Of a stretch of 64,000 nt of DNA, positions 1-64,000 are shown one piece after another; positions within the stretch are counted from its first letter, which is position 1, and every line of letters starts with the position of its first letter. Position numbers and translations under genes: made by a program. Under the pieces are notes generated by a model. That model was given only the letters and a program-made list of their open reading frames with translations, had not been told where the DNA came from and searched no databases. The stretch spans positions 50,382-114,381 of the forward strand of contig JAFTYU010000003.1 of assembly GCA_017461235.1 (NCBI GenBank). The letters run 5' to 3'. Source of the stretch: Clostridia bacterium. Its GTDB lineage: Bacteria > Bacillota > Clostridia > Oscillospirales > Acutalibacteraceae.

Positions 1-6
1 GGTTAC

Positions 7-64
7 ACCTCCCGAAGATACTGATACATAATATAGTATATCATAAATTGATTATTTTTGTAAA
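7..64 (-). promoter_or_regulatory. Promoter and ribosome binding site of a gene off the left edge
   Basis: Read on the minus strand, TTTACA (59-64) and TATACT (35-40) are separated by 18 bases and form a good sigma-A promoter. GGGAGGT at 7-13 is a strong ribosome binding site whose start codon must lie just outside the window. The transcript runs leftwards, so the gene itself cannot be seen. Confidence 0.6.
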
Positions 65-115
65 TAGACAAAGAGCCGAATCCTATCACGGATTTATGTA
101 AACAATGACAACAAA

Positions 116-143
116 AGCGGTCGTTGTCCAAGCAACGACCGCT
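116..143 (-). terminator. Terminator of the radical SAM gene
   Basis: An 11-base perfect inverted repeat (AGCGGTCGTTG at 116-126, its complement at 133-143) with a 6-base loop lies 12 bases after the stop of the minus-strand gene. Reading leftwards it is followed by a T-rich stretch, as expected for an intrinsic terminator. Confidence 0.75.
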
Positions 144-154
144 GATATTTTTAA

Positions 155-1570
155 TTATTTGTCGGCGAGTTGCGCCTTACCCTGTGGTGTATCTCTGTAA
201 TACTGGGTATGGGTAACGGGATGTGGGTTATTATCCCATATATCCTTCGCCACGGGTGCCCATGCCTTGCTGAAATCATCACATTTAGCACACAGCTCAT
301 CCACAGTTTCCTGTGAAACGAAATCAGTGCTCCTTGCGCCTGTTTCTTTAATGATTTTTCTTAAAACATCGGGGTTTTCAAGCATAGGACAAGGCATAAG
401 ATGATTATCGTTAAAGGGTTGTCCCTTTCTGTATGCCATAAACAAGGGATTGTTGAGCGCTTCAAAAAGTGTATGTGTTCTTATGTTAGAATCAGAATAG
501 TGAACAAAAACACAGGGCTCAATATCGCCGTTGGAGTTGATGTGGAAATAGTTTCTGCCGCCTGCGATACAACCGCCTACATACTCGCCGTCATCCTGAA
601 AATCCATTATAAACAAAGGTTTACCCGTATGGCTGTTACGTATTTTCTTCATCCAGAAATACATATATTTACGCTGTGACGGAGTTGGAATAAGTGATTT
701 ATCCGCAGTTTTTCCCAAAGGCATATAATTGAAATATAGTGCGTATTTTACACCTGCATCAACCATTTTATCCATAAACTCGTCAGATGTTACCTGATTA
801 AGGTTTTTGCTTGTATAACAAACTGATATACCGAAAAGAACCTTTTCTTTTTTCAAAAGCTCCATTGCCTCGGTAGTTGTTTTATACGCGCCCTCGCCAC
901 GTCGGTAGTCATTGCTCTCCTCATCACCTTCAATAGAAAGTGCGAGAGTGATGTTACCGCATTTTTTGATATTATCGCAAAGCTCTTTATCGATAAGGGT
1001 TGCGTTGGTGTAAATAAGAAATACACACTCAGGATTCTCGGAAGCGAGAGTTATAATATCATTTTTTCTGATAAGGGGTTCGCCGCCCGTAAGCATATAA
1101 AAATGAGTGCCGAGCTCCTTGCCCTGTTTTACGATACTGCGCATTTCATCAAGTGAAAGCTGCATACTGTGACCGTATTCTGCTGCCCAGCATCCTTTGC
1201 ACTTGAGATTACAAGCGCTTGTAGGGTCAAACAAAATCGTAAAGGGGATATTGCAATTATATTTATCTCGCTTTGCGCGAACGGTTTTTGTGCCGAAATA
1301 ACCTGCGTGAACACCCATAGAAAGAATCAGGGATTTTGCAAGGTCACGGTCAATATCAGTTAAAATGTTCTTGAAAAGATGCATATAAACGTTGTCTTCA
1401 TCCGTAACGGCTTCTTTCATTTTAATGAAGTTTTTACGGGGGAACATTTTGAAGGTTTTTTCCGCAATATTGAGTATTTTCAAAAGATTTTTTTCGGGTG
1501 CTTTATCAATATATTTCAATATTCGTGTAAGAGCCTTATCCGCCGCAAAATGAACTATCGCGTGTTCCAT
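155..1570 (-). CDS. Radical SAM protein with C-terminal cysteine-rich auxiliary region
   Basis: A 471-residue cytosolic enzyme. The radical SAM CxxxCxxC motif is at C120, C124 and C127 (CNLKCKGC), which binds the 4Fe-4S cluster that cleaves S-adenosylmethionine. A GGEP motif (MLTGGEPLIRK) follows about 35 residues later. The C-terminal third has more cysteines (CIAGG, EPCVF, CPMLE, CAKC) like a SPASM/twitch auxiliary-cluster domain. About 105 residues of helical sequence precede the core. No peptide precursor gene lies next to it, so the substrate is unknown. A peptide-modifying or heme/cofactor maturation role would be typical of the superfamily but is not shown here. It is transcribed alone. 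The start is supported by a GGGGG-type ribosome binding site. Confidence 0.85.
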   Translation of the reverse strand: MEHAIVHFAADKALTRILKYIDKAPEKNLLKILNIAEKTFKMFPRKNFIKMKEAVTDEDNVYMHLFKNILTDIDRDLAKSLILSMGVHAGYFGTKTVRAKRDKYNCNIPFTILFDPTSACNLKCKGCWAAEYGHSMQLSLDEMRSIVKQGKELGTHFYMLTGGEPLIRKNDIITLASENPECVFLIYTNATLIDKELCDNIKKCGNITLALSIEGDEESNDYRRGEGAYKTTTEAMELLKKEKVLFGISVCYTSKNLNQVTSDEFMDKMVDAGVKYALYFNYMPLGKTADKSLIPTPSQRKYMYFWMKKIRNSHTGKPLFIMDFQDDGEYVGGCIAGGRNYFHINSNGDIEPCVFVHYSDSNIRTHTLFEALNNPLFMAYRKGQPFNDNHLMPCPMLENPDVLRKIIKETGARSTDFVSQETVDELCAKCDDFSKAWAPVAKDIWDNNPHPVTHTQYYRDTPQGKAQLADK

Positions 1571-1602
1571 TACAATCCCCCTTTCTATTTACCATACCTT
1601 GT

Positions 1603-1631
1603 ATGATAACACACAAAAAATTTTTTGTAAA
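1603..1631 (-). promoter_or_regulatory. Promoter of the radical SAM gene
   Basis: On the minus strand TTTACA (1626-1631) and TATCAT (1603-1608) are 17 bases apart, about 30 bases upstream of the start codon. Confidence 0.6.
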
Positions 1632-1712
1632 TATTTAATTTGTAAACAATAATATATTTCTTTTTATACATTATTGTTGTTTTTTTGAATTTTATTCATC
1701 CACGTATGATTC

Positions 1713-1741
1713 TTGACACTTACGGTGTTTGGTTTTATAAT
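1713..1741 (+). promoter_or_regulatory. Consensus sigma-A promoter of the transporter-DUF4091 operon
   Basis: TTGACA (1713-1718), a 17-base spacer, then TATAAT (1736-1741): a perfect match to the vegetative promoter consensus, 32 bases upstream of the ATG. It suggests strong expression unless a repressor acts here. Confidence 0.85.
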
Positions 1742-1773
1742 TGTATTTATAATATTTATAAGGATGTGCATTT

Positions 1774-3171
1774 ATGGGAAAACTCAAAAATCAAAACAAG
1801 CTTCCCGGACTTATCTGGTTTAACCTTCTTATTTTCGGTTTTATCGGTCAGGTCGCCTGGAATCTTGAAAATATGTATTTCAATACGTTCCTTTACAACG
1901 CTGTTTATGCAGGTGCTTCAGCAGATGCCCTTCAGGGTACTATGGCACCCACAACCGCTATCAGCCGTATGGTTGCACTTTCTGCGATAACTGCCGTTGT
2001 AACCACCTTTATTTCCGGTACCTTCAGCGACAGAATGAAAAACAGAAAGCTTTTCATCTCCATAGGTTACGTCGTATGGGGTCTTGTCACGGCTTTGTTT
2101 GGCTTCATCACAAGAGATAATATTGCAACTTTATTCGGTCTTTCAGATGCAGTTCAAATCCTTACAGTTACAGTATGGACAGTTATCATTATGGATATGG
2201 TAATGACCTTTATGGGTTCAACAAGTAACGACTCAGCGTTCAACGCATGGACAACCGACGTCACAACGCCGTCAACCCGCCCTGCAGTTGAAACTGCTTT
2301 CACTATTATCGGTTTTGCCGCAACCGGTGTGGTTATGGGCGTTGGCTCATTTGCCCAGAGCGGCGCCGTTTCATACAAGCTTTTCTTCGGTATTCTCGGT
2401 CTTATTGTTGCTGTTTGCGGTGTAATCGGTTTCTTCACACTTAAAGAACCCGTACAAAAACAACAACCTACTGCAAAAAAAGCAAGCTATTGGGCTGACC
2501 TTTTCTATGGCTTCAGACCCGGCGTAATAAGGCAGAACTCACGTCTTTATCTCACGCTTGCATGCCTTTGTCTTTTCAACTGTGCTTTTCAGGTTTTCTT
2601 CCCGTATTTATTTGTATATCTTCAATACGTCGTGCTCATAAAACCCGAAAATGCCGCTTTACTTTCACCTATTTCACCTGCACTTATAGCCGTTGGCGTC
2701 GGTGCCGTGACAGTTCTCCTTGCAGGTGTTATTATCTTATTGAAGCTTTCTAAAAAAAGCAAGGCTCTCGGTTTGATCCCCGGTGTTCTTTGCCTTATTG
2801 CAGGTTTGATTATTCTTTCAACATCAACAAGCATATATACAATCCTTATCGGTGTCGCACCCACGTTTATTGGCTACCTTGTTCTTACAATTCAGTTAAA
2901 TGCCACAACACGTGACTTCATCCCCGAAGGTAAAGCAGGTCGTTTCCAGGGAATAAGAATGATTTTCTTCGTGCTTATCCCCATGGTAGTAGGTCCTGCA
3001 ATCGGTGACATTGCCTCCAGAAGCGTTGGCGCAACCTATATTAACGAATATGGTGTTGAAACTATTGTTCCCGATGCAAAAATGTTCCTTTACAGCGCAG
3101 TTGTTGCCGCGCTTGTCTTCATTCCTTTGGCTGTATTGCTGAAAAAAGGCTTTAACAAAAAAGAGGATTAA
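1774..3171 (+). CDS. MFS transporter, probably for a sugar or glycoside
   Basis: A 465-residue integral membrane protein with about twelve hydrophobic segments, in the MFS/GPH-like class. The loop after the second segment carries FSDRMKNRK, matching the family's conserved DR..RR/K signature. The protein ends in a lysine-rich tail. It lies 2 bases upstream of a DUF4091 glycosidase-like gene under one consensus promoter, so import of the oligosaccharide or glycoside that the neighbour cleaves is the most likely role. The substrate cannot be read from the sequence. ATG is preceded by AAGGATG. Confidence 0.75.
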   Translation: MGKLKNQNKLPGLIWFNLLIFGFIGQVAWNLENMYFNTFLYNAVYAGASADALQGTMAPTTAISRMVALSAITAVVTTFISGTFSDRMKNRKLFISIGYVVWGLVTALFGFITRDNIATLFGLSDAVQILTVTVWTVIIMDMVMTFMGSTSNDSAFNAWTTDVTTPSTRPAVETAFTIIGFAATGVVMGVGSFAQSGAVSYKLFFGILGLIVAVCGVIGFFTLKEPVQKQQPTAKKASYWADLFYGFRPGVIRQNSRLYLTLACLCLFNCAFQVFFPYLFVYLQYVVLIKPENAALLSPISPALIAVGVGAVTVLLAGVIILLKLSKKSKALGLIPGVLCLIAGLIILSTSTSIYTILIGVAPTFIGYLVLTIQLNATTRDFIPEGKAGRFQGIRMIFFVLIPMVVGPAIGDIASRSVGATYINEYGVETIVPDAKMFLYSAVVAALVFIPLAVLLKKGFNKKED

Positions 3172-3173
3172 TT

Positions 3174-4793
3174 ATGAAAGCAATTTTACTTTCTTCGCTC
3201 TCTAAAGTTTTTAAAGATATTGAACCGAACGAGACCGAATTTTCAGATTTTTCGAGTCTTAAAAACGAGAATTTTTCATTTCAGGTTGCGTTTTTGCCGG
3301 AAAATGACTCGGAAACACAACCGAAAATCAAAATAATCTCTGATTTGGCGGATGATATCAACGTTTATTTTGTACGTAATATTCCTGCTGGAAGAAACGG
3401 TTATGAAAACTCCGACTCCTTCCACTATGACCTTGAACGAAAAGAGTTCCCTGATTTGCTCGAACAGTTTGACAATACCGTGAAGCTCACCGTCGGAGAG
3501 TGGTATTCTTTCTGGCTTGAGTACACTCCGACTAAGGATGTTGCAGGCGAGCAAGAAATCGTGGTTGAAATAACCGCAGGCGATAAAGAATTAACAAAAG
3601 AATTCAAACTCAATATTCTTAACCACAATTTACCCGAACAGGAGCTGCTTTTTACAAACTGGTTCCACAATGACTGTATCTGCACGTATTATAACGTTGA
3701 TGTTTTTTCGGATGAATATTGGTGTATCGTTGAGCGCTTCATAAAAAATGCTGCTGACCACGGTGTGAATATGCTTCTAACCCCTGTTTTCACACCGCCG
3801 CTTGATACAGAAGTGGGTGGCGAGCGCCCCACGGTACAGCTTGTCGGCGTTGAAAAGAACGATTTTCAATATTCCTTTGATTTTACTAATTTCAGAAAAT
3901 ACGTGAATTTGTGTCTCAATAACGGCATAAAAGCCTTTGAAATTTCTCATTTTTTCACACAATGGGGTGCAAAACACGCTCCTAAAATTGTTGCCAAGGT
4001 AAATGGTGAAGAAAAACGTATTTTCGGCTGGGAAACAGCAGCGAGCGGTAACGAATACAAAGATTTTCTTTCCGCATTTTCGGTTGCCTTCAAAGAAGAA
4101 GTTGACAATCTTGGCATAAAAGAACGTTGCTGGTTACACGTTTCCGATGAACCTAACGAATCACAGGTTGAAGACTACAAAAAAGCCGCTGAAATTATCC
4201 ACGAATTATTCGATGACTTCAATATGCTTGATGCTCTTTCCGACATCAGATATTATAAAAACGGTCTTATCAAAACTCCCGTTTGCTCGGAAGGTGATGC
4301 AGATATCTTCAGAGCAGAAGTTGACGATTTCTGGACGTATTACTGTTGCGGTCAGGTACACGACTTTTTACCCAACAGAATGTTTTCACAGCCCTCTGTC
4401 AGGAATCGTGTGCTCGGTGTGTTGCTTTATAAGTATGACACAAAAGGCTTTTTACAATGGGGGCACAATTTCTGGTATTCTCAATATTCAAAGCATCCTG
4501 TTGACCCCTTCAAGGTGACCGATGCAGGCGGCGGATTCCCTTCGGGCGACTCCTTCGTCGTCTATCCCGGTGAAGGCGGAAAGCCCCTTAACTCCTTAAG
4601 GCACCTTGTTTTTGCCGATGCGTTACAGGATTTGAGAGCCCTGAAGCTTCTTGAAGCCTACACTTCAAGAGAATACGTCTTATCACTAATTGAAAAAGAC
4701 CTTGATATTCCGTTAAGCTTTAAAACTTATCCCCACGAAAAATCCTGGTTACTCAATTTGAGAAAAACAATAAATAAAGAAATAGCCAAATAA
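3174..4793 (+). CDS. DUF4091-type glycoside hydrolase-like protein
   Basis: A 539-residue protein without signal peptide, so cytosolic. An N-terminal beta-rich region of about 150 residues is followed by a predicted TIM barrel and the DUF4091 C-terminal signature (GFLQWGHNFW, GGFPSGDSFVVYPG, SLR..VFADALQDLRALKLLE). Proteins of this type are annotated as glycoside hydrolase-like. Candidate acidic residues sit in HVSDEPNESQ near residue 325. No activity has been assigned that I could name with confidence. It starts 2 bases after the transporter stop, so the two are translationally coupled, and a terminator follows directly. Confidence 0.75.
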   Translation: MKAILLSSLSKVFKDIEPNETEFSDFSSLKNENFSFQVAFLPENDSETQPKIKIISDLADDINVYFVRNIPAGRNGYENSDSFHYDLERKEFPDLLEQFDNTVKLTVGEWYSFWLEYTPTKDVAGEQEIVVEITAGDKELTKEFKLNILNHNLPEQELLFTNWFHNDCICTYYNVDVFSDEYWCIVERFIKNAADHGVNMLLTPVFTPPLDTEVGGERPTVQLVGVEKNDFQYSFDFTNFRKYVNLCLNNGIKAFEISHFFTQWGAKHAPKIVAKVNGEEKRIFGWETAASGNEYKDFLSAFSVAFKEEVDNLGIKERCWLHVSDEPNESQVEDYKKAAEIIHELFDDFNMLDALSDIRYYKNGLIKTPVCSEGDADIFRAEVDDFWTYYCCGQVHDFLPNRMFSQPSVRNRVLGVLLYKYDTKGFLQWGHNFWYSQYSKHPVDPFKVTDAGGGFPSGDSFVVYPGEGGKPLNSLRHLVFADALQDLRALKLLEAYTSREYVLSLIEKDLDIPLSFKTYPHEKSWLLNLRKTINKEIAK

Positions 4794-4797
4794 AATT

Positions 4798-4827
4798 ATT
4801 CGCCTGATGCATTTGCTTCAGGCGAAT
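4798..4827. terminator. Bidirectional terminator between DUF4091 gene and helD
   Basis: ATTCGCCTGA (4798-4807) pairs with TCAGGCGAAT (4818-4827). A run of T follows on the plus strand and A-rich sequence flanks it on the other, so it can serve both convergent genes. Confidence 0.85.
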
Positions 4828-4830
4828 TTT

Positions 4831-6933
4831 TTATATTGAATAAATATTAAGTTTATGAAGTGCTCTTGTGGATGCAAGGTACAAATATCTTTTGTTATCT
4901 TCACCGGTAAACGAGCCGTCATTGTCAACAACAATAACCCCGTCAAATTCAAGACCCTTGGTCAACGATAAGGGCATTACCACAGGAGCTTTACCTATTT
5001 CGCAGGATTTATTGTCACAAAGTCTTAAATCCGGCATTATCTTTTTCATCTTTTTGTAAATATCACGGGCTTCGTCTGCGGTTTTTGTGATAACTGCAAG
5101 AGTTTTGCTTGTTTGGGCAATATCCCGGGCGAACTCACCAAGCTCATCCTTTGTGCCTCTTATAAATTTCACGTCTTCTCCGTCGCGTTCAAAAATCTCG
5201 TAACGTACATCTTCCGACAAAAGACCCGTTGCAAAAGTGTTAATCTGCTTCGTTGAACGGTAACTCTTGTTGAGATTAAGAGCCTTGGCACCGTAAATCT
5301 GCGCCAGCTTTTCTGCATCGCAGGTATTAAGCTCGGGAAGAATAGCCTGATTTGTATCCGCAAGGAGAGTCACCTTGGCTCTGGGGAACATTTTTTGAAT
5401 AATGCGGTGCTGAATATAAGAAAAATCCTGCGCTTCATCAATAAGAATGTGTTTGACACCCGGGAGCACCGCGCATGTACCGAGAACAGTTTTCAGATAC
5501 ACTATGCAGAGAGCGTCTTCAAACTCAACAAAACCATTTTTCAGAGATTGTAACGAATCAATAAGCTGCGGCATTTTTTTCTCTTTTGCGTAGTCCGAGA
5601 GCAAGCAGCAATAAACATTAACGGGATCGGTAACAGTTGCATTTTTTATCATATCCACCGACCACGCCTTTAATTCGCGGCGCGTCCTTTTAACAACTTT
5701 AGCCGTGTCTTCATCAATTGATGTTATTTCGTCCACGATCGCATATATTTCTTCACGATTATTTATAAAATACTCATCAATGACACCCTGTACGTATGAT
5801 GCAAGGCGCTCACCTCTTGATTTCTGTGTATTTTCACTATCGAATCTGTATCTTTCAAGCAAAGCATCTTTCGAATATACAACCTTGTCGAAAAGGCTGA
5901 TATCCTTAAATTCCGGTTCAACCGTCTGTGCAGCACATTCAAGAAAATCAAGAAAATCCTCACTCATTTTCAGAGATGCGCTTTCAAGACGTTTTTTATT
6001 GCCTTTTATGCATTCATCGGCAAGTGAATAATAATCCCCCGTGTTTACTGTAGGAATTTCCGCAGCAAAAATAGAGTAAAAAGATGCGTAATTAATAGGC
6101 ATTTCGCCTAACTCGGGGATAATGTCTGCAACGTAACTTGAGAAAATATCGTTATTTGAAAACATTATTATCTCTGCGGAAGAAAGTTCAGTACGATTTC
6201 TGTAAAGAAGATACGCGAGTCTGTGAAAACCAACAGATGTTTTACCGCTTCCTGCAGGACCCGTAACAAGCAGATTTTCATCATCAGAGTATCTTATTAC
6301 TTTGTTCTGCTCACGTTGAATACTGTTTACAATAACCTTAAGGTGTTCGCCCGACGATGCAGACAACACATCGCAAAGTATTTCATCATCTATTTTAATA
6401 TCGCTGTCAACGTAATAAAGAAGCTTTCCGTCACCAAATTTGAACTGACGTTTAAGCAATAAATCACATTCAATTCTCCCCCGTGGAGCATCGAAGCACG
6501 CCTTGCCGTCAAAATCATCATAAAAAAGTGACGATATCGGCGCACGCCAGTCACACACGAACATTTCAAAGGTGTTCGGGTCCTGAAGTGTACGCAATCC
6601 GATATAGACAGTTTTCTCTTTACCTGTTTCAACAGGCTTGAACACAACCTTTGCAAAATACGGTGAAAGGCGCAGCTTCTGAAAAAAGCTGATGTCCTGT
6701 GCGGCTTCTTCCGCATAAATCATCTGTTTTTCCATTTCATAATGGATTTCGGTAAGCTCCATTTTAGAATACATTCCGCCATTCGGATTATCTCTGTTAA
6801 AATCTTCGCCCTGTTGTTTTATGCTTGCACGATATTCTTTTATAAGGTCACCGAGTCGCACAATTTCCCTGTCAAGAAAATCGCGGACTTCCGAATACTT
6901 TTGTTCTTCAAGACTCATATCCTTACGGAACAA
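4831..6933 (-). CDS. helD: RNA polymerase recycling motor HelD (UvrD/Rep-like ATPase)
   Basis: A 700-residue superfamily 1 helicase-like ATPase. HelD binds RNA polymerase and uses ATP to release stalled enzyme from DNA and nucleic acids. An N-terminal charged, coiled-coil arm (about 1-80) is followed by DWRAPISS (128-135), typical of HelD, then Walker A GPAGSGKT at 225-232 and the Walker B motif LIDEAQDFS near residue 500, with C-terminal helicase motifs LNKSYRST and LTKGLEFDGV. The start is TTG at 6933, chosen because AAGGGGG lies 8 bases upstream. The ATG five codons later would have its ribosome binding site too close. Monocistronic. Confidence 0.9.
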   Translation of the reverse strand: MFRKDMSLEEQKYSEVRDFLDREIVRLGDLIKEYRASIKQQGEDFNRDNPNGGMYSKMELTEIHYEMEKQMIYAEEAAQDISFFQKLRLSPYFAKVVFKPVETGKEKTVYIGLRTLQDPNTFEMFVCDWRAPISSLFYDDFDGKACFDAPRGRIECDLLLKRQFKFGDGKLLYYVDSDIKIDDEILCDVLSASSGEHLKVIVNSIQREQNKVIRYSDDENLLVTGPAGSGKTSVGFHRLAYLLYRNRTELSSAEIIMFSNNDIFSSYVADIIPELGEMPINYASFYSIFAAEIPTVNTGDYYSLADECIKGNKKRLESASLKMSEDFLDFLECAAQTVEPEFKDISLFDKVVYSKDALLERYRFDSENTQKSRGERLASYVQGVIDEYFINNREEIYAIVDEITSIDEDTAKVVKRTRRELKAWSVDMIKNATVTDPVNVYCCLLSDYAKEKKMPQLIDSLQSLKNGFVEFEDALCIVYLKTVLGTCAVLPGVKHILIDEAQDFSYIQHRIIQKMFPRAKVTLLADTNQAILPELNTCDAEKLAQIYGAKALNLNKSYRSTKQINTFATGLLSEDVRYEIFERDGEDVKFIRGTKDELGEFARDIAQTSKTLAVITKTADEARDIYKKMKKIMPDLRLCDNKSCEIGKAPVVMPLSLTKGLEFDGVIVVDNDGSFTGEDNKRYLYLASTRALHKLNIYSI

Positions 6934-6966
6934 AGCACATACCCCCTTTTTAACATTGCACCGTAA

Positions 6967-6995
6967 ATTTTACTACACACCTGTTATTTATACAA
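6967..6995 (-). promoter_or_regulatory. Promoter of helD
   Basis: On the minus strand TTGTAT (6990-6995) and TAAAAT (6967-6972) are separated by 17 bases, 34 bases upstream of the TTG start. Confidence 0.6.
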
Positions 6996-7043
6996 GACTT
7001 GTTTTATTTTTTATTGTGTGTTATAATTAGTACATAGAAAAGA

Positions 7044-7069
7044 CGTGTTTCTCTGTAAAGAGAAACACG
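7044..7069 (-). terminator. Terminator of lexA
   Basis: CGTGTTTCTCT (7044-7054) pairs perfectly with 7059-7069 across a 4-base loop. It lies 18 bases downstream of the lexA stop, and TCTTTTCT follows on the minus strand. Confidence 0.8.
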
Positions 7070-7086
7070 CCTTTTTATTTTGCCTT

Positions 7087-7677
7087 TTAATAGTAGCGAA
7101 TAAGAGCAACAACCTTACCGAGAATCACAACTTCGTTTGTGATAATAGGTTCAAACTCGTCATTCTCCGGTTGAAGGCGGAAGTGACCGTTCTCTTTATA
7201 AAAACGCTTTACCGTTGCTTCGTCTTCAAGCATTGCAACAACAATCTCGCCGTTTGCAGCGTAAGGGGTTTTTTCCGCAATAACTATATCACCGTTAAGG
7301 ATACCTGCCCAGAGCATACTTTCGCCGCGGACTTTAAGGGCAAATAATGGTTTGTCACGTGAAACTCTGCCTGTATAGGGTATATAGCCTTCAATCTGCT
7401 CAACCGCAAGGATAGGCATACCTGCTGTGACTGTACCGAGCAAGGGCACGTGTGTAATATTCTCTGCCTGACCCAATATACGAATAGACCTTTTGAGTAA
7501 CGGGTCACGCATAATGTAACCCGCTTTTTCAAGAGAGTCAAGGTTAGCCTGTACAGAAGACGTTGATTTAAGACCTACTGCCGCACCAATCTCCCTTACT
7601 GAGGGTGGCACTCCGTCCTGCGAACGTTCCACAAGAAATTCATATATTCTTTTTTGAGTTTCGTTAATAGGCTCCAT
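7087..7677 (-). CDS. lexA: LexA, SOS-response transcriptional repressor
   Basis: A 196-residue repressor that dimerises on SOS boxes and cleaves itself when activated RecA accumulates. Residues 1-65 form the winged helix DNA-binding domain (PPSVREIGAAVGLKSTSSVQANLDSLEKAG). The self-cleavage site is A85-G86 in TVTAGMP, and the peptidase dyad is S120 (GESM) with K157 (ATVKRF), so all active residues are present. The length is normal for the family. The ribosome binding site AAAGGTG is correctly spaced. The gene is divergent from a polysaccharide deacetylase. Confidence 0.96.
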   Translation of the reverse strand: MEPINETQKRIYEFLVERSQDGVPPSVREIGAAVGLKSTSSVQANLDSLEKAGYIMRDPLLKRSIRILGQAENITHVPLLGTVTAGMPILAVEQIEGYIPYTGRVSRDKPLFALKVRGESMLWAGILNGDIVIAEKTPYAANGEIVVAMLEDEATVKRFYKENGHFRLQPENDEFEPIITNEVVILGKVVALIRYY

Positions 7678-7710
7678 AAAATCACCTTTCCGAACAAATT
7701 TTCTGTTTAT

Positions 7711-7750
7711 ACTATAACATATATTTTCTCAAAAAGCAAACATTTGTTTG
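7711..7750 (-). promoter_or_regulatory. lexA promoter with overlapping putative LexA box
   Basis: On the minus strand TTTGCT (7735-7740) and TATAGT (7711-7716) are 18 bases apart. CAAACA-TT-TGTTTG at 7737-7750 is an inverted repeat that overlaps the -35 element and resembles the Gram-positive SOS box GAAC-N4-GTTC with A/T at the ends (AAAC-ATTT-GTTT). Autorepression of lexA is the expected function. The site also lies 44 bases upstream of the divergent deacetylase gene. Confidence 0.5.
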
Positions 7751-7793
7751 TGTTTTTTCAAAAAATTTTTCATAAACTGTTTGCGGTGATAAT

Positions 7794-8654
7794 ATGTTCA
7801 GGATTTTTACCTATAAACAACTATCCTTTTTATGTGTTTTACTATGTCTTATTTTGCTTGGCGGCTCTGCATTCAATGTTATTTTGCCTAACATACAGAC
7901 TATGGGAACCGCGGGCATCAAAGTTCCTGTTGTTATGTATCATCAGATTTCCGACAACCCGAAAATTTTAGGTGACTACGCCATCACACCCGAGCTTCTC
8001 AGGGGTGATTTTGAATATATGAAAAAGCACAATATAAATCCCGTATCTTTTCAGGACTTGTTCACTTATATAAAAACAGGAGAAAAGCTGCCCGAAAATC
8101 CTGTTGTAATAACTTTTGATGATGGTGAGCGTTCGTTTCTCACAAAAGTTCTGCCATTGTTACGTGAGTATAATTATCCTGCAAACATCAATGTTGTAGG
8201 CTCCCTTGTTGCCCTGTACTCACAGAACGGCGACACCGATGACAGATATGCATATCTTAATGAGCAGGATATAAAGCTTCTTTCAACGGAGCCTTTGGTT
8301 GAATTGGGATACCATTCTTATGATATGCATTCATTGAGCACCCGACGCGGTATGGCTCAGCTTTACGGCGAAAGCGATGAAATATATATCAATAAAATCA
8401 CCGACGACATCAAAAAATTTCAGGAGATGTTCTTGCAAATCACAGGCGAAAAAGCCATCATAGCCGCCTATCCCTACGGCATAAGAAACGATACGCTTAC
8501 AGATGTTTTGAAAAACGAGGGCTTTACCGTGACCCTTACCTGCCGCGAAACTGCAAACACCCTTACCACAGGCGGTGACCTTTACGAACTCGGAAGATTC
8601 AACCGACCTTATAAAATCTCGGAGCAGGTGTTCTTTGAAAGTATATTCAAATAA
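7794..8654 (+). CDS. Membrane-anchored polysaccharide deacetylase (NodB/CE4 family)
   Basis: A 286-residue protein with an N-terminal hydrophobic segment (about 11-30) that acts as signal peptide or anchor. The carbohydrate esterase family 4 motifs are visible: TFDDG at 107-111 (catalytic base and metal-binding Asp) and H174-S-Y-D-M-H179 (metal-binding His pair). AAYPYG near residue 225 corresponds to the R/A-x-P-Y/F motif. The likely role is removal of acetyl groups from cell-wall glycan at the outer face of the membrane. The exact substrate is unknown. The ribosome binding site is weak (GGTGAT). It is divergent from lexA and has its own stop 66 bases before the next gene. Confidence 0.88.
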   Translation: MFRIFTYKQLSFLCVLLCLILLGGSAFNVILPNIQTMGTAGIKVPVVMYHQISDNPKILGDYAITPELLRGDFEYMKKHNINPVSFQDLFTYIKTGEKLPENPVVITFDDGERSFLTKVLPLLREYNYPANINVVGSLVALYSQNGDTDDRYAYLNEQDIKLLSTEPLVELGYHSYDMHSLSTRRGMAQLYGESDEIYINKITDDIKKFQEMFLQITGEKAIIAAYPYGIRNDTLTDVLKNEGFTVTLTCRETANTLTTGGDLYELGRFNRPYKISEQVFFESIFK

Positions 8655-8658
8655 AATG

Positions 8659-8687
8659 TTGCAAAACTGCTTACAAATCTGTATAAT
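8659..8687 (+). promoter_or_regulatory. Promoter of the acyltransferase-zinc-ribbon pair
   Basis: TTGCAA (8659-8664), 17 bases, TATAAT (8682-8687), starting 5 bases after the deacetylase stop. The next two genes therefore have their own transcription start. Confidence 0.75.
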
Positions 8688-8720
8688 GTACATAGTTATG
8701 CGACAAGGAGGTGTTCTGAT

Positions 8721-10007
8721 ATGGCAGAAAAAAAGTCACATTCATCCCCCGAGTGGTTCAGGTTGGATAACGCAGGTATTCTTTTCCCCGGTCAGAATAC
8801 CCGCAACTGGTCCAATATTTTCAGGTTTTCAATCGAAATGAAAGAAAAAATAGACCCCGACGTTCTCAAGCAAGCTCTGGAAAACATTATGCCGCGTTTT
8901 CCTGCTTTCAACGTTCGATTGAGAAAGGGCTTGTTCTGGTACTATCTTGAAAAAAACCCCGTTAAAGTACCTAAGGTTTCTCCCGATATTAAAAACCCTT
9001 GTTACAGAGTAAAATTCAAGGAATCCGACCGTTTTCTTTTCAGGGTTTATTACCACGGTAATCACATTGCCGTTGACCTTTTCCACGCAGTATCAGACGG
9101 TTACGGAAATTCGCGATTCGTATGCACCCTTGCAGCAGAATACTTAAGATTAAAAGGGCACAATATACCTTCCGGCGGTTTTGTTAAAAATATCAGAGAA
9201 ATTCCGCCTTCCGCCGAACTTGCAGACGATTTCCCGAAATATGCTAACAGCAAAGCGAAAGCATCTATTACGGACAAGCACGTTTACCATCCAACCGGTA
9301 CAAAACTTTCAAAACATATGGTAAATATGACCTGCGGAATAATGTCCTTTGATGAAATTCACTCACTGGCAAAGGCAAAAGGCGTTACGGTAACAGAATT
9401 TTTTGCGGCAATTATGCTCGATATTCATTGCCGCAAGCAGCTTCAGGAAACCCGTCGTCTTAAAGAAGTTTCCGTGCAGATTCCCATAAATCTGCGTAAC
9501 GTATATCCATCTGAGACCATGCGTAATTTTTCAATCTGTCTTATGGTTAAGGTTGATCCGAACTTCGGCGAATATTCCTTTGATGAGCTTTTACAGCAAG
9601 TGGCTTTGCAGTTAAGACTTGCACGCGACGAAAAGAAAATCAACGCGACAATTTCAAAGCACGTGCGCATTGAAAGGAATCCTTTCTTAAAATTCCTTCC
9701 CTTACCTGTAAAAAATGTGAGCCTTAATGTTGCTACTCTTGTTGGTGCTGAGCAGACCACTTCCGTGTACCTTTCAAATTTAGGTGAAGTCAAGCTCCCG
9801 GATGAGATGGTACCTTTTATTGAAAAGGTCTTGTTTGTTCCGGGACCCGGAATAAGGACTGCCGCAAGATGCGGTATTGCATCTTTTAACGGCAAGCTTA
9901 TTTTTACCATAGCAAACTGTTATGAAGAAAATGATATTGAACGTGAGTTTTTCACTACTCTCGTCAAAATGGGAGTTCACGTAAAAATCGAAAGTAACAG
10001 AGAATAG
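8721..10007 (+). CDS. Condensation-fold acyltransferase (alcohol acetyltransferase-like)
   Basis: A 428-residue soluble protein of the CoA-dependent acyltransferase/condensation superfamily. The diagnostic HxxxDG motif is H122-AVSD126-G127 (FHAVSDGYG). A later DFGK-like turn is degenerate (the SNLGEVKLPDEM region). It resembles the alcohol acetyltransferase/PapA-like branch that joins an acyl group to an alcohol or lipid. The length fits. It starts after AAGGAGG and is followed after 8 bases by a zinc-ribbon membrane protein, a pairing that suggests modification of a membrane lipid or envelope component. Substrates are not known. Confidence 0.7.
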   Translation: MAEKKSHSSPEWFRLDNAGILFPGQNTRNWSNIFRFSIEMKEKIDPDVLKQALENIMPRFPAFNVRLRKGLFWYYLEKNPVKVPKVSPDIKNPCYRVKFKESDRFLFRVYYHGNHIAVDLFHAVSDGYGNSRFVCTLAAEYLRLKGHNIPSGGFVKNIREIPPSAELADDFPKYANSKAKASITDKHVYHPTGTKLSKHMVNMTCGIMSFDEIHSLAKAKGVTVTEFFAAIMLDIHCRKQLQETRRLKEVSVQIPINLRNVYPSETMRNFSICLMVKVDPNFGEYSFDELLQQVALQLRLARDEKKINATISKHVRIERNPFLKFLPLPVKNVSLNVATLVGAEQTTSVYLSNLGEVKLPDEMVPFIEKVLFVPGPGIRTAARCGIASFNGKLIFTIANCYEENDIEREFFTTLVKMGVHVKIESNRE

Positions 10008-10015
10008 GAGTTAAT

Positions 10016-10720
10016 ATGTCATATTGTGTTAATTGCGGTGTTGAGCTTGATTCAACAGCAAAAAAATGTGCTTTGTGCGATACACCCGTTTATAACCCTG
10101 CACTAAAAAGCACCAACAATGAGCCGACCCCCTTTTCCCGGATACCTATGATACCCACGAACATCAAGCAAAAGTTTGTGGCACTTATAATTACTTACAT
10201 CCTTCTGATACCCAATATCGTTTGCACGCTCATAAACCTTTTGGTAAACCCGCACAATTTGTGGTTTGTGTATGTTTTATCCTCCAGTTTTCTGGTCTGG
10301 GTGGTTTTCATCTTCCCTTTTTTCACAAAAAAGCTACACCCGTATATTATGTGGGCTTTTGATACAATAACAATCGCCCTTTATGTTTTCGTCTTTCACG
10401 CCAAAAATCTTGGCGGCGAGAAATGGTATCTCGGTATAGCGCTTCCTACCATTCTGACAGTTTCGTTGTGTGTTCTCTTCTTTATATACTGGGGAAGAAA
10501 GAAAAAACGCCATTGGACATCAAAAATGCTCCTTATTTTCATAGAGCTTGTCATTTCACTTTCTGCCTTATGCGTGTGTCTTTACATTGCGCAACATATG
10601 ATCACTTTTGATGTTTTCATAGTAATTGATGCCTGTTGCCTTGCATTGGTTTTCTTCTGGTTATATTCTAACAGAAGTAAAAAAGTCCGCGCGTGGCTGG
10701 GCAGAAAAATATTTGTATAA
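10016..10720 (+). CDS. Zinc-ribbon membrane protein (DUF6320-like)
   Basis: A 234-residue protein with an N-terminal zinc ribbon (C4, C7, C18, C21: CVNC...CALC) and then about six hydrophobic segments between residues 50 and 225, ending with a basic tail. The zinc ribbon should face the cytosol. No enzymatic motif is visible. It shares a transcript with the acyltransferase upstream (8-base gap) and a strong terminator follows, so the two genes form a closed unit. The family name is a recollection of similar proteins and should be confirmed. Confidence 0.65.
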   Translation: MSYCVNCGVELDSTAKKCALCDTPVYNPALKSTNNEPTPFSRIPMIPTNIKQKFVALIITYILLIPNIVCTLINLLVNPHNLWFVYVLSSSFLVWVVFIFPFFTKKLHPYIMWAFDTITIALYVFVFHAKNLGGEKWYLGIALPTILTVSLCVLFFIYWGRKKKRHWTSKMLLIFIELVISLSALCVCLYIAQHMITFDVFIVIDACCLALVFFWLYSNRSKKVRAWLGRKIFV

Positions 10721-10723
10721 ATT

Positions 10724-10753
10724 AAGGACTTCAGTCGTTTGACTGAAGTCCTT
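10724..10753. terminator. Bidirectional terminator
   Basis: AAGGACTTCAGTC (10724-10736) pairs perfectly with 10741-10753 around a GTTT loop. It separates the zinc-ribbon gene from the convergent GH3 gene. Confidence 0.85.
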
Positions 10754-10765
10754 CTTTAGTGTTTG

Positions 10766-13201
10766 TCAGATTTTCTTAAGGTCGGGAATACCCTTAATAA
10801 CCTTGGGAATAGCCTTGACTATCATAACAACGATACCTCTTACAAGGGGCTTCTTGTCGTTGAGAATATCAAGAAGCTGTTCTGCCATCTGAGGATTGAA
10901 GATACCGAAACTCATAGAAATAAGGTTCTTGATGGGCAACTGTAAAGCAATACCCGAAGCCATACTTTCTTCACCTACGAGCTTTTTAATAAGACCTACA
11001 ATCTTTGCACCGTTTTTACCATCTGCGGAATCCTCGATTGTATTAACAAGTGTAAGATTGGGGTATGCTTTGATTTCAGAAGGCGGAAGCTCTCTGCCGA
11101 GAACGCTTACGAACTGCTCTGCGGGAACGCTCTGAACATCTGCGGTGTAATATGCAGGTGCAGATTCTCTGTAATCAGGAACAATTGCATCAACTGTTGA
11201 CTCAACGTTGATTTCAGCGGTCAACTTAATATCACGGCTTGAAGCACCTACACAAATTGTGAAAGCACCACTTTCAACGTGCCAATCGTGAATATTAACG
11301 TTATAGTATGCAAAGGCTCTCTTGCCGAGCGTAACGGAAATTTCTTTTTCCTCGCCTGCTTTAAGGAACACTTTCTTGAAGCCTTTAAGTTCTTTTTCAG
11401 GTCTGTAAATTGTGCTTTCATTATCTTTAACGTAAATCTGAGCAACTTCGGCACCGTCAACATCACCGATATTTTTAACCTTGAATGATACTGTAACTTC
11501 GTCTGTATCTTTGATGCCGTCAGCAGAAAGTTTTATATCACTGTATTCAAAGCTTGTGTATGAAAGACCGTAACCGAAAGGATAAAGAACTTCTTTGTTG
11601 GCAGAATCATAATATCTGTAACCTACAAAAACGCTCTCTCTGTATTCAACACTTGCAGTATTTCCGGGGAAGAAGTTGTAACAAGGTGTATCGGAAAGTG
11701 CTTTGGGATATGTTTCGGCAAGTTTACCGGAGGGGTTAACATCACCGAAAAGAATATCTGCCGCCGCACTGCCTGATGCTTCGCCGCCGAGAACACAGTT
11801 AAGAATACCCTTGACTTTATCTGCCCAAGGCATTTCAATAACTGCACCGCCGGAAATTGCCACAACAACATTTTCGTTTACTGCGCTTACTGCGTCAACG
11901 AGTTTTGTATGGAGTTCAGGGATACGGATATGACGACGGTCGAAACCTTCGGACTCAAATTCTTCGGTAAGACCGATAAAGAGAATTACTGCATCCTTGC
12001 CTTTTGCAGCTTCAACTGCTTCTGCGATGAATTTTTCGTCAGTAATTTTATTCTTTTTAGCGGTTGAGTAACCGGGTGCGTAAGTAACCTTTGCTCCCTT
12101 TTCAACAATAGAATCGTATGCACAGTCAACCTTAATAGCGTTGACTATTGAAGAACCTGCGCCCTGATAACGGGGATTCTTTGCCATTTCGCCGATAACC
12201 GCAACGTTTGCATCCTTTTTAAGGGGAAGAATCTTGCCGTCATTTTTAAGAAGAACCATACACTGACCGGCAATTTCTCTTGCTTTCTGATGGTGTGCAT
12301 CTGCATCGTATGTATAATCACCGAGAACTTCTTTGCTCTTCATAATAACGTTGAGCACATTATCAACCATTTTATCAAGGAATTCTTCGGGGATTCTGCC
12401 ATCCTTAACCGCTTCAACAATCTTTGCGTTACCCATTCCCTTGGATGTGGGCATTTCAAGTTCCTGACCGGCAAGAAGACCTGCAACACGGTCATTCTCT
12501 GCACCCCAGTCGGTAACAATCATACCTTCGAAGCCCCATTCGTCACGAAGAACGTCTGTAAGAAGCCATTTATTTTCTGCGCAGTATGTACCGTTAAGGC
12601 GGTTATATGCGTTCATAATTGTCCAGGGCTGAGCCTGTTTAACTGTTTTTTCAAAAGAAGTGAGATAAATTTCACGCAAAGCACGTTCATCAACAACCGT
12701 ATCGCAGGTCATACGTCGTGTTTCCTGGTTGTTACCTGCAAAATGTTTGAGTGATGTACCCACACCCTTTGACTGAACGCCGTTTACGAAAGCGGCTGAA
12801 ATTTCACCTGCAAGATAGGGGTCTTCAGAGAAATATTCAAAGTTTCTTCCGCAAAGGGGTGAACGTTTGATATTAGTGCCGGGTCCGAGAAGAACACTAA
12901 CCTGCTCTTTAAGACATTCTTCACCAAGAAGAACGCCCATTTCATAAATAAGGTCGGGGTCCCATGAACAAGCGGTTGTAGCCGCAGTAGGATAGCAAAT
13001 AGCCGGTACGCCCTTAAGGCTTGTTGCCTGGTCTTTATCCATTTTTTCTGCACGCTTTCTGATACCGTGAGGTCCGTCCGTCCACATAACAACGGGAATA
13101 CCGAGTTTTTCAATCCCGGGAGTATGCCAATAATCAAGACCGGAACAGAAAGATGCTTTTTCTTCAAGTGTCATCTTTTTAATAAGGTCTGCGTGTTTCA
13201 T
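10766..13201 (-). CDS. bglX: Glycoside hydrolase family 3 beta-glucosidase
   Basis: An 811-residue cytosolic GH3 enzyme that removes terminal beta-linked sugars from oligosaccharides or glycosides. The domain order is a TIM-barrel-like domain (about 1-290), alpha/beta sandwich (320-530) and a fibronectin type III-like domain (about 545-690). The nucleophile is D231 in VTDWGAENDR and the probable acid/base is E418 in ESEGFDR. Substrate-binding motifs GPGTNIKRSPLCGRNFEYFSEDP and KHFAGNNQE are intact. A C-terminal extension of about 110 residues after the FnIII-like domain is unusual. It is predicted helical and hydrophobic near the end (KPLVRGIVVMIVKAIPKVIK) and could mediate oligomerisation or membrane contact. 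It has its own promoter. The gene symbol is by analogy only. Confidence 0.9.
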   Translation of the reverse strand: MKHADLIKKMTLEEKASFCSGLDYWHTPGIEKLGIPVVMWTDGPHGIRKRAEKMDKDQATSLKGVPAICYPTAATTACSWDPDLIYEMGVLLGEECLKEQVSVLLGPGTNIKRSPLCGRNFEYFSEDPYLAGEISAAFVNGVQSKGVGTSLKHFAGNNQETRRMTCDTVVDERALREIYLTSFEKTVKQAQPWTIMNAYNRLNGTYCAENKWLLTDVLRDEWGFEGMIVTDWGAENDRVAGLLAGQELEMPTSKGMGNAKIVEAVKDGRIPEEFLDKMVDNVLNVIMKSKEVLGDYTYDADAHHQKAREIAGQCMVLLKNDGKILPLKKDANVAVIGEMAKNPRYQGAGSSIVNAIKVDCAYDSIVEKGAKVTYAPGYSTAKKNKITDEKFIAEAVEAAKGKDAVILFIGLTEEFESEGFDRRHIRIPELHTKLVDAVSAVNENVVVAISGGAVIEMPWADKVKGILNCVLGGEASGSAAADILFGDVNPSGKLAETYPKALSDTPCYNFFPGNTASVEYRESVFVGYRYYDSANKEVLYPFGYGLSYTSFEYSDIKLSADGIKDTDEVTVSFKVKNIGDVDGAEVAQIYVKDNESTIYRPEKELKGFKKVFLKAGEEKEISVTLGKRAFAYYNVNIHDWHVESGAFTICVGASSRDIKLTAEINVESTVDAIVPDYRESAPAYYTADVQSVPAEQFVSVLGRELPPSEIKAYPNLTLVNTIEDSADGKNGAKIVGLIKKLVGEESMASGIALQLPIKNLISMSFGIFNPQMAEQLLDILNDKKPLVRGIVVMIVKAIPKVIKGIPDLKKI

Positions 13202-13241
13202 AATCTACCTCCAAAATGAATATCTGTTCACATACAATATA

Positions 13242-13270
13242 ATAATAACATACAAAATATGGCATTTCAA
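13242..13270 (-). promoter_or_regulatory. Promoter of the GH3 gene
   Basis: On the minus strand TTGAAA (13265-13270) and TATTAT (13242-13247) are 17 bases apart, 41 bases upstream of the start codon. Confidence 0.6.
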
Positions 13271-13319
13271 GTATATTTATTTAGTTAAAAAGTTTCATTT
13301 TTCAACCGATAAGTGCAGA

Positions 13320-15107
13320 TTACCTTTCGGCGTATTTCTCCGCCTGTAAACGGAACATATAAGCATATTTTCCGTCAAGTGACATCAGCTCTTCATGAGA
13401 GCCGTGCTCTATTATTTCGCCGTTTTCAAGCATATATATTTCATCAGCCATAACTGTGGTAGAAAGTCTGTGAGAAATAAAAAGAACCGTTTTACTGTCC
13501 GCTGCTTTCGCCATAGACTGATTAAGAGAATATTCGGCAACAGGGTCAAGATTCGCGCTGGGCTCATCGAGAACGGCAAATGCACAATTTTTATAAAAAG
13601 CCCTTGATATTGCTATTTTTTGTGCTTCTCCGCCCGAAAGAGACACGCCGTTGTCATCAAATTCTTTCAAAAGAATGCTGTCCATACCATCAGGAAGCTC
13701 CCTGTTGAAGCTTGCTGCCTTAAGCGCCTTTGATGCCTTATCTTTATCGGGAATATCATCCATAGAAACGTTTTCGCCCAAGGTTGCACCAAAAAGTGAA
13801 AAATCCTGAAAAACTGCCGCAAAATTCTTGTGATACGCTTTTATATCCCAATCCCTGATATCAACACCATTTACTTTTATAACACCTTCCGTTACGTCAT
13901 AAAGGCGCAAAAGAAGATTTGTAAGAGTGGTTTTTCCGGCACCGTTATAGCCTACAAGTGCTATTTTTTTATATGGCGATATCTCAAGGTTAATATTTTT
14001 GAGAACATATTTTTCTGTACCCGGATATTTGAATGAGACATTTTCAAATTTTATAGTTACAGGCTTGTCAAAAACCGTTGTTTTTGTTCCCGACACCATT
14101 TTTTCCTTCGCATTCATAAAACGGCGGAATTTTTCAACATAAAGACCATTCTCCCTTATGCTGATGGCAAATTGGCTCGTAATTGCAAAAACACTTGTGC
14201 TTATGGATGCGGCGCCGTTAAAGGTTGCCGCAAAATCACCCATACTAACTTCCTTTGTAACAATAGCCTTATAACCCATAAGTAAAGTAATTCCAAGATA
14301 AATAAGTATCGTCATCGGAAGTGATTCCTGACAAAAATAAAGCTTCCATTGTTTTGTAAGATACGGTGCAATTGTTTTTATCCTGTCAAGAATATTTTTG
14401 TTATACCTGTCTTCAATCATTTTTCCTGCGCCCGAAAGCCGCAGCTCTTTGGCATAATCCTGTAAATAAAAAACTCTGCTGAAGTAAAGATTCTTTCTGT
14501 CAAGGGGCGTCATGGCTTCAGTTCTGTCAACATTTACTTTTGCAATAAGCCTTCCGATGGGTGTCATTATCGCAACACAAACCGCAACAAAAACAAGACA
14601 GACAGGGTCAATGGTGACTATAACCGTGCCTATTGTAATAACTCCGATAATGTTTGTTAAAATATCCTGCGTATTTGACAAAACAGCATACGCTCTTTCA
14701 TTCATCGAATTCATCGCAAGCACAAGGTCGTTGTAATATTCGGGATTATCATATGCTTCATAATCCATTTTTGCCGCTTTTTCATAAATTGTTTTATAAA
14801 TGGCAAAATAGAGTTTTTCCTTCTGCTTGGGCATAGATACTTCATAGAAAAGAGTTGTGCAAAGATTTGTTACGACAACGAAAGCCACAAACAGCACCAG
14901 CGCTATTGCAACACGATAAAGAGCTTCACCCTCTGTTGCAACATCAATTATGTATTTAAGAAGCACTACGTTTGAAAGTGTCCAGGGAAGGTTTGCAAGA
15001 ACATCAAAAAACAAATACCCGAAAACCATAAAAGGCGTATGCTTTGAAATGAATTTAAGCATATATACGTAGTTCTTAAATGAACTGACTTTTTCCTTAT
15101 TCTTCAT
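13320..15107 (-). CDS. ABC exporter subunit (TMD-NBD half-transporter), second gene of the pair
   Basis: A 595-residue half-transporter: an N-terminal six-helix type IV transmembrane domain (about 10-320) followed by a nucleotide-binding domain with Walker A GYNGAGKTT, signature LSGGEAQ and Walker B FAVLDEPSANLDP, then the His switch SHRLS. I place the start at ATG 15107, since AAGGAGGTG lies 7 bases upstream. A longer frame starting at 15164 would lie inside the preceding gene. It overlaps the upstream ABC gene by 11 bases, so the two should be translated together and form a heterodimer. The exported substrate is unknown: no peptide, lantibiotic or regulator gene sits beside them. Confidence 0.88.
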   Translation of the reverse strand: MKNKEKVSSFKNYVYMLKFISKHTPFMVFGYLFFDVLANLPWTLSNVVLLKYIIDVATEGEALYRVAIALVLFVAFVVVTNLCTTLFYEVSMPKQKEKLYFAIYKTIYEKAAKMDYEAYDNPEYYNDLVLAMNSMNERAYAVLSNTQDILTNIIGVITIGTVIVTIDPVCLVFVAVCVAIMTPIGRLIAKVNVDRTEAMTPLDRKNLYFSRVFYLQDYAKELRLSGAGKMIEDRYNKNILDRIKTIAPYLTKQWKLYFCQESLPMTILIYLGITLLMGYKAIVTKEVSMGDFAATFNGAASISTSVFAITSQFAISIRENGLYVEKFRRFMNAKEKMVSGTKTTVFDKPVTIKFENVSFKYPGTEKYVLKNINLEISPYKKIALVGYNGAGKTTLTNLLLRLYDVTEGVIKVNGVDIRDWDIKAYHKNFAAVFQDFSLFGATLGENVSMDDIPDKDKASKALKAASFNRELPDGMDSILLKEFDDNGVSLSGGEAQKIAISRAFYKNCAFAVLDEPSANLDPVAEYSLNQSMAKAADSKTVLFISHRLSTTVMADEIYMLENGEIIEHGSHEELMSLDGKYAYMFRLQAEKYAER

Positions 15108-16923
15108 TCTCACACACCTCCTTGTAGCCGGATGCTTGCAAGGTGAACATTTCACTGTATTCACCGTTGTTATTCATCAGCTCGTTATGAGAGCCTTGTT
15201 CCTTCAGCAAACCGCTGTTAAAAACAAGAATATTATCAGAGCGCGTGGCGCTGGACAAACGGTGCGATATGTAAATAACCGTTTTACCCTTCGTTCCTTC
15301 AAGAAGTGCATCGTACATCTTACTTTCGGCAACAGGGTCAAGGGCAGACGAAGGCTCATCAAGAACCGCAACATCAAAATCCCTTGCAAAAAGACGGGCT
15401 ATTGTAACCTTTTGTGTTTCACCACCGGAAAGGAGCACGCCGTCAGAATCAAATTCTTTGGTAAGGAGAGAGTTTTCCTTATTGGGGAGTCTTCCTATTT
15501 TTTCATACGCACCCGACAGCTTAAGCGCTTCAACAGCAACATCTTTATTATTCTCTGTTACCTCCTGAGTTAAAACATTTTCAGAAACAGTCATTGCAAA
15601 CACGCGGTAATCCTGAAAAACCGAAGCGAATTTTTCACGATACAGAAGAAGGTCATATTCCTTGATATTAATACCGTTGTAAAGAATTTCTCCTTCGGTC
15701 ACATCATAAAAACGCATTATAAGCTTTGAAAGAGTAGTTTTACCTGCACCGTTATGGCCTACAACGGCAACGGTTTGCCCTTTCTCTATTTTAAAAGAAA
15801 CATTTTTTATAATAAAGTCTGTGTTCTCGTTATATTTAAAAGAAACATTTTTAAACTCAAGGCTCGAAAACTCACCCGGGATAACCGACCCGCTTTGAAT
15901 CTTTGGCTCATATTGGAGAAACTCTCTTAAATTCTGCACCCATAAACAATGCTTTTGCTGCATTGCAAAATAATAGGCAAGCTGATTGAGTTTATTTCTG
16001 CATGTGGTTATGGCGGAAACGAGCACAGAAAATTCTGAAACTGGAATATCCTTTGCTATCATTAATCTGTAGCAGCCATATATAAAGCCGCCTGCAACGG
16101 GTATTATTTCAGCAAAATAGTCGGACACGCACTCCAGCAAGGCAATTTTCCAGCCATATTTTTTTATTGCCTGAATATTTTTCTCAATTGCACAACGGAA
16201 CCTTTTTTCCATAACAACGAAAATGTTTGTTGTTTTTATTTCCTTGGCAAAATCCTTCAGAAGAATCGTCCTTCTTACATAATCCTTTTCCCTTTCAAAA
16301 GGTGTCATCTCTTTTTCTTTTTCGAGTTCAAGATTGTTTTTCAGCACTCTGAAGGCAACTACCGCAACGGGACACAAAATAAACACGAGCAAAACAGGGT
16401 CTATTGATATAAGGTACGACACAAGCAGAACAAGGCTCACCACCGAACCCAACGTCCATGCAGAGCCTTCAATAATTCTCTTGAAGCCGCTTTTATCAAC
16501 TACCCAGGTTGCACGGTTATATTTATCGAAAAACTCGGGATTCTCATAACAACCCAGTTCTACTTCCTGTGCTTTTTTGAAAATAAGGGAGTTTATGTAG
16601 CTTTCACACTTTATTTCAAACTTTATTCTTACCGTGTAAACATTGACGTATCCGATAAGGTCAACAAGAAGCTTGCCAAGAACGATGATACACATTCTCA
16701 CGACGAACTCCTTAAAAGTTCCGTTACCTTCAATAATCGAAAGTGCTGTTTCAAGAAACATTACGTTAACCACAACAGCATAATAAATATTTTCCGCCAT
16801 ATAGGAAAAATATATTATAAAAAGAGATACGGGCGCACTTTTCAAAGCACACCCCAGCATAAATGCCGTGTTTTTTAACACGTGCGCTTTTTGCCGTGTC
16901 ATTTTTTTAGATTTGCTTTTCAT
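15097..16923 (-). CDS. ABC exporter subunit (TMD-NBD half-transporter), first gene of the pair
   Basis: A 608-residue half-transporter with six predicted membrane helices (about 20-320) and a C-terminal ATPase domain: Walker A GHNGAGKTT, signature LSGGETQ, Walker B VAVLDEPSSALDP and SHRLS. It starts with a lysine-rich tail (KSKSKKMTRQK). The catalytic Glu after Walker B is present here and in the partner, so neither ATP site is obviously degenerate. It is the first gene of a two-gene operon with a near-consensus promoter, and no terminator is obvious after the second gene. Confidence 0.88.
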   Translation of the reverse strand: MKSKSKKMTRQKAHVLKNTAFMLGCALKSAPVSLFIIYFSYMAENIYYAVVVNVMFLETALSIIEGNGTFKEFVVRMCIIVLGKLLVDLIGYVNVYTVRIKFEIKCESYINSLIFKKAQEVELGCYENPEFFDKYNRATWVVDKSGFKRIIEGSAWTLGSVVSLVLLVSYLISIDPVLLVFILCPVAVVAFRVLKNNLELEKEKEMTPFEREKDYVRRTILLKDFAKEIKTTNIFVVMEKRFRCAIEKNIQAIKKYGWKIALLECVSDYFAEIIPVAGGFIYGCYRLMIAKDIPVSEFSVLVSAITTCRNKLNQLAYYFAMQQKHCLWVQNLREFLQYEPKIQSGSVIPGEFSSLEFKNVSFKYNENTDFIIKNVSFKIEKGQTVAVVGHNGAGKTTLSKLIMRFYDVTEGEILYNGINIKEYDLLLYREKFASVFQDYRVFAMTVSENVLTQEVTENNKDVAVEALKLSGAYEKIGRLPNKENSLLTKEFDSDGVLLSGGETQKVTIARLFARDFDVAVLDEPSSALDPVAESKMYDALLEGTKGKTVIYISHRLSSATRSDNILVFNSGLLKEQGSHNELMNNNGEYSEMFTLQASGYKEVCENEE

Positions 16924-16962
16924 CCATTTTCTCCGAAAAAATAAAATATGATTTTAATTTGA

Positions 16963-16991
16963 ATTTTATATAATCTTATTCCGTATGTCAA
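16963..16991 (-). promoter_or_regulatory. Promoter of the ABC exporter pair
   Basis: On the minus strand TTGACA (16986-16991), a 17-base spacer and TAAAAT (16963-16968). Confidence 0.75.
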
Positions 16992-17033
16992 GAAAAGCCT
17001 GACAATTTTGTTCTTTTCAATACACGTTTTTTG

Positions 17034-17062
17034 TTGCTTTTATAAAAACGCTATGATAGAAT
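17034..17062 (+). promoter_or_regulatory. Promoter of the large glycoside hydrolase gene
   Basis: TTGCTT (17034-17039), 17 bases, TAGAAT (17057-17062), 31 bases before the ATG. Confidence 0.55.
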
Positions 17063-17093
17063 TATTCTGATATTGATACAAGGAGGTTTTCCT

Positions 17094-20000
17094 ATGCTTT
17101 ATAAGAAAAACGGCAATTCACCCTTAAACGATGAATTGTTTAAAAAACCCACAAGTGAATACAGGGGCACACCCTTCTGGGCGTTAAACAATTTCCTTAC
17201 TAAGGAAGAGCTTTGCCGTCAGATTGATGTATTTAAAGAAATGGGACTGGGCGGATTCCATATGCACGTGCGCACAGGCTTAAAAAACAAATATTTAAGC
17301 GACGAATATATGGAACTCATCAAGGCTTGCGTTAACAAAGCCAAGAAGGAAGAAATGCTTGCCTGGCTTTATGACGAAGACCGTTGGCCCTCAGGTGCAG
17401 CAGGCGGTCTTGTTACAAAAGACAAACAGTACAGAGCGAGAAACCTTATGTTCACCGCACGAAAAGAGGCGGAAGTATACACTGATACTGACTCCCGCGC
17501 AGAAGGCAACAGAAGTGGCGAAGGTGAACTTCTCGCTTGTTACGACGTTATTCTGGATAAAAACGGCTACCTTGAATCATACAAACGTATTGACGAAAAC
17601 GATGATGCAACAGGTACTAAGTGGTATGCATTTTTAGAAGTTCATCAACCTTCAAGCTGGTACAATGACCAGACTTATCTTGATACGTTGAGTAAAGAGG
17701 CGGTTGAAAAATTCGTTGAGGTCACTCACGAAAAATATAAGGACACAATAGGCGAGCATTTTGACGGGGTTGTTCCCGCAATTTTTACCGACGAGCCTCA
17801 ATTCACACGTAAAAGAGTTCTCGGTAACTCCTTTGACACCGAAGAAGACATTATGATGCCCTGGACCAACAAGGTTCCCGAGCTTTATAAAGAAGCATAC
17901 GGCGCGGATATTTTTGACACCCTTCCCGAAATCTTCTGGGATTTAAAAGACAGTGCACCTTCACTTCACCGCTATCGTTACCACGATTTTATTGCGGAGC
18001 TTTTCGCAAGCTCTTTTGCAGATACAGTAGGCGGTTGGTGTGGCGAAAACAACATTGCCCTTACGGGTCATATGATGGAAGAACCCACCTTGCACTCCCA
18101 GACCGCCGCTTTAGGCGAAGCAATGCGTTCATACAGAAGTTTCCAGCTCCCAGGTATAGATTTACTTTGCAATTTCCACGAATTCACCACCACAAAACAG
18201 GCTGCATCTGCGACACATCAATTCGGTTACGAAGGTGTACTCTCAGAGCTTTACGGTGTTACAGGCTGGGACTGCGATTTCAGAACATATAAACATCAGG
18301 GCGACTGGCAGGCGGCTTTAGGTATTACTGTACGTGTACCCCATCTTTCGTGGTATGCTATGGCAGGCGAAGCCAAGCGCGACTATCCTGCATCAATTTC
18401 ATACCAATCCCCCTGGTACAAGGAATACACCGCAGTTGAAGACCATTTTGCAAGAGTAAATACCGCTCTTACAAGGGGCAAGCCCGTAGTTAAAGTAGCC
18501 GTTATTCACCCTGTTGAAAGCTTTTGGCTACATTGGGGACCCAATGATAAATCCGCTATTTTCCGTCAGAGTTGTGACGAGAATTTCCAAGGTCTTACAA
18601 GATGGCTCATTGAAGGCAGTATTGACTTTGACTTTATCTGTGAATCCCTTTTACCCGACCTTTGCAAAGAGGCTACCGCTCCCCTTAAGGTTGGTGAAAT
18701 GGAATATACAACTATCGTTGTTCCCAATTGCGAAACCTTGAGAAGTTCTACACTCGAAAGACTGGAAAAATTCCGTGAATTAGGCGGACGAATTATATTT
18801 ATGGGCTCAGCACCCACTCTCTGTGATGCACTCCCCTCAGACAGAAGTAAACTTTTAGCCGATAAATGCGAAAAGGTTGATTTTTCACGTGCCGCAATAC
18901 TTACCGCCCTTGAAAAAGACCGTACACTTACTATTCGTTATGATGACGGCGACCTTTCAGACCATCTTATTTATCAATTAAGAAAAGATGTTGACTGCAG
19001 TTGGCTTTTCGTTTGTCATGACAAAGAGCCTTATAACAAGGACCTTTGCCACAGTGACGATATACGCATCAGTATTCCCGGTGAGTACACAGTAACTGTT
19101 TACGACACTCAAAATGGTGACATTTACCCTGCGGACGTTACATACACTAACGGCAACACCGTTATTAATGAAGTTTTCTATGACTATGACTCCAAACTTT
19201 ATAAATTAACTGAAGGGAAAACCGAAAATCAGACTGCAGATAAACCCGAATTTGACGGTGAAGGTACTTCCGCCCCAACCCTTGTAGATTATGAACTCTC
19301 CGAAGAAAACGTACTTCTTCTTGATATGGCAGAGTTTAAGCTTGAGGGTGAAGAGGAATTTTCACCCGAGGAAGAAATTTTACGTCTTGATAACATTTGC
19401 CGTGAGAGACTCGGTTTAAGAAACCGTGGCGGAAGAGTTGTTCAACCTTGGGTTTACGGTGAAATCGAACCTATATCCGAAGTTACACTCAAATACACCT
19501 TCACAAGTGAAATTGAGTACGAAGGTGCATCCCTTGCTCTGGAAGATGCCGAAAAAGCAAAAATCACCTTTAACGGCGAAGCAGTTGACAACACCATTAC
19601 AGGTAATTTCGTTGATATTTCAATATTCAAAGTAAATCTCCCGAAAATAGTAAAGGGCAAAAACACTCTTATTATCACCCTTCCCTTCGGCGATAGCGCA
19701 AACCTTGAAAACGTATTTATTTTAGGTAAATTCGGTGTTAAACTTCAGGGCAGAATCCCAACACTCACAACACTTCCCGAAAAAATCAGTTTCGGTGATA
19801 TTACTCAAAATGGTTTCCCCTTCTATGGCGGTAACATTACCTATAAAATTCCCGTTGAGGTTACAAATAACACCCTTAAGGTTTGTGCGTCCGATTACCG
19901 CGGTGCACTTATCAGCGTAAAGCTTGACGGAAATGAGACAGGAAAGATTATTTATCCACCCTACTGCGTATTTGCGGACGGTATTGAAAAGGGCGCTCAT

Positions 20001-20174
20001 ACCCTTGAGCTCACTCTCTTTACACACCGCTACAACACATTTGGCCCTGTTCACCTTGTGAACGAAAAAGAAAGCTGGCACGGTCCCGATGCATGGCGTA
20101 CCAAAGGCGCAAACTGGAGTTACGAATACAAATTAAGACAAATTGGTATTATGAAGGCTCCGGTTATGATATAA
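17094..20174 (+). CDS. Large glycoside hydrolase, GH106/alpha-L-rhamnosidase-like
   Basis: A 1026-residue protein without signal peptide. The N-terminal region (PFWALNNFLTKEEL, MGLGGFHMHVRTGL, AWLYDEDRWPSGAAGG) is the opening of a TIM barrel seen in a group of hydrolases related to GH106 rhamnosidases. Candidate catalytic acids lie in FTDEPQF and TGHMMEEPT. A Rossmann-like segment (about 500-600) and C-terminal beta-sandwich domains (about 780-1000) with a GH2-like sugar-binding look (ITLPFGDSANLENVFILGKF) complete it. I use the ATG at 17094, which has AAGGAGG 7 bases upstream, rather than an in-frame codon 21 bases earlier. The exact family and substrate are uncertain; removal of rhamnose or a similar sugar from pectin- or flavonoid-type substrates is an inference. 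Confidence 0.65.
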   Translation: MLYKKNGNSPLNDELFKKPTSEYRGTPFWALNNFLTKEELCRQIDVFKEMGLGGFHMHVRTGLKNKYLSDEYMELIKACVNKAKKEEMLAWLYDEDRWPSGAAGGLVTKDKQYRARNLMFTARKEAEVYTDTDSRAEGNRSGEGELLACYDVILDKNGYLESYKRIDENDDATGTKWYAFLEVHQPSSWYNDQTYLDTLSKEAVEKFVEVTHEKYKDTIGEHFDGVVPAIFTDEPQFTRKRVLGNSFDTEEDIMMPWTNKVPELYKEAYGADIFDTLPEIFWDLKDSAPSLHRYRYHDFIAELFASSFADTVGGWCGENNIALTGHMMEEPTLHSQTAALGEAMRSYRSFQLPGIDLLCNFHEFTTTKQAASATHQFGYEGVLSELYGVTGWDCDFRTYKHQGDWQAALGITVRVPHLSWYAMAGEAKRDYPASISYQSPWYKEYTAVEDHFARVNTALTRGKPVVKVAVIHPVESFWLHWGPNDKSAIFRQSCDENFQGLTRWLIEGSIDFDFICESLLPDLCKEATAPLKVGEMEYTTIVVPNCETLRSSTLERLEKFRELGGRIIFMGSAPTLCDALPSDRSKLLADKCEKVDFSRAAILTALEKDRTLTIRYDDGDLSDHLIYQLRKDVDCSWLFVCHDKEPYNKDLCHSDDIRISIPGEYTVTVYDTQNGDIYPADVTYTNGNTVINEVFYDYDSKLYKLTEGKTENQTADKPEFDGEGTSAPTLVDYELSEENVLLLDMAEFKLEGEEEFSPEEEILRLDNICRERLGLRNRGGRVVQPWVYGEIEPISEVTLKYTFTSEIEYEGASLALEDAEKAKITFNGEAVDNTITGNFVDISIFKVNLPKIVKGKNTLIITLPFGDSANLENVFILGKFGVKLQGRIPTLTTLPEKISFGDITQNGFPFYGGNITYKIPVEVTNNTLKVCASDYRGALISVKLDGNETGKIIYPPYCVFADGIEKGAHTLELTLFTHRYNTFGPVHLVNEKESWHGPDAWRTKGANWSYEYKLRQIGIMKAPVMI

Positions 20175-20240
20175 ACAATAACACCCTAAAATGGTTATTG
20201 CGGTATATGCGCGTGTAAATCAGGATCTTTTATAAAACAA

Positions 20241-20273
20241 TAAACTGCTTTGAGAAAAACTCAAAGCAGTTTA
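20241..20273. terminator. Bidirectional terminator
   Basis: A 14-base perfect stem (TAAACTGCTTTGAG at 20241-20254 with 20260-20273) and AAAAA loop. It serves the glycoside hydrolase on the plus strand and the cell-wall protein on the minus strand, whose stop is at 20279. Confidence 0.85.
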
Positions 20274-20278
20274 TTATT

Positions 20279-22636
20279 TTAATATTTATCCTTTATTGTA
20301 AGACCTTTTGTATTGTAGTAGCTTTTTGATGTTCCGTAGTAAGCTCTAACAGTGTATTTATAGCTCGTGCCCTTCTTTGCAGTTTTATCAAGGTAAGATG
20401 CATTTGAATTACTCTCTATAACCGCCAGCTTCTGCCAACTTCCGTTACCTGTTTTACGGTAAACGATATAGCCTGTTGCACCTGTTACCTGTCCCCACTT
20501 AAGTGTTATGCCTGATTTTGCACTTGTTACACTCTTAAGGACCGGTGTGAGAAGTCTTCTGACTGCAACACCCTTTGCAATATACGAAGAAAGGTATGAA
20601 CCATAATATGCACGGACTGTGTATCTGTATGTTATACCGGCTTTTGCGGTCTTATCTGTGTAAGATACTGTCCCGTTACCCTTTACCGTTGCAATCTTAG
20701 TCCAACCTTCTGTGGTTTTTCGATACACAACATAGCCATTTGCACCTGACACCTTACTCCATTTAATTGTTATACCGCTGTTTGTGTTAGCGGCTGAAGT
20801 GATTTTGGGTGTTGAAAGGAAATATGTTTTGAGACCTGATGTGATGTATCCCGAAAGTCCAATCTCATTATTTGCCCTTACGGTATAACGATAGTATGTA
20901 CCCGATTTTGCAGATTTATCAAGATATGACGTGCTTGTTACGCCAACTGCAATTTTTGACCATCCACCCCATTTTTTTGCTTTTGCGTCGTATGTTTTAC
21001 GGTAAACGGAATAGCTATCTGCACCATCTGCTTCTTCCCATATAAATTTAACACCACTTGCGGTATTTGTAACCTTTGTGAGTTCAGGCGTTGCACATTT
21101 AAGCTGTGCAATTTCTGAAGATTCAAGAATCTCACCACATTCGGTACATTCCCTGTGTTCGGAGCCTGTGGCATATACTGTGGCCGGTGTGTCGGTAATC
21201 CAATCACCTACGGTATGACCTTTTGCAGGAATAACTATAACATTGGTTTTTGCATCACACTTTACACAATGCTTGGATTTCGAACCGTCCTGTGTACAAG
21301 TGGCCGGTTTATCAACAGTCCAATAATATGGAACTACATGACCCACTACGCTAATGATTGTTCCCGTTTCTAATATTTTACCACAAACCGTACATTCCTT
21401 ATGTTTAGAACCGTCTTGAGTGCAAGTTGGTTCTTTATCTGTAATCCAAGCTGATGTCGTATGCTGTTTGGTTGGCGTAACCGCATATGCCGTAACCCCG
21501 CACATTGTACAAGAGTGATGCTTATAACCGGTTTGTGTACAGGTAGCAACCGTATCCACTATCCATTGTTCAGGGAAACTGTGACCGAGAGCAGCAATAG
21601 TTTCGGTATAACTTGCACCACAAGAACACTCATATACCTTTTTTCCCGTTTGCGTACAAGTTGCAGATACCGTTCGCTTCCAAACATAATTATGGGTATG
21701 CTTCATTGCATTCCACAAGGCTAACAACTTCTCTCGGGTTTTTGGGCCGCAATAGCCATCAACAGTCAGACCATAAGCAGATTGGAATTGTTTCACAACA
21801 CTTGCTGTATTAGGTCCGTACTTACCATCTATAGTTATATTGTAACCCAATTTTTTTAACACTGCCTGCACCCAAGCTACATCCGAACCACTCATTACCG
21901 GCGATGTTTGCTTCAATGTTCTGGTGGGATAGGTGTATGAATCCGGATTTGTGCTGGTGTATTGGTTCGTTGGAGTGTTGCTTCCGCCTGCGGCATTTTG
22001 TGCTCGTGAAATAGAAAATTTACTATAACTTGTATATTTTATCTTATGAATATTAACCTGACAATTATAGCTACCGCTCCAGTTTGAATCCAATACATTT
22101 ACCCCGGTTGAATCACACGAGATAACAATTGCTGAATGGCTATCTCCGACACGTATCAAATCACCTGTCTGAACAGTGCCGGAAACCGTTGAATAATCAT
22201 AAGAGAATGTTCCTATATATGTTGTAGTAACTTTATCCGTTGTTGCTGTTTTGTATATATACCACTCTGCAAAAGAAGCGAAACCAAAACATGACCATCC
22301 ATCGGGGCCATGAACACTTCCGTTAGAATAATAAGTTATCGGAAATTGACTGACCGCCAGTGAACCAAATCTGTTCACAAACCAACTTTGTTTTATAATT
22401 GAACTTAACCTACAATATGAACAACTGTGACCACTTGACTTTGTGCCGCAAGCGGTGTTTTGAGTTGTATTAAAATAGGAACCACCTAAAATGTTATATA
22501 ATTCATATATTCTGTTATATGCAACATCTGATGAAACCGCAGCCGGTGTAGTTGCAGCATTTGTAATTAAAGGCATACTTGTTGTCACACCTAAAACCAC
22601 AATTAATGATAGTAACAGACTTAACCATCTTTTCAT
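20279..22636 (-). CDS. Secreted modular cell-wall protein: CHAP/NlpC-like peptidase, PG-binding, cysteine repeats, FnIII repeats
   Basis: A 785-residue exported protein. A signal peptide (1-27, cut near TNA) is followed by a cysteine-peptidase-like domain (about 35-215) with candidate catalytic Cys in WSCFGFASF and His in DSHSAIV, preceded by a cysteine cluster (CGTKSSGHSCSYC). A PG_binding_1 domain covers about 243-306. Five repeats of about 45 residues follow (about 315-520) with the pattern ATCTQ-G...C..CG...GH...W; the fifth has lost its first cysteine (TVYATG). Three fibronectin type III-like repeats (about 525-785) end the protein. No sortase motif is visible, so it is probably held by PG-binding or released. 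The likely role is peptidoglycan hydrolysis or adhesion. It is divergent from a small XRE regulator. Confidence 0.8.
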   Translation of the reverse strand: MKRWLSLLLSLIVVLGVTTSMPLITNAATTPAAVSSDVAYNRIYELYNILGGSYFNTTQNTACGTKSSGHSCSYCRLSSIIKQSWFVNRFGSLAVSQFPITYYSNGSVHGPDGWSCFGFASFAEWYIYKTATTDKVTTTYIGTFSYDYSTVSGTVQTGDLIRVGDSHSAIVISCDSTGVNVLDSNWSGSYNCQVNIHKIKYTSYSKFSISRAQNAAGGSNTPTNQYTSTNPDSYTYPTRTLKQTSPVMSGSDVAWVQAVLKKLGYNITIDGKYGPNTASVVKQFQSAYGLTVDGYCGPKTREKLLALWNAMKHTHNYVWKRTVSATCTQTGKKVYECSCGASYTETIAALGHSFPEQWIVDTVATCTQTGYKHHSCTMCGVTAYAVTPTKQHTTSAWITDKEPTCTQDGSKHKECTVCGKILETGTIISVVGHVVPYYWTVDKPATCTQDGSKSKHCVKCDAKTNVIVIPAKGHTVGDWITDTPATVYATGSEHRECTECGEILESSEIAQLKCATPELTKVTNTASGVKFIWEEADGADSYSVYRKTYDAKAKKWGGWSKIAVGVTSTSYLDKSAKSGTYYRYTVRANNEIGLSGYITSGLKTYFLSTPKITSAANTNSGITIKWSKVSGANGYVVYRKTTEGWTKIATVKGNGTVSYTDKTAKAGITYRYTVRAYYGSYLSSYIAKGVAVRRLLTPVLKSVTSAKSGITLKWGQVTGATGYIVYRKTGNGSWQKLAVIESNSNASYLDKTAKKGTSYKYTVRAYYGTSKSYYNTKGLTIKDKY

Positions 22637-22678
22637 AATAACATCTCCAAAACTTACAAATAATAGTCATACTACTTT

Positions 22679-22708
22679 ATTATATTCTGAAAACACACAT
22701 TATATAAA
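22679..22708 (-). promoter_or_regulatory. Promoter of the secreted cell-wall protein
   Basis: On the minus strand TTTATA (22703-22708) and TATAAT (22679-22684) are 18 bases apart, 43 bases upstream of the start codon. Confidence 0.5.
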
Positions 22709-22727
22709 CAGTACGCATCAGCGTTTT

Positions 22728-22743
22728 AGAACTTATGAGTTCT
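22728..22743. promoter_or_regulatory. Inverted repeat, candidate operator for the adjacent XRE regulator
   Basis: AGAACT-TATG-AGTTCT is a perfect 6+6 inverted repeat. A further half site, AGTTCTAAAA, lies just before the ribosome binding site of the XRE gene (about 22791-22800) and matches the extended arm TTTTAGAACT in reverse. The site sits between the two divergent genes. Confidence 0.45.
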
Positions 22744-22813
22744 ATGTTGTGATTATAAAACAAAAATATGTTATTGTCAATAGTGCAAATCAGTTCTAAA
22801 AGGTGGTGTGATT

Positions 22814-23041
22814 TTGTATTTCAAAAGACTTCGAGACTTACGAGAAGATAATGACCTTACACAAACTCAAATAGCGGATATTTTAGAAATTCAGCAAACG
22901 GTTTATTCAAGATACGAACGCGGAATTCAAAATATTCCTTTGGAACACCTAATAAAACTCGCTGTCTTTTACAAAACAACTACCGATTATATTCTTAACC
23001 TTACGGACAACCCATTTCAACCGGACAATTATAAAATGTAA
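22814..23041 (+). CDS. Small XRE-family transcriptional regulator
   Basis: A helix-turn-helix protein of about 75 residues (FKRLRDLREDNDLTQTQIADIL, QQTVYSRYERG, then DYILNLTDNP). It is a bare Cro/C1-type DNA-binding domain without an effector domain. I prefer the TTG at 22814 as start because AAAGGTGG lies 7 bases before it; the GTG two codons earlier has no room for its ribosome binding site. It is divergent from the secreted cell-wall protein, which it may control together with itself. Its C-terminus closely resembles the remnant at 39931-40017. Confidence 0.8.
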   Translation: MYFKRLRDLREDNDLTQTQIADILEIQQTVYSRYERGIQNIPLEHLIKLAVFYKTTTDYILNLTDNPFQPDNYKM

Positions 23042-23080
23042 CAACCACGAAGACTCAATTTATGGGTCAGCGTGGTTGTT
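23040..23080 (+). terminator. Terminator of the XRE gene
   Basis: AACAACCACG (23040-23049) pairs with CGTGGTTGTT (23071-23080), with an inner GACTC/GGGTC stem, and is followed by TGTTTTT. It begins within the XRE stop codon. Confidence 0.75.
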
Positions 23081-23150
23081 TGTTTTTACAATACTCTTTT
23101 GTTTGTTATTAAGATATTTCTTTTCGCAATACAAAAATGAACGTTAAATT

Positions 23151-23954
23151 TTACTTTCCTAATTCCAACGTTCTTTTATATGCACTTTTTACTGCGTTCA
23201 TTGCGGCGGCTCTGAAAGCACCTTCTTCAAGGGCTTTTACACCCTCAATGGTACTTCCTGCAGGGGAGCATACGGCATCCTTAAGTTTGCCGGGGTGTTC
23301 GCCCGTTTCCATAAGCATCTGTGCAGAACCTGCAAGGGTCTGAGCGGCGTAAAGCATTGCCTTATCTCTGGGAAGACCACATTCAACTGCACCGTCGGCA
23401 AGTGCTTCGCAGAACATAAACACAAATGCAGGACCGCAACCTGAAACACAGCTCGCCGCATCAATTTTATCTTCATCGATTTTATCAAGAACCCCTGAAT
23501 ACTTCATAACCTCACAGAAATCATCAATTTCTTCTTTAGAAACAAACTCATTTGCAGTATAAAGTATCATACCTTCGCCGATACTTACAGGCATATTCGG
23601 CATAATTCTTATTACGGGGCAATCAACACCTGCCATTGCGGTAATGGACTGTGTAGAAACGCCTGCAGCCATGGAAACGAGAGTAAAATCTGTTGTTCTT
23701 TCGTCAATAACAGGCGCAATTTTTTCAAAAAGGGTTTTCAGCATCTGTGGTTTAACGCCTAAAAAGATATAGTCGCAATTGAAAACTATATATTCCGCAT
23801 CAGCAATATTCACATCTGTTTCGTCAGCGAACTCTTTAATTTTTTTACTGTCTATATCAAAAACAAATATGTTTTCCGCACCAACGGATTTAATGGCAGC
23901 TTTAGCCAAAGCACCACCCATATTTCCGCAACCTAAAAATCCTATTTTTTTCAT
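23151..23954 (-). CDS. proC: Pyrroline-5-carboxylate reductase
   Basis: A 267-residue enzyme that reduces pyrroline-5-carboxylate to proline with NAD(P)H, the last step of proline synthesis. The Rossmann motif is GFLGCGNMGGAL at the N-terminus. The C-terminal family signature appears as AVCSPAGSTIEGVKALEEGAFRAA with minor wording differences. Normal length. It is the third gene of proB-proA-proC, with 13 bases from proA, and has its own AAAGGTGA ribosome binding site. Confidence 0.95.
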   Translation of the reverse strand: MKKIGFLGCGNMGGALAKAAIKSVGAENIFVFDIDSKKIKEFADETDVNIADAEYIVFNCDYIFLGVKPQMLKTLFEKIAPVIDERTTDFTLVSMAAGVSTQSITAMAGVDCPVIRIMPNMPVSIGEGMILYTANEFVSKEEIDDFCEVMKYSGVLDKIDEDKIDAASCVSGCGPAFVFMFCEALADGAVECGLPRDKAMLYAAQTLAGSAQMLMETGEHPGKLKDAVCSPAGSTIEGVKALEEGAFRAAAMNAVKSAYKRTLELGK

Positions 23955-23967
23955 ATTATCACCTTTT

Positions 23968-25227
23968 TCAGCGGATTTGACCGTTACCTTTGATAATAAA
24001 TTTATAAGTGGTAAGCTCTTTAAGACCCATAGGACCTCTTGCGTGAAGCTTCTGGGTTGAAATCCCCATTTCGCAACCTAAACCAAACTCACCGCCATCA
24101 GTAAAACGTGTAGATGCATTGACGTACACCGCAGCACTGTCAACAGACATTGTAAAAAGTGCGGCATTATCCTTATTCTCGGTAATAATGGCTTCGCTGT
24201 GCCCCGTTGAGTGTTGTGATATGTGTGAAATTGCTTCATTCACATCTGCAACAATTTTAACCGCCAGAATATAATCAAGAAACTCTGTGTCAAAATCATT
24301 TTCGCCTGCCGTTGTGCCGTCAATAATATCAGCCGCCTTTGTATCAAGACGCAGTTCAACGGGATTGAGACCCTTTTCCACTCTGTTATCAACAAGCCTT
24401 GTTTTAAGCAGGGGTAAAAATTCAGAAGCAATTTTTTCGTTAACTGCTATAACCTCGCAAGCGTTGCAAACGGAAGGTCTGCTGGTTTTGGCATTTTCCA
24501 CGATATTGAGAGCTTTTTCAATATCTGCAAATTCATCAATATAAATATGACAGATACCTGTGCCCGTCTGGATACATGGAACTTTTGCGTTTTCCGTGCA
24601 GGCTTTAATAAGTCCTGCGCCACCGCGCGGAATAAGCAAATCAACGTAACCAACCGCATTCATAAGCTCATTGGCACTCTGTCTTGTGGTATCCTGAACA
24701 AGGTTTATTATAGTTTCGGGCAGACCCATTGAAGCTATACCCTTTCTCATTGCGCGGACAATAGCATCTGCAGACAGAAATGCTTCTTTACCACCGCGAA
24801 GAACACAAACGTTACCGCTTTTAACTGCAAGTGCCGCCGCATCCGAGGTGACGTTGGGTCGGCTTTCATAAATAATGGCAACCACACCCATAGGTACTGC
24901 TGTTTTTTCAACAACTATACCGACGGGACGTTCAATCCTGTCAAGCACTTCGCCAACAGGGTCCGGAAGCGCCGCAACCTGACGGATACCTTCCGCCATA
25001 CCTTCAATTCTTTCGGGCGAGAGAGCGAGTCTGTCTAACATAACGTCAGAAACTGTGCCCTTTGCTTTTTCAAGGTCCTTGGCATTCTCCGCGAGAATTT
25101 CTGCACTGTTTTCAATAAGTGCATCCGCCATCTTCAAAAGTATCTGATTTTTTGTTTGAGTATCAAGAGAGCAAAGAACAGCTTTTGCGTTCTTTGCTTC
25201 TTCGAGAATAACAGAAGTAGATTTCAT
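23968..25227 (-). CDS. proA: Gamma-glutamyl phosphate reductase
   Basis: A 419-residue NADPH-dependent enzyme of the aldehyde dehydrogenase superfamily. It converts gamma-glutamyl phosphate to glutamate semialdehyde in proline synthesis. The catalytic cysteine lies in RPSVCNACE, and the family motif [10 protein letters not shown] and the C-terminal [16 protein letters not shown] region are present. I start it at ATG 25227, which lies 20 bases after the proB stop with a GGGG-type ribosome binding site; a longer frame to 25260 would overlap proB without support. Confidence 0.95.
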
Positions 25228-25246
25228 TAAATCAATCCCCGTTTTA

Positions 25247-26014
25247 TTAGACTTTTGCAATAAATTTTGTTCCTACTTTTTTGCCTTCTATTATATCGTA
25301 TAACACATACGCAGACGAACCGTTGGCAATAATAACGTCTGTACCGCGCTCAATACATTTTTTTGCCGCGCCCAGCTTTGTTGCCATACCGCCCGTACCG
25401 AGACCGCTTCTGCTTTTTCCGCCGAGAGCCTCGATTTCAGGTGTAATTTCCCTGATTTCAGAAATAAGCTCCGCATCAGGGTCCTTGTGCGGGTCGGCGG
25501 TATAAAGACCGTCAATATCCGAAAGGAGCACCAATAAATCAGCATGCATACTCACCGCAACAATGGCACCGAGTGTGTCGTTATCGCCGACTGAAATTTC
25601 ATCTGTATTTACAGTATCATTTTCGTTAATAATCGGAAGCACGTTAAGCTCAAGAAGTCTGTTCATAGTGTTCTTGATATTATGATACCTTGTAGGGTCT
25701 TCCAGATCAAGACCCGTTAAAAGAATCTGTGCTACTGTATGATTATATTCCGAAAAAAGCTTATCATATGCATACATCAGCTCGCACTGACCTACTGCCG
25801 CTGCCGCCTGCTTTGTAGGCATATCGGTAGGCTTCTCCTTCAAGGAGAGTTTACCTATACCCATACCGATAGCACCCGAAGAAACAAGAATTATCTCGTG
25901 ACCTGCATTTTTAAGGTCAGAAAGAACCTTGCAAAGATCTTCAACGTGGCGGATATTTATGCATCCCGTACTGTGTGCCAGCGTAGATGTACCCACTTTA
26001 ACAACTAATCTCAT
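25247..26014 (-). CDS. proB: Glutamate 5-kinase (catalytic domain only)
   Basis: A 255-residue amino-acid kinase that phosphorylates glutamate, the committed step of proline synthesis. VVKVGTSTL at the N-terminus and [17 protein letters not shown] and [13 protein letters not shown] are the family motifs. The C-terminal PUA domain present in the roughly 367-residue enterobacterial protein is absent, as in several Firmicutes. Feedback control by proline acts through the kinase domain, so it can still be regulated. It follows a transporter gene after 18 bases. Confidence 0.94.
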
Positions 26015-26032
26015 CTTGTATCACCGAAAAAT

Positions 26033-27544
26033 TTATTCTTCACTTTCACCGTCATCTGTACGGCTCTTAAGCTTTGCCGCTCTTGAAACTGCAAGGTCTG
26101 TCATCATCTGTTCTCTGACTTTGCCGTTTACATTAAAGAAGCTGAGCGAAATTGCTTTACAGATTCTGCCGATTGCAGGAGCAAGAGTAAATACTGCCCA
26201 GATAGCCTGCAACATATCAGGGTCAGTCTGCGGTATAACGACTCCGTGTGAGTTCATAAGGGGCTCATACTTGATTGACTCAATAATAACACCGCTAAGT
26301 ATTCCCGAAACACCGTTTGCTATAAGGGTAATATATCCCATAGCGGCACTCATCATACCTTCGTTTCTTATACCTGTTTTCCACTCAACATAATCGTACA
26401 TATCACCTTCAAGTGCCGTTCCGCAATAACGCTGAACGCTGTTCATAGCACCAGCAAGGGTAAGGAAAATAACGATAATAATAAGGTTTATAATGTGATT
26501 ATCCGTGGGCTTATAACCTACAAAATACATAATGAGATATATAAGTCCGCAGTAACCGTAGCTTAAAACAGAAAGATTTTTGAGTCCGATTTTTTTAGTA
26601 AGCTTTGTAGCGAAGGGAAGCACAAAATAGCTGGGTAAACCTGTGAAAAGACCGGATATTGCCGCATTTGAAAGTTTACCGGTACAGTTGAGCCAGAAGT
26701 AGTTGGCAACCTGCTGACCTGTACCTTTACCCATACCGAAAAAGCCCTTAATCATAAGAACCCACATAGGACGACAGGAAGCAACCTGTTTAACAGATTT
26801 CCAGACACTTGTGCTTTTCATTTCATCACGTGATGCAAGGGGCACACGTTCCCTTAAGCTGAAAAAGCCGAAGGTTCTGAAAATAATTACTAAGGCAATG
26901 AAAACAACCGCACCCACGAGATAAATATTACGCGTCGGTATCGTTCTCGGCAGATAGTCAACAAAGAACGGGAACAGCGACGGTAACCAGACACCGAAAA
27001 GGTCAACATAGGTGTCAGCCGCAATGAGCTTATTACGCTCATTAACGTTAGGGGTCAGGTTATAAAGAACTGCCTTATATGCAGGGTTATAGAACGAACC
27101 TGCTATTGAGCCTACGTATCTTATTACCAAAAACCATATAAACAAGGCTGCTTGTGATAAGCCGTCTGGCAATAAATACGGTGTTGCCGCCGAAAAAATC
27201 CAGAAGGGAAGTGTGAGCACAAGGTAGGGTCGCACTCTGCCCCAGCGTGTACGTGTTCTGTCAAGAATCGGTCCTGATATGGCATTATCAAAAGTATCAA
27301 CTATTGTCGAGAAGGTCTGGGCAATACTCAACGTAATGGGGCTTACGTGTTGGAAGGTTGTAGTATAAAAGAACTCATTGTTTCCGTTGAAGGTTTCCCA
27401 GTTCTTGTCACCGATACCCGATATTATGTACGCTGCCATTTCACGTGGGCCGAGATACTCTTTCTCCTGCTGACGTTTTTGTCTTTCTATATCCGCCTCG
27501 GTAATCGTGGGTTCAATATAAACTTCTTTAGTTTTTTCTGCCAC
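26033..27544 (-). CDS. GPH-family (MFS_2) sugar transporter-like protein
   Basis: A 503-residue membrane protein of the glycoside-pentoside-hexuronide:cation symporter type with about twelve hydrophobic segments. The family signature DRTRTRWGRVRPYL lies in the first cytosolic loop. It has charged N- and C-terminal tails of about 35 residues. It is 18 bases upstream of proB, so it may be cotranscribed with the proline genes. That is an odd partnership for a sugar symporter and could mean a compatible solute or amino-acid-linked substrate, but the sequence does not decide this. Confidence 0.78.
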   Translation of the reverse strand: MAEKTKEVYIEPTITEADIERQKRQQEKEYLGPREMAAYIISGIGDKNWETFNGNNEFFYTTTFQHVSPITLSIAQTFSTIVDTFDNAISGPILDRTRTRWGRVRPYLVLTLPFWIFSAATPYLLPDGLSQAALFIWFLVIRYVGSIAGSFYNPAYKAVLYNLTPNVNERNKLIAADTYVDLFGVWLPSLFPFFVDYLPRTIPTRNIYLVGAVVFIALVIIFRTFGFFSLRERVPLASRDEMKSTSVWKSVKQVASCRPMWVLMIKGFFGMGKGTGQQVANYFWLNCTGKLSNAAISGLFTGLPSYFVLPFATKLTKKIGLKNLSVLSYGYCGLIYLIMYFVGYKPTDNHIINLIIIVIFLTLAGAMNSVQRYCGTALEGDMYDYVEWKTGIRNEGMMSAAMGYITLIANGVSGILSGVIIESIKYEPLMNSHGVVIPQTDPDMLQAIWAVFTLAPAIGRICKAISLSFFNVNGKVREQMMTDLAVSRAAKLKSRTDDGESEE

Positions 27545-27613
27545 GGTTGCACCGCCTTTCGTTTTAACAAAACTTATTCTATCACATAGTGTGGTTTAAC
27601 GCAATATAATGTA

Positions 27614-28183
27614 TTATCTGAAAAATTCTTCCAATTCTCTTTTTAGCCTTGCCACAGGAAGACCCACAACGTTGAAATAATCACCGTTTATTCCTTTAAC
27701 AAGAAGTCCGGCTTTACCCTGAATAGCGTAACTCCCTGCCTTGTCATATGGCTCTGAAGTGGAAATATAGTCTTCGATTTCTTTATTTGTCAACTCATAA
27801 AACACAACATCGGTTTTTTCGCTGAAGGTTAGTGTTTTTTCACCCTTTGATATAGTTACGCCCGTGTAAACCTGATGTGTTTTTCCGCTGAGAAGCCTGA
27901 GCATTCTGCGTGCATCATCCTTATCAATGGGTTTCCCGAGAATTTCATCATCAACGGCAACTACCGTATCCGCAGAAATTACAGCTTCATCATCAGCGGA
28001 TATTCTTCGCGCCGCTTCGTTTTTTATTTTTGAAAGATACTCAACCGCCTGCTGTGCGCCGATATTATCAGGTAACGTTTCGTCACATTCGGCAGGTCTT
28101 ATTTCAACATTATCACTTATACTTGCGATCAGCTCCTTACGCCTGGGTGATGCTGATGCAAGAATTATTTTTTCATTGAACAT
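27614..28183 (-). CDS. maf: Maf-family nucleoside triphosphate pyrophosphatase
   Basis: A 189-residue enzyme that hydrolyses non-canonical or excess nucleotides (dTTP/UTP and modified pyrimidines) to monophosphates and has been linked to septum formation in Bacillus. The N-terminal motif LASASPRRKEL, the catalytic-region SADTVVAVDDEILGKP and the C-terminal YAIQGKAGLLVKGINGDYFNVVGLP are intact. It starts 3 bases after the stop of the sugar-isomerase-like gene, so it is cotranscribed with it. Confidence 0.93.
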   Translation of the reverse strand: MFNEKIILASASPRRKELIASISDNVEIRPAECDETLPDNIGAQQAVEYLSKIKNEAARRISADDEAVISADTVVAVDDEILGKPIDKDDARRMLRLLSGKTHQVYTGVTISKGEKTLTFSEKTDVVFYELTNKEIEDYISTSEPYDKAGSYAIQGKAGLLVKGINGDYFNVVGLPVARLKRELEEFFR

Positions 28184-28186
28184 TTT

Positions 28187-29065
28187 TCACCAATCCAACG
28201 CCTTACATATGGCTCTGAGTGTATTAAGACCCCAACGGCAAGCGGTTACAGCATCTTCATGACCTTCAAATTCCAATGTTACGTAACCGTCGTAGCCTGA
28301 GTCTTTTATAATATTCATCACCTGAAAAACGGGTACATCACCGTGACCTAAAACGGCACCGCGCAAGAAGTTTCCGCCCCTTGATTTGAAAAAACCGTCG
28401 CAAGGCGGAAAAGCATTACCGCTTTTTATATGGAAATCTTTAGCGTGAAGATATGATGTGAAGGGTGCTAACCTGCTCACTGCCTTAACAGGATCTTCAT
28501 CAGCACACAGAAAATTACCCATATCTATAAGAGCACCGAAGTTCGGGTGATTTACACCTGTTATTATACTCTCAACTCTGTCGCTGTCCTGACAGAAATA
28601 TCCGTGGTTTTCAATCATTGTGCGTATGCCGTATTTTTCAGCATACTCCGTAACCGCTCTGTATCCTTTTATTATTCTCGGAAGAGCCTGAGAGAAGCCA
28701 TTATATTTTTTCTCTTCATTTTTGTAACCGCCTGTAGCATCGTGGCGCATACCTTTAACGCCCAACTCGACTGCCACCATAACCTCTTCTTTAAGGCGCT
28801 CTATTTCTTTATCTAAATCCCCGTCACTGCCGTAAATAAAATCCGCACCCACAGAATACTGTACCGCTTCAACACCTTGTTTTTCACACTCGGCTCTGAG
28901 CTCCTTTGCATATTCCCTTTTATCTTTCCCATCGGGAGTGTGGATTTCGGCAAACTCAATACCGTCAAAGCCCAGCTCTTTTGCAAGAGAAATCAGTTCT
29001 TTTTCTGTTTTTTCACCTTTATTTACAAGTGACGAAAGACTGTAACTGCTGACTGCAAATTTCAT
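28187..29065 (-). CDS. Sugar phosphate isomerase/epimerase (xylose isomerase-like TIM barrel)
   Basis: A 292-residue TIM-barrel enzyme. Candidate metal-binding residues lie in MIENHGYF, DMGNFLC, YLHAKDFH and VTLEFEGHED, the usual Glu/Asp/His/Glu set. Members isomerise or epimerise sugars or cleave inosose-type substrates; the substrate here is unknown. Start ATG 29065 is chosen because AAAGGA lies 8 bases upstream. An in-frame extension of 36 residues to 29173 would run into the divergent mecA promoter. Operon with maf. Confidence 0.82.
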   Translation of the reverse strand: MKFAVSSYSLSSLVNKGEKTEKELISLAKELGFDGIEFAEIHTPDGKDKREYAKELRAECEKQGVEAVQYSVGADFIYGSDGDLDKEIERLKEEVMVAVELGVKGMRHDATGGYKNEEKKYNGFSQALPRIIKGYRAVTEYAEKYGIRTMIENHGYFCQDSDRVESIITGVNHPNFGALIDMGNFLCADEDPVKAVSRLAPFTSYLHAKDFHIKSGNAFPPCDGFFKSRGGNFLRGAVLGHGDVPVFQVMNIIKDSGYDGYVTLEFEGHEDAVTACRWGLNTLRAICKALDW

Positions 29066-29093
29066 TTTCAAATTCCTTTCCATTATTTTATCA

Positions 29094-29122
29094 TTGCGGC
29101 TAAGCCCTTTGAGTATTATGAT
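29094..29122 (+). promoter_or_regulatory. Promoter of mecA
   Basis: TTGCGG (29094-29099), 17 bases, TATGAT (29117-29122), 44 bases upstream of the TTG start. Confidence 0.55.
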
Positions 29123-29165
29123 AATAGGTATCAAATGAAAAACACTCATAAAGGAGGCATAGCAA

Positions 29166-29714
29166 TTGAACATCCAAGCAGACGGAGATGAAAAAATTGC
29201 CGTAACTCTCAGCCACCAGGATATGAACGAACTTGATATAACCTATGATGAAATGGATTATTCAAACATCGAAACACGCCGCGTTATATGGACCGTTTTA
29301 GACGAGGCAAAACGTGTTCTCGGTAAGGAAATCAGTACCGACGGCAGACTTCTGGTTCAGGTATCCCCTGCCGATGACGGCGGCTGCCTTATGCTTTTTA
29401 CACAGATGCCACTTTTAGAAAGCAACTCCAAAAAGCGGCTCATAATGAAAAAAGATGCTGAACCGATACTGTTGCGTGCTTTTGACGCGGATTCCTTCAT
29501 TGATGCTCTGTCTGTTCTGAAAAAACATTCTCAATCCATAAGAGCTTCCGAGTCCTTTTTATGTAAGAATGAATTTTTTATTGTAATTCATCCTAAACCT
29601 TCATTTTGTGAACATATCGACCTTGCACTATGCGAATACGGCGAGACCGAAACAGGCAACAAAACGAGCATTTCAAAAATTTATGAATACGGAAAACCGT
29701 TATTGTCTGAGTGA
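29166..29714 (+). CDS. mecA: Adaptor protein MecA
   Basis: A 182-residue adaptor that binds ClpC and delivers substrates such as competence factors for degradation. The N-terminal part (SHQDMNELDITYDEMDYSNIETRRVIWTVLDEA) and the C-terminal alpha/beta domain (SFIDALSVLKKHS, SFLCKNEFFIVIHP) match the family. The start is TTG at 29166 with AAGGAGG at 29151-29157, 8 bases upstream. The 3' end overlaps the convergent rpe gene by 15 bases, so there is no room for a separate terminator. Confidence 0.85.
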   Translation: MNIQADGDEKIAVTLSHQDMNELDITYDEMDYSNIETRRVIWTVLDEAKRVLGKEISTDGRLLVQVSPADDGGCLMLFTQMPLLESNSKKRLIMKKDAEPILLRAFDADSFIDALSVLKKHSQSIRASESFLCKNEFFIVIHPKPSFCEHIDLALCEYGETETGNKTSISKIYEYGKPLLSE

Positions 29715-30359
29715 GTTTATTGCTTTCTCAATATTATCTGCACCGAAAATATAGCTTCCTGAAACAAGCACGTCCGCACCGGCTTCAACACAAAGCTTAG
29801 CCGTTTCCGGCACAATACCGCCGTCAACCTGAATCATAAGACCCGGATTAACCTTGTTTGCCTGTTCACGGATTTCAGTAATTTTCGAAAGCATATCTCT
29901 CATAAAGGATTGTCCCCCGAACCCGGGTTCAACGGTCATAACAAGCACCATATCAATATCTTCAAGATACGGAAAAACCGTTTCCGCTTTGGTTGCAGGC
30001 TTTATTACAAGTGCAGGTGATACGCCTGCGCTTTTTATTTTCTCAATAGTTGCTTTAACGTCACTGTTGCTTTCAACGTGGAACGCGATTAAGTCAGCAC
30101 CGCTTGATACAAACGCATCAATATAATCATAAGGATTGCTTATCATAAGATGACAGTCAAGGAACATATCCGTTGCTTTCCTTATAGCTTTAACAACAGG
30201 TGGACCAATGGAAATGTTAGGAACAAAATGCCCGTCCATAACATCCACGTGAAGCATATCCGCTCCGCCGATTCTGACTTTTTCAATATCATTTTTAAGA
30301 GAGGCATAATCCGCCGAAAGAATTGACGGAGATACTTTTATTTCGTTTTTAAAATTCAC
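29700..30359 (-). CDS. rpe: Ribulose-phosphate 3-epimerase
   Basis: A 219-residue pentose phosphate enzyme that interconverts ribulose 5-phosphate and xylulose 5-phosphate. Motifs are VSPSILSADYA, HVDVMDGHFVPN (metal-binding His and Asp), CHLMI, MTVEPGFGGQSF and QVDGGI (catalytic Asp). The start is GTG with AAAGGAG 9 bases upstream, overlapping ribF by 11 bases. Its position as last gene of the translation operon probably reflects chance operon growth. Confidence 0.95.
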   Translation of the reverse strand: MNFKNEIKVSPSILSADYASLKNDIEKVRIGGADMLHVDVMDGHFVPNISIGPPVVKAIRKATDMFLDCHLMISNPYDYIDAFVSSGADLIAFHVESNSDVKATIEKIKSAGVSPALVIKPATKAETVFPYLEDIDMVLVMTVEPGFGGQSFMRDMLSKITEIREQANKVNPGLMIQVDGGIVPETAKLCVEAGADVLVSGSYIFGADNIEKAINSLRQ

Positions 30360-31257
30360 AGACGGATTCTCCTTTCAGTATTTCAAGGGAAAGCTCCCTG
30401 TCCAATGCTATACGTTTACTTAAATCATCCAAGGATGAAAACTGCATCTCACCGCGTATTTTTTCAACAAGAAAAACTTCGGGATGAGTGCCGTAAAGGG
30501 AGCCTTCAAACCCTACAATATTCGTTTCACTGCGTTTTTCACTGTTTCCTATGGTAGGTCTTATACCGATATTGGTTACAGACGGATACATTTTGCCGTC
30601 AACCTCGGTAAAGGATGCATACACGCCGTACTCCGGCACTGCAAAATTTTCATCAAAAAACTGATTTATTGTGGGTGAGCCAAGAATTCTGCCGCGTTCA
30701 TCGCCGTGAACTACTTCAAAATCATAAGAAAAATATCTGCCCAGCATTGCTTTGACATCTTTCATACAGCCTTTCGCAAGGGCTTTTCTTATGCGTGTGG
30801 AGCTGACGGGCTCTTCCTTGTAAAGAACAGGTTCAACCACGGTAATTTTAATTTCTCTTTCGGCACACAGCGCCATAAGCCTTGCTGAATCCCCTTGTGC
30901 GTCCTTACCGAATCGGTAATTAAAACCGCAGGCAAGAGCTTTTGCATTGTATTTTTTTATAAGAACTTCATCAACAAAAGCTTCGGGTGAAAGTCGGGAA
31001 ATTTCAGAAAAAGAAACGTATTCCGCCTCGACACCCCATTCACTGAGAATCTCTGTCTCTTTACCCTGAGTAATAAGAGAACCGGGATTTTCACCCCTGA
31101 GATACTCTTGCGGATGTTCAGAAAACATCAATGCAATGTTGTGTCGGTATTCAGTTTTTTCTGCGGTAATTACCGCTTTGTGACCGATATGCAATCCGTC
31201 AAAAGTACCCAACGCAACAAATGCGCCTTCTAAACAATCCTTCATAATTATCTTCAC
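30349..31257 (-). CDS. ribF: Bifunctional riboflavin kinase/FAD synthetase
   Basis: A 302-residue enzyme that makes FMN and FAD. The N-terminal nucleotidyltransferase domain carries ALGTFDGLHIGHKAV and SSTRIRKAL; the C-terminal flavokinase domain carries GSPTINQF and YGVYAS. GTG at 31257 overlaps the truB stop by 4 bases. An ATG four codons in (31245) is an equally plausible start. Both FAD users MnmG and the flavoprotein at 38587 are encoded in this window. Confidence 0.93.
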   Translation of the reverse strand: MKIIMKDCLEGAFVALGTFDGLHIGHKAVITAEKTEYRHNIALMFSEHPQEYLRGENPGSLITQGKETEILSEWGVEAEYVSFSEISRLSPEAFVDEVLIKKYNAKALACGFNYRFGKDAQGDSARLMALCAEREIKITVVEPVLYKEEPVSSTRIRKALAKGCMKDVKAMLGRYFSYDFEVVHGDERGRILGSPTINQFFDENFAVPEYGVYASFTEVDGKMYPSVTNIGIRPTIGNSEKRSETNIVGFEGSLYGTHPEVFLVEKIRGEMQFSSLDDLSKRIALDRELSLEILKGESVCEF

Positions 31258-32144
31258 ATTTCGTTGTAAACTCTTTTAACCTTAAGGCTTTCACTATCGG
31301 GCAGATACTCGCCCAAGCCTAAAAACTTATTCAATCCGTACACTCTGTATAATCCGAACCCATTGTTAAGCCCCTTAACACGTTCGACTAAAAGGTCTCC
31401 GCCGTTTTTGAAGCGCACCGCCTGATTATCGGTAACCTTAACGGCGGGATAAAACTCAAGAAGCTTATCAACAGGGATAAGTGTTTTTTCGAGCTCGCCC
31501 TTCTCCTGCAAAACGGCGAGTTCCTCTAAGGTATAGCACTCATCTATACTCACCCCGCAGGCAAAAGTACGCTGAAGCGAGGTCATAACCGCACCCGTCC
31601 CCAACACACTTCCGATATCGTCAATAAGAGTGCGTATGTAGGTTCCTGCGGAACACTCGCAGTAAATGGAGTATTCCCCGTTTTCTGCTTCGCCGACGAT
31701 GAGTTCATATATTTCACATTTACGGGGTGTTCTTTCAACTTCCTTCCCCTGTCTTGCCAATTCGTAAAGACGCACCCCGTCTTTTTTCAAGGCAGAGTAC
31801 ATAGGCGGAAGTTGCATTATTTCACCTTTAAAGCCTTCTGCCGCCTTTAAAACATCACGGAAAGTTACTTTTTTCTCGAAAGCTTCCGTTACATTCCCCC
31901 AGATATCAAGAGTATCTGTCCTTATACCTGTTTTAAAAGTGGCTTTATAAGCCTTTTTATGCGTTGGCAGAAGCTCTATGAAACGGGTTGCACCGCCCAT
32001 TGCAACGGGCAAAACACCTGTGGCGTTAGGGTCAAGAGTACCTGTATGACCCGCCTTTTTTTCTCCTGCCAGACGTCTTATTTTACTGACGGCGAAGAAT
32101 GATGTTATATTTTCACTTTTGTTAAGAGGAATAATACCCGTCAT
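31254..32144 (-). CDS. truB: tRNA pseudouridine(55) synthase
   Basis: A 296-residue enzyme that converts U55 in the T loop of tRNAs to pseudouridine. The active-site motif HTGTLDPNATGVLPV contains the catalytic Asp, and RLYELAR and GTYIRTLIDDIG are present. The start ATG shares one base with the stop of nrnA (TAATG), so the genes are translationally coupled. Confidence 0.96.
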   Translation of the reverse strand: MTGIIPLNKSENITSFFAVSKIRRLAGEKKAGHTGTLDPNATGVLPVAMGGATRFIELLPTHKKAYKATFKTGIRTDTLDIWGNVTEAFEKKVTFRDVLKAAEGFKGEIMQLPPMYSALKKDGVRLYELARQGKEVERTPRKCEIYELIVGEAENGEYSIYCECSAGTYIRTLIDDIGSVLGTGAVMTSLQRTFACGVSIDECYTLEELAVLQEKGELEKTLIPVDKLLEFYPAVKVTDNQAVRFKNGGDLLVERVKGLNNGFGLYRVYGLNKFLGLGEYLPDSESLKVKRVYNEM

Positions 32145-33097
32145 TATTCAATACCGTCCAATGATATTTTTATTGATTCAAGAAGCAGCTTTTTACCTTC
32201 GTTGTAATCGTTGCCGAAGTTTGCACCTGCAGCACCTTTATGACCACCGCCGTTAAGACGCTTGCAAATCTCTGATGCATCTATACCATCTTCGGTTCTT
32301 ACGGAAACTTTGAAGGAGCCGTCCTTTTGCTCCTTGATAACCGCACCGACCAATACACCTTCAATTTGTCGCGGAAGTGCGGTTATAGGGTAACATTCAT
32401 CTTCACCCGAACCGCTTTTCCGGAACATATCCTGTGTAATGGTAATAACTGCACACTTGCCGTCAAAATAATATTCGAGAGTCTCTCTGGCTATCATTTC
32501 AAGGCGAAGAAAGCTTTTCGTTTTGGTTTCAAACATAATTTTGTTGATTTTTACGTTATCAACACCATCTTCCGCAAGGGATGCCGCAACACGGAAAACA
32601 GAAGGTGTCACATTCTGATATCTGAAACAGCCTGTATCCGTAGAAAGCCCCGTGTATATACAGTTTCTCATATATCTGTTTTTTTCAACACCCAGCTCTG
32701 CAGCAAGCTCATATATAATCTCGCAAGCCGCCGCTCTGTCTTCAACAAAGTTATTTTTTGCATAGTAAGTATTTGACAGATGATGGTCAATACTCAAATC
32801 AACCTTTTTGCCGTACTCATCGGCAATACTGCCCAGAAGCTTAACATCCGCCACATCAACTGCAATTATAAACGGATTCTTGACTTCATCGGGCGTAAAT
32901 CCATCTGTCATATAACTGAAATCTGCAGAAATTTTGTCGCAACATAAAAATGCGCGCTTTTTGCCCATTAATCTGAGAATTTCACAAAGTGCAAAAGCAG
33001 ACCCGAGTGTATCACCGTCAGGATGCTCGTGGGAGAGAACAAGGAATTCCCCGTTCTCTCTCAGAAGCTTTGCACATTCTTTTCTGTCAATAACCAT
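32144..33097 (-). CDS. nrnA: DHH-family oligoribonuclease/pAp phosphatase NrnA
   Basis: A 317-residue DHH/DHHA1 phosphoesterase that degrades very short RNAs and adenosine 3',5'-bisphosphate. Motifs in order are HEHPDGDTLGSA, AVDVAD, SIDHHLSN (DHH) and GLSTDTGCFRY, then the C-terminal DHHA1 motif NGGGHKGAAG. Location between rbfA and truB is typical of Firmicutes. It has AAGGTG 4 bases before the ATG. Confidence 0.93.
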   Translation of the reverse strand: MVIDRKECAKLLRENGEFLVLSHEHPDGDTLGSAFALCEILRLMGKKRAFLCCDKISADFSYMTDGFTPDEVKNPFIIAVDVADVKLLGSIADEYGKKVDLSIDHHLSNTYYAKNNFVEDRAAACEIIYELAAELGVEKNRYMRNCIYTGLSTDTGCFRYQNVTPSVFRVAASLAEDGVDNVKINKIMFETKTKSFLRLEMIARETLEYYFDGKCAVITITQDMFRKSGSGEDECYPITALPRQIEGVLVGAVIKEQKDGSFKVSVRTEDGIDASEICKRLNGGGHKGAAGANFGNDYNEGKKLLLESIKISLDGIE

Positions 33098-33111
33098 ACT
33101 ACACCTTACGT

Positions 33112-33468
33112 TTATTCTTCTTTTCCTGAAGAAAGTTCTTCTAACTTTTTAACAATATTCATACCGTATTCGATAGAATCGTCTGCAACGAATTTAATTT
33201 CGGGAGTTTTGCGAAGGCCGAGTCTTTTACCGACTTCACGCCTTACAAGACCTGTAGCACCCGTAAGAGCCTTCGCCGCACCTTTAGCAACTTCAATACC
33301 TTCAACCGCACTGATATATACTTTTACATAGGATGAGTCCGAAGCCACTTCGGCACGGGCAACGCTTATAAGATGGTCAGATATGCGAGGGTCTTTCAGC
33401 TCTCTGACGATTGTTGCAATTTCACGACGTATATCTTCTGCGGTTCTGTTCTGTTTATATGTTCCCAT
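33112..33468 (-). CDS. rbfA: 30S ribosome-binding factor RbfA
   Basis: A 118-residue KH-fold protein needed for 16S rRNA 5'-end processing and 30S maturation. The family region REIATIVRELKDPRI and the VARAEVASDSSYVKVYIS strand are clear. I start it at ATG 33468, one base after the infB stop and with AAGGAC upstream, not at the in-frame codon seven residues earlier inside infB. Confidence 0.95.
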   Translation of the reverse strand: MGTYKQNRTAEDIRREIATIVRELKDPRISDHLISVARAEVASDSSYVKVYISAVEGIEVAKGAAKALTGATGLVRREVGKRLGLRKTPEIKFVADDSIEYGMNIVKKLEELSSGKEE

Positions 33469-33469
33469 A

Positions 33470-35962
33470 TCAGTCCTTATACTCCTCAATGATGTATGCT
33501 TCGAGAATGTCGCCCTCTTTGATATCGTTGAATTTCTGAAGACCGATACCGCATTCGTAGCCTGTTGCTACTTCGCGCTGGTCATCTTTGAAACGTTTGA
33601 GAGATGCAATTTCATCATCAAAAATAACAATACCGTCACGTACAACACGGATTTTTGAGTTTCTTGTAATTTTACCGTCAATAACGTAGCTACCTGCGAT
33701 TGTGCCTGCGCTTGAAAGCTTAAATACGTTACGTACTTCCGCTTTACCCATTTCAACATCACGATATTTAGGTGCAAGCATACCCTTGATAGCGGCTTCA
33801 ACTTCTTCAATACAGTCATAGATAACTCTGTACATTCTCATTTCAACGCCGTCACGCTCTGCATGAGTTTCGGCAACGGAATCAGGACGAACATTAAAGC
33901 CGACAATAAGAGCGTTTGAAGCATTTGCGAGCATAACGTCGGACTCGTTAACTGCACCAACACCGCCGTGGATAACTTTAACACGTACTTCTTCATTGGA
34001 AAGCTTCTCAAGGCTCTGGCGAACAGCTTCAACTGAACCCTGAACGTCAGCCTTAACAATGATGTTAAGGTCTTTAAGAGAGCCTGCGTTAATTGAATCG
34101 AACAAGTTGTCGAGAGTAACCTTTTGCATTGAACGGAATTCTTCTTCCTTCTGCTGATTCTTTCTCTGTTCAACAAGCTCACGTGCAAGCTTCTCATCGG
34201 AAACACAGTCGAACTGGTCACCGCCGATGGGAACTTCTGCAAGACCTGTAATCTCAACGGGAACAGAAGGACCTGCTTCGTTAACTTTTCTGCCCTTATC
34301 GTCTGTCATAACACGTACTCTGCCAACTGCTGTACCTGCAACGATAATGTCACCTGATTTAACTGTACCGTTCTGAACAAGAAGTGTTGCAACAGGTCCG
34401 CGGCCCTTATCGAGTTTAGCTTCAATAACGATACCCTTACCTGCACGGTTGGGGTTAGCCTTAAGCTCTTTCATTTCGGCAACAAGAAGAACAGATTCAA
34501 GAAGTGTATCAATATTCATTCTTGTCTTTGCAGAAACGGGAACACAGATAACGTCACCGCCCCATTCTTCGGGTATGAGCTCGTGCTCTGTGAGCTGCTG
34601 CATAATTTTATCGGGTGAAGCATCGGGTTTATCCATTTTGTTTATAGCAACAACAACGGAAACTCCTGCGGCTTTAGCATGGTTGATAGCCTCAATGGTC
34701 TGGGGCATAATACCGTCGTCTGCGGCAACAACAAGGATAGCAATATCAGTTGCCATAGCACCACGCGCACGCATAGCAGTAAAAGCAGCGTGACCAGGAG
34801 TATCAAGGAAAGTGATGTCCTGACCGTTAAGGTTTACTCTGTAAGCACCGAGATGCTGTGTAATACCACCTGCTTCGGTTTCTGTAACAGATGTGTTTTT
34901 AATAGCGTCAAGAAGTGATGTTTTACCGTGGTCAACGTGACCCATAACGCAAACAACAGGACTTCTGGGAAGAAGGTCTGCCTCATTATCTTCGTGGTCG
35001 TCGATAATTCTGTCTTCGATAGTAATAACAACTTCCTTTTTAACCTTTGCACCAAGCTCTGTAGCAACGATTTCTGCAGTATCGAAATCAATAACCTGGT
35101 TAACAGTTGCCATCATACCAAGTGAGAACAGCTTTTTGATAACTTCTGCGGCAGTTCTCTTAAGCATAGCGGCAAGGTCACCGACGGTAATTTCTTCGGG
35201 AACAGTAATTACAAGAGTTTTCTTTGCTCTTTCGGCTTCGATTCTCTTTAATCTTTCTGCTTCGCTCTCTTTACGTTTGGAGCGCATACCCTGCTGTTTT
35301 CTGTATTGCTGGCTCTTTTGTTTTAATTTCTGTTTAGTCTGAACATTGTCGTTAATTGAATGAACGGGAGCAATGTTTTCATACTTTTCGTTGTACTTAT
35401 CAAGCTGAATATCTTCTGCTCTTGTGTCAATTGTACGTCTTTCACCCTTTGTTCTTGACTGCATGGGACCGTCATTTTTCTTCTCATGCTTTTTAAAGGG
35501 ATTAAGAGAACTCTCACCGTGCTTCTTCTGTGCAGGCTGTTCCTGTTTCTTATCTTCAGCCTTTTTGTTGTCAGGCTTTTTATTAGCCTTTTCCTTCTGC
35601 TTTTTGTTGGCATCATCGCGTTTTTCCTGTTTCTTTTCAGGTGCAGATTTTGCTTCATCCGCCTTGCGGGGTGCTTTTTTATCTGTCTTGGGCGACTCTT
35701 TCTTTTCAGGCTTCTGAGATTCTTTATTTTCCTGCTTCTGAGGTTTCTGTTCATCTTTTTTCTGCATAGCAAAATATGCATTGAAATCACTTACCGAATT
35801 TTCCTGAGTGAGGACGTCAAAAAGCACGTCAAGCTCCTTGGTGTCAAGGGCAGTCTGTGATTTTTTAGGTTCATCAAAAAACTTTGCAAGTGTTTCTGTA
35901 ATATCTTTATTCTGTAAACCGAAGTCTTTAGCAACTTCATTAACTTTATATTTAGTTATCAT
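33470..35962 (-). CDS. infB: Translation initiation factor IF-2
   Basis: An 830-residue GTPase that places initiator tRNA on the 30S subunit. An N-terminal IF2N helix domain ([16 protein letters not shown]) is followed by a long lysine/glutamate/glutamine-rich low-complexity linker (about 75-250), a second IF2N region, the G domain with [19 protein letters not shown] and NKMD, and C-terminal domains. The ATG at 35962 has GGGAGGA upstream and lies one base after the ylxQ stop. A possible 63-residue N-terminal extension reads through ylxQ and is rejected. Confidence 0.97.
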
Positions 35963-35963
35963 C

Positions 35964-36287
35964 TTATTCCTCCCCGAATTTATGAAGTATATTGGTTGCA
36001 AATCCGGTATCCGTAACGGAAAAAACTGCTGCTTTTTTACCGACGGCCGCGCCAAAATCGTCCATAGTGCAAGCGGTGCGTAAAACAGGTATATTTTTAC
36101 CGTTATAAGTACACGCGTGGCGCATTTCTCTTTCCAGTCGCTCCGAAGCATCGCCCGAGAGTATCACAAGCTGCGCCTGAGATGAAATTATTGATTCTTT
36201 AACAACATCGTGACCGCAGAGAAGTTTCCCCGCTTTACGGCAGATGCCTAAAAAACCCATTGCATCTTTAATATTCAATTTTGTCAC
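35964..36287 (-). CDS. ylxQ: L7Ae-family RNA-binding protein YlxQ
   Basis: A 107-residue L7Ae/L30e-fold protein encoded between ylxR and infB, as in Bacillus. [16 protein letters not shown] and [11 protein letters not shown] are typical. Such proteins bind kink-turn-like RNA and are linked to ribosome function. The start is uncertain: GTG at 36287 is very near its AAAAGGA ribosome binding site, whereas a TTG three codons later is somewhat too far. Confidence 0.88.
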
Positions 36288-36304
36288 AGTCCTTTTCGTT
36301 GGTT

Positions 36305-36565
36305 TCAGTTTAATTCCTTGAGCATTTCATCATACACGCTGTCGGGAATTTTAGTGTCAAGAGCGCGCTCAATTCTTTTGCCTTTTCTCGCTTTATCAAA
36401 ACAAGCTTTATCGGGGCAAATATATGCGCCTCTGCCCGACTTTTTGCCGGTCAAGTCAAGACTTATTTCGCCTTCGGGACTTTTAACCGCGCGTATCAGC
36501 TCTCTCTTAGGTTTCATTTCATTGCAACCCAGACATTTTCTCATAGGTATTTTTCTCTCTGCCAT
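36305..36565 (-). CDS. ylxR: YlxR family RNA-binding protein (DUF448, RnpM)
   Basis: An 86-residue basic protein with the family signature RKCLGCNEMKPKRELIR and KKSGRGAYICPDKACFDKA. In Bacillus, YlxR is a nucleoid/RNase P-associated regulator, reported as RnpM. It starts 7 bases after nusA with GTGAGG upstream and is followed after 17 bases by ylxQ. Confidence 0.92.
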   Translation of the reverse strand: MAERKIPMRKCLGCNEMKPKRELIRAVKSPEGEISLDLTGKKSGRGAYICPDKACFDKARKGKRIERALDTKIPDSVYDEMLKELN

Positions 36566-36572
36566 AACGACC

Positions 36573-37661
36573 TCACGAATTCTGAGGAATATAGAAACCG
36601 CTCTCAGGTTTAATATCTATCTTCCATCCTGTAAGTCTTGCAGCAAGACGGGCGTTCTGACCTTTGTTACCGATAGCAAGTGAAAGCTGTGTATCGGGAA
36701 CAGTTACGTGGCAGGCATTTTCTTTCTCTTCGTCAATTTCAACAAGAAGAACATCTGCCGGTGCCAGAGCCGCAGCAATGAATTTTGCAGGGTCTTCATC
36801 GTAAACAACGATATCGATTTTTTCGCCACCCAATGATTCAACGATTGTGCCGACTCTTGTTCCTTTAGGACCGATGCAAGCACCGATGGGGTCAACATTT
36901 TCATCCTTTGAGCAAACTGCAATTTTTGTTCTTGAGCCTGCTTCACGGGCAACCGATTTAATTTCAACAATACCGTCATAGATTTCGGGAACCTCTGTTT
37001 CAAAAAGTCTCTTTACAAGACCTGAATGAGTTCTTGAAATCATAGCCTTCGGTCCCTTGGGTGTATCTTTAACACCTTCGATATAAACCTTAACAAGCTG
37101 ACCCTCTTTAAGAACCTCATCGGGAAGCTGTCTTGATTTAGGAAGAACAACCACCGCTTTGCCGATTTCAAGTGTTGCATTGCCGGTCTGGGGATCAACA
37201 CTCTGAACCTTACCTGTAACAAGCTCCTTTTGTTTTGACTCAAACTCTCTGAGCATAAGACCTCTTTCGGCATCGTGGATATCGCCGCGGATAACGTTCT
37301 TTGCTGTTGTGGCTGCTATTCTTCCGAACTGTTTTGTCTCAAGGGGAATCTCAACAATATCACCGATAAGAGCTTTTTTGTTGTATTTTTTTGCTTCTTC
37401 GGGAAGAATCTCTGTAAATTCGTTTTCAACAGCTTCAACAACTGTTTTTCTGAGATATACTCTCAATTCGTCTTTTTCAGGATTGCAGTCAACAAAAACT
37501 ACATCTTCGCCGCCGTATTCTTTTCTGACAGAAGTAATAATTGCTGCACATACTTTTTCAAGAAGGTAATCACCGGGAATACCTCTCTCCTGTTCAAGCA
37601 ATCTGATTGCTTCAAAAAATTCTTTGTTCTGGGTAGTGGGCTTAGCCGCTTTTCTTGCCAT
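36573..37661 (-). CDS. nusA: Transcription termination/antitermination factor NusA
   Basis: A 362-residue RNA polymerase-binding factor with N-terminal domain (EFFEAIRLLEQERGIP), S1 domain (VTGKVQSVDPQTGNATLEIGK) and two KH domains (DPIGACIGPKGTRV and LSLAIGNKGQNARLAARLTGW). The C-terminal acidic repeats of enterobacterial NusA are absent, as is normal in Firmicutes. Two ATG codons compete: 37673 touches its AAAGGA site, while 37661 is 12 bases away; I use 37661. A 190-base gap containing a hairpin repeat separates it from rimP. Confidence 0.95.
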   Translation of the reverse strand: MARKAAKPTTQNKEFFEAIRLLEQERGIPGDYLLEKVCAAIITSVRKEYGGEDVVFVDCNPEKDELRVYLRKTVVEAVENEFTEILPEEAKKYNKKALIGDIVEIPLETKQFGRIAATTAKNVIRGDIHDAERGLMLREFESKQKELVTGKVQSVDPQTGNATLEIGKAVVVLPKSRQLPDEVLKEGQLVKVYIEGVKDTPKGPKAMISRTHSGLVKRLFETEVPEIYDGIVEIKSVAREAGSRTKIAVCSKDENVDPIGACIGPKGTRVGTIVESLGGEKIDIVVYDEDPAKFIAAALAPADVLLVEIDEEKENACHVTVPDTQLSLAIGNKGQNARLAARLTGWKIDIKPESGFYIPQNS

Positions 37662-37762
37662 TTTTCTTACCATTCCTTTCGATATATAGATATTAATTTT
37701 AAACTGTTTAAAAACTATATGTAAAATAAACTTCGTCGGAATTTACATACAGTTAAAATGAT

Positions 37763-37840
37763 CGGGATGACTGACGCCGATTTAATGAACACAAGCGTAC
37801 AAATGATACATCAAGTGAGTTAAAGCAAGTCAGCCGCCCG
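37763..37840. repeat. Interspersed hairpin repeat, copy 1 (between rimP and nusA)
   Basis: About 70 bases that can fold into a long imperfect hairpin: CGGG (37763-37766) with CCCG (37837-37840), CTGAC (37771-37775) with GTCAG (37829-37833), and TTTAA (37781-37785) with TTAAA (37820-37824). The middle (37776-37830) is about 80 percent identical to 48732-48786. It begins 12 bases downstream of the rimP stop and lies inside the operon, so it is transcribed. Confidence 0.7.
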
Positions 37841-37851
37841 TGATTTGCATT

Positions 37852-38319
37852 TTAAAAAGAGAAGTCGTCAAGCTTTATCCAAGCTATTTCCTTTTTCTCG
37901 GCAGTCATTGTGTTTTCTTCATCAAATGCGATTGTAACATCGCCTTTTTCGGAATAATCAACAAGCACGCCTTTAAATTCTCTTTTTCCTTCCCAAGGTC
38001 TTATGAGTTTGAGAATAACTTTTTCGCCCATTGCATAATCAAAATGGAAGGGACGTGTGAGCTTTCTTTCAATACCGGGAGAAGAAACCTGAAGATTATA
38101 CTGACGGTCAATAGGGTCTGCCTCATCAAGGGGACCGTCAAGAGCATGGCTCATATTAACGCAATCGTCAATGCCGACGCCATCTTCTTTATCAATAAAA
38201 ATTTTAAGGTAGTAGTTTGCCCCTTCTTTTTCAAAGCAAACATCCCAAAGGATAAGCCCTAATTCTTCAGCAATAGGCTCGGCTATATCCCATACAAGTG
38301 AAACTGTGTTTTTAGCCAA
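37852..38319 (-). CDS. rimP: Ribosome maturation factor RimP
   Basis: A 155-residue factor for 30S subunit assembly. The N-terminal domain (VWDIAEPIAEELGLILWDVCFEKEGANYYLKIFID) and the C-terminal SH3-like part (RPFHFDYAMGEKVILKL, EFKGVLVDY) are clear. The start is TTG with GAGGTG upstream. It is the first gene of the operon that runs through nusA, infB and rbfA to rpe. Confidence 0.94.
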   Translation of the reverse strand: MAKNTVSLVWDIAEPIAEELGLILWDVCFEKEGANYYLKIFIDKEDGVGIDDCVNMSHALDGPLDEADPIDRQYNLQVSSPGIERKLTRPFHFDYAMGEKVILKLIRPWEGKREFKGVLVDYSEKGDVTIAFDEENTMTAEKKEIAWIKLDDFSF

Positions 38320-38383
38320 ATCAGCACCTCTTTTTTCATTATACTTATCGGATGAACTTATTATTGGTTTTTAAATAATAAAT

Positions 38384-38405
38384 ATGAGAGCAGGCTGGCC
38401 TGCTC
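38384..38405 (-). promoter_or_regulatory. Leader hairpin of the rimP-nusA-infB operon
   Basis: GAGAGCAGGC-TG-GCCTGCTCTC is a perfect 10-base inverted repeat located between the operon promoter and rimP, so it is in the 5' untranslated region of about 108 bases. On the minus strand it is followed by an A/U-rich stretch and a weaker TTATTATT/AATAATAA stem. It could be an attenuator for NusA autoregulation or an mRNA-stabilising hairpin. Confidence 0.5.
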
Positions 38406-38433
38406 TCACTCGTGTTTGTATTCGTACAATGGG

Positions 38434-38462
38434 AATATATCATATATTTTCGGTTTTTTCAA
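38434..38462 (-). promoter_or_regulatory. Promoter of the rimP-nusA-infB operon
   Basis: On the minus strand TTGAAA (38457-38462) and TATATT (38434-38439) have a 17-base spacer. Transcription would start near 38427. Confidence 0.65.
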
Positions 38463-38490
38463 GTGTTTTTTGCAAAACTTGCCTTAATAA

Positions 38491-38519
38491 TTGTATTTAT
38501 TTTTACTTTATGATATATT
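38491..38519 (+). promoter_or_regulatory. Promoter of the FAD-dependent oxidoreductase gene
   Basis: TTGTAT (38491-38496), 17 bases, TATATT (38514-38519). It is divergent from the rimP operon promoter, 29 bases away. Confidence 0.55.
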
Positions 38520-38586
38520 TTTTATATAAATAACCATAATAGATATTGTTTTGACTTTTAAATTTTCAACGGAGGGAATATTTTTT

Positions 38587-39921
38587 ATGTCAAAAATAAT
38601 TGTAGCCGGTGCAGGTCACGGCGGTTTGGTTGCGGCAATTAAACTCGCAAAAGCCGGTCACGAAGTTCTTGTTTTTGAAAAGAGAAAAAAAGACGAAACA
38701 GGCTATCCCCAGAGTGATACTATTGAAAAAAGTGCCTTTGCTTACGCTGATATACCCATACCCGAGAATTGCAAAACCGTAAGAAACACCATCACCTTTA
38801 TTCCTATGGAAAAAGACGTTTCTTCGTTTACTGTTCCGCCCGGAGAAGATGATTCTGTTTTTATTGACCGCAAAGTGCTTATCAATCACCTTATTAATCT
38901 TGCTGCAGAAGCAGGCGCACAGATTTTTTTCGAAACAGAAATCGTAGCACCTATAATGCTGGGGAACCGCGTTTGCGGTGTTAAAACCGCTCAACAGGCT
39001 TTTTATGCCGACCTTGTTATTGATGCCTGCGGTGTATATTCTCCCGTAAGATGTAATCTTCCCGATTACATGTGCGTTAACAGAGAAATTAAAAAATATG
39101 ATGTTTTAAGCTCATACAGGGCGTATTTCAACAGAATACCGAACGTGCCTTTGCCGGAAACCACATACAACGTTTATCTGCGTGACAGCGGCACGGTAGG
39201 CTTCACCTGGCTTGTCACGGAAGAAGACAGGGTTGACTTGCTCGTTGCAAGATTCCGCAAGCCCGAAAACGAAGACATTCTGAAAATTATGCAGACTATG
39301 CATGAAGAAAACGCACATATGGGCACGGAGCTCATTTACGGCGGATGTCACGCAACCATTCCTATATGTCAACCCCTTGCCGTACTGGTTGCCGACGGTT
39401 ACGCCGCAGTAGGTGACAGTGCATTTATGACCTACTCTATCAAGGGCTCGGGTATTGCCTACTGCCTCAGGGCAGGAACGATGCTTGCCGAATGTGTTAT
39501 AAATGACACTCAGGGCTTTTATAACGCCGAAAAGCTGTGGGCATACCAACGCAGATTTTATAAAGAAATCGGTTTTTCTGCCTGCAGAATTGCCATAATA
39601 AAAAACATCCTGCCCTACGTGAGTGCAGAGCAGGCAAATGAGCTTATTAAACAGAACATTATTTCCACCGAAGAAATATCAAAGCTTATGGCAGAAAAAT
39701 TTGATGCAGTCCTGAACGCCAAGGGAATGGCTGCTTTAAAAGAAAAGGTTAAGCTTGTCAAGGACAACACCTTGCTTAAAGGCATAATCGCAAACCTTGC
39801 GGTGTGGTTAGGTAAATTTGCCGTCACAGAAACTGCCTTTCCGGCAAAATACTCCTTGCAGGATGTTCGCAAATGGAGCACAAAATACAACGAGTTTTTT
39901 GATTCGATACGAGCAAAGTAA
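38587..39921 (+). CDS. FAD-dependent oxidoreductase (geranylgeranyl reductase/monooxygenase-like)
   Basis: A 444-residue flavoprotein. The N-terminal dinucleotide-binding motif is VAGAGHGGLVAAIKLAKAGHEVLVFEK, and the second FAD motif is GYAAVGDSAFMTYSIKGSGIAYCLRAG. A ViDACG motif lies in between. This layout is that of p-hydroxybenzoate hydroxylase-fold enzymes such as geranylgeranyl reductases and related prenyl-lipid or aromatic-ring enzymes. The substrate cannot be deduced. Start ATG 38587 follows GGAGGG. Transcribed alone, ending at a terminator. Confidence 0.8.
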   Translation: MSKIIVAGAGHGGLVAAIKLAKAGHEVLVFEKRKKDETGYPQSDTIEKSAFAYADIPIPENCKTVRNTITFIPMEKDVSSFTVPPGEDDSVFIDRKVLINHLINLAAEAGAQIFFETEIVAPIMLGNRVCGVKTAQQAFYADLVIDACGVYSPVRCNLPDYMCVNREIKKYDVLSSYRAYFNRIPNVPLPETTYNVYLRDSGTVGFTWLVTEEDRVDLLVARFRKPENEDILKIMQTMHEENAHMGTELIYGGCHATIPICQPLAVLVADGYAAVGDSAFMTYSIKGSGIAYCLRAGTMLAECVINDTQGFYNAEKLWAYQRRFYKEIGFSACRIAIIKNILPYVSAEQANELIKQNIISTEEISKLMAEKFDAVLNAKGMAALKEKVKLVKDNTLLKGIIANLAVWLGKFAVTETAFPAKYSLQDVRKWSTKYNEFFDSIRAK

Positions 39922-39930
39922 ATCCGATAA

Positions 39931-40017
39931 CTTAAATTTTACGGAGTATCCACAGATTACATTCTGAATCTCACCAACAACCCTCAAAAATCCCCGAAAT
40001 TAAATGAAAACAGATGA
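39931..40017 (+). pseudogene. C-terminal remnant of an XRE-family regulator
   Basis: The plus-strand reading from 39931 gives LKFYGVSTDYILNLTNNPQ, then KSPKLNENR and stop. This matches the end of the HTH proteins at 22814 (DYILNLTDNP) and 48029 (CKFYNVSADYILGFTD). The frame is closed immediately upstream by TAA at 39928-39930 and no start, ribosome binding site or helix-turn-helix part is left. The end of the remnant is now part of a terminator hairpin. Confidence 0.7.
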
Positions 40018-40045
40018 ACCGACACAAGGACGATTCATCTGTTTT
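40007..40045. terminator. Bidirectional terminator
   Basis: AAAACAGATGAA (40007-40018) pairs with 40034-40045 across a 15-base loop and is followed by GTTTTTTC on the plus strand. It separates the flavoprotein gene from the convergent small membrane protein gene. Confidence 0.75.
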
Positions 40046-40052
40046 GTTTTTT

Positions 40053-40355
40053 CTAAAAAATCCCTTTATTATATTTAAATTGACCGTACAGTATCAAAAT
40101 AAGACCTATAACCAAACCTACAATAACGGGCACGGGCGGAAAAGATTCTTTCAGCAAAGAAATTACTCCGTCCACCACAATACCTATACCCATAACCAAA
40201 CATCCCGAACCTACTGTTCTACCATAGGGTTTTCGGTTTTCATCGGTGATACGAGCACGGTTATAGCTATGTATAACTTCAATATGACCAGTTGCAATAA
40301 CAATGCCCAAAATACCAATAACAAGACCCAAGAAAATCACAACATAATTCTCCAT
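40053..40355 (-). CDS. Small two-helix membrane protein (DUF3784-like)
   Basis: A 100-residue protein with hydrophobic segments at about 4-22 and 52-90 (the latter probably two helices) and a polar middle containing YNRARITDENRKPYGRTVG. No catalytic motif. The family label is tentative. I start it at ATG 40355, with AAAGGAG upstream; the promoter at 40375-40403 lies inside the 30-residue upstream extension and rules that extension out. Confidence 0.7.
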   Translation of the reverse strand: MENYVVIFLGLVIGILGIVIATGHIEVIHSYNRARITDENRKPYGRTVGSGCLVMGIGIVVDGVISLLKESFPPVPVIVGLVIGLILILYGQFKYNKGIF

Positions 40356-40374
40356 ACAATCATCTCCTTTAATA

Positions 40375-40403
40375 ATTATACCTGAAGCTGCTCTGTTTTT
40401 CAA
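40375..40403 (-). promoter_or_regulatory. Promoter of the small membrane protein gene
   Basis: On the minus strand TTGAAA (40398-40403), 17 bases, TATAAT (40375-40380): near-consensus. Confidence 0.7.
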
Positions 40404-40519
40404 TACACAACCCACCGGAAGTACCTGAACCCTTGTGTTTTTCATTAAGCTTATGATTTTTATATTATCACATCACTTATCAATACATAAGTTAACCGAG
40501 TCAAAGTTCCACTATCAAA

Positions 40520-40548
40520 TTGACTTTCTCTTAATGGGTTATTATAAT
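40520..40548 (+). promoter_or_regulatory. Promoter of the two-gene envelope operon
   Basis: TTGACT (40520-40525), 17 bases, TATAAT (40543-40548), 32 bases upstream of the first ATG. Confidence 0.75.
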
Positions 40549-40580
40549 TGACTTAAGAAAGAAAGTGGTGGGGTATTATT

Positions 40581-41120
40581 ATGAAAACAAAAATTAAAAT
40601 AATTATTCCGATTGCCGTAGCATTATTCGTTGTTTGTACCGTTACGGTAATTTGTATATCGGCATTATCCTTTTCGCAGAAAAGCGTTTCAGACATTGTC
40701 GGCAAAGAGCTTGAACTGAAAAAAGCCGCAGAGTATTGCTACAGTCCGGATGAATTAAATGCTTCCGATGATATCAGCGGAGCATATCTGAATTCAGCCA
40801 CAATCACAGTATTAAGTGTAGATCCGGAAGAAAATACTGCTGTTGTGAGCGTCTGTTCTCCGCCCATAGGCAAAATTCTTACAAGCTACATGGCTTATGA
40901 GAACAATCCCCGTGATTTTGACAGCAAGACTCTTTCATCAGCAATAAAGGATTTTCCTGACAGTGACAAGATAACAACAACTTTAACATGTCCTGTAATT
41001 ATTACTGAGGACGGAGAAAAGCTAATTGTAACAGATGAATTATATACAGCCATATTCCCTGAAATTAACGAATTTTACAAAGAAATCTTAACCCGTTCAG
41101 TAACAAAGGAGAGTGACTAA
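40581..41120 (+). CDS. Membrane-anchored extracytoplasmic protein of unknown function
   Basis: A 179-residue protein with a single N-terminal hydrophobic segment (about 7-30) and an exported domain of about 145 residues rich in Asp, Ser and Thr. Segment SATITVLSVDPEENTAVVSV suggests a beta-sandwich. No family is recognised. It is preceded by GGTGGGG and followed after 2 bases by a secreted WG-repeat protein, so the two are translationally coupled and probably act together outside the membrane. Confidence 0.65.
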   Translation: MKTKIKIIIPIAVALFVVCTVTVICISALSFSQKSVSDIVGKELELKKAAEYCYSPDELNASDDISGAYLNSATITVLSVDPEENTAVVSVCSPPIGKILTSYMAYENNPRDFDSKTLSSAIKDFPDSDKITTTLTCPVIITEDGEKLIVTDELYTAIFPEINEFYKEILTRSVTKESD

Positions 41121-41122
41121 AA

Positions 41123-43606
41123 ATGAAAAAGCTTGTCAGCGTAATTCTTTGCACTTTGATTGTGCTCAATATTTTCTCTTTTGTTGCTCTGGCTGAAACA
41201 ACAGATGTGTACAAAACGTCTGTTGTCGTTAAAAGCTCCTGTGACGGATTTAAAAAACGCACCATATATTTTTACAATGACATATGTTATATGAATATTG
41301 CGGATATCTGCCAACTGACTCGTTCCGAGTACACGCTGAATAATAGCATTCTGTCAATCACTCACGGTTCACGAAAAATTACTGTTAACCTAAACAAAAA
41401 AACAATGACAGAAGGTACTATGATATATACTGTCAAGTGCCACAGCAATAAAAACGGTGTCATCTTATTACAGGCATATCCCGTGCTTACATATTTAGGC
41501 GCAACATTAGGTATAGATAACGGCTCTCTGGTTGTAGATATGCCTCTTGTGACACTATGGGAAGCAGTTGAACGCACCGGTAATGAAAATTATGTTGATC
41601 TTACCTGCTTTGGTGATAAAGATGACCAATACAACCGTCTTTTCTGGGATAATCTTCTTTTTGCCCTGACAGGTAATTTGGGTATGTATTTCGGTAACGC
41701 TCTGCAGGTTCAGGCAATGTGCACAGCCATTAGCGTTGACCCGTTATGCTATACCGCAGGATTTAATGAAAAGCTGAAACTTGATAAAAACTGTGTATCA
41801 ATCCTTAACGATATCGAAGCTTCTGAAGATGTTTCGGGAAATATCTTAAATCTTTCTTCAAAAAGCTCGCTGACTATTTGCAACACCATACTTGATTATA
41901 TTAAAGGTGCAACGGTTGCACAGGATTTTCTTAACGAGTATATAGATACCGGCAGTTCTGTTCTTGAAGGGTATGATTACGCCATTCAATTCTATTCAAA
42001 CTTTTCTCAGAACAAAAAAAATGCTGTTGATTCAACAGAAATGCTGACAGCACTTTCTGATTGGACAACAGATGAATGCACGGTTAAAGAAACAGTATCA
42101 GACGCAGTTTACAAGCTCAACAAGGACAATGCCATTCACACCGCAATCAACGAGACTTTTCTGAATAACATTCCTTCGGCACTGCTTCAGCTTGCCGCTA
42201 CGGCAACAGGCGTTGAAGAATATTACGAATTAATTTCCAAATCATTGGATGTAGGGGTCTGGGTTCACAAACAGCTCTATGGCGAACACAATCAGGTGGA
42301 TTATGCAGAAAAAGAGATAGCAACAATGTACTTGCTTTGTCTCAAGCAAGACATATTACATGCTCTTGAAAATTTAGGCGGAACAATTACAGACGAAAAT
42401 TATAATAATGAAAAGCACCTGGAAGATTATCGTTTGCTTAACCTTTTCTATTACAAAACACTCATAGCGTCAAATAATGCTTACATAGAGCTAATCAAAA
42501 CCTCCGATAACGGTAATGTCGATTCCGTGATTTCGCAAATTGAGAAAAACACTCAATTATTCGCACAAAAATTATTTCTTCTGCAAAATGCCACTGTAAA
42601 GGCTTTTCCGAAGTTCAAGTCCATAAGTAAATCCAATCTGTGGGACAACAAAAACCATCTCGGATTAAAAACAGAAAAGGTTGAAGGCGGAATAGCTGCT
42701 CTTAAAAATGTTCAGGCTGTTTTGATCAAGAGCAACATACCTGCAGATACAATTCAATTTTATCATTGCGATAATGCAGCGTTTGAATATGATTGTGCCA
42801 TTGTATGCAAGAACGGCAAATACGGAACAATTGACTTTAATGGCAGCATCTTATGCAAGCCTCAATTTCCCACTATGTATTACAGTGAGACAATGGCATT
42901 CCAAAGAGACTATAAAATTATGTTCTACGAGCCCATAAACGGCGAACATATTGTCGACAAAGACGGCAGCGTTTACTATAGTGACAGAGGCGGTTGGGGT
43001 TATGATATGGACCCCATACCGTATATATACAACGATGAGCTCATCTTTTTTGATATGTTCTCGGGAATTGTTGAAGACACCGAATCCATCAAAAGCACAC
43101 TGATAAACCGTGTGGTCTGGGATGATATCCTTCCCGTACAGAAAATGACCGGTTATTCTGAAACCCGTTCAGGCTATACAGGCTTCGCAGAACCTATTCT
43201 TGAGTCTGACAAATATGCCTTTTATGACAGAAACAAAGGTAAATTAATCACCGACTATATGTTTGATGACTACGATGATGTTATAGGCTTCAATGAAGGT
43301 ATCCTTGCGGTAGAGTCCAATGGTAAATGGGGCTTTATGAAGGATACAGGTGAAATGATTACCGATTTCCGATATTCTCCCACAAGGGTATCCGATTACG
43401 GATATTATACCGACCCGGACGAAGAAGAAATAAACACCTGTGTCAATGGTTATATTGCTGTACAGGAAAACGGCAAATGGGGACTGCTCGACTCCAATGG
43501 TGAAACTGTAATTCCCCCTAAATATGAAAACATTTCACAAGTTCATAGTTCGGGCACTTTCTTTGCAGAAACTGATGGCGTATGGTCATTATATAAATTA
43601 TTATAA
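41123..43606 (+). CDS. Secreted protein with stalk-like N-domain and C-terminal WG repeats
   Basis: An 827-residue exported protein. A signal peptide (1-24, ALA-E) is followed by a region like the copper amine oxidase N-terminal (stalk) domain (about 35-145: YNDICYMNIADICQ, LTYLGATLGI). A long helical middle part (about 150-520) has no recognised family. WG/KWG-type beta repeats follow (about 555-827), e.g. GKYGTIDFNGSIL, NGKWGFMKDTGEMI and NGKWGLLDSNGETVIPPKYENI. WG repeats usually mediate binding. It forms an operon with the upstream anchored protein. Function unknown. Confidence 0.75.
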   Translation: MKKLVSVILCTLIVLNIFSFVALAETTDVYKTSVVVKSSCDGFKKRTIYFYNDICYMNIADICQLTRSEYTLNNSILSITHGSRKITVNLNKKTMTEGTMIYTVKCHSNKNGVILLQAYPVLTYLGATLGIDNGSLVVDMPLVTLWEAVERTGNENYVDLTCFGDKDDQYNRLFWDNLLFALTGNLGMYFGNALQVQAMCTAISVDPLCYTAGFNEKLKLDKNCVSILNDIEASEDVSGNILNLSSKSSLTICNTILDYIKGATVAQDFLNEYIDTGSSVLEGYDYAIQFYSNFSQNKKNAVDSTEMLTALSDWTTDECTVKETVSDAVYKLNKDNAIHTAINETFLNNIPSALLQLAATATGVEEYYELISKSLDVGVWVHKQLYGEHNQVDYAEKEIATMYLLCLKQDILHALENLGGTITDENYNNEKHLEDYRLLNLFYYKTLIASNNAYIELIKTSDNGNVDSVISQIEKNTQLFAQKLFLLQNATVKAFPKFKSISKSNLWDNKNHLGLKTEKVEGGIAALKNVQAVLIKSNIPADTIQFYHCDNAAFEYDCAIVCKNGKYGTIDFNGSILCKPQFPTMYYSETMAFQRDYKIMFYEPINGEHIVDKDGSVYYSDRGGWGYDMDPIPYIYNDELIFFDMFSGIVEDTESIKSTLINRVVWDDILPVQKMTGYSETRSGYTGFAEPILESDKYAFYDRNKGKLITDYMFDDYDDVIGFNEGILAVESNGKWGFMKDTGEMITDFRYSPTRVSDYGYYTDPDEEEINTCVNGYIAVQENGKWGLLDSNGETVIPPKYENISQVHSSGTFFAETDGVWSLYKLL

Positions 43607-43672
43607 ATTGCGGGTATGTAAAAAAAGCGCAGACCGCATAAAATAATACAAGTCAAGGGATTCCTTAATAAA

Positions 43673-43717
43673 TAAACTGCCCCGGCTTGTGCTGTCCGCA
43701 CAAGCTGAGGCAGTTTA
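43673..43717. terminator. Bidirectional terminator with nested stems
   Basis: Outer stem TAAACTGCC (43673-43681) with 43709-43717 and inner stem CTTGTGC (43686-43692) with GCACAAG (43698-43704), then a run of T on the plus strand. It separates the WG-repeat gene from convergent glyS. Confidence 0.8.
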
Positions 43718-43749
43718 TTTTTTTACAGTCCCGTTTTATTTGTTTTTTA

Positions 43750-45132
43750 TCAGAAAGCAATTTTTTCTTCGATGTATTTTTCAAGCTCCGCGATGGGAAG
43801 ACGAACCTGTTCCATTGTATCTCTGTCACGGACTGTTACGCAACCGTCTTCAACACTCTCAAAGTCATATGTGATACAGAAGGGTGTACCGATTTCGTCC
43901 TGACGGCGATATCTTTTACCGATTGAGCCTGCATCGTCATATTCAACATTGAATTTTTTTGAAAGGGCTGTGAAAACTTCAGTTGCCTGTTCGTTAAGCT
44001 TCTTTGAAAGAGGAAGAACTGCACATTTGAAGGGTGCAAGTGTAGGATGAAGACGAAGAACAACACGTGTATCATTCTTTTCTGCATCAACGACTTCTTC
44101 ATCGTAAGCTTCTGTGAGAATTGTAAGGAAAAGTCTTTCAACACCGAGAGAAGGCTCAACAACATAAGGAATATATCTCTCGTTTGTTTCGGGATCAAAG
44201 TAGTCGAGACTCTTGCCCGATGTGTTGATGTGCTGTGTAAGGTCGTAGTCTGTTCTGTCGGCAACGCCCCAGAGCTCGCCCCAGCCGAAGGGGAAAAGAT
44301 ATTCAAAGTCTGTTGTTGCCTTTGAGTAAAAGCAAAGCTCTTCGGGGTCATGGTCACGAAGACGAAGGTTTTCTTCTTTAATGCCCAAAGAATAGAGCCA
44401 GTCACGGCAGAATGCGCGCCAATACTCAAACCATTCAAGGTCTGTACCGGGTTTGCAGAAGAACTCAAGCTCCATCTGTTCAAACTCTCTTACGCGGAAA
44501 ATAAAGTTACCGGGAGTAATCTCATTACGGAATGATTTACCGATCTGGGCAACACCGAAGGGAACTTTTTTTCTTGTTGTACGCTGAATATTTGCAAAGT
44601 TCACGAAAATACCCTGTGCAGTTTCAGGACGAAGATAGAGTTCGTTTTTGCTGTCTTCCGTAACACCCTGAAATGTTTTAAACATAAGGTTAAACTGACG
44701 GATATCGGTAAAATTATGTTTACCGCATTGGGGACAAGCGATTGCTTTTTCCTTGATATATTCCATCATCTGTTCATTTGACCAGCCTGCAACATTAGTG
44801 CCGTCAAAATCTTCAATAAGGTTATCCGCTCTGTGACGTGTTTTACATTCGCGGCAATCCATAAGGGGATCGGAGAAACCGCCAAGATGACCCGATGCAA
44901 CCCATGTCTGGGGATTCATTAGAATTGCACTGTCAAGACCTACGTTATAGGGATTTTCCTGAATAAATTTTTTACGCCATGCGTTTTTGATATTGTTTTT
45001 GAGCTCAACGCCAAGAGGACCGTAATCCCAGGTGTTTGCAAGACCGCCGTAAATTTCACTGCCTGCATACACAAAACCTCTGCCCTTGCAAAGAGCAACG
45101 AGTTTTTCCATAGATTTTTCCGTATTCTTCAT
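43750..45132 (-). CDS. glyS: Glycyl-tRNA synthetase, single-chain (alpha2) type
   Basis: A 460-residue class II synthetase that charges tRNA-Gly with glycine, of the dimeric single-chain kind rather than the bacterial alpha2beta2 kind. [23 protein letters not shown] opens the protein; cysteine pairs CRECKTRH and CPQCGKH indicate zinc binding; [12 protein letters not shown] and [25 protein letters not shown] are class II core motifs. The C-terminal anticodon-binding domain starts near residue 355. Start ATG 45132 has AAAGGA upstream. The promoter at 45178-45206 excludes a 28-residue longer form. No T-box fits into the roughly 40-base leader. Confidence 0.95.
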
Positions 45133-45177
45133 ATCTGTCTTCCTTTCAGGTGAAGGTTCTTTAAATATCAAGGGTAA

Positions 45178-45206
45178 ATTATACCACAGTTTTTTTGAAT
45201 AATCAA
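45178..45206 (-). promoter_or_regulatory. Promoter of glyS
   Basis: On the minus strand TTGATT (45201-45206), 17 bases, TATAAT (45178-45183). Confidence 0.7.
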
Positions 45207-45248
45207 CATTTTGCACAAATTTATGTATAATTTATTGTAATGTTTAAC

Positions 45249-45277
45249 TTGACAGAAAGTTTTGTCTATTGTAAAAT
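45249..45277 (+). promoter_or_regulatory. Promoter of the class I lysS gene
   Basis: TTGACA (45249-45254), 17 bases, TAAAAT (45272-45277). A transcript would begin near 45284, after the first possible start codon at 45240. Confidence 0.75.
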
Positions 45278-45320
45278 ATTAAACTGTAAATTTATGTATC
45301 AAAGAAACGAGTGTGATGTT

Positions 45321-47348
45321 ATGCATTGGTCAGAAATGATTGCAGACCGCATTATCAGGCGCAATCCCGACAAAGAAGAATATGTTTGTGCCGCGGGTAT
45401 CAGCCCCTCAGGTTCAATTCATATAGGTAACTTCCGCGATATTGCAACAAGTTATTTTGTAGTACGCGCTCTTATCAAAAAAGGCAAAAAAGCAAAGCTT
45501 CTTTTCTCATGGGACGAGTTCGACCGTATGAGAAAGGTCCCCGTTAACGTTGCCGCCATCGACAACGATATGGAAAAATATATAGGCTGCCCTTACGTTG
45601 ACGTTAAAAACCCCTTCGATACCGAAGAGAAAACGTATGCAGAATATTTCGAGCATGAGTTTGAGCGTTCAATCGTAAAATTCGGCATTGATATGGACTA
45701 CCGCCATCAGGCTGAAATGTACAGAAGCGGCAAATACACAGAACATATCCTTCATTCTCTCAAAAAACGCGGCGAGATTTTTGATATTCTTGCTTCTCAC
45801 CGTACACAACCCGTTCAGGAGGGTGAAAGAGAAGCCTATTACCCCGTAAGCATTTACTGCTCGGAATGCGGCAAGGACACTACAAAAATTGTTTCCCTTT
45901 CCGATGATTGTACAAAGGCAGAATACACCTGTGCCTGCGGTCACAAAGGCAATTTTGACTTCACAACCGACTTCAACTGCAAGCTTGCCTGGAAAATTGA
46001 CTGGCCTATGCGTTGGATGTACGAAGGTGTTGACTTCGAACCCGGCGGAAAAGACCACGCAAGCCCCCACGGCAGCTATGACACAAGTAAGGATATTGCA
46101 AAGAAAATCTTTGGTTATGAACCGCCTCTTTTCCAAGGCTATGAGTTCATCGGTATCAAAGGCACAACAGGTAAAATGTCAGGCTCTTCGGGTCTTAACC
46201 TTACACCCGAGACCCTTCTCAAAATATATGAGCCCGAAGTTATACTCTGGCTCTATTCAAAGACAGAGCCCCTTAAGGCTTTCGATTTCTGCTTCGATGA
46301 CGGTATTTTAAGACAGTACTTTGAATTCGACAAAATGTACAACGCTGTTAAAGACGGTACTGCTAACGAAGCACAGAAAGATATTATGTACAACACCACG
46401 GTAGGTGACAGAGTTCTTGACACTGTTCCCATGAGCCTTCTTGTTCAGCTGGGTAGTGTTGTTGACTTCAATATCCCTATGCTTGAAACTGTTTTTGAAA
46501 AAATCGGCACACCTTACAAAGAGACTGAATTCGGTGCAAGACTTGACAAGGCTAAATACTGGCTTGAAAATTGTGCGCCCGATCAGGTGAACAGACTTCG
46601 CGCAACCCGTAACTGGGAAATTTACGATACTCTTACCGAAACACAGAAGGCAGAGGTCAAGGCTCTCTTTGAGTTCATTTCTGCCGGCGGTTATGACCTT
46701 GACGAGCTTAACAGAAAGCTTTACGCCATCCCGAAAGAAATCAATGGCGGCGACCTTGACGAAAAGGCTCTTAAAGCATTACAGGGCACATTCTTCAAGA
46801 ACATCTACAAGCTTCTTATTGATAAAGAAAAAGGCCCCAGACTTTACCTTTTCCTTTATGCGATTGACCCCCAGAAATACGTGGGACTCCTTGATTTCTC
46901 TTACGAAAAAACTGCAGAAGAAGCAAAGGCTGAAGAAGACGCTAAAGCTGCGGAGGTCGTTGAAAACGAAGACAAGCACGTTTACGGCGAAGCTGATGCT
47001 TTCGTTCCCTTTAAGGAAGAACAGATTTCCATCGATTATTTTGATAAACTCGATCTGAGAGTTTGTGAAATCGTTAAAGCCCAGGAAATCAGAAAATCGC
47101 ATAGCTGCCTTAAGCTCACCCTTGATGACGGCAGTGGCGAAAACAGAGTTATTGTTTCTTCAATCAAGAGCGAATACACTTGTGAACAGCTTATAGGCAA
47201 AAAGATTATCGTTGTAGCAAACCTTGAGCCTGCAAGATTTTCAGGTGTTCAGAGCAACGGTATGCTCCTTGCGGCTACAAACGGCGCCTGCGGTTGTCAG
47301 GTAGTATTCCTTCCCGATTGTGTTCCTGCAGGTACACAGATAAAATAA
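45321..47348 (+). CDS. lysS: Class I lysyl-tRNA synthetase fused to a C-terminal tRNA-binding domain
   Basis: A 675-residue enzyme that charges tRNA-Lys. It is a class I (archaeal-type) LysRS, not the usual class II form: SGSIHIGNFRD is the HIGH motif (HIGN at 34-37), and GKMSGSSG is the KMSKS equivalent. A CxxC-containing insertion (YCSECGKD...TCACGHKG) is a zinc ribbon. After an acidic alanine/glutamate-rich linker, the last 108 residues or so (ISIDYFDKLDLRVCEIVKAQ ... NGMLLAA) form an EMAPII/Trbp111-type OB-fold tRNA-binding domain as found at the end of MetRS. I start at ATG 45321; ATG 45294 is possible. It is cotranscribed with a GNAT gene one base downstream. Confidence 0.92.
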   Translation: MHWSEMIADRIIRRNPDKEEYVCAAGISPSGSIHIGNFRDIATSYFVVRALIKKGKKAKLLFSWDEFDRMRKVPVNVAAIDNDMEKYIGCPYVDVKNPFDTEEKTYAEYFEHEFERSIVKFGIDMDYRHQAEMYRSGKYTEHILHSLKKRGEIFDILASHRTQPVQEGEREAYYPVSIYCSECGKDTTKIVSLSDDCTKAEYTCACGHKGNFDFTTDFNCKLAWKIDWPMRWMYEGVDFEPGGKDHASPHGSYDTSKDIAKKIFGYEPPLFQGYEFIGIKGTTGKMSGSSGLNLTPETLLKIYEPEVILWLYSKTEPLKAFDFCFDDGILRQYFEFDKMYNAVKDGTANEAQKDIMYNTTVGDRVLDTVPMSLLVQLGSVVDFNIPMLETVFEKIGTPYKETEFGARLDKAKYWLENCAPDQVNRLRATRNWEIYDTLTETQKAEVKALFEFISAGGYDLDELNRKLYAIPKEINGGDLDEKALKALQGTFFKNIYKLLIDKEKGPRLYLFLYAIDPQKYVGLLDFSYEKTAEEAKAEEDAKAAEVVENEDKHVYGEADAFVPFKEEQISIDYFDKLDLRVCEIVKAQEIRKSHSCLKLTLDDGSGENRVIVSSIKSEYTCEQLIGKKIIVVANLEPARFSGVQSNGMLLAATNGACGCQVVFLPDCVPAGTQIK

Positions 47349-47349
47349 T

Positions 47350-47862
47350 ATGATGAGATTTATTGATGTTACTGAAAAAACATTCGATACGGTCTTTAAA
47401 AAAATGGTTGCGGCGTTCCCATACGAGGAACGCCGTGACTATATTGACCAAAAAGAATGTCTTAACAATCCACTATTTAATTTTCTTGAAATTCTTGATG
47501 GAAATGATGCTGTAGGTTTTATCGCCCTTTGGCTCTTTGAACGTTTTGTCTATATCGAACACATCGCCATTGACGAGAGTAAACGCTCGGGCGGTTACGG
47601 TACAAAAACAATAGAGCTTGTAAAAGAAGCTTACAAAAAGCCTATAATCCTTGAAGCGGAATCACCTGTCACACAACAGCAGATAAAACGCATCAGGTTT
47701 TATGACCGTTTGGGCTTTAAGGTCAACTCTTATGAATATGAGCAACCATCCTACCACGGCGGCGAAGGCGTTCCGCTTATGATTTTAAGCTTCCCCGAAC
47801 TTTTAGATGAAGAAGAATTCGGAATTTTTTTAACCGAAACAAAAAATCAGGTATATAAATAA
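47350..47862 (+). CDS. GNAT-family N-acetyltransferase
   Basis: A 170-residue acetyltransferase-fold protein. The acetyl-CoA-binding loop is IAIDESKRSGGYGTKTIELV. ERRDYIDQKECLNNP at the N-terminus and the final strand (GEGVPLMILSF) fit the fold. The acceptor is unknown. The start codon is one base after the lysS stop, so it is translated in the same operon, possibly without functional link. A terminator follows. Confidence 0.82.
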   Translation: MMRFIDVTEKTFDTVFKKMVAAFPYEERRDYIDQKECLNNPLFNFLEILDGNDAVGFIALWLFERFVYIEHIAIDESKRSGGYGTKTIELVKEAYKKPIILEAESPVTQQQIKRIRFYDRLGFKVNSYEYEQPSYHGGEGVPLMILSFPELLDEEEFGIFLTETKNQVYK

Positions 47863-47865
47863 CCA

Positions 47866-47905
47866 AAAAATGAACCTACATACCAAGTGTATGCAAGTTC
47901 ATTTT
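47866..47905 (+). terminator. Terminator of the lysS-GNAT operon
   Basis: AAAAATGAAC pairs with GTTCATTTTT, with an inner CATAC/GTATG stem, and ends in TTTTTCTTT. Confidence 0.75.
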
Positions 47906-47944
47906 TCTTTGTTTCGCGACAACAGAGAGATGTATCCCCTATAC

Positions 47945-47996
47945 AATACTCATATTTTGAGTATTTGTCAATACTCGGTTTTTGAGTTGATATAAT
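47945..47996 (+). promoter_or_regulatory. Tandem operators and promoter of the XRE gene at 48029
   Basis: AATACTCA-N5-TGAGTATT at 47945-47965 is a perfect inverted repeat. A second, imperfect copy AATACTCG-N5-TGAGTTGA lies at 47970-47990, 25 bases further on. TATAAT at 47991-47996 follows immediately. The repeats cover the -35 region, as expected for autorepression by the Cro/C1-type protein encoded next. Confidence 0.7.
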
Positions 47997-48028
47997 TTTT
48001 AAAACACTTAGAAAGAGATTGTTCTGCC

Positions 48029-48253
48029 ATGAATTATACTCAACGCATCCGAGCATTAAGAGAAGATAAGGATTTAAAACAAAAAGATATTGCCATCATA
48101 TTAAAAAAATCTCAGCAAGGTTATGCACATTTAGAAAACGAACAGGCTCGGCTTTCCATTGAAGATTTAATTGCACTTTGTAAATTTTATAATGTAAGCG
48201 CCGACTATATTCTCGGCTTTACCGATACGGTTACACCCTTACCGAAAAAATAA
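48029..48253 (+). CDS. Small XRE-family transcriptional regulator
   Basis: A 74-residue Cro/C1-type helix-turn-helix protein (IRALREDKDLKQKDIAIILKKSQQGYAHLENEQ, then FYNVSADYILGFTD). No effector domain. The promoter carries two operator-like inverted repeats, so autoregulation is likely. No second protein gene follows; instead a palindrome-rich block of about 390 bases lies downstream. AAAGAGA upstream of the ATG is a moderate ribosome binding site. Confidence 0.85.
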   Translation: MNYTQRIRALREDKDLKQKDIAIILKKSQQGYAHLENEQARLSIEDLIALCKFYNVSADYILGFTDTVTPLPKK

Positions 48254-48641
48254 GCAAATCATACTTCCATTTATGCAAAGACAATCAACTATCGTAAGGT
48301 GCGCATACATGCGTACCGCGTGCGGTTAACTTCATCTTTTTGGTTTGTTAATTAGGGATATTGGCTTTCCTTACTCGCGAGTCGGATATATCCGACCCTT
48401 ACAATAGCCGGTCGTTCAACATTACATTTTGCTTTAGCAAAACATATCGTACCAACGGCATATCGCATAATTTGTTCTCTCTAACTTAAGTAAAACCGCA
48501 AGAGAACCACCCAACACCGCTAATACAACCCCCATCCCTATTTGCCCTTGAGGCAAACAAGGATGATAGGCTATCGCGTTTAATCAACTTTATTTATAAT
48601 CGGAAACGAAGTTTCCCCAATAATTACGCATTAAGCATTGA
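48254..48641. other. Gene-free block rich in short palindromes
   Basis: No plausible reading frame on either strand. At least six hairpin-forming inverted repeats are visible: GGTGCGCAT/ATGCGTACC (48298-48317, one mismatch), ACTCGCGAGT (48373-48382) overlapping GTCGGATATATCCGAC (48381-48396), TTTTGCT/AGCAAAA (48427-48442), GTTCTCT/AGAGAAC (48474-48507), TTTGCC/GGCAAA (48541-48557) and GGAAAC/GTTTCC (48602-48616). A longer pairing GGCT (48363)/AGCC (48406) encloses two of them. It could be a structured RNA, a non-autonomous mobile element or both. Confidence 0.5.
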
Positions 48642-48672
48642 AAAACACCATCTGTTTTACAGATGGTGTTTT
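48642..48672. terminator. Strong bidirectional terminator
   Basis: A 14-base perfect stem (48642-48655 with 48659-48672) with a TTT loop and T runs on both strands. It closes the XRE/palindrome region on the plus strand and can also end transcripts from mnmE. Confidence 0.85.
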
Positions 48673-48724
48673 GTTATTATAAAAGATAAATTAAATCGAT
48701 TTTAATGATTTGTGAGATTTTGAT

Positions 48725-48790
48725 GAAGAACGCCGATTTAGTGAACGCAGGCGTACAAGGGTACGTCAAGTAAGCTAAATCAAGTTATTC
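48725..48790. repeat. Interspersed hairpin repeat, copy 2 (downstream of mnmE)
   Basis: GAAgAAC (48725-48731) pairs with GTTaTTC (48784-48790), GATTTAG (48735-48741) with CTAAATC (48775-48781) and GCGTAC (48751-48756) with GTACGT (48761-48766). The core is about 80 percent identical to copy 1 at 37776-37830. It begins 15 bases downstream of the mnmE stop codon, the same placement as copy 1 after rimP. Confidence 0.7.
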
Positions 48791-48804
48791 CCAAAACAGC
48801 AAAA

Positions 48805-50172
48805 TCATTTACCTACGCAGAAATTAGCGAAAACTTCATTCACTACTGTTTCCGTCGCTTTTTCGCCTGTGAGAACCGATAAATTCTCAACGGCACAATC
48901 AATACAGACGTTAACGGCGTCAGGGGTTATACCCATTGAAACACCGTCAAGAGCCTCCTTCACACTTTCTGCGGCTTTAACAACACAGTTGCGTTGGCGT
49001 TCGGTGGTAATGAGAGGTGCGGACGGATCAAAATTCGCCGTACCTACGGTTTTTTCTATAGCATCTGTCAGGGTTTCTATCCCCGAATAATTTTTCGCCG
49101 AAATCTCTACTATAATGTTGTTTGTAAGACACTTCAACTCATCAAGAGAAAGTTTAACGTCTCCGTCCGTTTTATTCACAACAACAACACAGTTTTTATT
49201 TTCGCACATCGCGAGAAGCTCTTTGTCGTCATTTGAAAGTCCGTCCTGAGCATCAAGCACCATAAGCACGAGACTGGCTCTGTCAAAACGCTCTTTTGCT
49301 TTTTTTACACCGATTTTTTCAATTTCATCATCTGTATCTTCTCTTATACCTGCGGTATCTGCAAGGCGAAGTGATATATTGCCTACCCTGACAGTTTCTT
49401 CAAGAATATCGCGGGTAGTCCCTGCAACAGATGTGACAATTGCTCTTTCGCTACCCGAAAGGGCGTTGAGAAGCGTAGATTTTCCAACATTGGGTCTGCC
49501 CACAATGGCGGTATCAACACCATCAAGCACCGCCTTACCTGCATCAAAGCCTGAAAGAAGTTTATCGAGTCTGTTATAAACTTCTGTGAGCGTATTTATC
49601 ATTTCTTCATCAGAAAGCTCCGGGATTTCATCATCGGGATAATCAACCCACGCCGCCATAAATGCCGCCGTAACCGCCAGCTTATCACGGCAAGCCATAA
49701 TTTCACGGCTCAATGCACCGTCAAGGGCGTTAAGTGTAGCGGCTCTGGCTTCTTCACCCGATGCGGATATAAGTGACATAACTGCTTCCGCTTCGGAAAG
49801 ATCCATTTTACCGTTAAGGAAGGCTCTTTTTGTGAACTCACCGCCTTCAGCAGGCACCGCGCCTGCATTAAGCACCGCGCGCAGAACTCTTTTTAAAATA
49901 AAAAGACCGCCGTGGCAACTGATTTCAACAACGTCTTCACCCGTGTAACTTTTAGGTGCTCTGAAGACAAGCGCCACCGCATCATCAATAACAGTTTCAC
50001 CATCATAGACCTTGCCGTAAAGTGCACGGTAACCGGGTGTATCACATATTTTTTTACCCGAAACAGCAGAAAAAACGCTGTCCGCAACGGTCAGCGCATT
50101 TTCACCTGATATTTTAATTGTTCCTAAACCTGCCGCCGCCTGAGCGGTAGCAATCGCAGCAATAGTTGACAA
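48805..50172 (-). CDS. mnmE: tRNA uridine-5-carboxymethylaminomethyl modification GTPase MnmE
   Basis: A 455-residue GTPase that, with MnmG, installs the carboxymethylaminomethyl group on U34 of tRNAs. The N-terminal tetrahydrofolate-binding domain (1-120), helical domain, inserted G domain (GRPNVGKSTLLNAL, TSVAGTTRDI, DTAGIREDTDD, NKTD) and the C-terminal CxGK (FCVGK) with the catalytic Cys are all present. The start is TTG at 50172 with AGGTGA upstream. It is last in the zapA-dut-mnmE operon. Its partner mnmG is at 60171. Confidence 0.96.
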   Translation of the reverse strand: MSTIAAIATAQAAAGLGTIKISGENALTVADSVFSAVSGKKICDTPGYRALYGKVYDGETVIDDAVALVFRAPKSYTGEDVVEISCHGGLFILKRVLRAVLNAGAVPAEGGEFTKRAFLNGKMDLSEAEAVMSLISASGEEARAATLNALDGALSREIMACRDKLAVTAAFMAAWVDYPDDEIPELSDEEMINTLTEVYNRLDKLLSGFDAGKAVLDGVDTAIVGRPNVGKSTLLNALSGSERAIVTSVAGTTRDILEETVRVGNISLRLADTAGIREDTDDEIEKIGVKKAKERFDRASLVLMVLDAQDGLSNDDKELLAMCENKNCVVVVNKTDGDVKLSLDELKCLTNNIIVEISAKNYSGIETLTDAIEKTVGTANFDPSAPLITTERQRNCVVKAAESVKEALDGVSMGITPDAVNVCIDCAVENLSVLTGEKATETVVNEVFANFCVGK

Positions 50173-50193
50173 AAAATCACCTGAACAGAAAAA

Positions 50194-50637
50194 TTATTTT
50201 TTACCTGTAGACCCGAAACCGCCTGCACCGCGTTGAGTATCATCCAATTTATCAACTTCTTCAACGGGCATAAGGGAAACGGGCATAATAACCATCTGGG
50301 CTATTCTTTCACCGGGCTGAATGGTATAAGCTTCTTTTACCTGATTAATAACACCAACCATAATTTCACCACGGTAGTCACTGTCGATAACACCGACGGA
50401 GTTAAGAAGACCTATGCCGTGTTTTACGGCTATTCCGCTACGCGGAAATACAAACGCACCGTACTCCGCGGAAGGTAACGCAATGGCAATCCCCGTGGGA
50501 ATAACCGCTGTTGCTCCGCTCTCAAGTGTTACGGGTTCATCAACACAGGCACAAAGGTCAAGACCCGCACTACCCGATGTTGCCCTTCCCGGCACTACCG
50601 CATTTTCACGTACTTTTTTTATTTTAAGCATTTCCAT
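50194..50637 (-). CDS. dut: Deoxyuridine triphosphatase
   Basis: A 147-residue trimeric dUTPase that hydrolyses dUTP to dUMP and keeps uracil out of DNA. The five family motifs are visible: SGSAGLDLCA, FPRSGIAV, GVIDSDYRGEIMVG, GERIAQMVI and the C-terminal glycine-rich RGAGGFGSTG. It overlaps no gene; zapA ends 5 bases upstream. Confidence 0.96.
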   Translation of the reverse strand: MEMLKIKKVRENAVVPGRATSGSAGLDLCACVDEPVTLESGATAVIPTGIAIALPSAEYGAFVFPRSGIAVKHGIGLLNSVGVIDSDYRGEIMVGVINQVKEAYTIQPGERIAQMVIMPVSLMPVEEVDKLDDTQRGAGGFGSTGKK

Positions 50638-50641
50638 ATCA

Positions 50642-50992
50642 TCACCAGAGTCTGCCGATATTATTTTCTTCGGCAGTATTTACTGCCTTAATTCTTTCAA
50701 GCTCGCGTTTATAAAAATCGCGCTCACTTTTTGCCTGTGCGGCATCTTCAAGGTATGATTTGAGCTGAGAGCGCAGGCTGTCTGCATTACCGCTGTTTTT
50801 AGTAGCATCGTCTGCATACTGTAAAGCAACAAGTATAGCCGCCTGTGTTGTGGAAACACGGCTGCCCCTGAGTATTGTTGTCATTTTTAAATCGACTTCG
50901 CGGGCTAAATCCTGCATATATTCCATTGATTCTTCGGAAACTATACGGTATTCCTCACCTGCAATCGTGAGTTTATGTACTTTCTTGTCCAT
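50642..50992 (-). CDS. zapA: Cell division protein ZapA
   Basis: A 116-residue FtsZ-bundling protein. VHKLTIAGEEYRIVSEESMEYMQDLAREVD is the conserved N-terminal head; the rest is a coiled coil. I start it at ATG 50992, with AAGGA 8 bases upstream; an ATG three codons earlier directly abuts that site. First gene of zapA-dut-mnmE. Confidence 0.85.
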   Translation of the reverse strand: MDKKVHKLTIAGEEYRIVSEESMEYMQDLAREVDLKMTTILRGSRVSTTQAAILVALQYADDATKNSGNADSLRSQLKSYLEDAAQAKSERDFYKRELERIKAVNTAEENNIGRLW

Positions 50993-51023
50993 AGTAACCA
51001 TCCTTAAAAAATATCATAAGCAG

Positions 51024-51052
51024 ATTATACATTGTTTTTGTTTTTTTCGCAA
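51024..51052 (-). promoter_or_regulatory. Promoter of zapA-dut-mnmE
   Basis: On the minus strand TTGCGA (51047-51052), 17 bases, TATAAT (51024-51029). Confidence 0.7.
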
Positions 51053-51076
51053 CACTACATATTGTAAAAATTCATT

Positions 51077-51088
51077 TTGTGTACACAA
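51077..51088. promoter_or_regulatory. Perfect palindrome between two divergent promoters
   Basis: TTGTGTACACAA is a perfect 12-base palindrome. It lies 8 bases upstream of the -35 of the CPBP operon and 24 bases upstream of the -35 of zapA, a good position for a regulator of either. Confidence 0.4.
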
Positions 51089-51096
51089 TTTATCTG

Positions 51097-51125
51097 TTGA
51101 TATTTGTTATGTTTATTGATATAAT
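51097..51125 (+). promoter_or_regulatory. Promoter of the CPBP-tadA-luxS operon
   Basis: TTGATA (51097-51102), 17 bases, TATAAT (51120-51125), 33 bases before the ATG. Confidence 0.75.
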
Positions 51126-51158
51126 TTTACTATAATCAAATGAGGGAAAGGAACAGTT

Positions 51159-52556
51159 ATGGAAAACACGACCACTAACAACATCCCCAATGAACAGAAT
51201 ATTGCGGCTGAGCCTGTGGACACACACGTTCCCGATTCAGATACCGTTCAGGCGAACACTCACCCTGCTGCACCTTCCGAGCCACACCTTCACAACGTTG
51301 CACGTCCGGAAAATGCGCCTGTTAACAATTCCGCATTCTATAATAACTATACGAGACAACCCGGTACTATTGCTTACAATGTTCCGGCATATACCCCTGC
51401 GGCACAACAGCCTATTTACAAAAACACTTCTCAGGCACCCGCTCAATCCCCTGCCGCAATCTACAACAATACCCGTGCAGGCGGCTCTGCTCCCCAATAT
51501 CATTACGGCAATCCTACTGCACCCGGAATAATTGACAACGAATATTACCGCCAACAGCAGTTAAAAGCTCAACAGAACAAAAAAGATGCCAAGACCATAC
51601 GTACTTTAGGTAACATTGCAGGTCTTGCCATCATAATCTGTTTCCTTCGCTCAATTTTTATGTCGTCGCTGATACCGTTTATTCCCTTCGCAATGGATAT
51701 TTACAATGCCGGTACGGGCGGACTGTTTCTTATAAATATGTTCTACTCCGTTTTTGGTGTTGGCTTGGTATTTTTAGTTTTGCACTTTATATTAAAAGGA
51801 CCTAAAGACAGAACCACGGGCGAGAAAAAATACGAATCCTCCATTTCTCTCGGAGCACCAAAAAAGCCGTTCAAATCACTTCTTCTTATTTTTATCGGTT
51901 TCGGCGGCTGTATGATTGCAAACTTTGTCATATCATACTTATTCGCCTTCCTTGAAAGCTTCGGCTTTGACTCGGGCTATATGGATACGGAAAATCCTGC
52001 CGGAATCCTTGAAACAATAGTTATGTTCCTTGGTATTGCGGTAATTCCGCCTCTTATTGAAGAATTCGCAATGCGTGGCGTGCTTGTGTCATCTATGCAA
52101 AAATACGGAAACGCCTTTGCAATTCTTGCAACAGCCTTCGTTTTCGGTTTATTCCACGGCAATTTCACACAGATTCCCTTTGCGTTCATCTGCGGTCTTT
52201 TCTTCGCTTACGTAACTATCGCGACGAAAAGCTTATGGCCTGCTATCATTATACACGCCATGAACAACGGCTTATCCTGTATTTCAACCGTTCTTACTCA
52301 GCACTTTGATGAAAATGCAAGTAATATTTTCTTCTATGTTGCGGCGTTAGGCGGTATTGCTCTCGGAGTTATTTCTCTCGTTATTTACCTGATTGCCTAT
52401 AAAAAAGACTTCGTTCTCAAAAATCCCGGCAGAATCCCCCATTTTTCACTTGCTAAAAAATTCAGAAAATTCTTGAGTGCTCCTGCTATGATTATCGCTA
52501 TGGTCCTTTATGTAGGTCAGGCTTTTGTTCTGGCGGTTGCATCATCCTTTATGTAA
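51159..52556 (+). CDS. CPBP-family intramembrane metalloprotease (CAAX protease-like)
   Basis: A 465-residue membrane protein. Residues 1-145 are a hydrophilic proline-, alanine- and asparagine-rich cytosolic tail, probably disordered. About eight membrane helices follow. The CPBP/Abi motifs are complete: EEFAMRG (EExxxR), FGLFHGN (FxxxH) and HAMNNG (HxxxN). It probably cleaves proteins or peptides in the membrane; in other bacteria relatives serve bacteriocin immunity or signalling. It is first in an operon with tadA-luxS: its TAA ends one base before the tadA ATG. Confidence 0.88.
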   Translation: MENTTTNNIPNEQNIAAEPVDTHVPDSDTVQANTHPAAPSEPHLHNVARPENAPVNNSAFYNNYTRQPGTIAYNVPAYTPAAQQPIYKNTSQAPAQSPAAIYNNTRAGGSAPQYHYGNPTAPGIIDNEYYRQQQLKAQQNKKDAKTIRTLGNIAGLAIIICFLRSIFMSSLIPFIPFAMDIYNAGTGGLFLINMFYSVFGVGLVFLVLHFILKGPKDRTTGEKKYESSISLGAPKKPFKSLLLIFIGFGGCMIANFVISYLFAFLESFGFDSGYMDTENPAGILETIVMFLGIAVIPPLIEEFAMRGVLVSSMQKYGNAFAILATAFVFGLFHGNFTQIPFAFICGLFFAYVTIATKSLWPAIIIHAMNNGLSCISTVLTQHFDENASNIFFYVAALGGIALGVISLVIYLIAYKKDFVLKNPGRIPHFSLAKKFRKFLSAPAMIIAMVLYVGQAFVLAVASSFM

Positions 52557-52557
52557 T

Positions 52558-53490
52558 ATGAAAAAATCTTTTATGGAAGAAGCGTTGCGCCTTGCAGAGC
52601 TGGCTGCCTCCGAAGGTGAAGTCCCCGTAGGCGCAGTTGTCACAATCGGTAATAAAATCATCGGCAGAGGAAGAAACCATCGCGAAAAAGGGAAAAACGC
52701 TCTGCACCACGCAGAAATAGAAGCTATTAACGAAGCGTGCAGACGTCTCGGTGGATGGCGACTCTGGGAATGTGAGCTTTTCGTCACCTTAGAGCCGTGC
52801 CCTATGTGTGCCGGAGCTATAATCAACGCAAGGATAAAAAACGTTGTATTCGGTGCTTTTGATAAAAAGAACGGAGCCTGCGGCTCCGTAACAAATCTTT
52901 TTGAAAGCAGTTTCAGTTACACCCCCGATTACGAAAGCGGTTTTATGGAAAACGAGTGTGCCGATGTGCTTTCGAGATTCTTTAAAACCCTGCGGTCAGA
53001 TACTCAAAAAAATAAAAAGAAGAAGGAAAATAACTGTATGGAAAAAATTGCAAGCTTTACCGTTGACCACACAAAACTAATGAGAGGGATGTATATCTCA
53101 CGCATTGACGGCGACGTTGTTACATACGATATAAGAACAAGACGCCCAAATGTTGAAGACGTTATGGAAAACGGTGCTATACACACCCTTGAGCACCTCT
53201 TTGCAACTTTTGTCAGGAACAGTGAATTTAAAGATAATATTATCTACTTCGGTCCAATGGGCTGCAGAACAGGATTTTACTTTTTGACTACGGGTATGAC
53301 CCACGCACAGGCCCTGCAGCTCACAAGAGATGCCCTTGCTTTCACCGAAAATTTTGAAGGCGATGTACCGGGAGTGAGTGCTGTAGAATGCGGTAACTAC
53401 CGCGATCACGATCTGGAAGGTGCAAAAAAAGAAGCCGCCGCCCAGAAAGAGATTCTCAAAAACTGGACTACGGCAGATATGATTTACTGA
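52558..53490 (+). CDS. tadA: tRNA adenosine deaminase TadA, reading frame continuous with LuxS
   Basis: A 310-codon open frame. Residues 1-150 are TadA, which changes A34 of tRNA-Arg(ACG) to inosine: zinc-binding motifs HHAEIEA (HAE) and LEPCPMCAGA (PCxxC) are intact, and the length to residue 150 matches stand-alone TadA. A lysine-rich linker (QKNKKKKENNC) then leads in frame into a complete LuxS starting at M161. The join crosses a run of seven A (53006-53012); one more A would place TAA right there and end TadA normally. Whether a 310-residue fusion is made, or two proteins, is open. The start ATG is one base after the upstream stop. Confidence 0.85.
   Translation: MKKSFMEEALRLAELAASEGEVPVGAVVTIGNKIIGRGRNHREKGKNALHHAEIEAINEACRRLGGWRLWECELFVTLEPCPMCAGAIINARIKNVVFGAFDKKNGACGSVTNLFESSFSYTPDYESGFMENECADVLSRFFKTLRSDTQKNKKKKENNCMEKIASFTVDHTKLMRGMYISRIDGDVVTYDIRTRRPNVEDVMENGAIHTLEHLFATFVRNSEFKDNIIYFGPMGCRTGFYFLTTGMTHAQALQLTRDALAFTENFEGDVPGVSAVECGNYRDHDLEGAKKEAAAQKEILKNWTTADMIY
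53038..53490 (+). CDS. luxS: S-ribosylhomocysteine lyase LuxS (internal start)
   Basis: From ATG 53038 a 150-residue LuxS of normal length is encoded. It cleaves S-ribosylhomocysteine to homocysteine and DPD, the precursor of autoinducer 2, and recycles the methyl-cycle product. The metal ligands are in HTLEH (HxxEH) and the later ECGNY cysteine, and the catalytic cysteine is in GPMGCRTGFY. GAAGGA lies 10 bases before the ATG, so LuxS can be translated on its own even though the upstream frame is open. A terminator follows directly. Confidence 0.92.
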   Translation: MEKIASFTVDHTKLMRGMYISRIDGDVVTYDIRTRRPNVEDVMENGAIHTLEHLFATFVRNSEFKDNIIYFGPMGCRTGFYFLTTGMTHAQALQLTRDALAFTENFEGDVPGVSAVECGNYRDHDLEGAKKEAAAQKEILKNWTTADMIY

Positions 53491-53491
53491 T

Positions 53492-53525
53492 AAAAAGAAG
53501 GCTCGCTGAGTGAGCCTTCTTTTTT
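53492..53525. terminator. Bidirectional terminator after luxS
   Basis: AAAAAGAAGGCTC pairs with GAGCCTTCTTTTT over a 7-base loop and continues as a T run. It separates luxS from the convergent PHP gene, whose stop lies inside the T run. Confidence 0.85.
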
Positions 53526-54394
53526 TATTTGTTTTCCATTGCTTTTTTTCGTTCAAGCTTCTTTTTGCGTGCTTTATAAGCATTAAGCTCCTGAACACAT
53601 TCATCTGGAAGGTCACAATCACCGACAGAAAGAACTGTCTTGTTGTAAAGACCTTTGAAGTTCGAGCCGCCTGTTGTAAGAAGTTTTTTCTTTTTGGCGT
53701 ATTTTGCAAAGGCAGTTTTTTCTTCATCGGTGAGCTCGGGAGAGTAAACTTCGATACCGTCAAGACCTGCTTCAACAAGCTCATCAAGAAGCTTGTCGTT
53801 TTTACAGCGTTGGGGATTAGCAAGAACCGCTATACCGCCTGCATCGTGAATCTGTTTGAGAATATCAAAAATATCTTCATACTCGGGAACGTGATTGATA
53901 TTACCTTCCGAATCAGAAGAGAAAAGCTTTTTATAAAGGTCGCCGTAAATTCTGTCGGCAAAGCCATTCTCAATAAGCGCCTGCATAATATGCACCTTGA
54001 AAATATTAGTTGAACCTGTGGCGCATTTAACAACAAATTCAGGCGTAATGGGATAACGCTGTGCTGTTTTGAGCATCATAAGGTGTGACGACTTTTTTCT
54101 TATTATTGAACTGCGGCGGCAAAGACCCTCGAGCCTGTCCGGGAAATCGGGTTTATAGCAAAGCATATGAATTTCCTGACCGTTTGTTTTATCGGTACCT
54201 GAAAGCTCAACACCGGGTATAACCGTAACGCCGTGCCTTTCGCCTATCACTTTGCCTCTGACCGTACCTGCAAGACAATCGTGATCGGTAATTGCTATTG
54301 TTGTGACGCCGCGTTTTTTAGCAAGTAAAACTAAATCTTCGATCCCGAGAGAGCCGTTAGATAACCGTGTGTGGCAATGTAAATCCGCTGACAA
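53525..54394 (-). CDS. PHP-domain phosphoesterase
   Basis: A 289-residue metal-dependent phosphoesterase of the polymerase-and-histidinol-phosphatase fold. Metal-binding motifs are DLHCHTRLSNGS at the N-terminus, ITDHDCLAGT and VIPGVELS. Relatives hydrolyse 3',5'-nucleoside bisphosphates or other small phosphates. The end is lysine-rich. I start it at TTG 54394 because AAAGGAAGGA lies 6 bases before it; an upstream extension of 21 residues has no ribosome binding site. A small CCGCA-TTG-TGCGG hairpin sits just upstream of the site (54417-54429). Confidence 0.85.
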   Translation of the reverse strand: MSADLHCHTRLSNGSLGIEDLVLLAKKRGVTTIAITDHDCLAGTVRGKVIGERHGVTVIPGVELSGTDKTNGQEIHMLCYKPDFPDRLEGLCRRSSIIRKKSSHLMMLKTAQRYPITPEFVVKCATGSTNIFKVHIMQALIENGFADRIYGDLYKKLFSSDSEGNINHVPEYEDIFDILKQIHDAGGIAVLANPQRCKNDKLLDELVEAGLDGIEVYSPELTDEEKTAFAKYAKKKKLLTTGGSNFKGLYNKTVLSVGDCDLPDECVQELNAYKARKKKLERKKAMENK

Positions 54395-54460
54395 AAAAAT
54401 CCTTCCTTTCACCGCCCCGCATTGTGCGGAGATTTTTCCATATCTACCCAAAAACATTGA

Positions 54461-54489
54461 TATATAAGGGATTAAGCCTGTTTAATCAA
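54461..54489 (-). promoter_or_regulatory. Promoter of the PHP phosphoesterase gene
   Basis: On the minus strand TTGATT (54484-54489), 17 bases, TATATA (54461-54466). The rest of the roughly 290-base gap to mnmA is A/T-rich and holds nothing else I recognise apart from the mnmA promoter. Confidence 0.55.
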
Positions 54490-54613
54490 ATTTAATATGT
54501 AAAAATACCGAAAAAACAGCAGATATACCCCGAATATATTACATTAACAATATTTTACTATTTTCGCAAAAAAAAATCAAGCGAAATTTTGTTTTTTACC
54601 AAGAAAATTTGTT

Positions 54614-54642
54614 TTGCTTTTTTATATACTATATGATATGAT
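54614..54642 (+). promoter_or_regulatory. Promoter of mnmA-sdaA
   Basis: TTGCTT (54614-54619), 17 bases, TATGAT (54637-54642), 43 bases upstream of the ATG. Confidence 0.55.
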
Positions 54643-54685
54643 TTACTATGTAAAAAACAGTAATTTTTATCCTATTCGGTGATTT

Positions 54686-55717
54686 ATGAATAACTTGGTT
54701 TATGTAGCTCTCAGTGGCGGTGTTGACTCTGCAGCCGCGGCAATACTTCTGAAAGAACGCGGATACGAGGTCCGCGGCGTTACATTGCGCTTAAAGCCGC
54801 ACAATCTCGCAGATGCAGACATTGCCGATGCACAAAAGGTTGCGAACAGATTAGGTATCCCCCTGGATATTCTCGACGAACGTGAAAGCTTTAAAGCTGT
54901 TACAGATTATTTTTGCGAGTCCTATCTTCAGGGTCTTACACCCAATCCCTGTGTTTTTTGTAACCCCAATATTAAAATCGGCAAGCTCGTTGAGCACGCT
55001 CTCAGAAACGGGGCTGATTTTATTGCAACGGGACACTATTCCGACATAATCGTAAAAGACGGCATCTATTATATTAAAAAGAATCCTACGGGCAAGGATC
55101 AGAGCTACTTCCTTTGCCGATTAAACCAACATCTTCTCTCTCACGTGATGTTCCCTTTGAGTGATTTGTCAAAGGAGGAAATCCGCGCCCTTGCTCAAAG
55201 CAGAGATATTGAAGTAGCCCATAAAAAAGACAGTCAGGAAGTCTGTTTTATTCCTGACAATGCCTATATATCCTTCATTGAAAAGGAGTTTAAGCCCAAG
55301 GCTCTCTGCGGTGATTTTTTGTCCACCGACGGCAAAAAGCTCGGTACTCATCAGGGCATTTATAAATACACCATAGGTCAACGAAAAGGTCTCGGCGCTT
55401 TCGGTAAGCCTATGTATGTTATATCAATAAATCCCGAAAACAACTCTGTCACAATCGGTGATAACGAAGAGCTTTTTACAAGCAAAATTTTCGTTGATGA
55501 TTTAAGCTTTCTTTCCGGCAGAGCCCCTGCCGACAAATTTGAATGCCTTGTTAAAATCCGTTGTGCAGCAAAGCCTACGAAAGCGAATATAAAAATCGTC
55601 AACAACGGTGCAATTATAGAATTTGACCAACCACAACGGGCGGCGGCACCCGGACAGACAGCCGCAATTTATATTGACGATATTTTAATAGGAGGCGCAA
55701 CAATATGCAATCCTTGA
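54686..55717 (+). CDS. mnmA: tRNA-specific 2-thiouridylase MnmA
   Basis: A 343-residue ATP-pyrophosphatase that thiolates U34 of tRNA-Lys, -Glu and -Gln. The PP-loop is ALSGGVDSAAAA near the N-terminus. The catalytic cysteines are in PNPCVFCNPNIKIG and SQEVCFIPDN. KDQSYFL and YTIGQRKGLG are conserved. It is slightly shorter than the usual 355-370 residues, mainly in the N-terminal half. It overlaps the serine dehydratase gene by 13 bases. Confidence 0.93.
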   Translation: MNNLVYVALSGGVDSAAAAILLKERGYEVRGVTLRLKPHNLADADIADAQKVANRLGIPLDILDERESFKAVTDYFCESYLQGLTPNPCVFCNPNIKIGKLVEHALRNGADFIATGHYSDIIVKDGIYYIKKNPTGKDQSYFLCRLNQHLLSHVMFPLSDLSKEEIRALAQSRDIEVAHKKDSQEVCFIPDNAYISFIEKEFKPKALCGDFLSTDGKKLGTHQGIYKYTIGQRKGLGAFGKPMYVISINPENNSVTIGDNEELFTSKIFVDDLSFLSGRAPADKFECLVKIRCAAKPTKANIKIVNNGAIIEFDQPQRAAAPGQTAAIYIDDILIGGATICNP

Positions 55718-56901
55718 AAAAACTTTACAAGGTCGGTATAGGCCCTTCAAGCTCTCATACAATGGGACCGCAGTATGCTGCGGAATACGTTAACAACAAG
55801 TATCCCGAAGGGGATTTTGTGAAGGTTACTCTTTACGGCTCCCTTGCCCTGACGGGTGAAGGTCACGGCACTCATACCGCTCTTTCTTCTACCCTGAAAG
55901 CGAAAAATGAAATAGCTTTTAATATTGAAGAAAAGGATTTACCCCATCCCAACACATTGGATTTTGAGATTTTCAAAGAAAATGAAAAAATCGCAACAGT
56001 ACGTGCAATGAGCATCGGCGGCGGTGAAATTCGCATTGAAGGTGTGCCCGACGTTACCGCACCCGAGGTTTATCCGCAGAAGAATTTTGAAGAAATAAAA
56101 GATTATTGCCTTATGCACCACTTAAGATTAAGTGATTACGCGGCAAAATATGAAGGTGAAGAAATTTTCCCCTTCCTTAAATCCATTTGGGAACGTATGA
56201 AAATGACTGTACGCGAAGGTCTTTATCAGGAAGGCATTTTGCCCGGCGGACTTGAAGTTGAAAGAAAGGCAAAATACCTATACGCTCAACGTCATATGGA
56301 CGAAACTCCCGAAACACGTGAAAACAGGCTCGTATGCGCTTACGCGTATGCCGCAAGCGAACAAAATGCAGGCGGCGGTATGATTACAACCGCACCGACC
56401 TGCGGTGCATCAGGTGTTCTGCCGGCAGTTCTTTACTATATGCAAGAGAAAAAAGGCTTTACAGATTTTGAAATTGCAAAAGCCCTTGCAACAGCAGGCA
56501 TAATAGGCAACGTTGTTAAACAGAACGCATCCATAAGCGGCGCGGAAGCAGGTTGTCAGGCAGAAATCGGTACAGCATGCTCAATGGCGGCGGCAGCTCT
56601 CGCGGAGCTTCATTTTATGGACCTTGACCAGATTGAATATGCCGCAGAAAACGCTATGGAGCACTATCTAGGCCTTACATGTGACCCCATCTGCGGTCTT
56701 GTTCAGATTCCCTGTATAGAAAGAAACGCCGTTGCAGCTATGCGCGCTATCAACGCTCTCAGCCTTGCGAACTTCCTTACCGCCACGCGAAAGGTGAAGT
56801 TTGACACGGTTGTTGACACTATGTACCAGACAGGAAAAGATTTAAAACACCACTACCGTGAAACAAGCGAAGGCGGTCTTGCAGTAAATTACGAGATGTA
56901 A
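55705..56901 (+). CDS. sdaA: Iron-sulfur L-serine dehydratase (single chain)
   Basis: A 398-residue enzyme that deaminates L-serine to pyruvate and ammonia. The N-terminal beta domain has GIGPSSSHTMGP and the C-terminal alpha domain has PTCGASGVLPAV, ISGAEAGCQAEIGTACSMAA and CDPICGLVQIPCIERNA, with the cysteines that bind the oxygen-labile 4Fe-4S cluster. Both domains are fused in one chain, somewhat shorter than the roughly 455-residue enterobacterial form. GGAGG lies 9 bases before the ATG inside the end of mnmA. Confidence 0.92.
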   Translation: MQSLKKLYKVGIGPSSSHTMGPQYAAEYVNNKYPEGDFVKVTLYGSLALTGEGHGTHTALSSTLKAKNEIAFNIEEKDLPHPNTLDFEIFKENEKIATVRAMSIGGGEIRIEGVPDVTAPEVYPQKNFEEIKDYCLMHHLRLSDYAAKYEGEEIFPFLKSIWERMKMTVREGLYQEGILPGGLEVERKAKYLYAQRHMDETPETRENRLVCAYAYAASEQNAGGGMITTAPTCGASGVLPAVLYYMQEKKGFTDFEIAKALATAGIIGNVVKQNASISGAEAGCQAEIGTACSMAAAALAELHFMDLDQIEYAAENAMEHYLGLTCDPICGLVQIPCIERNAVAAMRAINALSLANFLTATRKVKFDTVVDTMYQTGKDLKHHYRETSEGGLAVNYEM

Positions 56902-56909
56902 CAAAACGA

Positions 56910-56938
56910 TTGCTATTTTTCGTTTTGTGTGATAATAT
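56910..56938 (+). promoter_or_regulatory. Promoter of the MFS transporter at 56963
   Basis: TTGCTA (56910-56915), 17 bases, TAATAT (56933-56938). It lies in an ACAAAACG/CGTTTTGT inverted repeat (56901-56928) that could fold as a weak hairpin after sdaA. Confidence 0.45.
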
Positions 56939-56962
56939 TACGTTTGTCAAGGAGATGATGTA

Positions 56963-58483
56963 ATGGCAAAAAATAAAAAACCGAAAGAAATCAATAACCA
57001 TCCTAACAAAATAGGTCTTAAAGACGTTGCCGGCTACACTATCGCAGAAGCCGCCAATATGTTTAACCTTACATATATCACAAGCTTTCTTAAAGTTTTT
57101 ATGACCGACGTTTTGAAAATTGCTCCCAAGCGCGTTGGTTATATGTTCATTGTCACCCGTCTGTGGGACGTTATCAATGACCCTCTCTGGGGCGCTATCG
57201 TTGCTAAAAGGAAGCCGGGCAAAGACGGCAAGTTCCTTCAATACTTGAGAATAGTTGCCGTACCACTTGGTATTTCAACAATTATCTGCTTCCTGCCCTA
57301 CTCCGATCCCAACTCAATTTTCTATAACGCAACCCTTGCAGGTAATCCGACGCTTCTTTTTGCGGTGTGTATTATTACATATCTCATTTACTGCACAATG
57401 TACACCGCTATGAATATCCCCTTCGGCTCATTGGCTTCAGTTATTACCGATGACCCCAAGGGCAGAACACTTCTTTCAACATCTCGTTCTTTAGGTTCAG
57501 GTGTGGGCGGTGCCGTTGTTTCGCTTATCGCTCCGTTTATCATTTACGTAGGAACAGGTACTATCGACAAAACCACCGGCAAGGAAATCGAGGTTGCCGA
57601 CGGAAACAAAATGTTTATATATGCCCTTCTTATGGGTGTTATGTCTATCATCTTCTATCTTGTAGGTCACAGAAATCTTAAAGAGCGCGTACCTGCAGTT
57701 GATGAAGGAAAAATCGATTTCAAGAAAACTTATCTTGGTCTTTTCAAATCACGCCCCTTCGTTATGATTGCTCTTTCCGGTGTGCTTATCAGCGGTCAGT
57801 TGCAGTTCAACTCATTTAACACATATCTTTACAAAAACTACTTCACGGAAACAAGCCTTGGTGTTTTAGGTACTGTATGTACGTATCTTCCAATGGCGGC
57901 ATTGATGCTGTTTACACCTAAATTAGCTGCCAGATTCGGTAAAAAAGAGCTTTGCGGCAATATGTCTATTATTTCCGCAGCCGCTTCAGTTTTCCTTGCC
58001 GTAACAGCAAACAACAAGGATTTTATTATGTGGATAAATCCCCAACAGGGCATTTATCCTGCGTGGTTATTTATGGCTTGCCTTCTTCTTATAGGTTTTG
58101 GTTACACATTTGTCAGCCTTACCTGTTGGGCAGTTGTTATGGACGTTATAGACTATCAGGAATGGAAAACAGGTGTCAGAAACGAAAGTGCTGTTTACTC
58201 GGCATATACCTTCGGAAGACAGCTTGGTCAGGCTATTGCTGATGCAGGCGGACTTTTCCTTCTTCAATGGGCAAAGTACGATAGCGAAACTGCAGGCAAC
58301 GGTTTCATCACCGCTAACGATACAAGCAACAAGATTATGTTTATTTGTACAATAATCCCCGCGGTGGTTTATACGGGTGTATGGCTCATCTTCAAATTCG
58401 GTTATCCCCTTACCAAAGAAAAGCTTGAACCCATATATGAAGACCTTCGTCAAAAACACGAGCAAGAAGCCGTTAACGCATAA
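56963..58483 (+). CDS. GPH-family sugar transporter-like MFS protein
   Basis: A 506-residue membrane protein of about twelve segments, of the GPH symporter kind. LWDVINDPLWGAIVAKRKPG corresponds to the family motif in the first cytosolic loop, and WAVVMDVIDYQEWKTGVRNE is the conserved segment before helix 10-11. It starts with a lysine/asparagine-rich tail. GGAGATG lies upstream of the ATG. It has its own promoter and terminator, so it is monocistronic. It resembles the protein at 26033 in architecture. Substrate unknown. Confidence 0.8.
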   Translation: MAKNKKPKEINNHPNKIGLKDVAGYTIAEAANMFNLTYITSFLKVFMTDVLKIAPKRVGYMFIVTRLWDVINDPLWGAIVAKRKPGKDGKFLQYLRIVAVPLGISTIICFLPYSDPNSIFYNATLAGNPTLLFAVCIITYLIYCTMYTAMNIPFGSLASVITDDPKGRTLLSTSRSLGSGVGGAVVSLIAPFIIYVGTGTIDKTTGKEIEVADGNKMFIYALLMGVMSIIFYLVGHRNLKERVPAVDEGKIDFKKTYLGLFKSRPFVMIALSGVLISGQLQFNSFNTYLYKNYFTETSLGVLGTVCTYLPMAALMLFTPKLAARFGKKELCGNMSIISAAASVFLAVTANNKDFIMWINPQQGIYPAWLFMACLLLIGFGYTFVSLTCWAVVMDVIDYQEWKTGVRNESAVYSAYTFGRQLGQAIADAGGLFLLQWAKYDSETAGNGFITANDTSNKIMFICTIIPAVVYTGVWLIFKFGYPLTKEKLEPIYEDLRQKHEQEAVNA

Positions 58484-58497
58484 ACTTACTTTTCAAC

Positions 58498-58529
58498 AAA
58501 AACATCGCATCTTTGTATGCGATGTTTTT
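58498..58529 (+). terminator. Terminator of the GPH transporter gene
   Basis: AAAAACATCGCAT (58498-58510) pairs perfectly with 58517-58529 and is followed by further T residues. Confidence 0.85.
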
Positions 58530-58541
58530 TGTTGTTTTCTC

Positions 58542-58570
58542 TTGTTTTAGTACCTGCTTTCTGCTATACT
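58542..58570 (+). promoter_or_regulatory. Promoter of the lipoprotein-nitroreductase-mnmG-GH2 operon
   Basis: TTGTTT (58542-58547), 17 bases, TATACT (58565-58570). Confidence 0.6.
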
Positions 58571-58610
58571 TTATTATGTATATTTATATTAATTTTTCGG
58601 AAGTGCGAAT

Positions 58611-59615
58611 ATGAACAATAAAACTAAAACTATATTCAGGCGCGCCCTTTCTCTGGCGCTTGCTCTTTGTTGTTTTTGCTCCGTTTTTATTTTCTCATCC
58701 TGCAGTGTTCTCGAAAAGCCTGCATCCTTAACCATAAACGGCACAAAAATCGGCAATGACGTTTTCACATATTTTCTCGACTGTGCCGTTACAGAAATGG
58801 GCGTTCAGACGCCTTACGAGTCATTGGTAAATAAAGCCACTGCCCTTGCAGGCACTTATTATAAAACGAACTCACTTGCTCATACCTATAACATTTCTCT
58901 TACTACCGCACAAAAAGCAGCCGTTTCAGAGAAAGTAAATGCATACTGGGGCATATACGGCAATTATTACACCAATATCGGCGTGACAAAAGAAACGCTC
59001 ACAAAGGTTTTTACCGCCGATAGCTACCGCGATGCTTTACTGCTGCACTACTATGGCGAAGGCGGTATTGAAGAAATCCCCGTGAGCCGACTTTATGCAA
59101 ACTTTAAAAGCAATTACATTGTTTTCCAGGCTATAACAGGCTACTTTACGGAAATTGATACTGCAGGCAACACCATAAGATTAAATAAAAACGATACGGA
59201 AACTCTGGTTCTTAAATTCCAGAATATGTCCGCAATGGTCAACGCCGGCGAGCAGACTATGGAAGAAGCGGCAGATTACCTGACGGAAAGCGGTTATCCC
59301 GGCTCGGTACAGACTGTTGTTCTTCATAAGGACGACACTTCATCTTATCCCGAAGGTTTCTTCACAAAGGTTCAGAGTATAGACACACGCTATGCCGCAA
59401 TTATTGCATCAAATGATTACATCTTCCTTGTTTTAAAGGGTGATGCGGATGTAAACAGTTCATTTTTCACCGATAAGAAAACTGATATAATTAAAGCTCT
59501 TGTAGGTGACAGCATTGATACAACCATAGAAAACGCCTATCAACTCGAAACAAAGATTTCTCACTCAACGGCAAAAGGTTACTATACTTTAATTAAGGAT
59601 ACAAAGGGTGCATAA
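58611..59615 (+). CDS. Lipoprotein with SurA/PrsA-like N-terminal region
   Basis: A 334-residue exported lipoprotein. The signal peptide ends in a lipobox-like FSSC with C31 as the likely lipidated residue. The following part (ASLTINGTKIGNDVFTYFLDCAV) looks like the start of SurA_N/PrsA-type chaperones, with helical segments after it. No parvulin active-site motif is evident, so it is probably a chaperone-like or unknown surface protein rather than an active isomerase. It is first in a four-gene operon with tight spacing. Confidence 0.72.
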   Translation: MNNKTKTIFRRALSLALALCCFCSVFIFSSCSVLEKPASLTINGTKIGNDVFTYFLDCAVTEMGVQTPYESLVNKATALAGTYYKTNSLAHTYNISLTTAQKAAVSEKVNAYWGIYGNYYTNIGVTKETLTKVFTADSYRDALLLHYYGEGGIEEIPVSRLYANFKSNYIVFQAITGYFTEIDTAGNTIRLNKNDTETLVLKFQNMSAMVNAGEQTMEEAADYLTESGYPGSVQTVVLHKDDTSSYPEGFFTKVQSIDTRYAAIIASNDYIFLVLKGDADVNSSFFTDKKTDIIKALVGDSIDTTIENAYQLETKISHSTAKGYYTLIKDTKGA

Positions 59616-59616
59616 T

Positions 59617-60156
59617 ATGAATCCGGTTATTGAAAATATTTTATCACGTCAGACTATCAGGGAATATACAGACCAACAAGTCCCTGATGATTTGCTGGAC
59701 GTTATTCTCCAATGCGCTATACGTGCTCCAAGCGGCAGAAATACTCAACCCTGCCATTTGCGCATTTTGAGAAATCGTGAAATGCTTGAAGAAATGAACA
59801 AGGATTTCAAAGACATTGTGGGTTGGGACACTCCTGCCTATACAGGCTGGGATAAACGCCCCGTTTACCACAACGCTCCTGTTTTTATCTTTATTTTTGC
59901 AAAAGATAAATCCGATATGGCGGCAGGTCTTATGGCGGAAAATATCGCTTTAGCCGCTCATTCTTCAGGTCTCGGTTCTTGTATGATAGGCTCTTTAGGC
60001 GGTCTTTTTGATAATCCCGACGGCAAGAAAAAATGGATGAAAATTCTTGATGTGCCCGAAGATTGGTGTTTCCTTTTAGGTATGACGTTGGGCTACCCTA
60101 ATGAGAAGCCCCCGTTCAAAGACAGGGAAGACGGTCACATTAAATTTATAGGATAA
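59617..60156 (+). CDS. Nitroreductase family protein
   Basis: A 179-residue FMN-dependent oxidoreductase of the nitroreductase fold. ILSRQTIREYTDQQVPDDLLDVILQCAIRAPSGRNTQPCHL holds the FMN-binding residues (RxxR and PSGxNxQP). GLGSCMIGSLGG is the second conserved region. The reaction on a natural substrate is unknown. ATG 59617 lies one base after the lipoprotein stop; a GTG three codons earlier would overlap it. Confidence 0.9.
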   Translation: MNPVIENILSRQTIREYTDQQVPDDLLDVILQCAIRAPSGRNTQPCHLRILRNREMLEEMNKDFKDIVGWDTPAYTGWDKRPVYHNAPVFIFIFAKDKSDMAAGLMAENIALAAHSSGLGSCMIGSLGGLFDNPDGKKKWMKILDVPEDWCFLLGMTLGYPNEKPPFKDREDGHIKFIG

Positions 60157-60170
60157 TCAGGCGATAAACA

Positions 60171-62039
60171 ATGAATTATTTTGCAGGTAATTATGACGTT
60201 GCGGTTATCGGTGCAGGCCACGCAGGCATTGAAGCCGCTTTAGCAAGTGCAAGACTCGGTGCTTCAACTGTTGTTTTCACCGTTAATCTTGACTGGATAG
60301 GCAACATGGCGTGCAATCCGTCTATCGGCGGCACATCAAAGGGACACCTTGTGCGCGAAATTGACGCCTTGGGCGGTGAAATGGGTAAAGCCGCCGACAA
60401 AACACTTATACAAAGTCGTATTTTAAATCTGGGCAAAGGTCCTGCAGTGCACTCTCTCAGAGCACAGATTGACCGCAGAGAATACACCCAATATATGAAA
60501 CACTGTCTCGAGCTTCAGGATAATCTCGACCTGAAGCAAGCGGAGATTATCTCTCTCAAAAAGAACGATGACGGTCTATGGGAATTCACAACAAAGCTTG
60601 AAGCCACATATACCGCCAAATGCGTTATTATAGCCACAGGAACCTTCCTTAAGGGCAAGGTTTTTGTTGGTGACGTTTCTTACGAAAGCGGCCCTGACGG
60701 TATGTTCCCGTCAAATGAGCTTTCCGATTCGCTCAACGAGCTTTCCGTTCCTTTGAGAAGATTCAAAACAGGTACTCCGCCAAGAGTAAACAAGCGCAGT
60801 GTAGATTACACCGATCTTGAAGAACAAATCGGCGACGAAGAAATTACGCCTTTCTCCTTTGAAACACCGGAAGGTGAGCTTCAGAACAAGGCTATTTGTC
60901 ATATTACATACACTAACGCTGATACAAAGCAGGTCATCCTTGACAATCTTCACCGTTCACCCCTTTATTCAAATAAGATTGAAGGTGTAGGACCAAGATA
61001 TTGTCCGAGTATTGAAGATAAAATTGTTCGTTTCGCAGAAAAGGGTCGTCATCAGGTTTTCATTGAGCCCTGCGGTCTTGATACCGAAGAGCTTTACCTT
61101 CAGGGTCTTTCATCATCGCTTCCCGAAGACGTACAATTAAAAATTCTCAAAAGTATCAAGGGACTTGAAAACGTTAAGGTTATGCGTAACGCATACGCCA
61201 TTGAATATGATTGTGTTGACCCGTTGGCTCTTAAATCAACTCTTGAATTCACAAATCTCGAAGGTCTTTACGGCGCAGGGCAGTTCAACGGCTCGTCGGG
61301 CTACGAAGAAGCCGCCGCACAGGGTCTTATAGCAGGCATCAATGCCGCAAGAAAGGTTCAGGGTAAAGAACCCTTCACTCTCGACAGAAGCACATCTTAC
61401 ATAGGCACACTTATTGATGACCTTGTTACAAAAGGGTGCCGTGACCCATACAGAATGATGACGTCCCGAAGTGAATACCGACTTATTCTCCGCGAAGATA
61501 ATGCTGACCTGCGCCTTACGGAAATGGGTTACGAATTAGGGCTTATAAGTCAGGAACGGTATGATAAGCTTCAAGAGAAAAAACGTCTCATTGAAGAAGA
61601 AACCGAACGTGTTTGCAAAATAACAATCCCCCCTTCACCCGAGCTTTCAAAAGTCCTTGAGAATGCAGGCACAGCACCAACAATAACAGGGTGCAGATTA
61701 TCGGAACTTATAAAACGTCCGCAGCTTTCCTATAAGCTGTTGACACCCTTTGACAAGAAACGTCCCGATTTACCCCGTGAGGTATTTGAACAGGTTGAGA
61801 TAAATCTAAAATACGCAGGGTATATCAAGCGCCAGCTTGCACAAGTTGATGAGCTTAAAAGACTTGAAGTCAAAAAAATACCACATGACATTGATTATGA
61901 CAAAATAACAAATCTTCGTCTTGAGGCTATTGAAAAATTGAAAAAGATTCGCCCCGAAACCATCGGTCAGGCTTCACGCATAAGCGGCGTTTCACCTGCC
62001 GATATTGCGGTGCTTCTTATACACTTAAAATCAAACTGA
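60171..62039 (+). CDS. mnmG: tRNA uridine-5-carboxymethylaminomethyl modification enzyme MnmG
   Basis: A 622-residue FAD enzyme that works with MnmE on U34 of tRNAs. The FAD motif is VAVIGAGHAGIEAALASARLG with one change, followed by NPSIGGTSKGHLVREIDALGG, GTFLKGKVFVG and GQFNGSSGYEEAAAQGLIAG. The C-terminal helical domain that binds MnmE and tRNA (IGQASRISGVSPADIAVLL) is complete. It is 14 bases downstream of the nitroreductase gene. Confidence 0.97.
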   Translation: MNYFAGNYDVAVIGAGHAGIEAALASARLGASTVVFTVNLDWIGNMACNPSIGGTSKGHLVREIDALGGEMGKAADKTLIQSRILNLGKGPAVHSLRAQIDRREYTQYMKHCLELQDNLDLKQAEIISLKKNDDGLWEFTTKLEATYTAKCVIIATGTFLKGKVFVGDVSYESGPDGMFPSNELSDSLNELSVPLRRFKTGTPPRVNKRSVDYTDLEEQIGDEEITPFSFETPEGELQNKAICHITYTNADTKQVILDNLHRSPLYSNKIEGVGPRYCPSIEDKIVRFAEKGRHQVFIEPCGLDTEELYLQGLSSSLPEDVQLKILKSIKGLENVKVMRNAYAIEYDCVDPLALKSTLEFTNLEGLYGAGQFNGSSGYEEAAAQGLIAGINAARKVQGKEPFTLDRSTSYIGTLIDDLVTKGCRDPYRMMTSRSEYRLILREDNADLRLTEMGYELGLISQERYDKLQEKKRLIEEETERVCKITIPPSPELSKVLENAGTAPTITGCRLSELIKRPQLSYKLLTPFDKKRPDLPREVFEQVEINLKYAGYIKRQLAQVDELKRLEVKKIPHDIDYDKITNLRLEAIEKLKKIRPETIGQASRISGVSPADIAVLLIHLKSN

Positions 62040-62056
62040 CACAAGGAGAAATTTTT

Positions 62057-63784
62057 ATGATACCAAGAAATGAACATCCGAATCCCGGGTTTTACAGAAA
62101 CGATTACATAAACCTTAACGGTGAATGGGATTTTGACTTTGACTTCGGCAATTCAGGCGAAGAAAAGAAACTTTACCGAAACGATTGCAAGCTTCCTAAG
62201 AAAATCATAGTTCCCTTCTGCCCCGAAAGTGAACTTTCAGGCATATGCTATAAAGATTTCATTCCTGCTGTCTGGTATAAAAAGACTGTAAACCTTACCA
62301 AAGAACAGGTCAATGCAGGCAAAGCATTTATAGTTTTCGGCGCTGTTGATTTCCATACAAGAGTTTACGTGAACGGCGAATACTGCGGCGAGCATTTCGG
62401 CGGATACACCTCCTTCAGAATTGATGCATCAAAATATGTTGTCGAAGGTGACAACATAATCACCGTTTACGTTCAGGATGACACCCGTTCTCCCCTTCAG
62501 GCTCGTGGTAAACAGAGTGAGCTTCTTTACTCTCACGACTGTGACTACACACGAACAACCGGTATCTGGCAGACTGTTTATATGGAATTCTGTCCCGTAA
62601 ATTACATAAAGAATTTTAAAATATTCCCCAATATTGATACTGCTTCAATTACCGTAACCGCGGAAATTGAAGGTAACGGTGAATTCAGTGCCGTTGCTTT
62701 CTGGAATAATTCAGAAGTCGGCAAAGTTACCACCGCAACTTCGGGCCAGACGGTTACAGTTACACTCCCCCTTTCCGAAAAACATCTCTGGGAAGTAGGC
62801 AAAGGCGGACTGTACAGCCTTAAATTATCTTTCGGCGGCGATGAAATTTCAAGTTATTTCGGTTTACGCGAAGTTAAACTCACTCCGGATAAAGGCATAT
62901 TAATCAACGGCAAGCCGGTTTTCCAGCGTCTTGTTCTCGATCAGGGCTTTTATCCCGACGGTATTTACACTGCACCTTCTGCAGAAGCACTTAAAAATGA
63001 TATTCTTCTTTCAATGAAGGTCGGTTTCAACGGCGCTCGACTTCACCAGAAAATTTTTGAGCCCTTGTTCCTTCACTATTGTGATGAACTCGGCTACATC
63101 GTGTGGGGCGAGCACGGTAACTGGGGAGCAGACCACACGAGCTTTGAATCACTTCGTTATTTCCTTCTTGAAATCGAAGAAGAAATTGAAAGAGATTTCA
63201 ACCATCCGTCATTAATCGGTTGGTGTCCCTACAACGAAACATGGGATATTGACGGAAGAAAACAGGACGACGATGTTATCCGCATCGTTTACCGCACGGT
63301 TAAAAACCTTGATAAAACCCGTCCCTGTATCGACACAAGCGGTAACTACCACGTTGAAACAGATATTTATGACGTTCATAATTATGACCAGGATTATAAC
63401 AAATTCAGAGCCGATTACGAAAAGCTCATAACTGATAACGTGGTATTCGACCATCAGGGTCATCGTCAGGATTGGAAGGGCGAACCCGTATTTATGAGCG
63501 AATACGGCGGCATAAGAGTCGAGCTGAGAAATGCAGAAGAAAATGACAGAGAAAAAGCCTGGGGCTACGGCAACGCCGCAAAATCTCTTGAAGAATTTTA
63601 CGAGAGATATGACGGTCTTACCACCGCTATGATTGACAACCCCAAGATGATTGGTTTCTGTTACACACAGCTCACCGACGTTGAACAGGAATTAAATGGT
63701 ATCTACCGCTATGACAGAAGCGAAAAATTCGATGCCGAAGTGCTTTATAAAATCAATACAAAAAAAGCGGCAATCGAAGAATAA
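62057..63784 (+). CDS. Glycoside hydrolase family 2 enzyme (beta-galactosidase/beta-glucuronidase-like)
   Basis: A 575-residue cytosolic GH2 enzyme. The sugar-binding jelly roll (about 1-180, GEWDFDFDFG, ARGKQSEL, TRTTGIWQTVYME), the immunoglobulin-like domain (180-275) and the TIM barrel (275-575) are present. The acid/base Glu is in WCPYNETWD and the nucleophile Glu in FMSEYGG. It is compact for the family because no C-terminal domain follows the barrel. Exact specificity is unknown. It is the last gene of the operon after mnmG (17-base gap, AAGGAG site), an unlikely partner by function. Confidence 0.9.
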   Translation: MIPRNEHPNPGFYRNDYINLNGEWDFDFDFGNSGEEKKLYRNDCKLPKKIIVPFCPESELSGICYKDFIPAVWYKKTVNLTKEQVNAGKAFIVFGAVDFHTRVYVNGEYCGEHFGGYTSFRIDASKYVVEGDNIITVYVQDDTRSPLQARGKQSELLYSHDCDYTRTTGIWQTVYMEFCPVNYIKNFKIFPNIDTASITVTAEIEGNGEFSAVAFWNNSEVGKVTTATSGQTVTVTLPLSEKHLWEVGKGGLYSLKLSFGGDEISSYFGLREVKLTPDKGILINGKPVFQRLVLDQGFYPDGIYTAPSAEALKNDILLSMKVGFNGARLHQKIFEPLFLHYCDELGYIVWGEHGNWGADHTSFESLRYFLLEIEEEIERDFNHPSLIGWCPYNETWDIDGRKQDDDVIRIVYRTVKNLDKTRPCIDTSGNYHVETDIYDVHNYDQDYNKFRADYEKLITDNVVFDHQGHRQDWKGEPVFMSEYGGIRVELRNAEENDREKAWGYGNAAKSLEEFYERYDGLTTAMIDNPKMIGFCYTQLTDVEQELNGIYRYDRSEKFDAEVLYKINTKKAAIEE

Positions 63785-63815
63785 TAACAAGCATATAATC
63801 AACCAAAAAACAGAT

Positions 63816-63853
63816 CAACCCCCGAAAGGATATATAAGCCTTTCGGGGGTTGG
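63816..63853. terminator. Bidirectional terminator after the GH2 gene
   Basis: CAACCCCCGAAAGG (63816-63829) pairs with CCTTTCGGGGGTTG (63839-63852) across a 9-base loop. It lies between the GH2 gene and the convergent gene at the right edge. Confidence 0.85.
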
Positions 63854-63859
63854 TTTCAT

Positions 63860-64000
63860 TTATTTTTTAACTTCAATGGGATCTGAAATCTGATGTGTTC
63901 CGTCTTTGTAGAAAGCTCTTACACGTACACAGGCAATATTCTGGGAATCAAATTGCCAATTACCGCTGTACGAAACTGTTGACGGATTTTTGATAGTTGC
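63860..64000 (-). CDS. C-terminal end of a protein, truncated by the window edge
   Basis: The last 46 residues of a minus-strand gene, ending FYKDGTHQISDPIEVKK and stop at 63860-63862. The segment ARVR-type ACVRVRAFYKDG with short strands looks like the end of a fibronectin type III or other beta-sandwich domain, as in secreted proteins. The rest is outside the window, so the product cannot be named. Confidence 0.6.
   Translation of the reverse strand, partial: ATIKNPSTVSYSGNWQFDSQNIACVRVRAFYKDGTHQISDPIEVKK

Follow-up and report, generated by a model that had tools for sequence, protein, structure and literature searches.

In the 64,000-nucleotide stretch of Clostridia DNA analyzed here (the window), the genes for TadA and LuxS are joined in a single open frame that runs from the ATG at 52558 to the TGA at 53488-53490 and encodes, in order, TadA, a linker and LuxS. 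The existence of this fused frame is nearly certain: translation and Pfam matches confirmed the original prediction that it passes from TadA with its zinc motifs through a linker into LuxS without a stop codon. We consider it probable that the locus represents a conserved stop-loss fusion of neighboring genes, giving a TadA-LuxS protein and, by internal initiation, free LuxS. The new points are the pairing of TadA with LuxS and the kept internal start; the parts themselves are ordinary. Among the papers listed by a targeted literature search, which covered few subscription journals, none reported a TadA-LuxS fusion, and the word 'luxS' does not occur in the main text of one gene-fusion survey (PMC4921024). 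The locus comprises the following features, given in window coordinates.

51097..51125, + strand: sigma-70-like promoter match before the Rce1-like gene (TTGATA, 17, TATAAT, with TG before the second hexamer)
51159..52556, + strand: upstream gene, Rce1-like (CAAX/CPBP-type) membrane protein (PF02517, 76.7 bits, cut-off 22.4)
52558..53490, + strand: fused tadA-luxS frame (310 residues and a stop)
52558..52995, + strand: TadA domain, residues 1-146 (Pfam, Foldseek, alignment)
52996..53037, + strand: linker, residues 147-160 (species alignment; pLDDT <50 for residues 153-169)
53006..53012, + strand: A7 run, not conserved among fused species
53022..53027, + strand: GAAGGA, Shine-Dalgarno-like, within the linker (-6.2 kcal/mol)
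53038..53040, + strand: retained luxS start codon (ATG in 11/11 fused species with intact LuxS)
53038..53487, + strand: LuxS domain, residues 161-310 (Pfam, NCBIfam, alignment)
53492..53524, + strand: terminator-like hairpin after luxS (15 pairs, T run)

The gene order in the window is mnmE, dut, zapA, the Rce1-like gene and tadA-luxS, and the stop of the Rce1-like gene lies one base before the tadA ATG (TAA-T-ATG). The promoter match at 51097-51125 agrees with the consensus at 11 of 12 positions. Together with the hairpin, this promoter-like site would give one transcript carrying the Rce1-like gene plus the fusion; such scans are weak evidence, the region containing 12 promoter-like sites versus 7.9 in shuffles. 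The genome from which the window derives consists of 43 contigs (2.15 Mb, 94% estimated completeness) and has a single TadA-LuxS match; within an assembly of that completeness, no second tadA or luxS was detected at E 0.001.

The TadA half matched the Pfam model MafB19-deam over residues 3-146 with 133.8 bits (cut-off 27), and dCMP_cyt_deam_1 also exceeded its Pfam cut-off. The NCBIfam equivalog NF008113 missed its cut-off (135.2 of 150 bits) but was still the best deaminase model in that collection. The zinc and proton-shuttle motifs, HHAE and PCPMC, are complete, and Foldseek ranks 1-8 were all tRNA adenosine deaminases with TMt of 0.84-0.94. The closest known systems are the TadA proteins of Bacillus subtilis (7cph, 46-48% identity) and Staphylococcus aureus with RNA (2b3j, 44%), with TMt of 0.88-0.94; they share the zinc motifs HAE and PCPMC, and their C-terminal FFK-LR helix aligns with that of the present protein. 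The five aligned PDB TadA chains extend no more than about 15 residues beyond the match, whereas here the linker and a full LuxS follow. The fold and motifs of this half are those of a tRNA A34 deaminase, which points to a predicted deaminase activity on A34, and tRNA-Arg(ACG), the TadA substrate, is encoded in the genome (locus L213). In the alignment the tail of Escherichia coli TadA is Lys-rich as well, so an extension of the TadA C-terminus may be tolerated. According to PMC10454642, tadA (yaaJ) is dispensable in Bacillus subtilis; by analogy, dispensability here would further loosen the constraint on the fusion.

The LuxS half matched the Pfam LuxS model PF02664 over residues 163-297 (167 bits, cut-off 27) and the NCBIfam LuxS model NF002604 (173.5 bits over 158), and it missed the cut-offs of nine other NCBIfam LuxS subfamily models. 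The metal and catalytic residues of LuxS lie in HT-EH, the cysteine of GCRTG and the cysteine of ECGN; they are intact in 11 of the 12 fused species described below, the exception being G021. Most of the chain aligned with LuxS of D. radiodurans (1inn/1vgx) and B. subtilis (1j98), including the HTLEH and GCRTG motifs, with a Foldseek TMt of 0.75 against 1vgx. Elsewhere LuxS is a stand-alone chain, but here it also makes up the C-terminal part of a larger frame. LuxS is a homodimer with the active site at its interface. The genome encodes an MTA/SAH nucleosidase, the enzyme that makes the LuxS substrate (TIGR01704, 83.7 bits, cut-off 73.8), and nothing in it scored above the cut-off for AhcY; S-ribosylhomocysteine is thus probably converted to homocysteine by LuxS. 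An AlphaFold model of the fusion as a single chain (mean pLDDT 77.8, pTM only 0.59) contains two folded domains, with pLDDT below 50 between residues 153 and 169; the 14-residue linker itself is Lys/Asn-rich.

We surveyed 22 genomes of the genus, 20 of which gave a match. The full fused frame is present in 12 of the 22, the closest relatives of the window included (G000, which holds the window, G018, G009, G016, G017, G011, G012, G020, G008, G007, G003 and G021), in line with the true fusion that the original prediction had listed among three explanations. In five genomes tadA and luxS are adjacent but separate: in G010 the luxS ATG is in frame with tadA but comes after a stop and one further codon, and a single base lies between the tadA stop and the luxS ATG, in different frames, in G005, G013, G014 and G015. 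The unfused adjacent species (L023, L024, L025, L026) carry the luxS Shine-Dalgarno-like site inside the 3' end of tadA. The two genes occupy different places in three further genomes (G001, G002 and G004). A stop after TadA in close relatives had been named at the outset as an observation that would count against fusion; the closest relatives are all fused, and the stop does occur in the more distant members of the genus, five with adjacent genes and three with the genes apart. Genomes G006 and G019 had no tadA or luxS match; they are counted in the 22 and left out of the junction counts. The G019 contig ends 1.4 kb from mnmE, too near to hold the genes, and G006 is also without an mnmE match.

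The named records contribute six fused loci from five genomes in two MAG series, RGIG8488, RGIG7203 and RGIG8724 from water deer and water buffalo gut, and SIG569 and SIG568, and the contig names of the fused records suggest different assemblers. Two contigs of G017 (C29 and C54; loci L006 and L022) have equal-scoring fusion and mnmE matches, which probably reflects redundancy in the assembly and not a true duplication; the second copy was not counted separately.

Outside the genus, no fusion was found among the matches listed for 391 other genomes of the family and 298 other genomes of the phylum, both being samples of larger groups. These matches are ordered from the best downward, and any fused frame would outrank the single-domain matches listed. 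A check of adjacency elsewhere, at 108 loci (L032-L134 and L198-L202), with flanks of about 1.5-3 kb that more distant neighbors would escape, revealed a TadA motif in 79 and a LuxS motif in 34. Both motifs occurred at eight loci (L032-L039), whose contig coordinates agree with genomes of the genus.

The linker was compared in 11 fused species. These species were picked for being fused, and the search found no unfused member in their main clade, where G019 was unreadable; the linker, Shine-Dalgarno and simulation counts do not include G021, since it lacks a luxS start. The linkers have drifted to a mean pairwise identity of 24.5%, versus 81% in the remaining protein, and their lengths of 42, 45 or 48 bases differ by whole codons. 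Over the 45 bases before the luxS ATG, in-frame stops are found in 0 of 165 codons, and the other two frames contain 3 of 154 and 21 of 154. In a neutral simulation at third-position rates, all 11 linkers stayed open in 1.6% of runs for 9 codons and 0.13% for 14 codons. The corresponding fractions were 7.9% and 1.8% at half that rate and 23% and 10% at a quarter of it, so at these slower rates open linkers are less surprising. Omitting G003 (10 species) gave 2.4/0.25% at the full rate, 11/3.8% at half and 28/16% at a quarter. Adding insertions and deletions to the simulated changes should lower the open fractions.

The luxS ATG is kept in all 11 species although the residues preceding it vary, and the GAAGGA and the ATG at 53038 that the original prediction had assigned to luxS are present in the window, ten bases apart. 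Predicted pairing with the anti-Shine-Dalgarno sequence at the luxS ATG averages -7.7 kcal/mol in the 11 fused species (range -5.8 to -9.5), which overlaps the range of -6.2 to -8.9 kcal/mol for luxS in eight unfused relatives. For 83 other internal ATGs in the same genes the mean is -3.0 kcal/mol (rank test versus the luxS ATG, p 1.3e-6), and 13 of the 83 reach -5.8 kcal/mol, the value of the weakest luxS site. Codon shuffling gave p values of 0.008-0.08 per species for the Shine-Dalgarno-like site. Synonymous recoding of the linker peptide produced an equally strong site with p 0.017-0.30 per species (combined by Fisher's method, p 7e-5, the species not being independent); such sites recur often enough that part of the signal stems from the Lys/Glu-rich peptide. 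Ranked among all 281 codon positions, the site comes only 39th in G009 and 49th in G016. The RNA around the luxS start is hardly folded (-2.4 kcal/mol).

These figures bear on an alternative in which only the fused chain is made, all LuxS activity comes from it, and the ATG and purine-rich stretch are remnants or by-products of a Lys/Glu-rich linker. It draws on the unfused relatives, whose comparable pairing energies would make the site an inheritance from the unfused state, and on the frequency with which synonymous recoding yields an equally strong one. Against it stand an ATG in 11 of 11 species while the linker drifted to 25% identity, and the contrast with the other internal ATGs; we regard this alternative as unlikely. 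Judged from these sequence features, both the fusion and free LuxS are likely made, and internal initiation at the retained luxS start, which the original prediction did not name, is the more likely source of two products.

The tadA start, defined as the methionine nearest the first conserved motif, has a weak or absent Shine-Dalgarno site in all 11 fused species (-4.3 to +3.4 kcal/mol). The stop of the upstream gene lies at most 4 bases from it in the 11 and 11 bases away in G021. A weak site with an upstream stop close by suggests that tadA initiation is coupled to translation of the upstream Rce1-like gene. Under a stop-loss fusion with internal initiation, tadA and luxS would once have been neighbors in one operon; loss of the tadA stop would have converted the spacer into a linker and created a single frame, which has been maintained in no fewer than eleven species. 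The upstream start, which seems to depend on ribosomes that complete the preceding gene, would yield a 34 kDa TadA-LuxS, probably at a low level, and the luxS Shine-Dalgarno-like site and ATG would yield a free 17 kDa LuxS, probably the more abundant of the two. The TadA domains could join fused chains in pairs, and the LuxS halves could pair with each other or with a free LuxS. TadA would deaminate A34 of tRNA-Arg(ACG), and LuxS would cleave S-ribosylhomocysteine supplied by the MTA/SAH nucleosidase. A long and a short product from one frame, as proposed here, resembles the N-terminal proteoform pairs that a Salmonella study describes as arising from one gene by an internal in-frame start (PMC11005335). 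Unlike those pairs, as described there, which are two isoforms of one protein, the short form here would be a complete second enzyme.

The fused frame of G021 (L014:1456-2400) differs from the others in that its LuxS half is without its first residues, including the start. It carries HTAAH in place of HTLEH, and the ECGN cysteine is lost in the alignment, two other cysteines being nearby; another contig (L030:335-1024) encodes a second LuxS, which is canonical but of a different type. The altered residues make it likely that the LuxS half of G021 is an apparently inactive pseudoenzyme tail on TadA. In this one case, on a long branch, the start and the catalytic residues are lost together, as expected if the start is kept for the sake of free, active LuxS.

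The persistence of the G021 frame after loss of these LuxS residues also speaks against coupled activities. A selected link between tRNA editing and the methyl cycle or AI-2, through mixed dimers or shared dosage for instance, would fit linkers that stay open longer than the neutral simulation at third-position rates predicts, as well as motifs of both halves kept in 11 species. Against it, we know of no substrate or pathway shared by TadA and LuxS, the searched samples show the fusion in a single genus only, and adjacent unfused relatives exist. We consider such coupling improbable, and give equally little credence to a particular form of it, a selected two-product unit in which abundant free LuxS and scarce TadA-LuxS would place TadA on mixed LuxS dimers that track the methyl cycle or AI-2. 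We favor a tolerated stop-loss fusion that gives two products over functional coupling. A conserved TadA-LuxS fusion could mislead gene-fusion logic into inferring a functional link, and naming such a frame from one of its halves would conceal the other.

Another of the three explanations in the original prediction was two products by polymerase slippage at the A7 run, which is indeed present at 53006-53012; slippage of polymerase or ribosome there would yield a mixture of TadA and TadA-LuxS. Its arithmetic holds, since one extra A would give CAA AAA AAA TAA and end TadA inside the linker, but it applies to the linker of a single species. As described in PMC1088944, dnaX of Thermus thermophilus gives two products by slippage on nine A; the present locus similarly has an A run within the frame that could give two products, and the same text indicates that shorter runs may slip in some bacteria. 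Unlike the nine-A run described there, the run here is shorter and is not conserved among fused species: runs of at least seven A occur in 6 of 11 fused linkers, near the 3.6 expected from codon shuffling, and are missing in the other 5. The same source describes evident selection against runs, at a length of nine bases, in many genomes. Slippage at A7 as a conserved device was rejected on account of the missing runs, and slippage in general appears very unlikely. The third original explanation, a one-base sequencing or assembly error at a homopolymer run in a draft of 43 contigs, is refuted for the locus by related genomes that are fused in separate assemblies, the nearest of them with different linkers lacking that run, and hardly deserves credence for this genome.

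The five states found in the genus, with the genes apart, one base apart in different frames, in the same frame with a stop, fused, and fused with a decayed half, let the path of a gene fusion be traced. In 12 of 12 fused species mnmE is some 2-2.5 kb away from the fused gene, and it is similarly near tadA-luxS in four of the five adjacent species, the exception being G013, where they are on different contigs. In the MnmE tree (G001 and G006 left out, G010 partial), the fused main clade neighbors the adjacent clade and fused G003 falls outside both. Support values are low to moderate, and a topology uniting every fused member in one clade gave an AU p of 0.022. The tree of TadA plus LuxS groups G003 with separate-gene species at 63%. 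A tree of rpoB comprised 14 genomes: G000, G006, G007, G012, G013 and G014 were without a match, and the partial matches of G003 and G016 were omitted. The absence of an rpoB match from the window's own assembly (G000) is at odds with its completeness rating of 94%. The placement of G003 implies either two fusions or one fusion followed by one re-splitting, and both histories fit the trees; re-splitting would be cheap if luxS kept its own start. The fusion suggests how stop loss, the last step of operon packing, can be tolerable as long as the second gene retains a start of its own. Elsewhere in the window, an MnmA-type frame (54686-55717) and the next frame, a serine dehydratase (55705-56901), share 13 bases (55705-55717).
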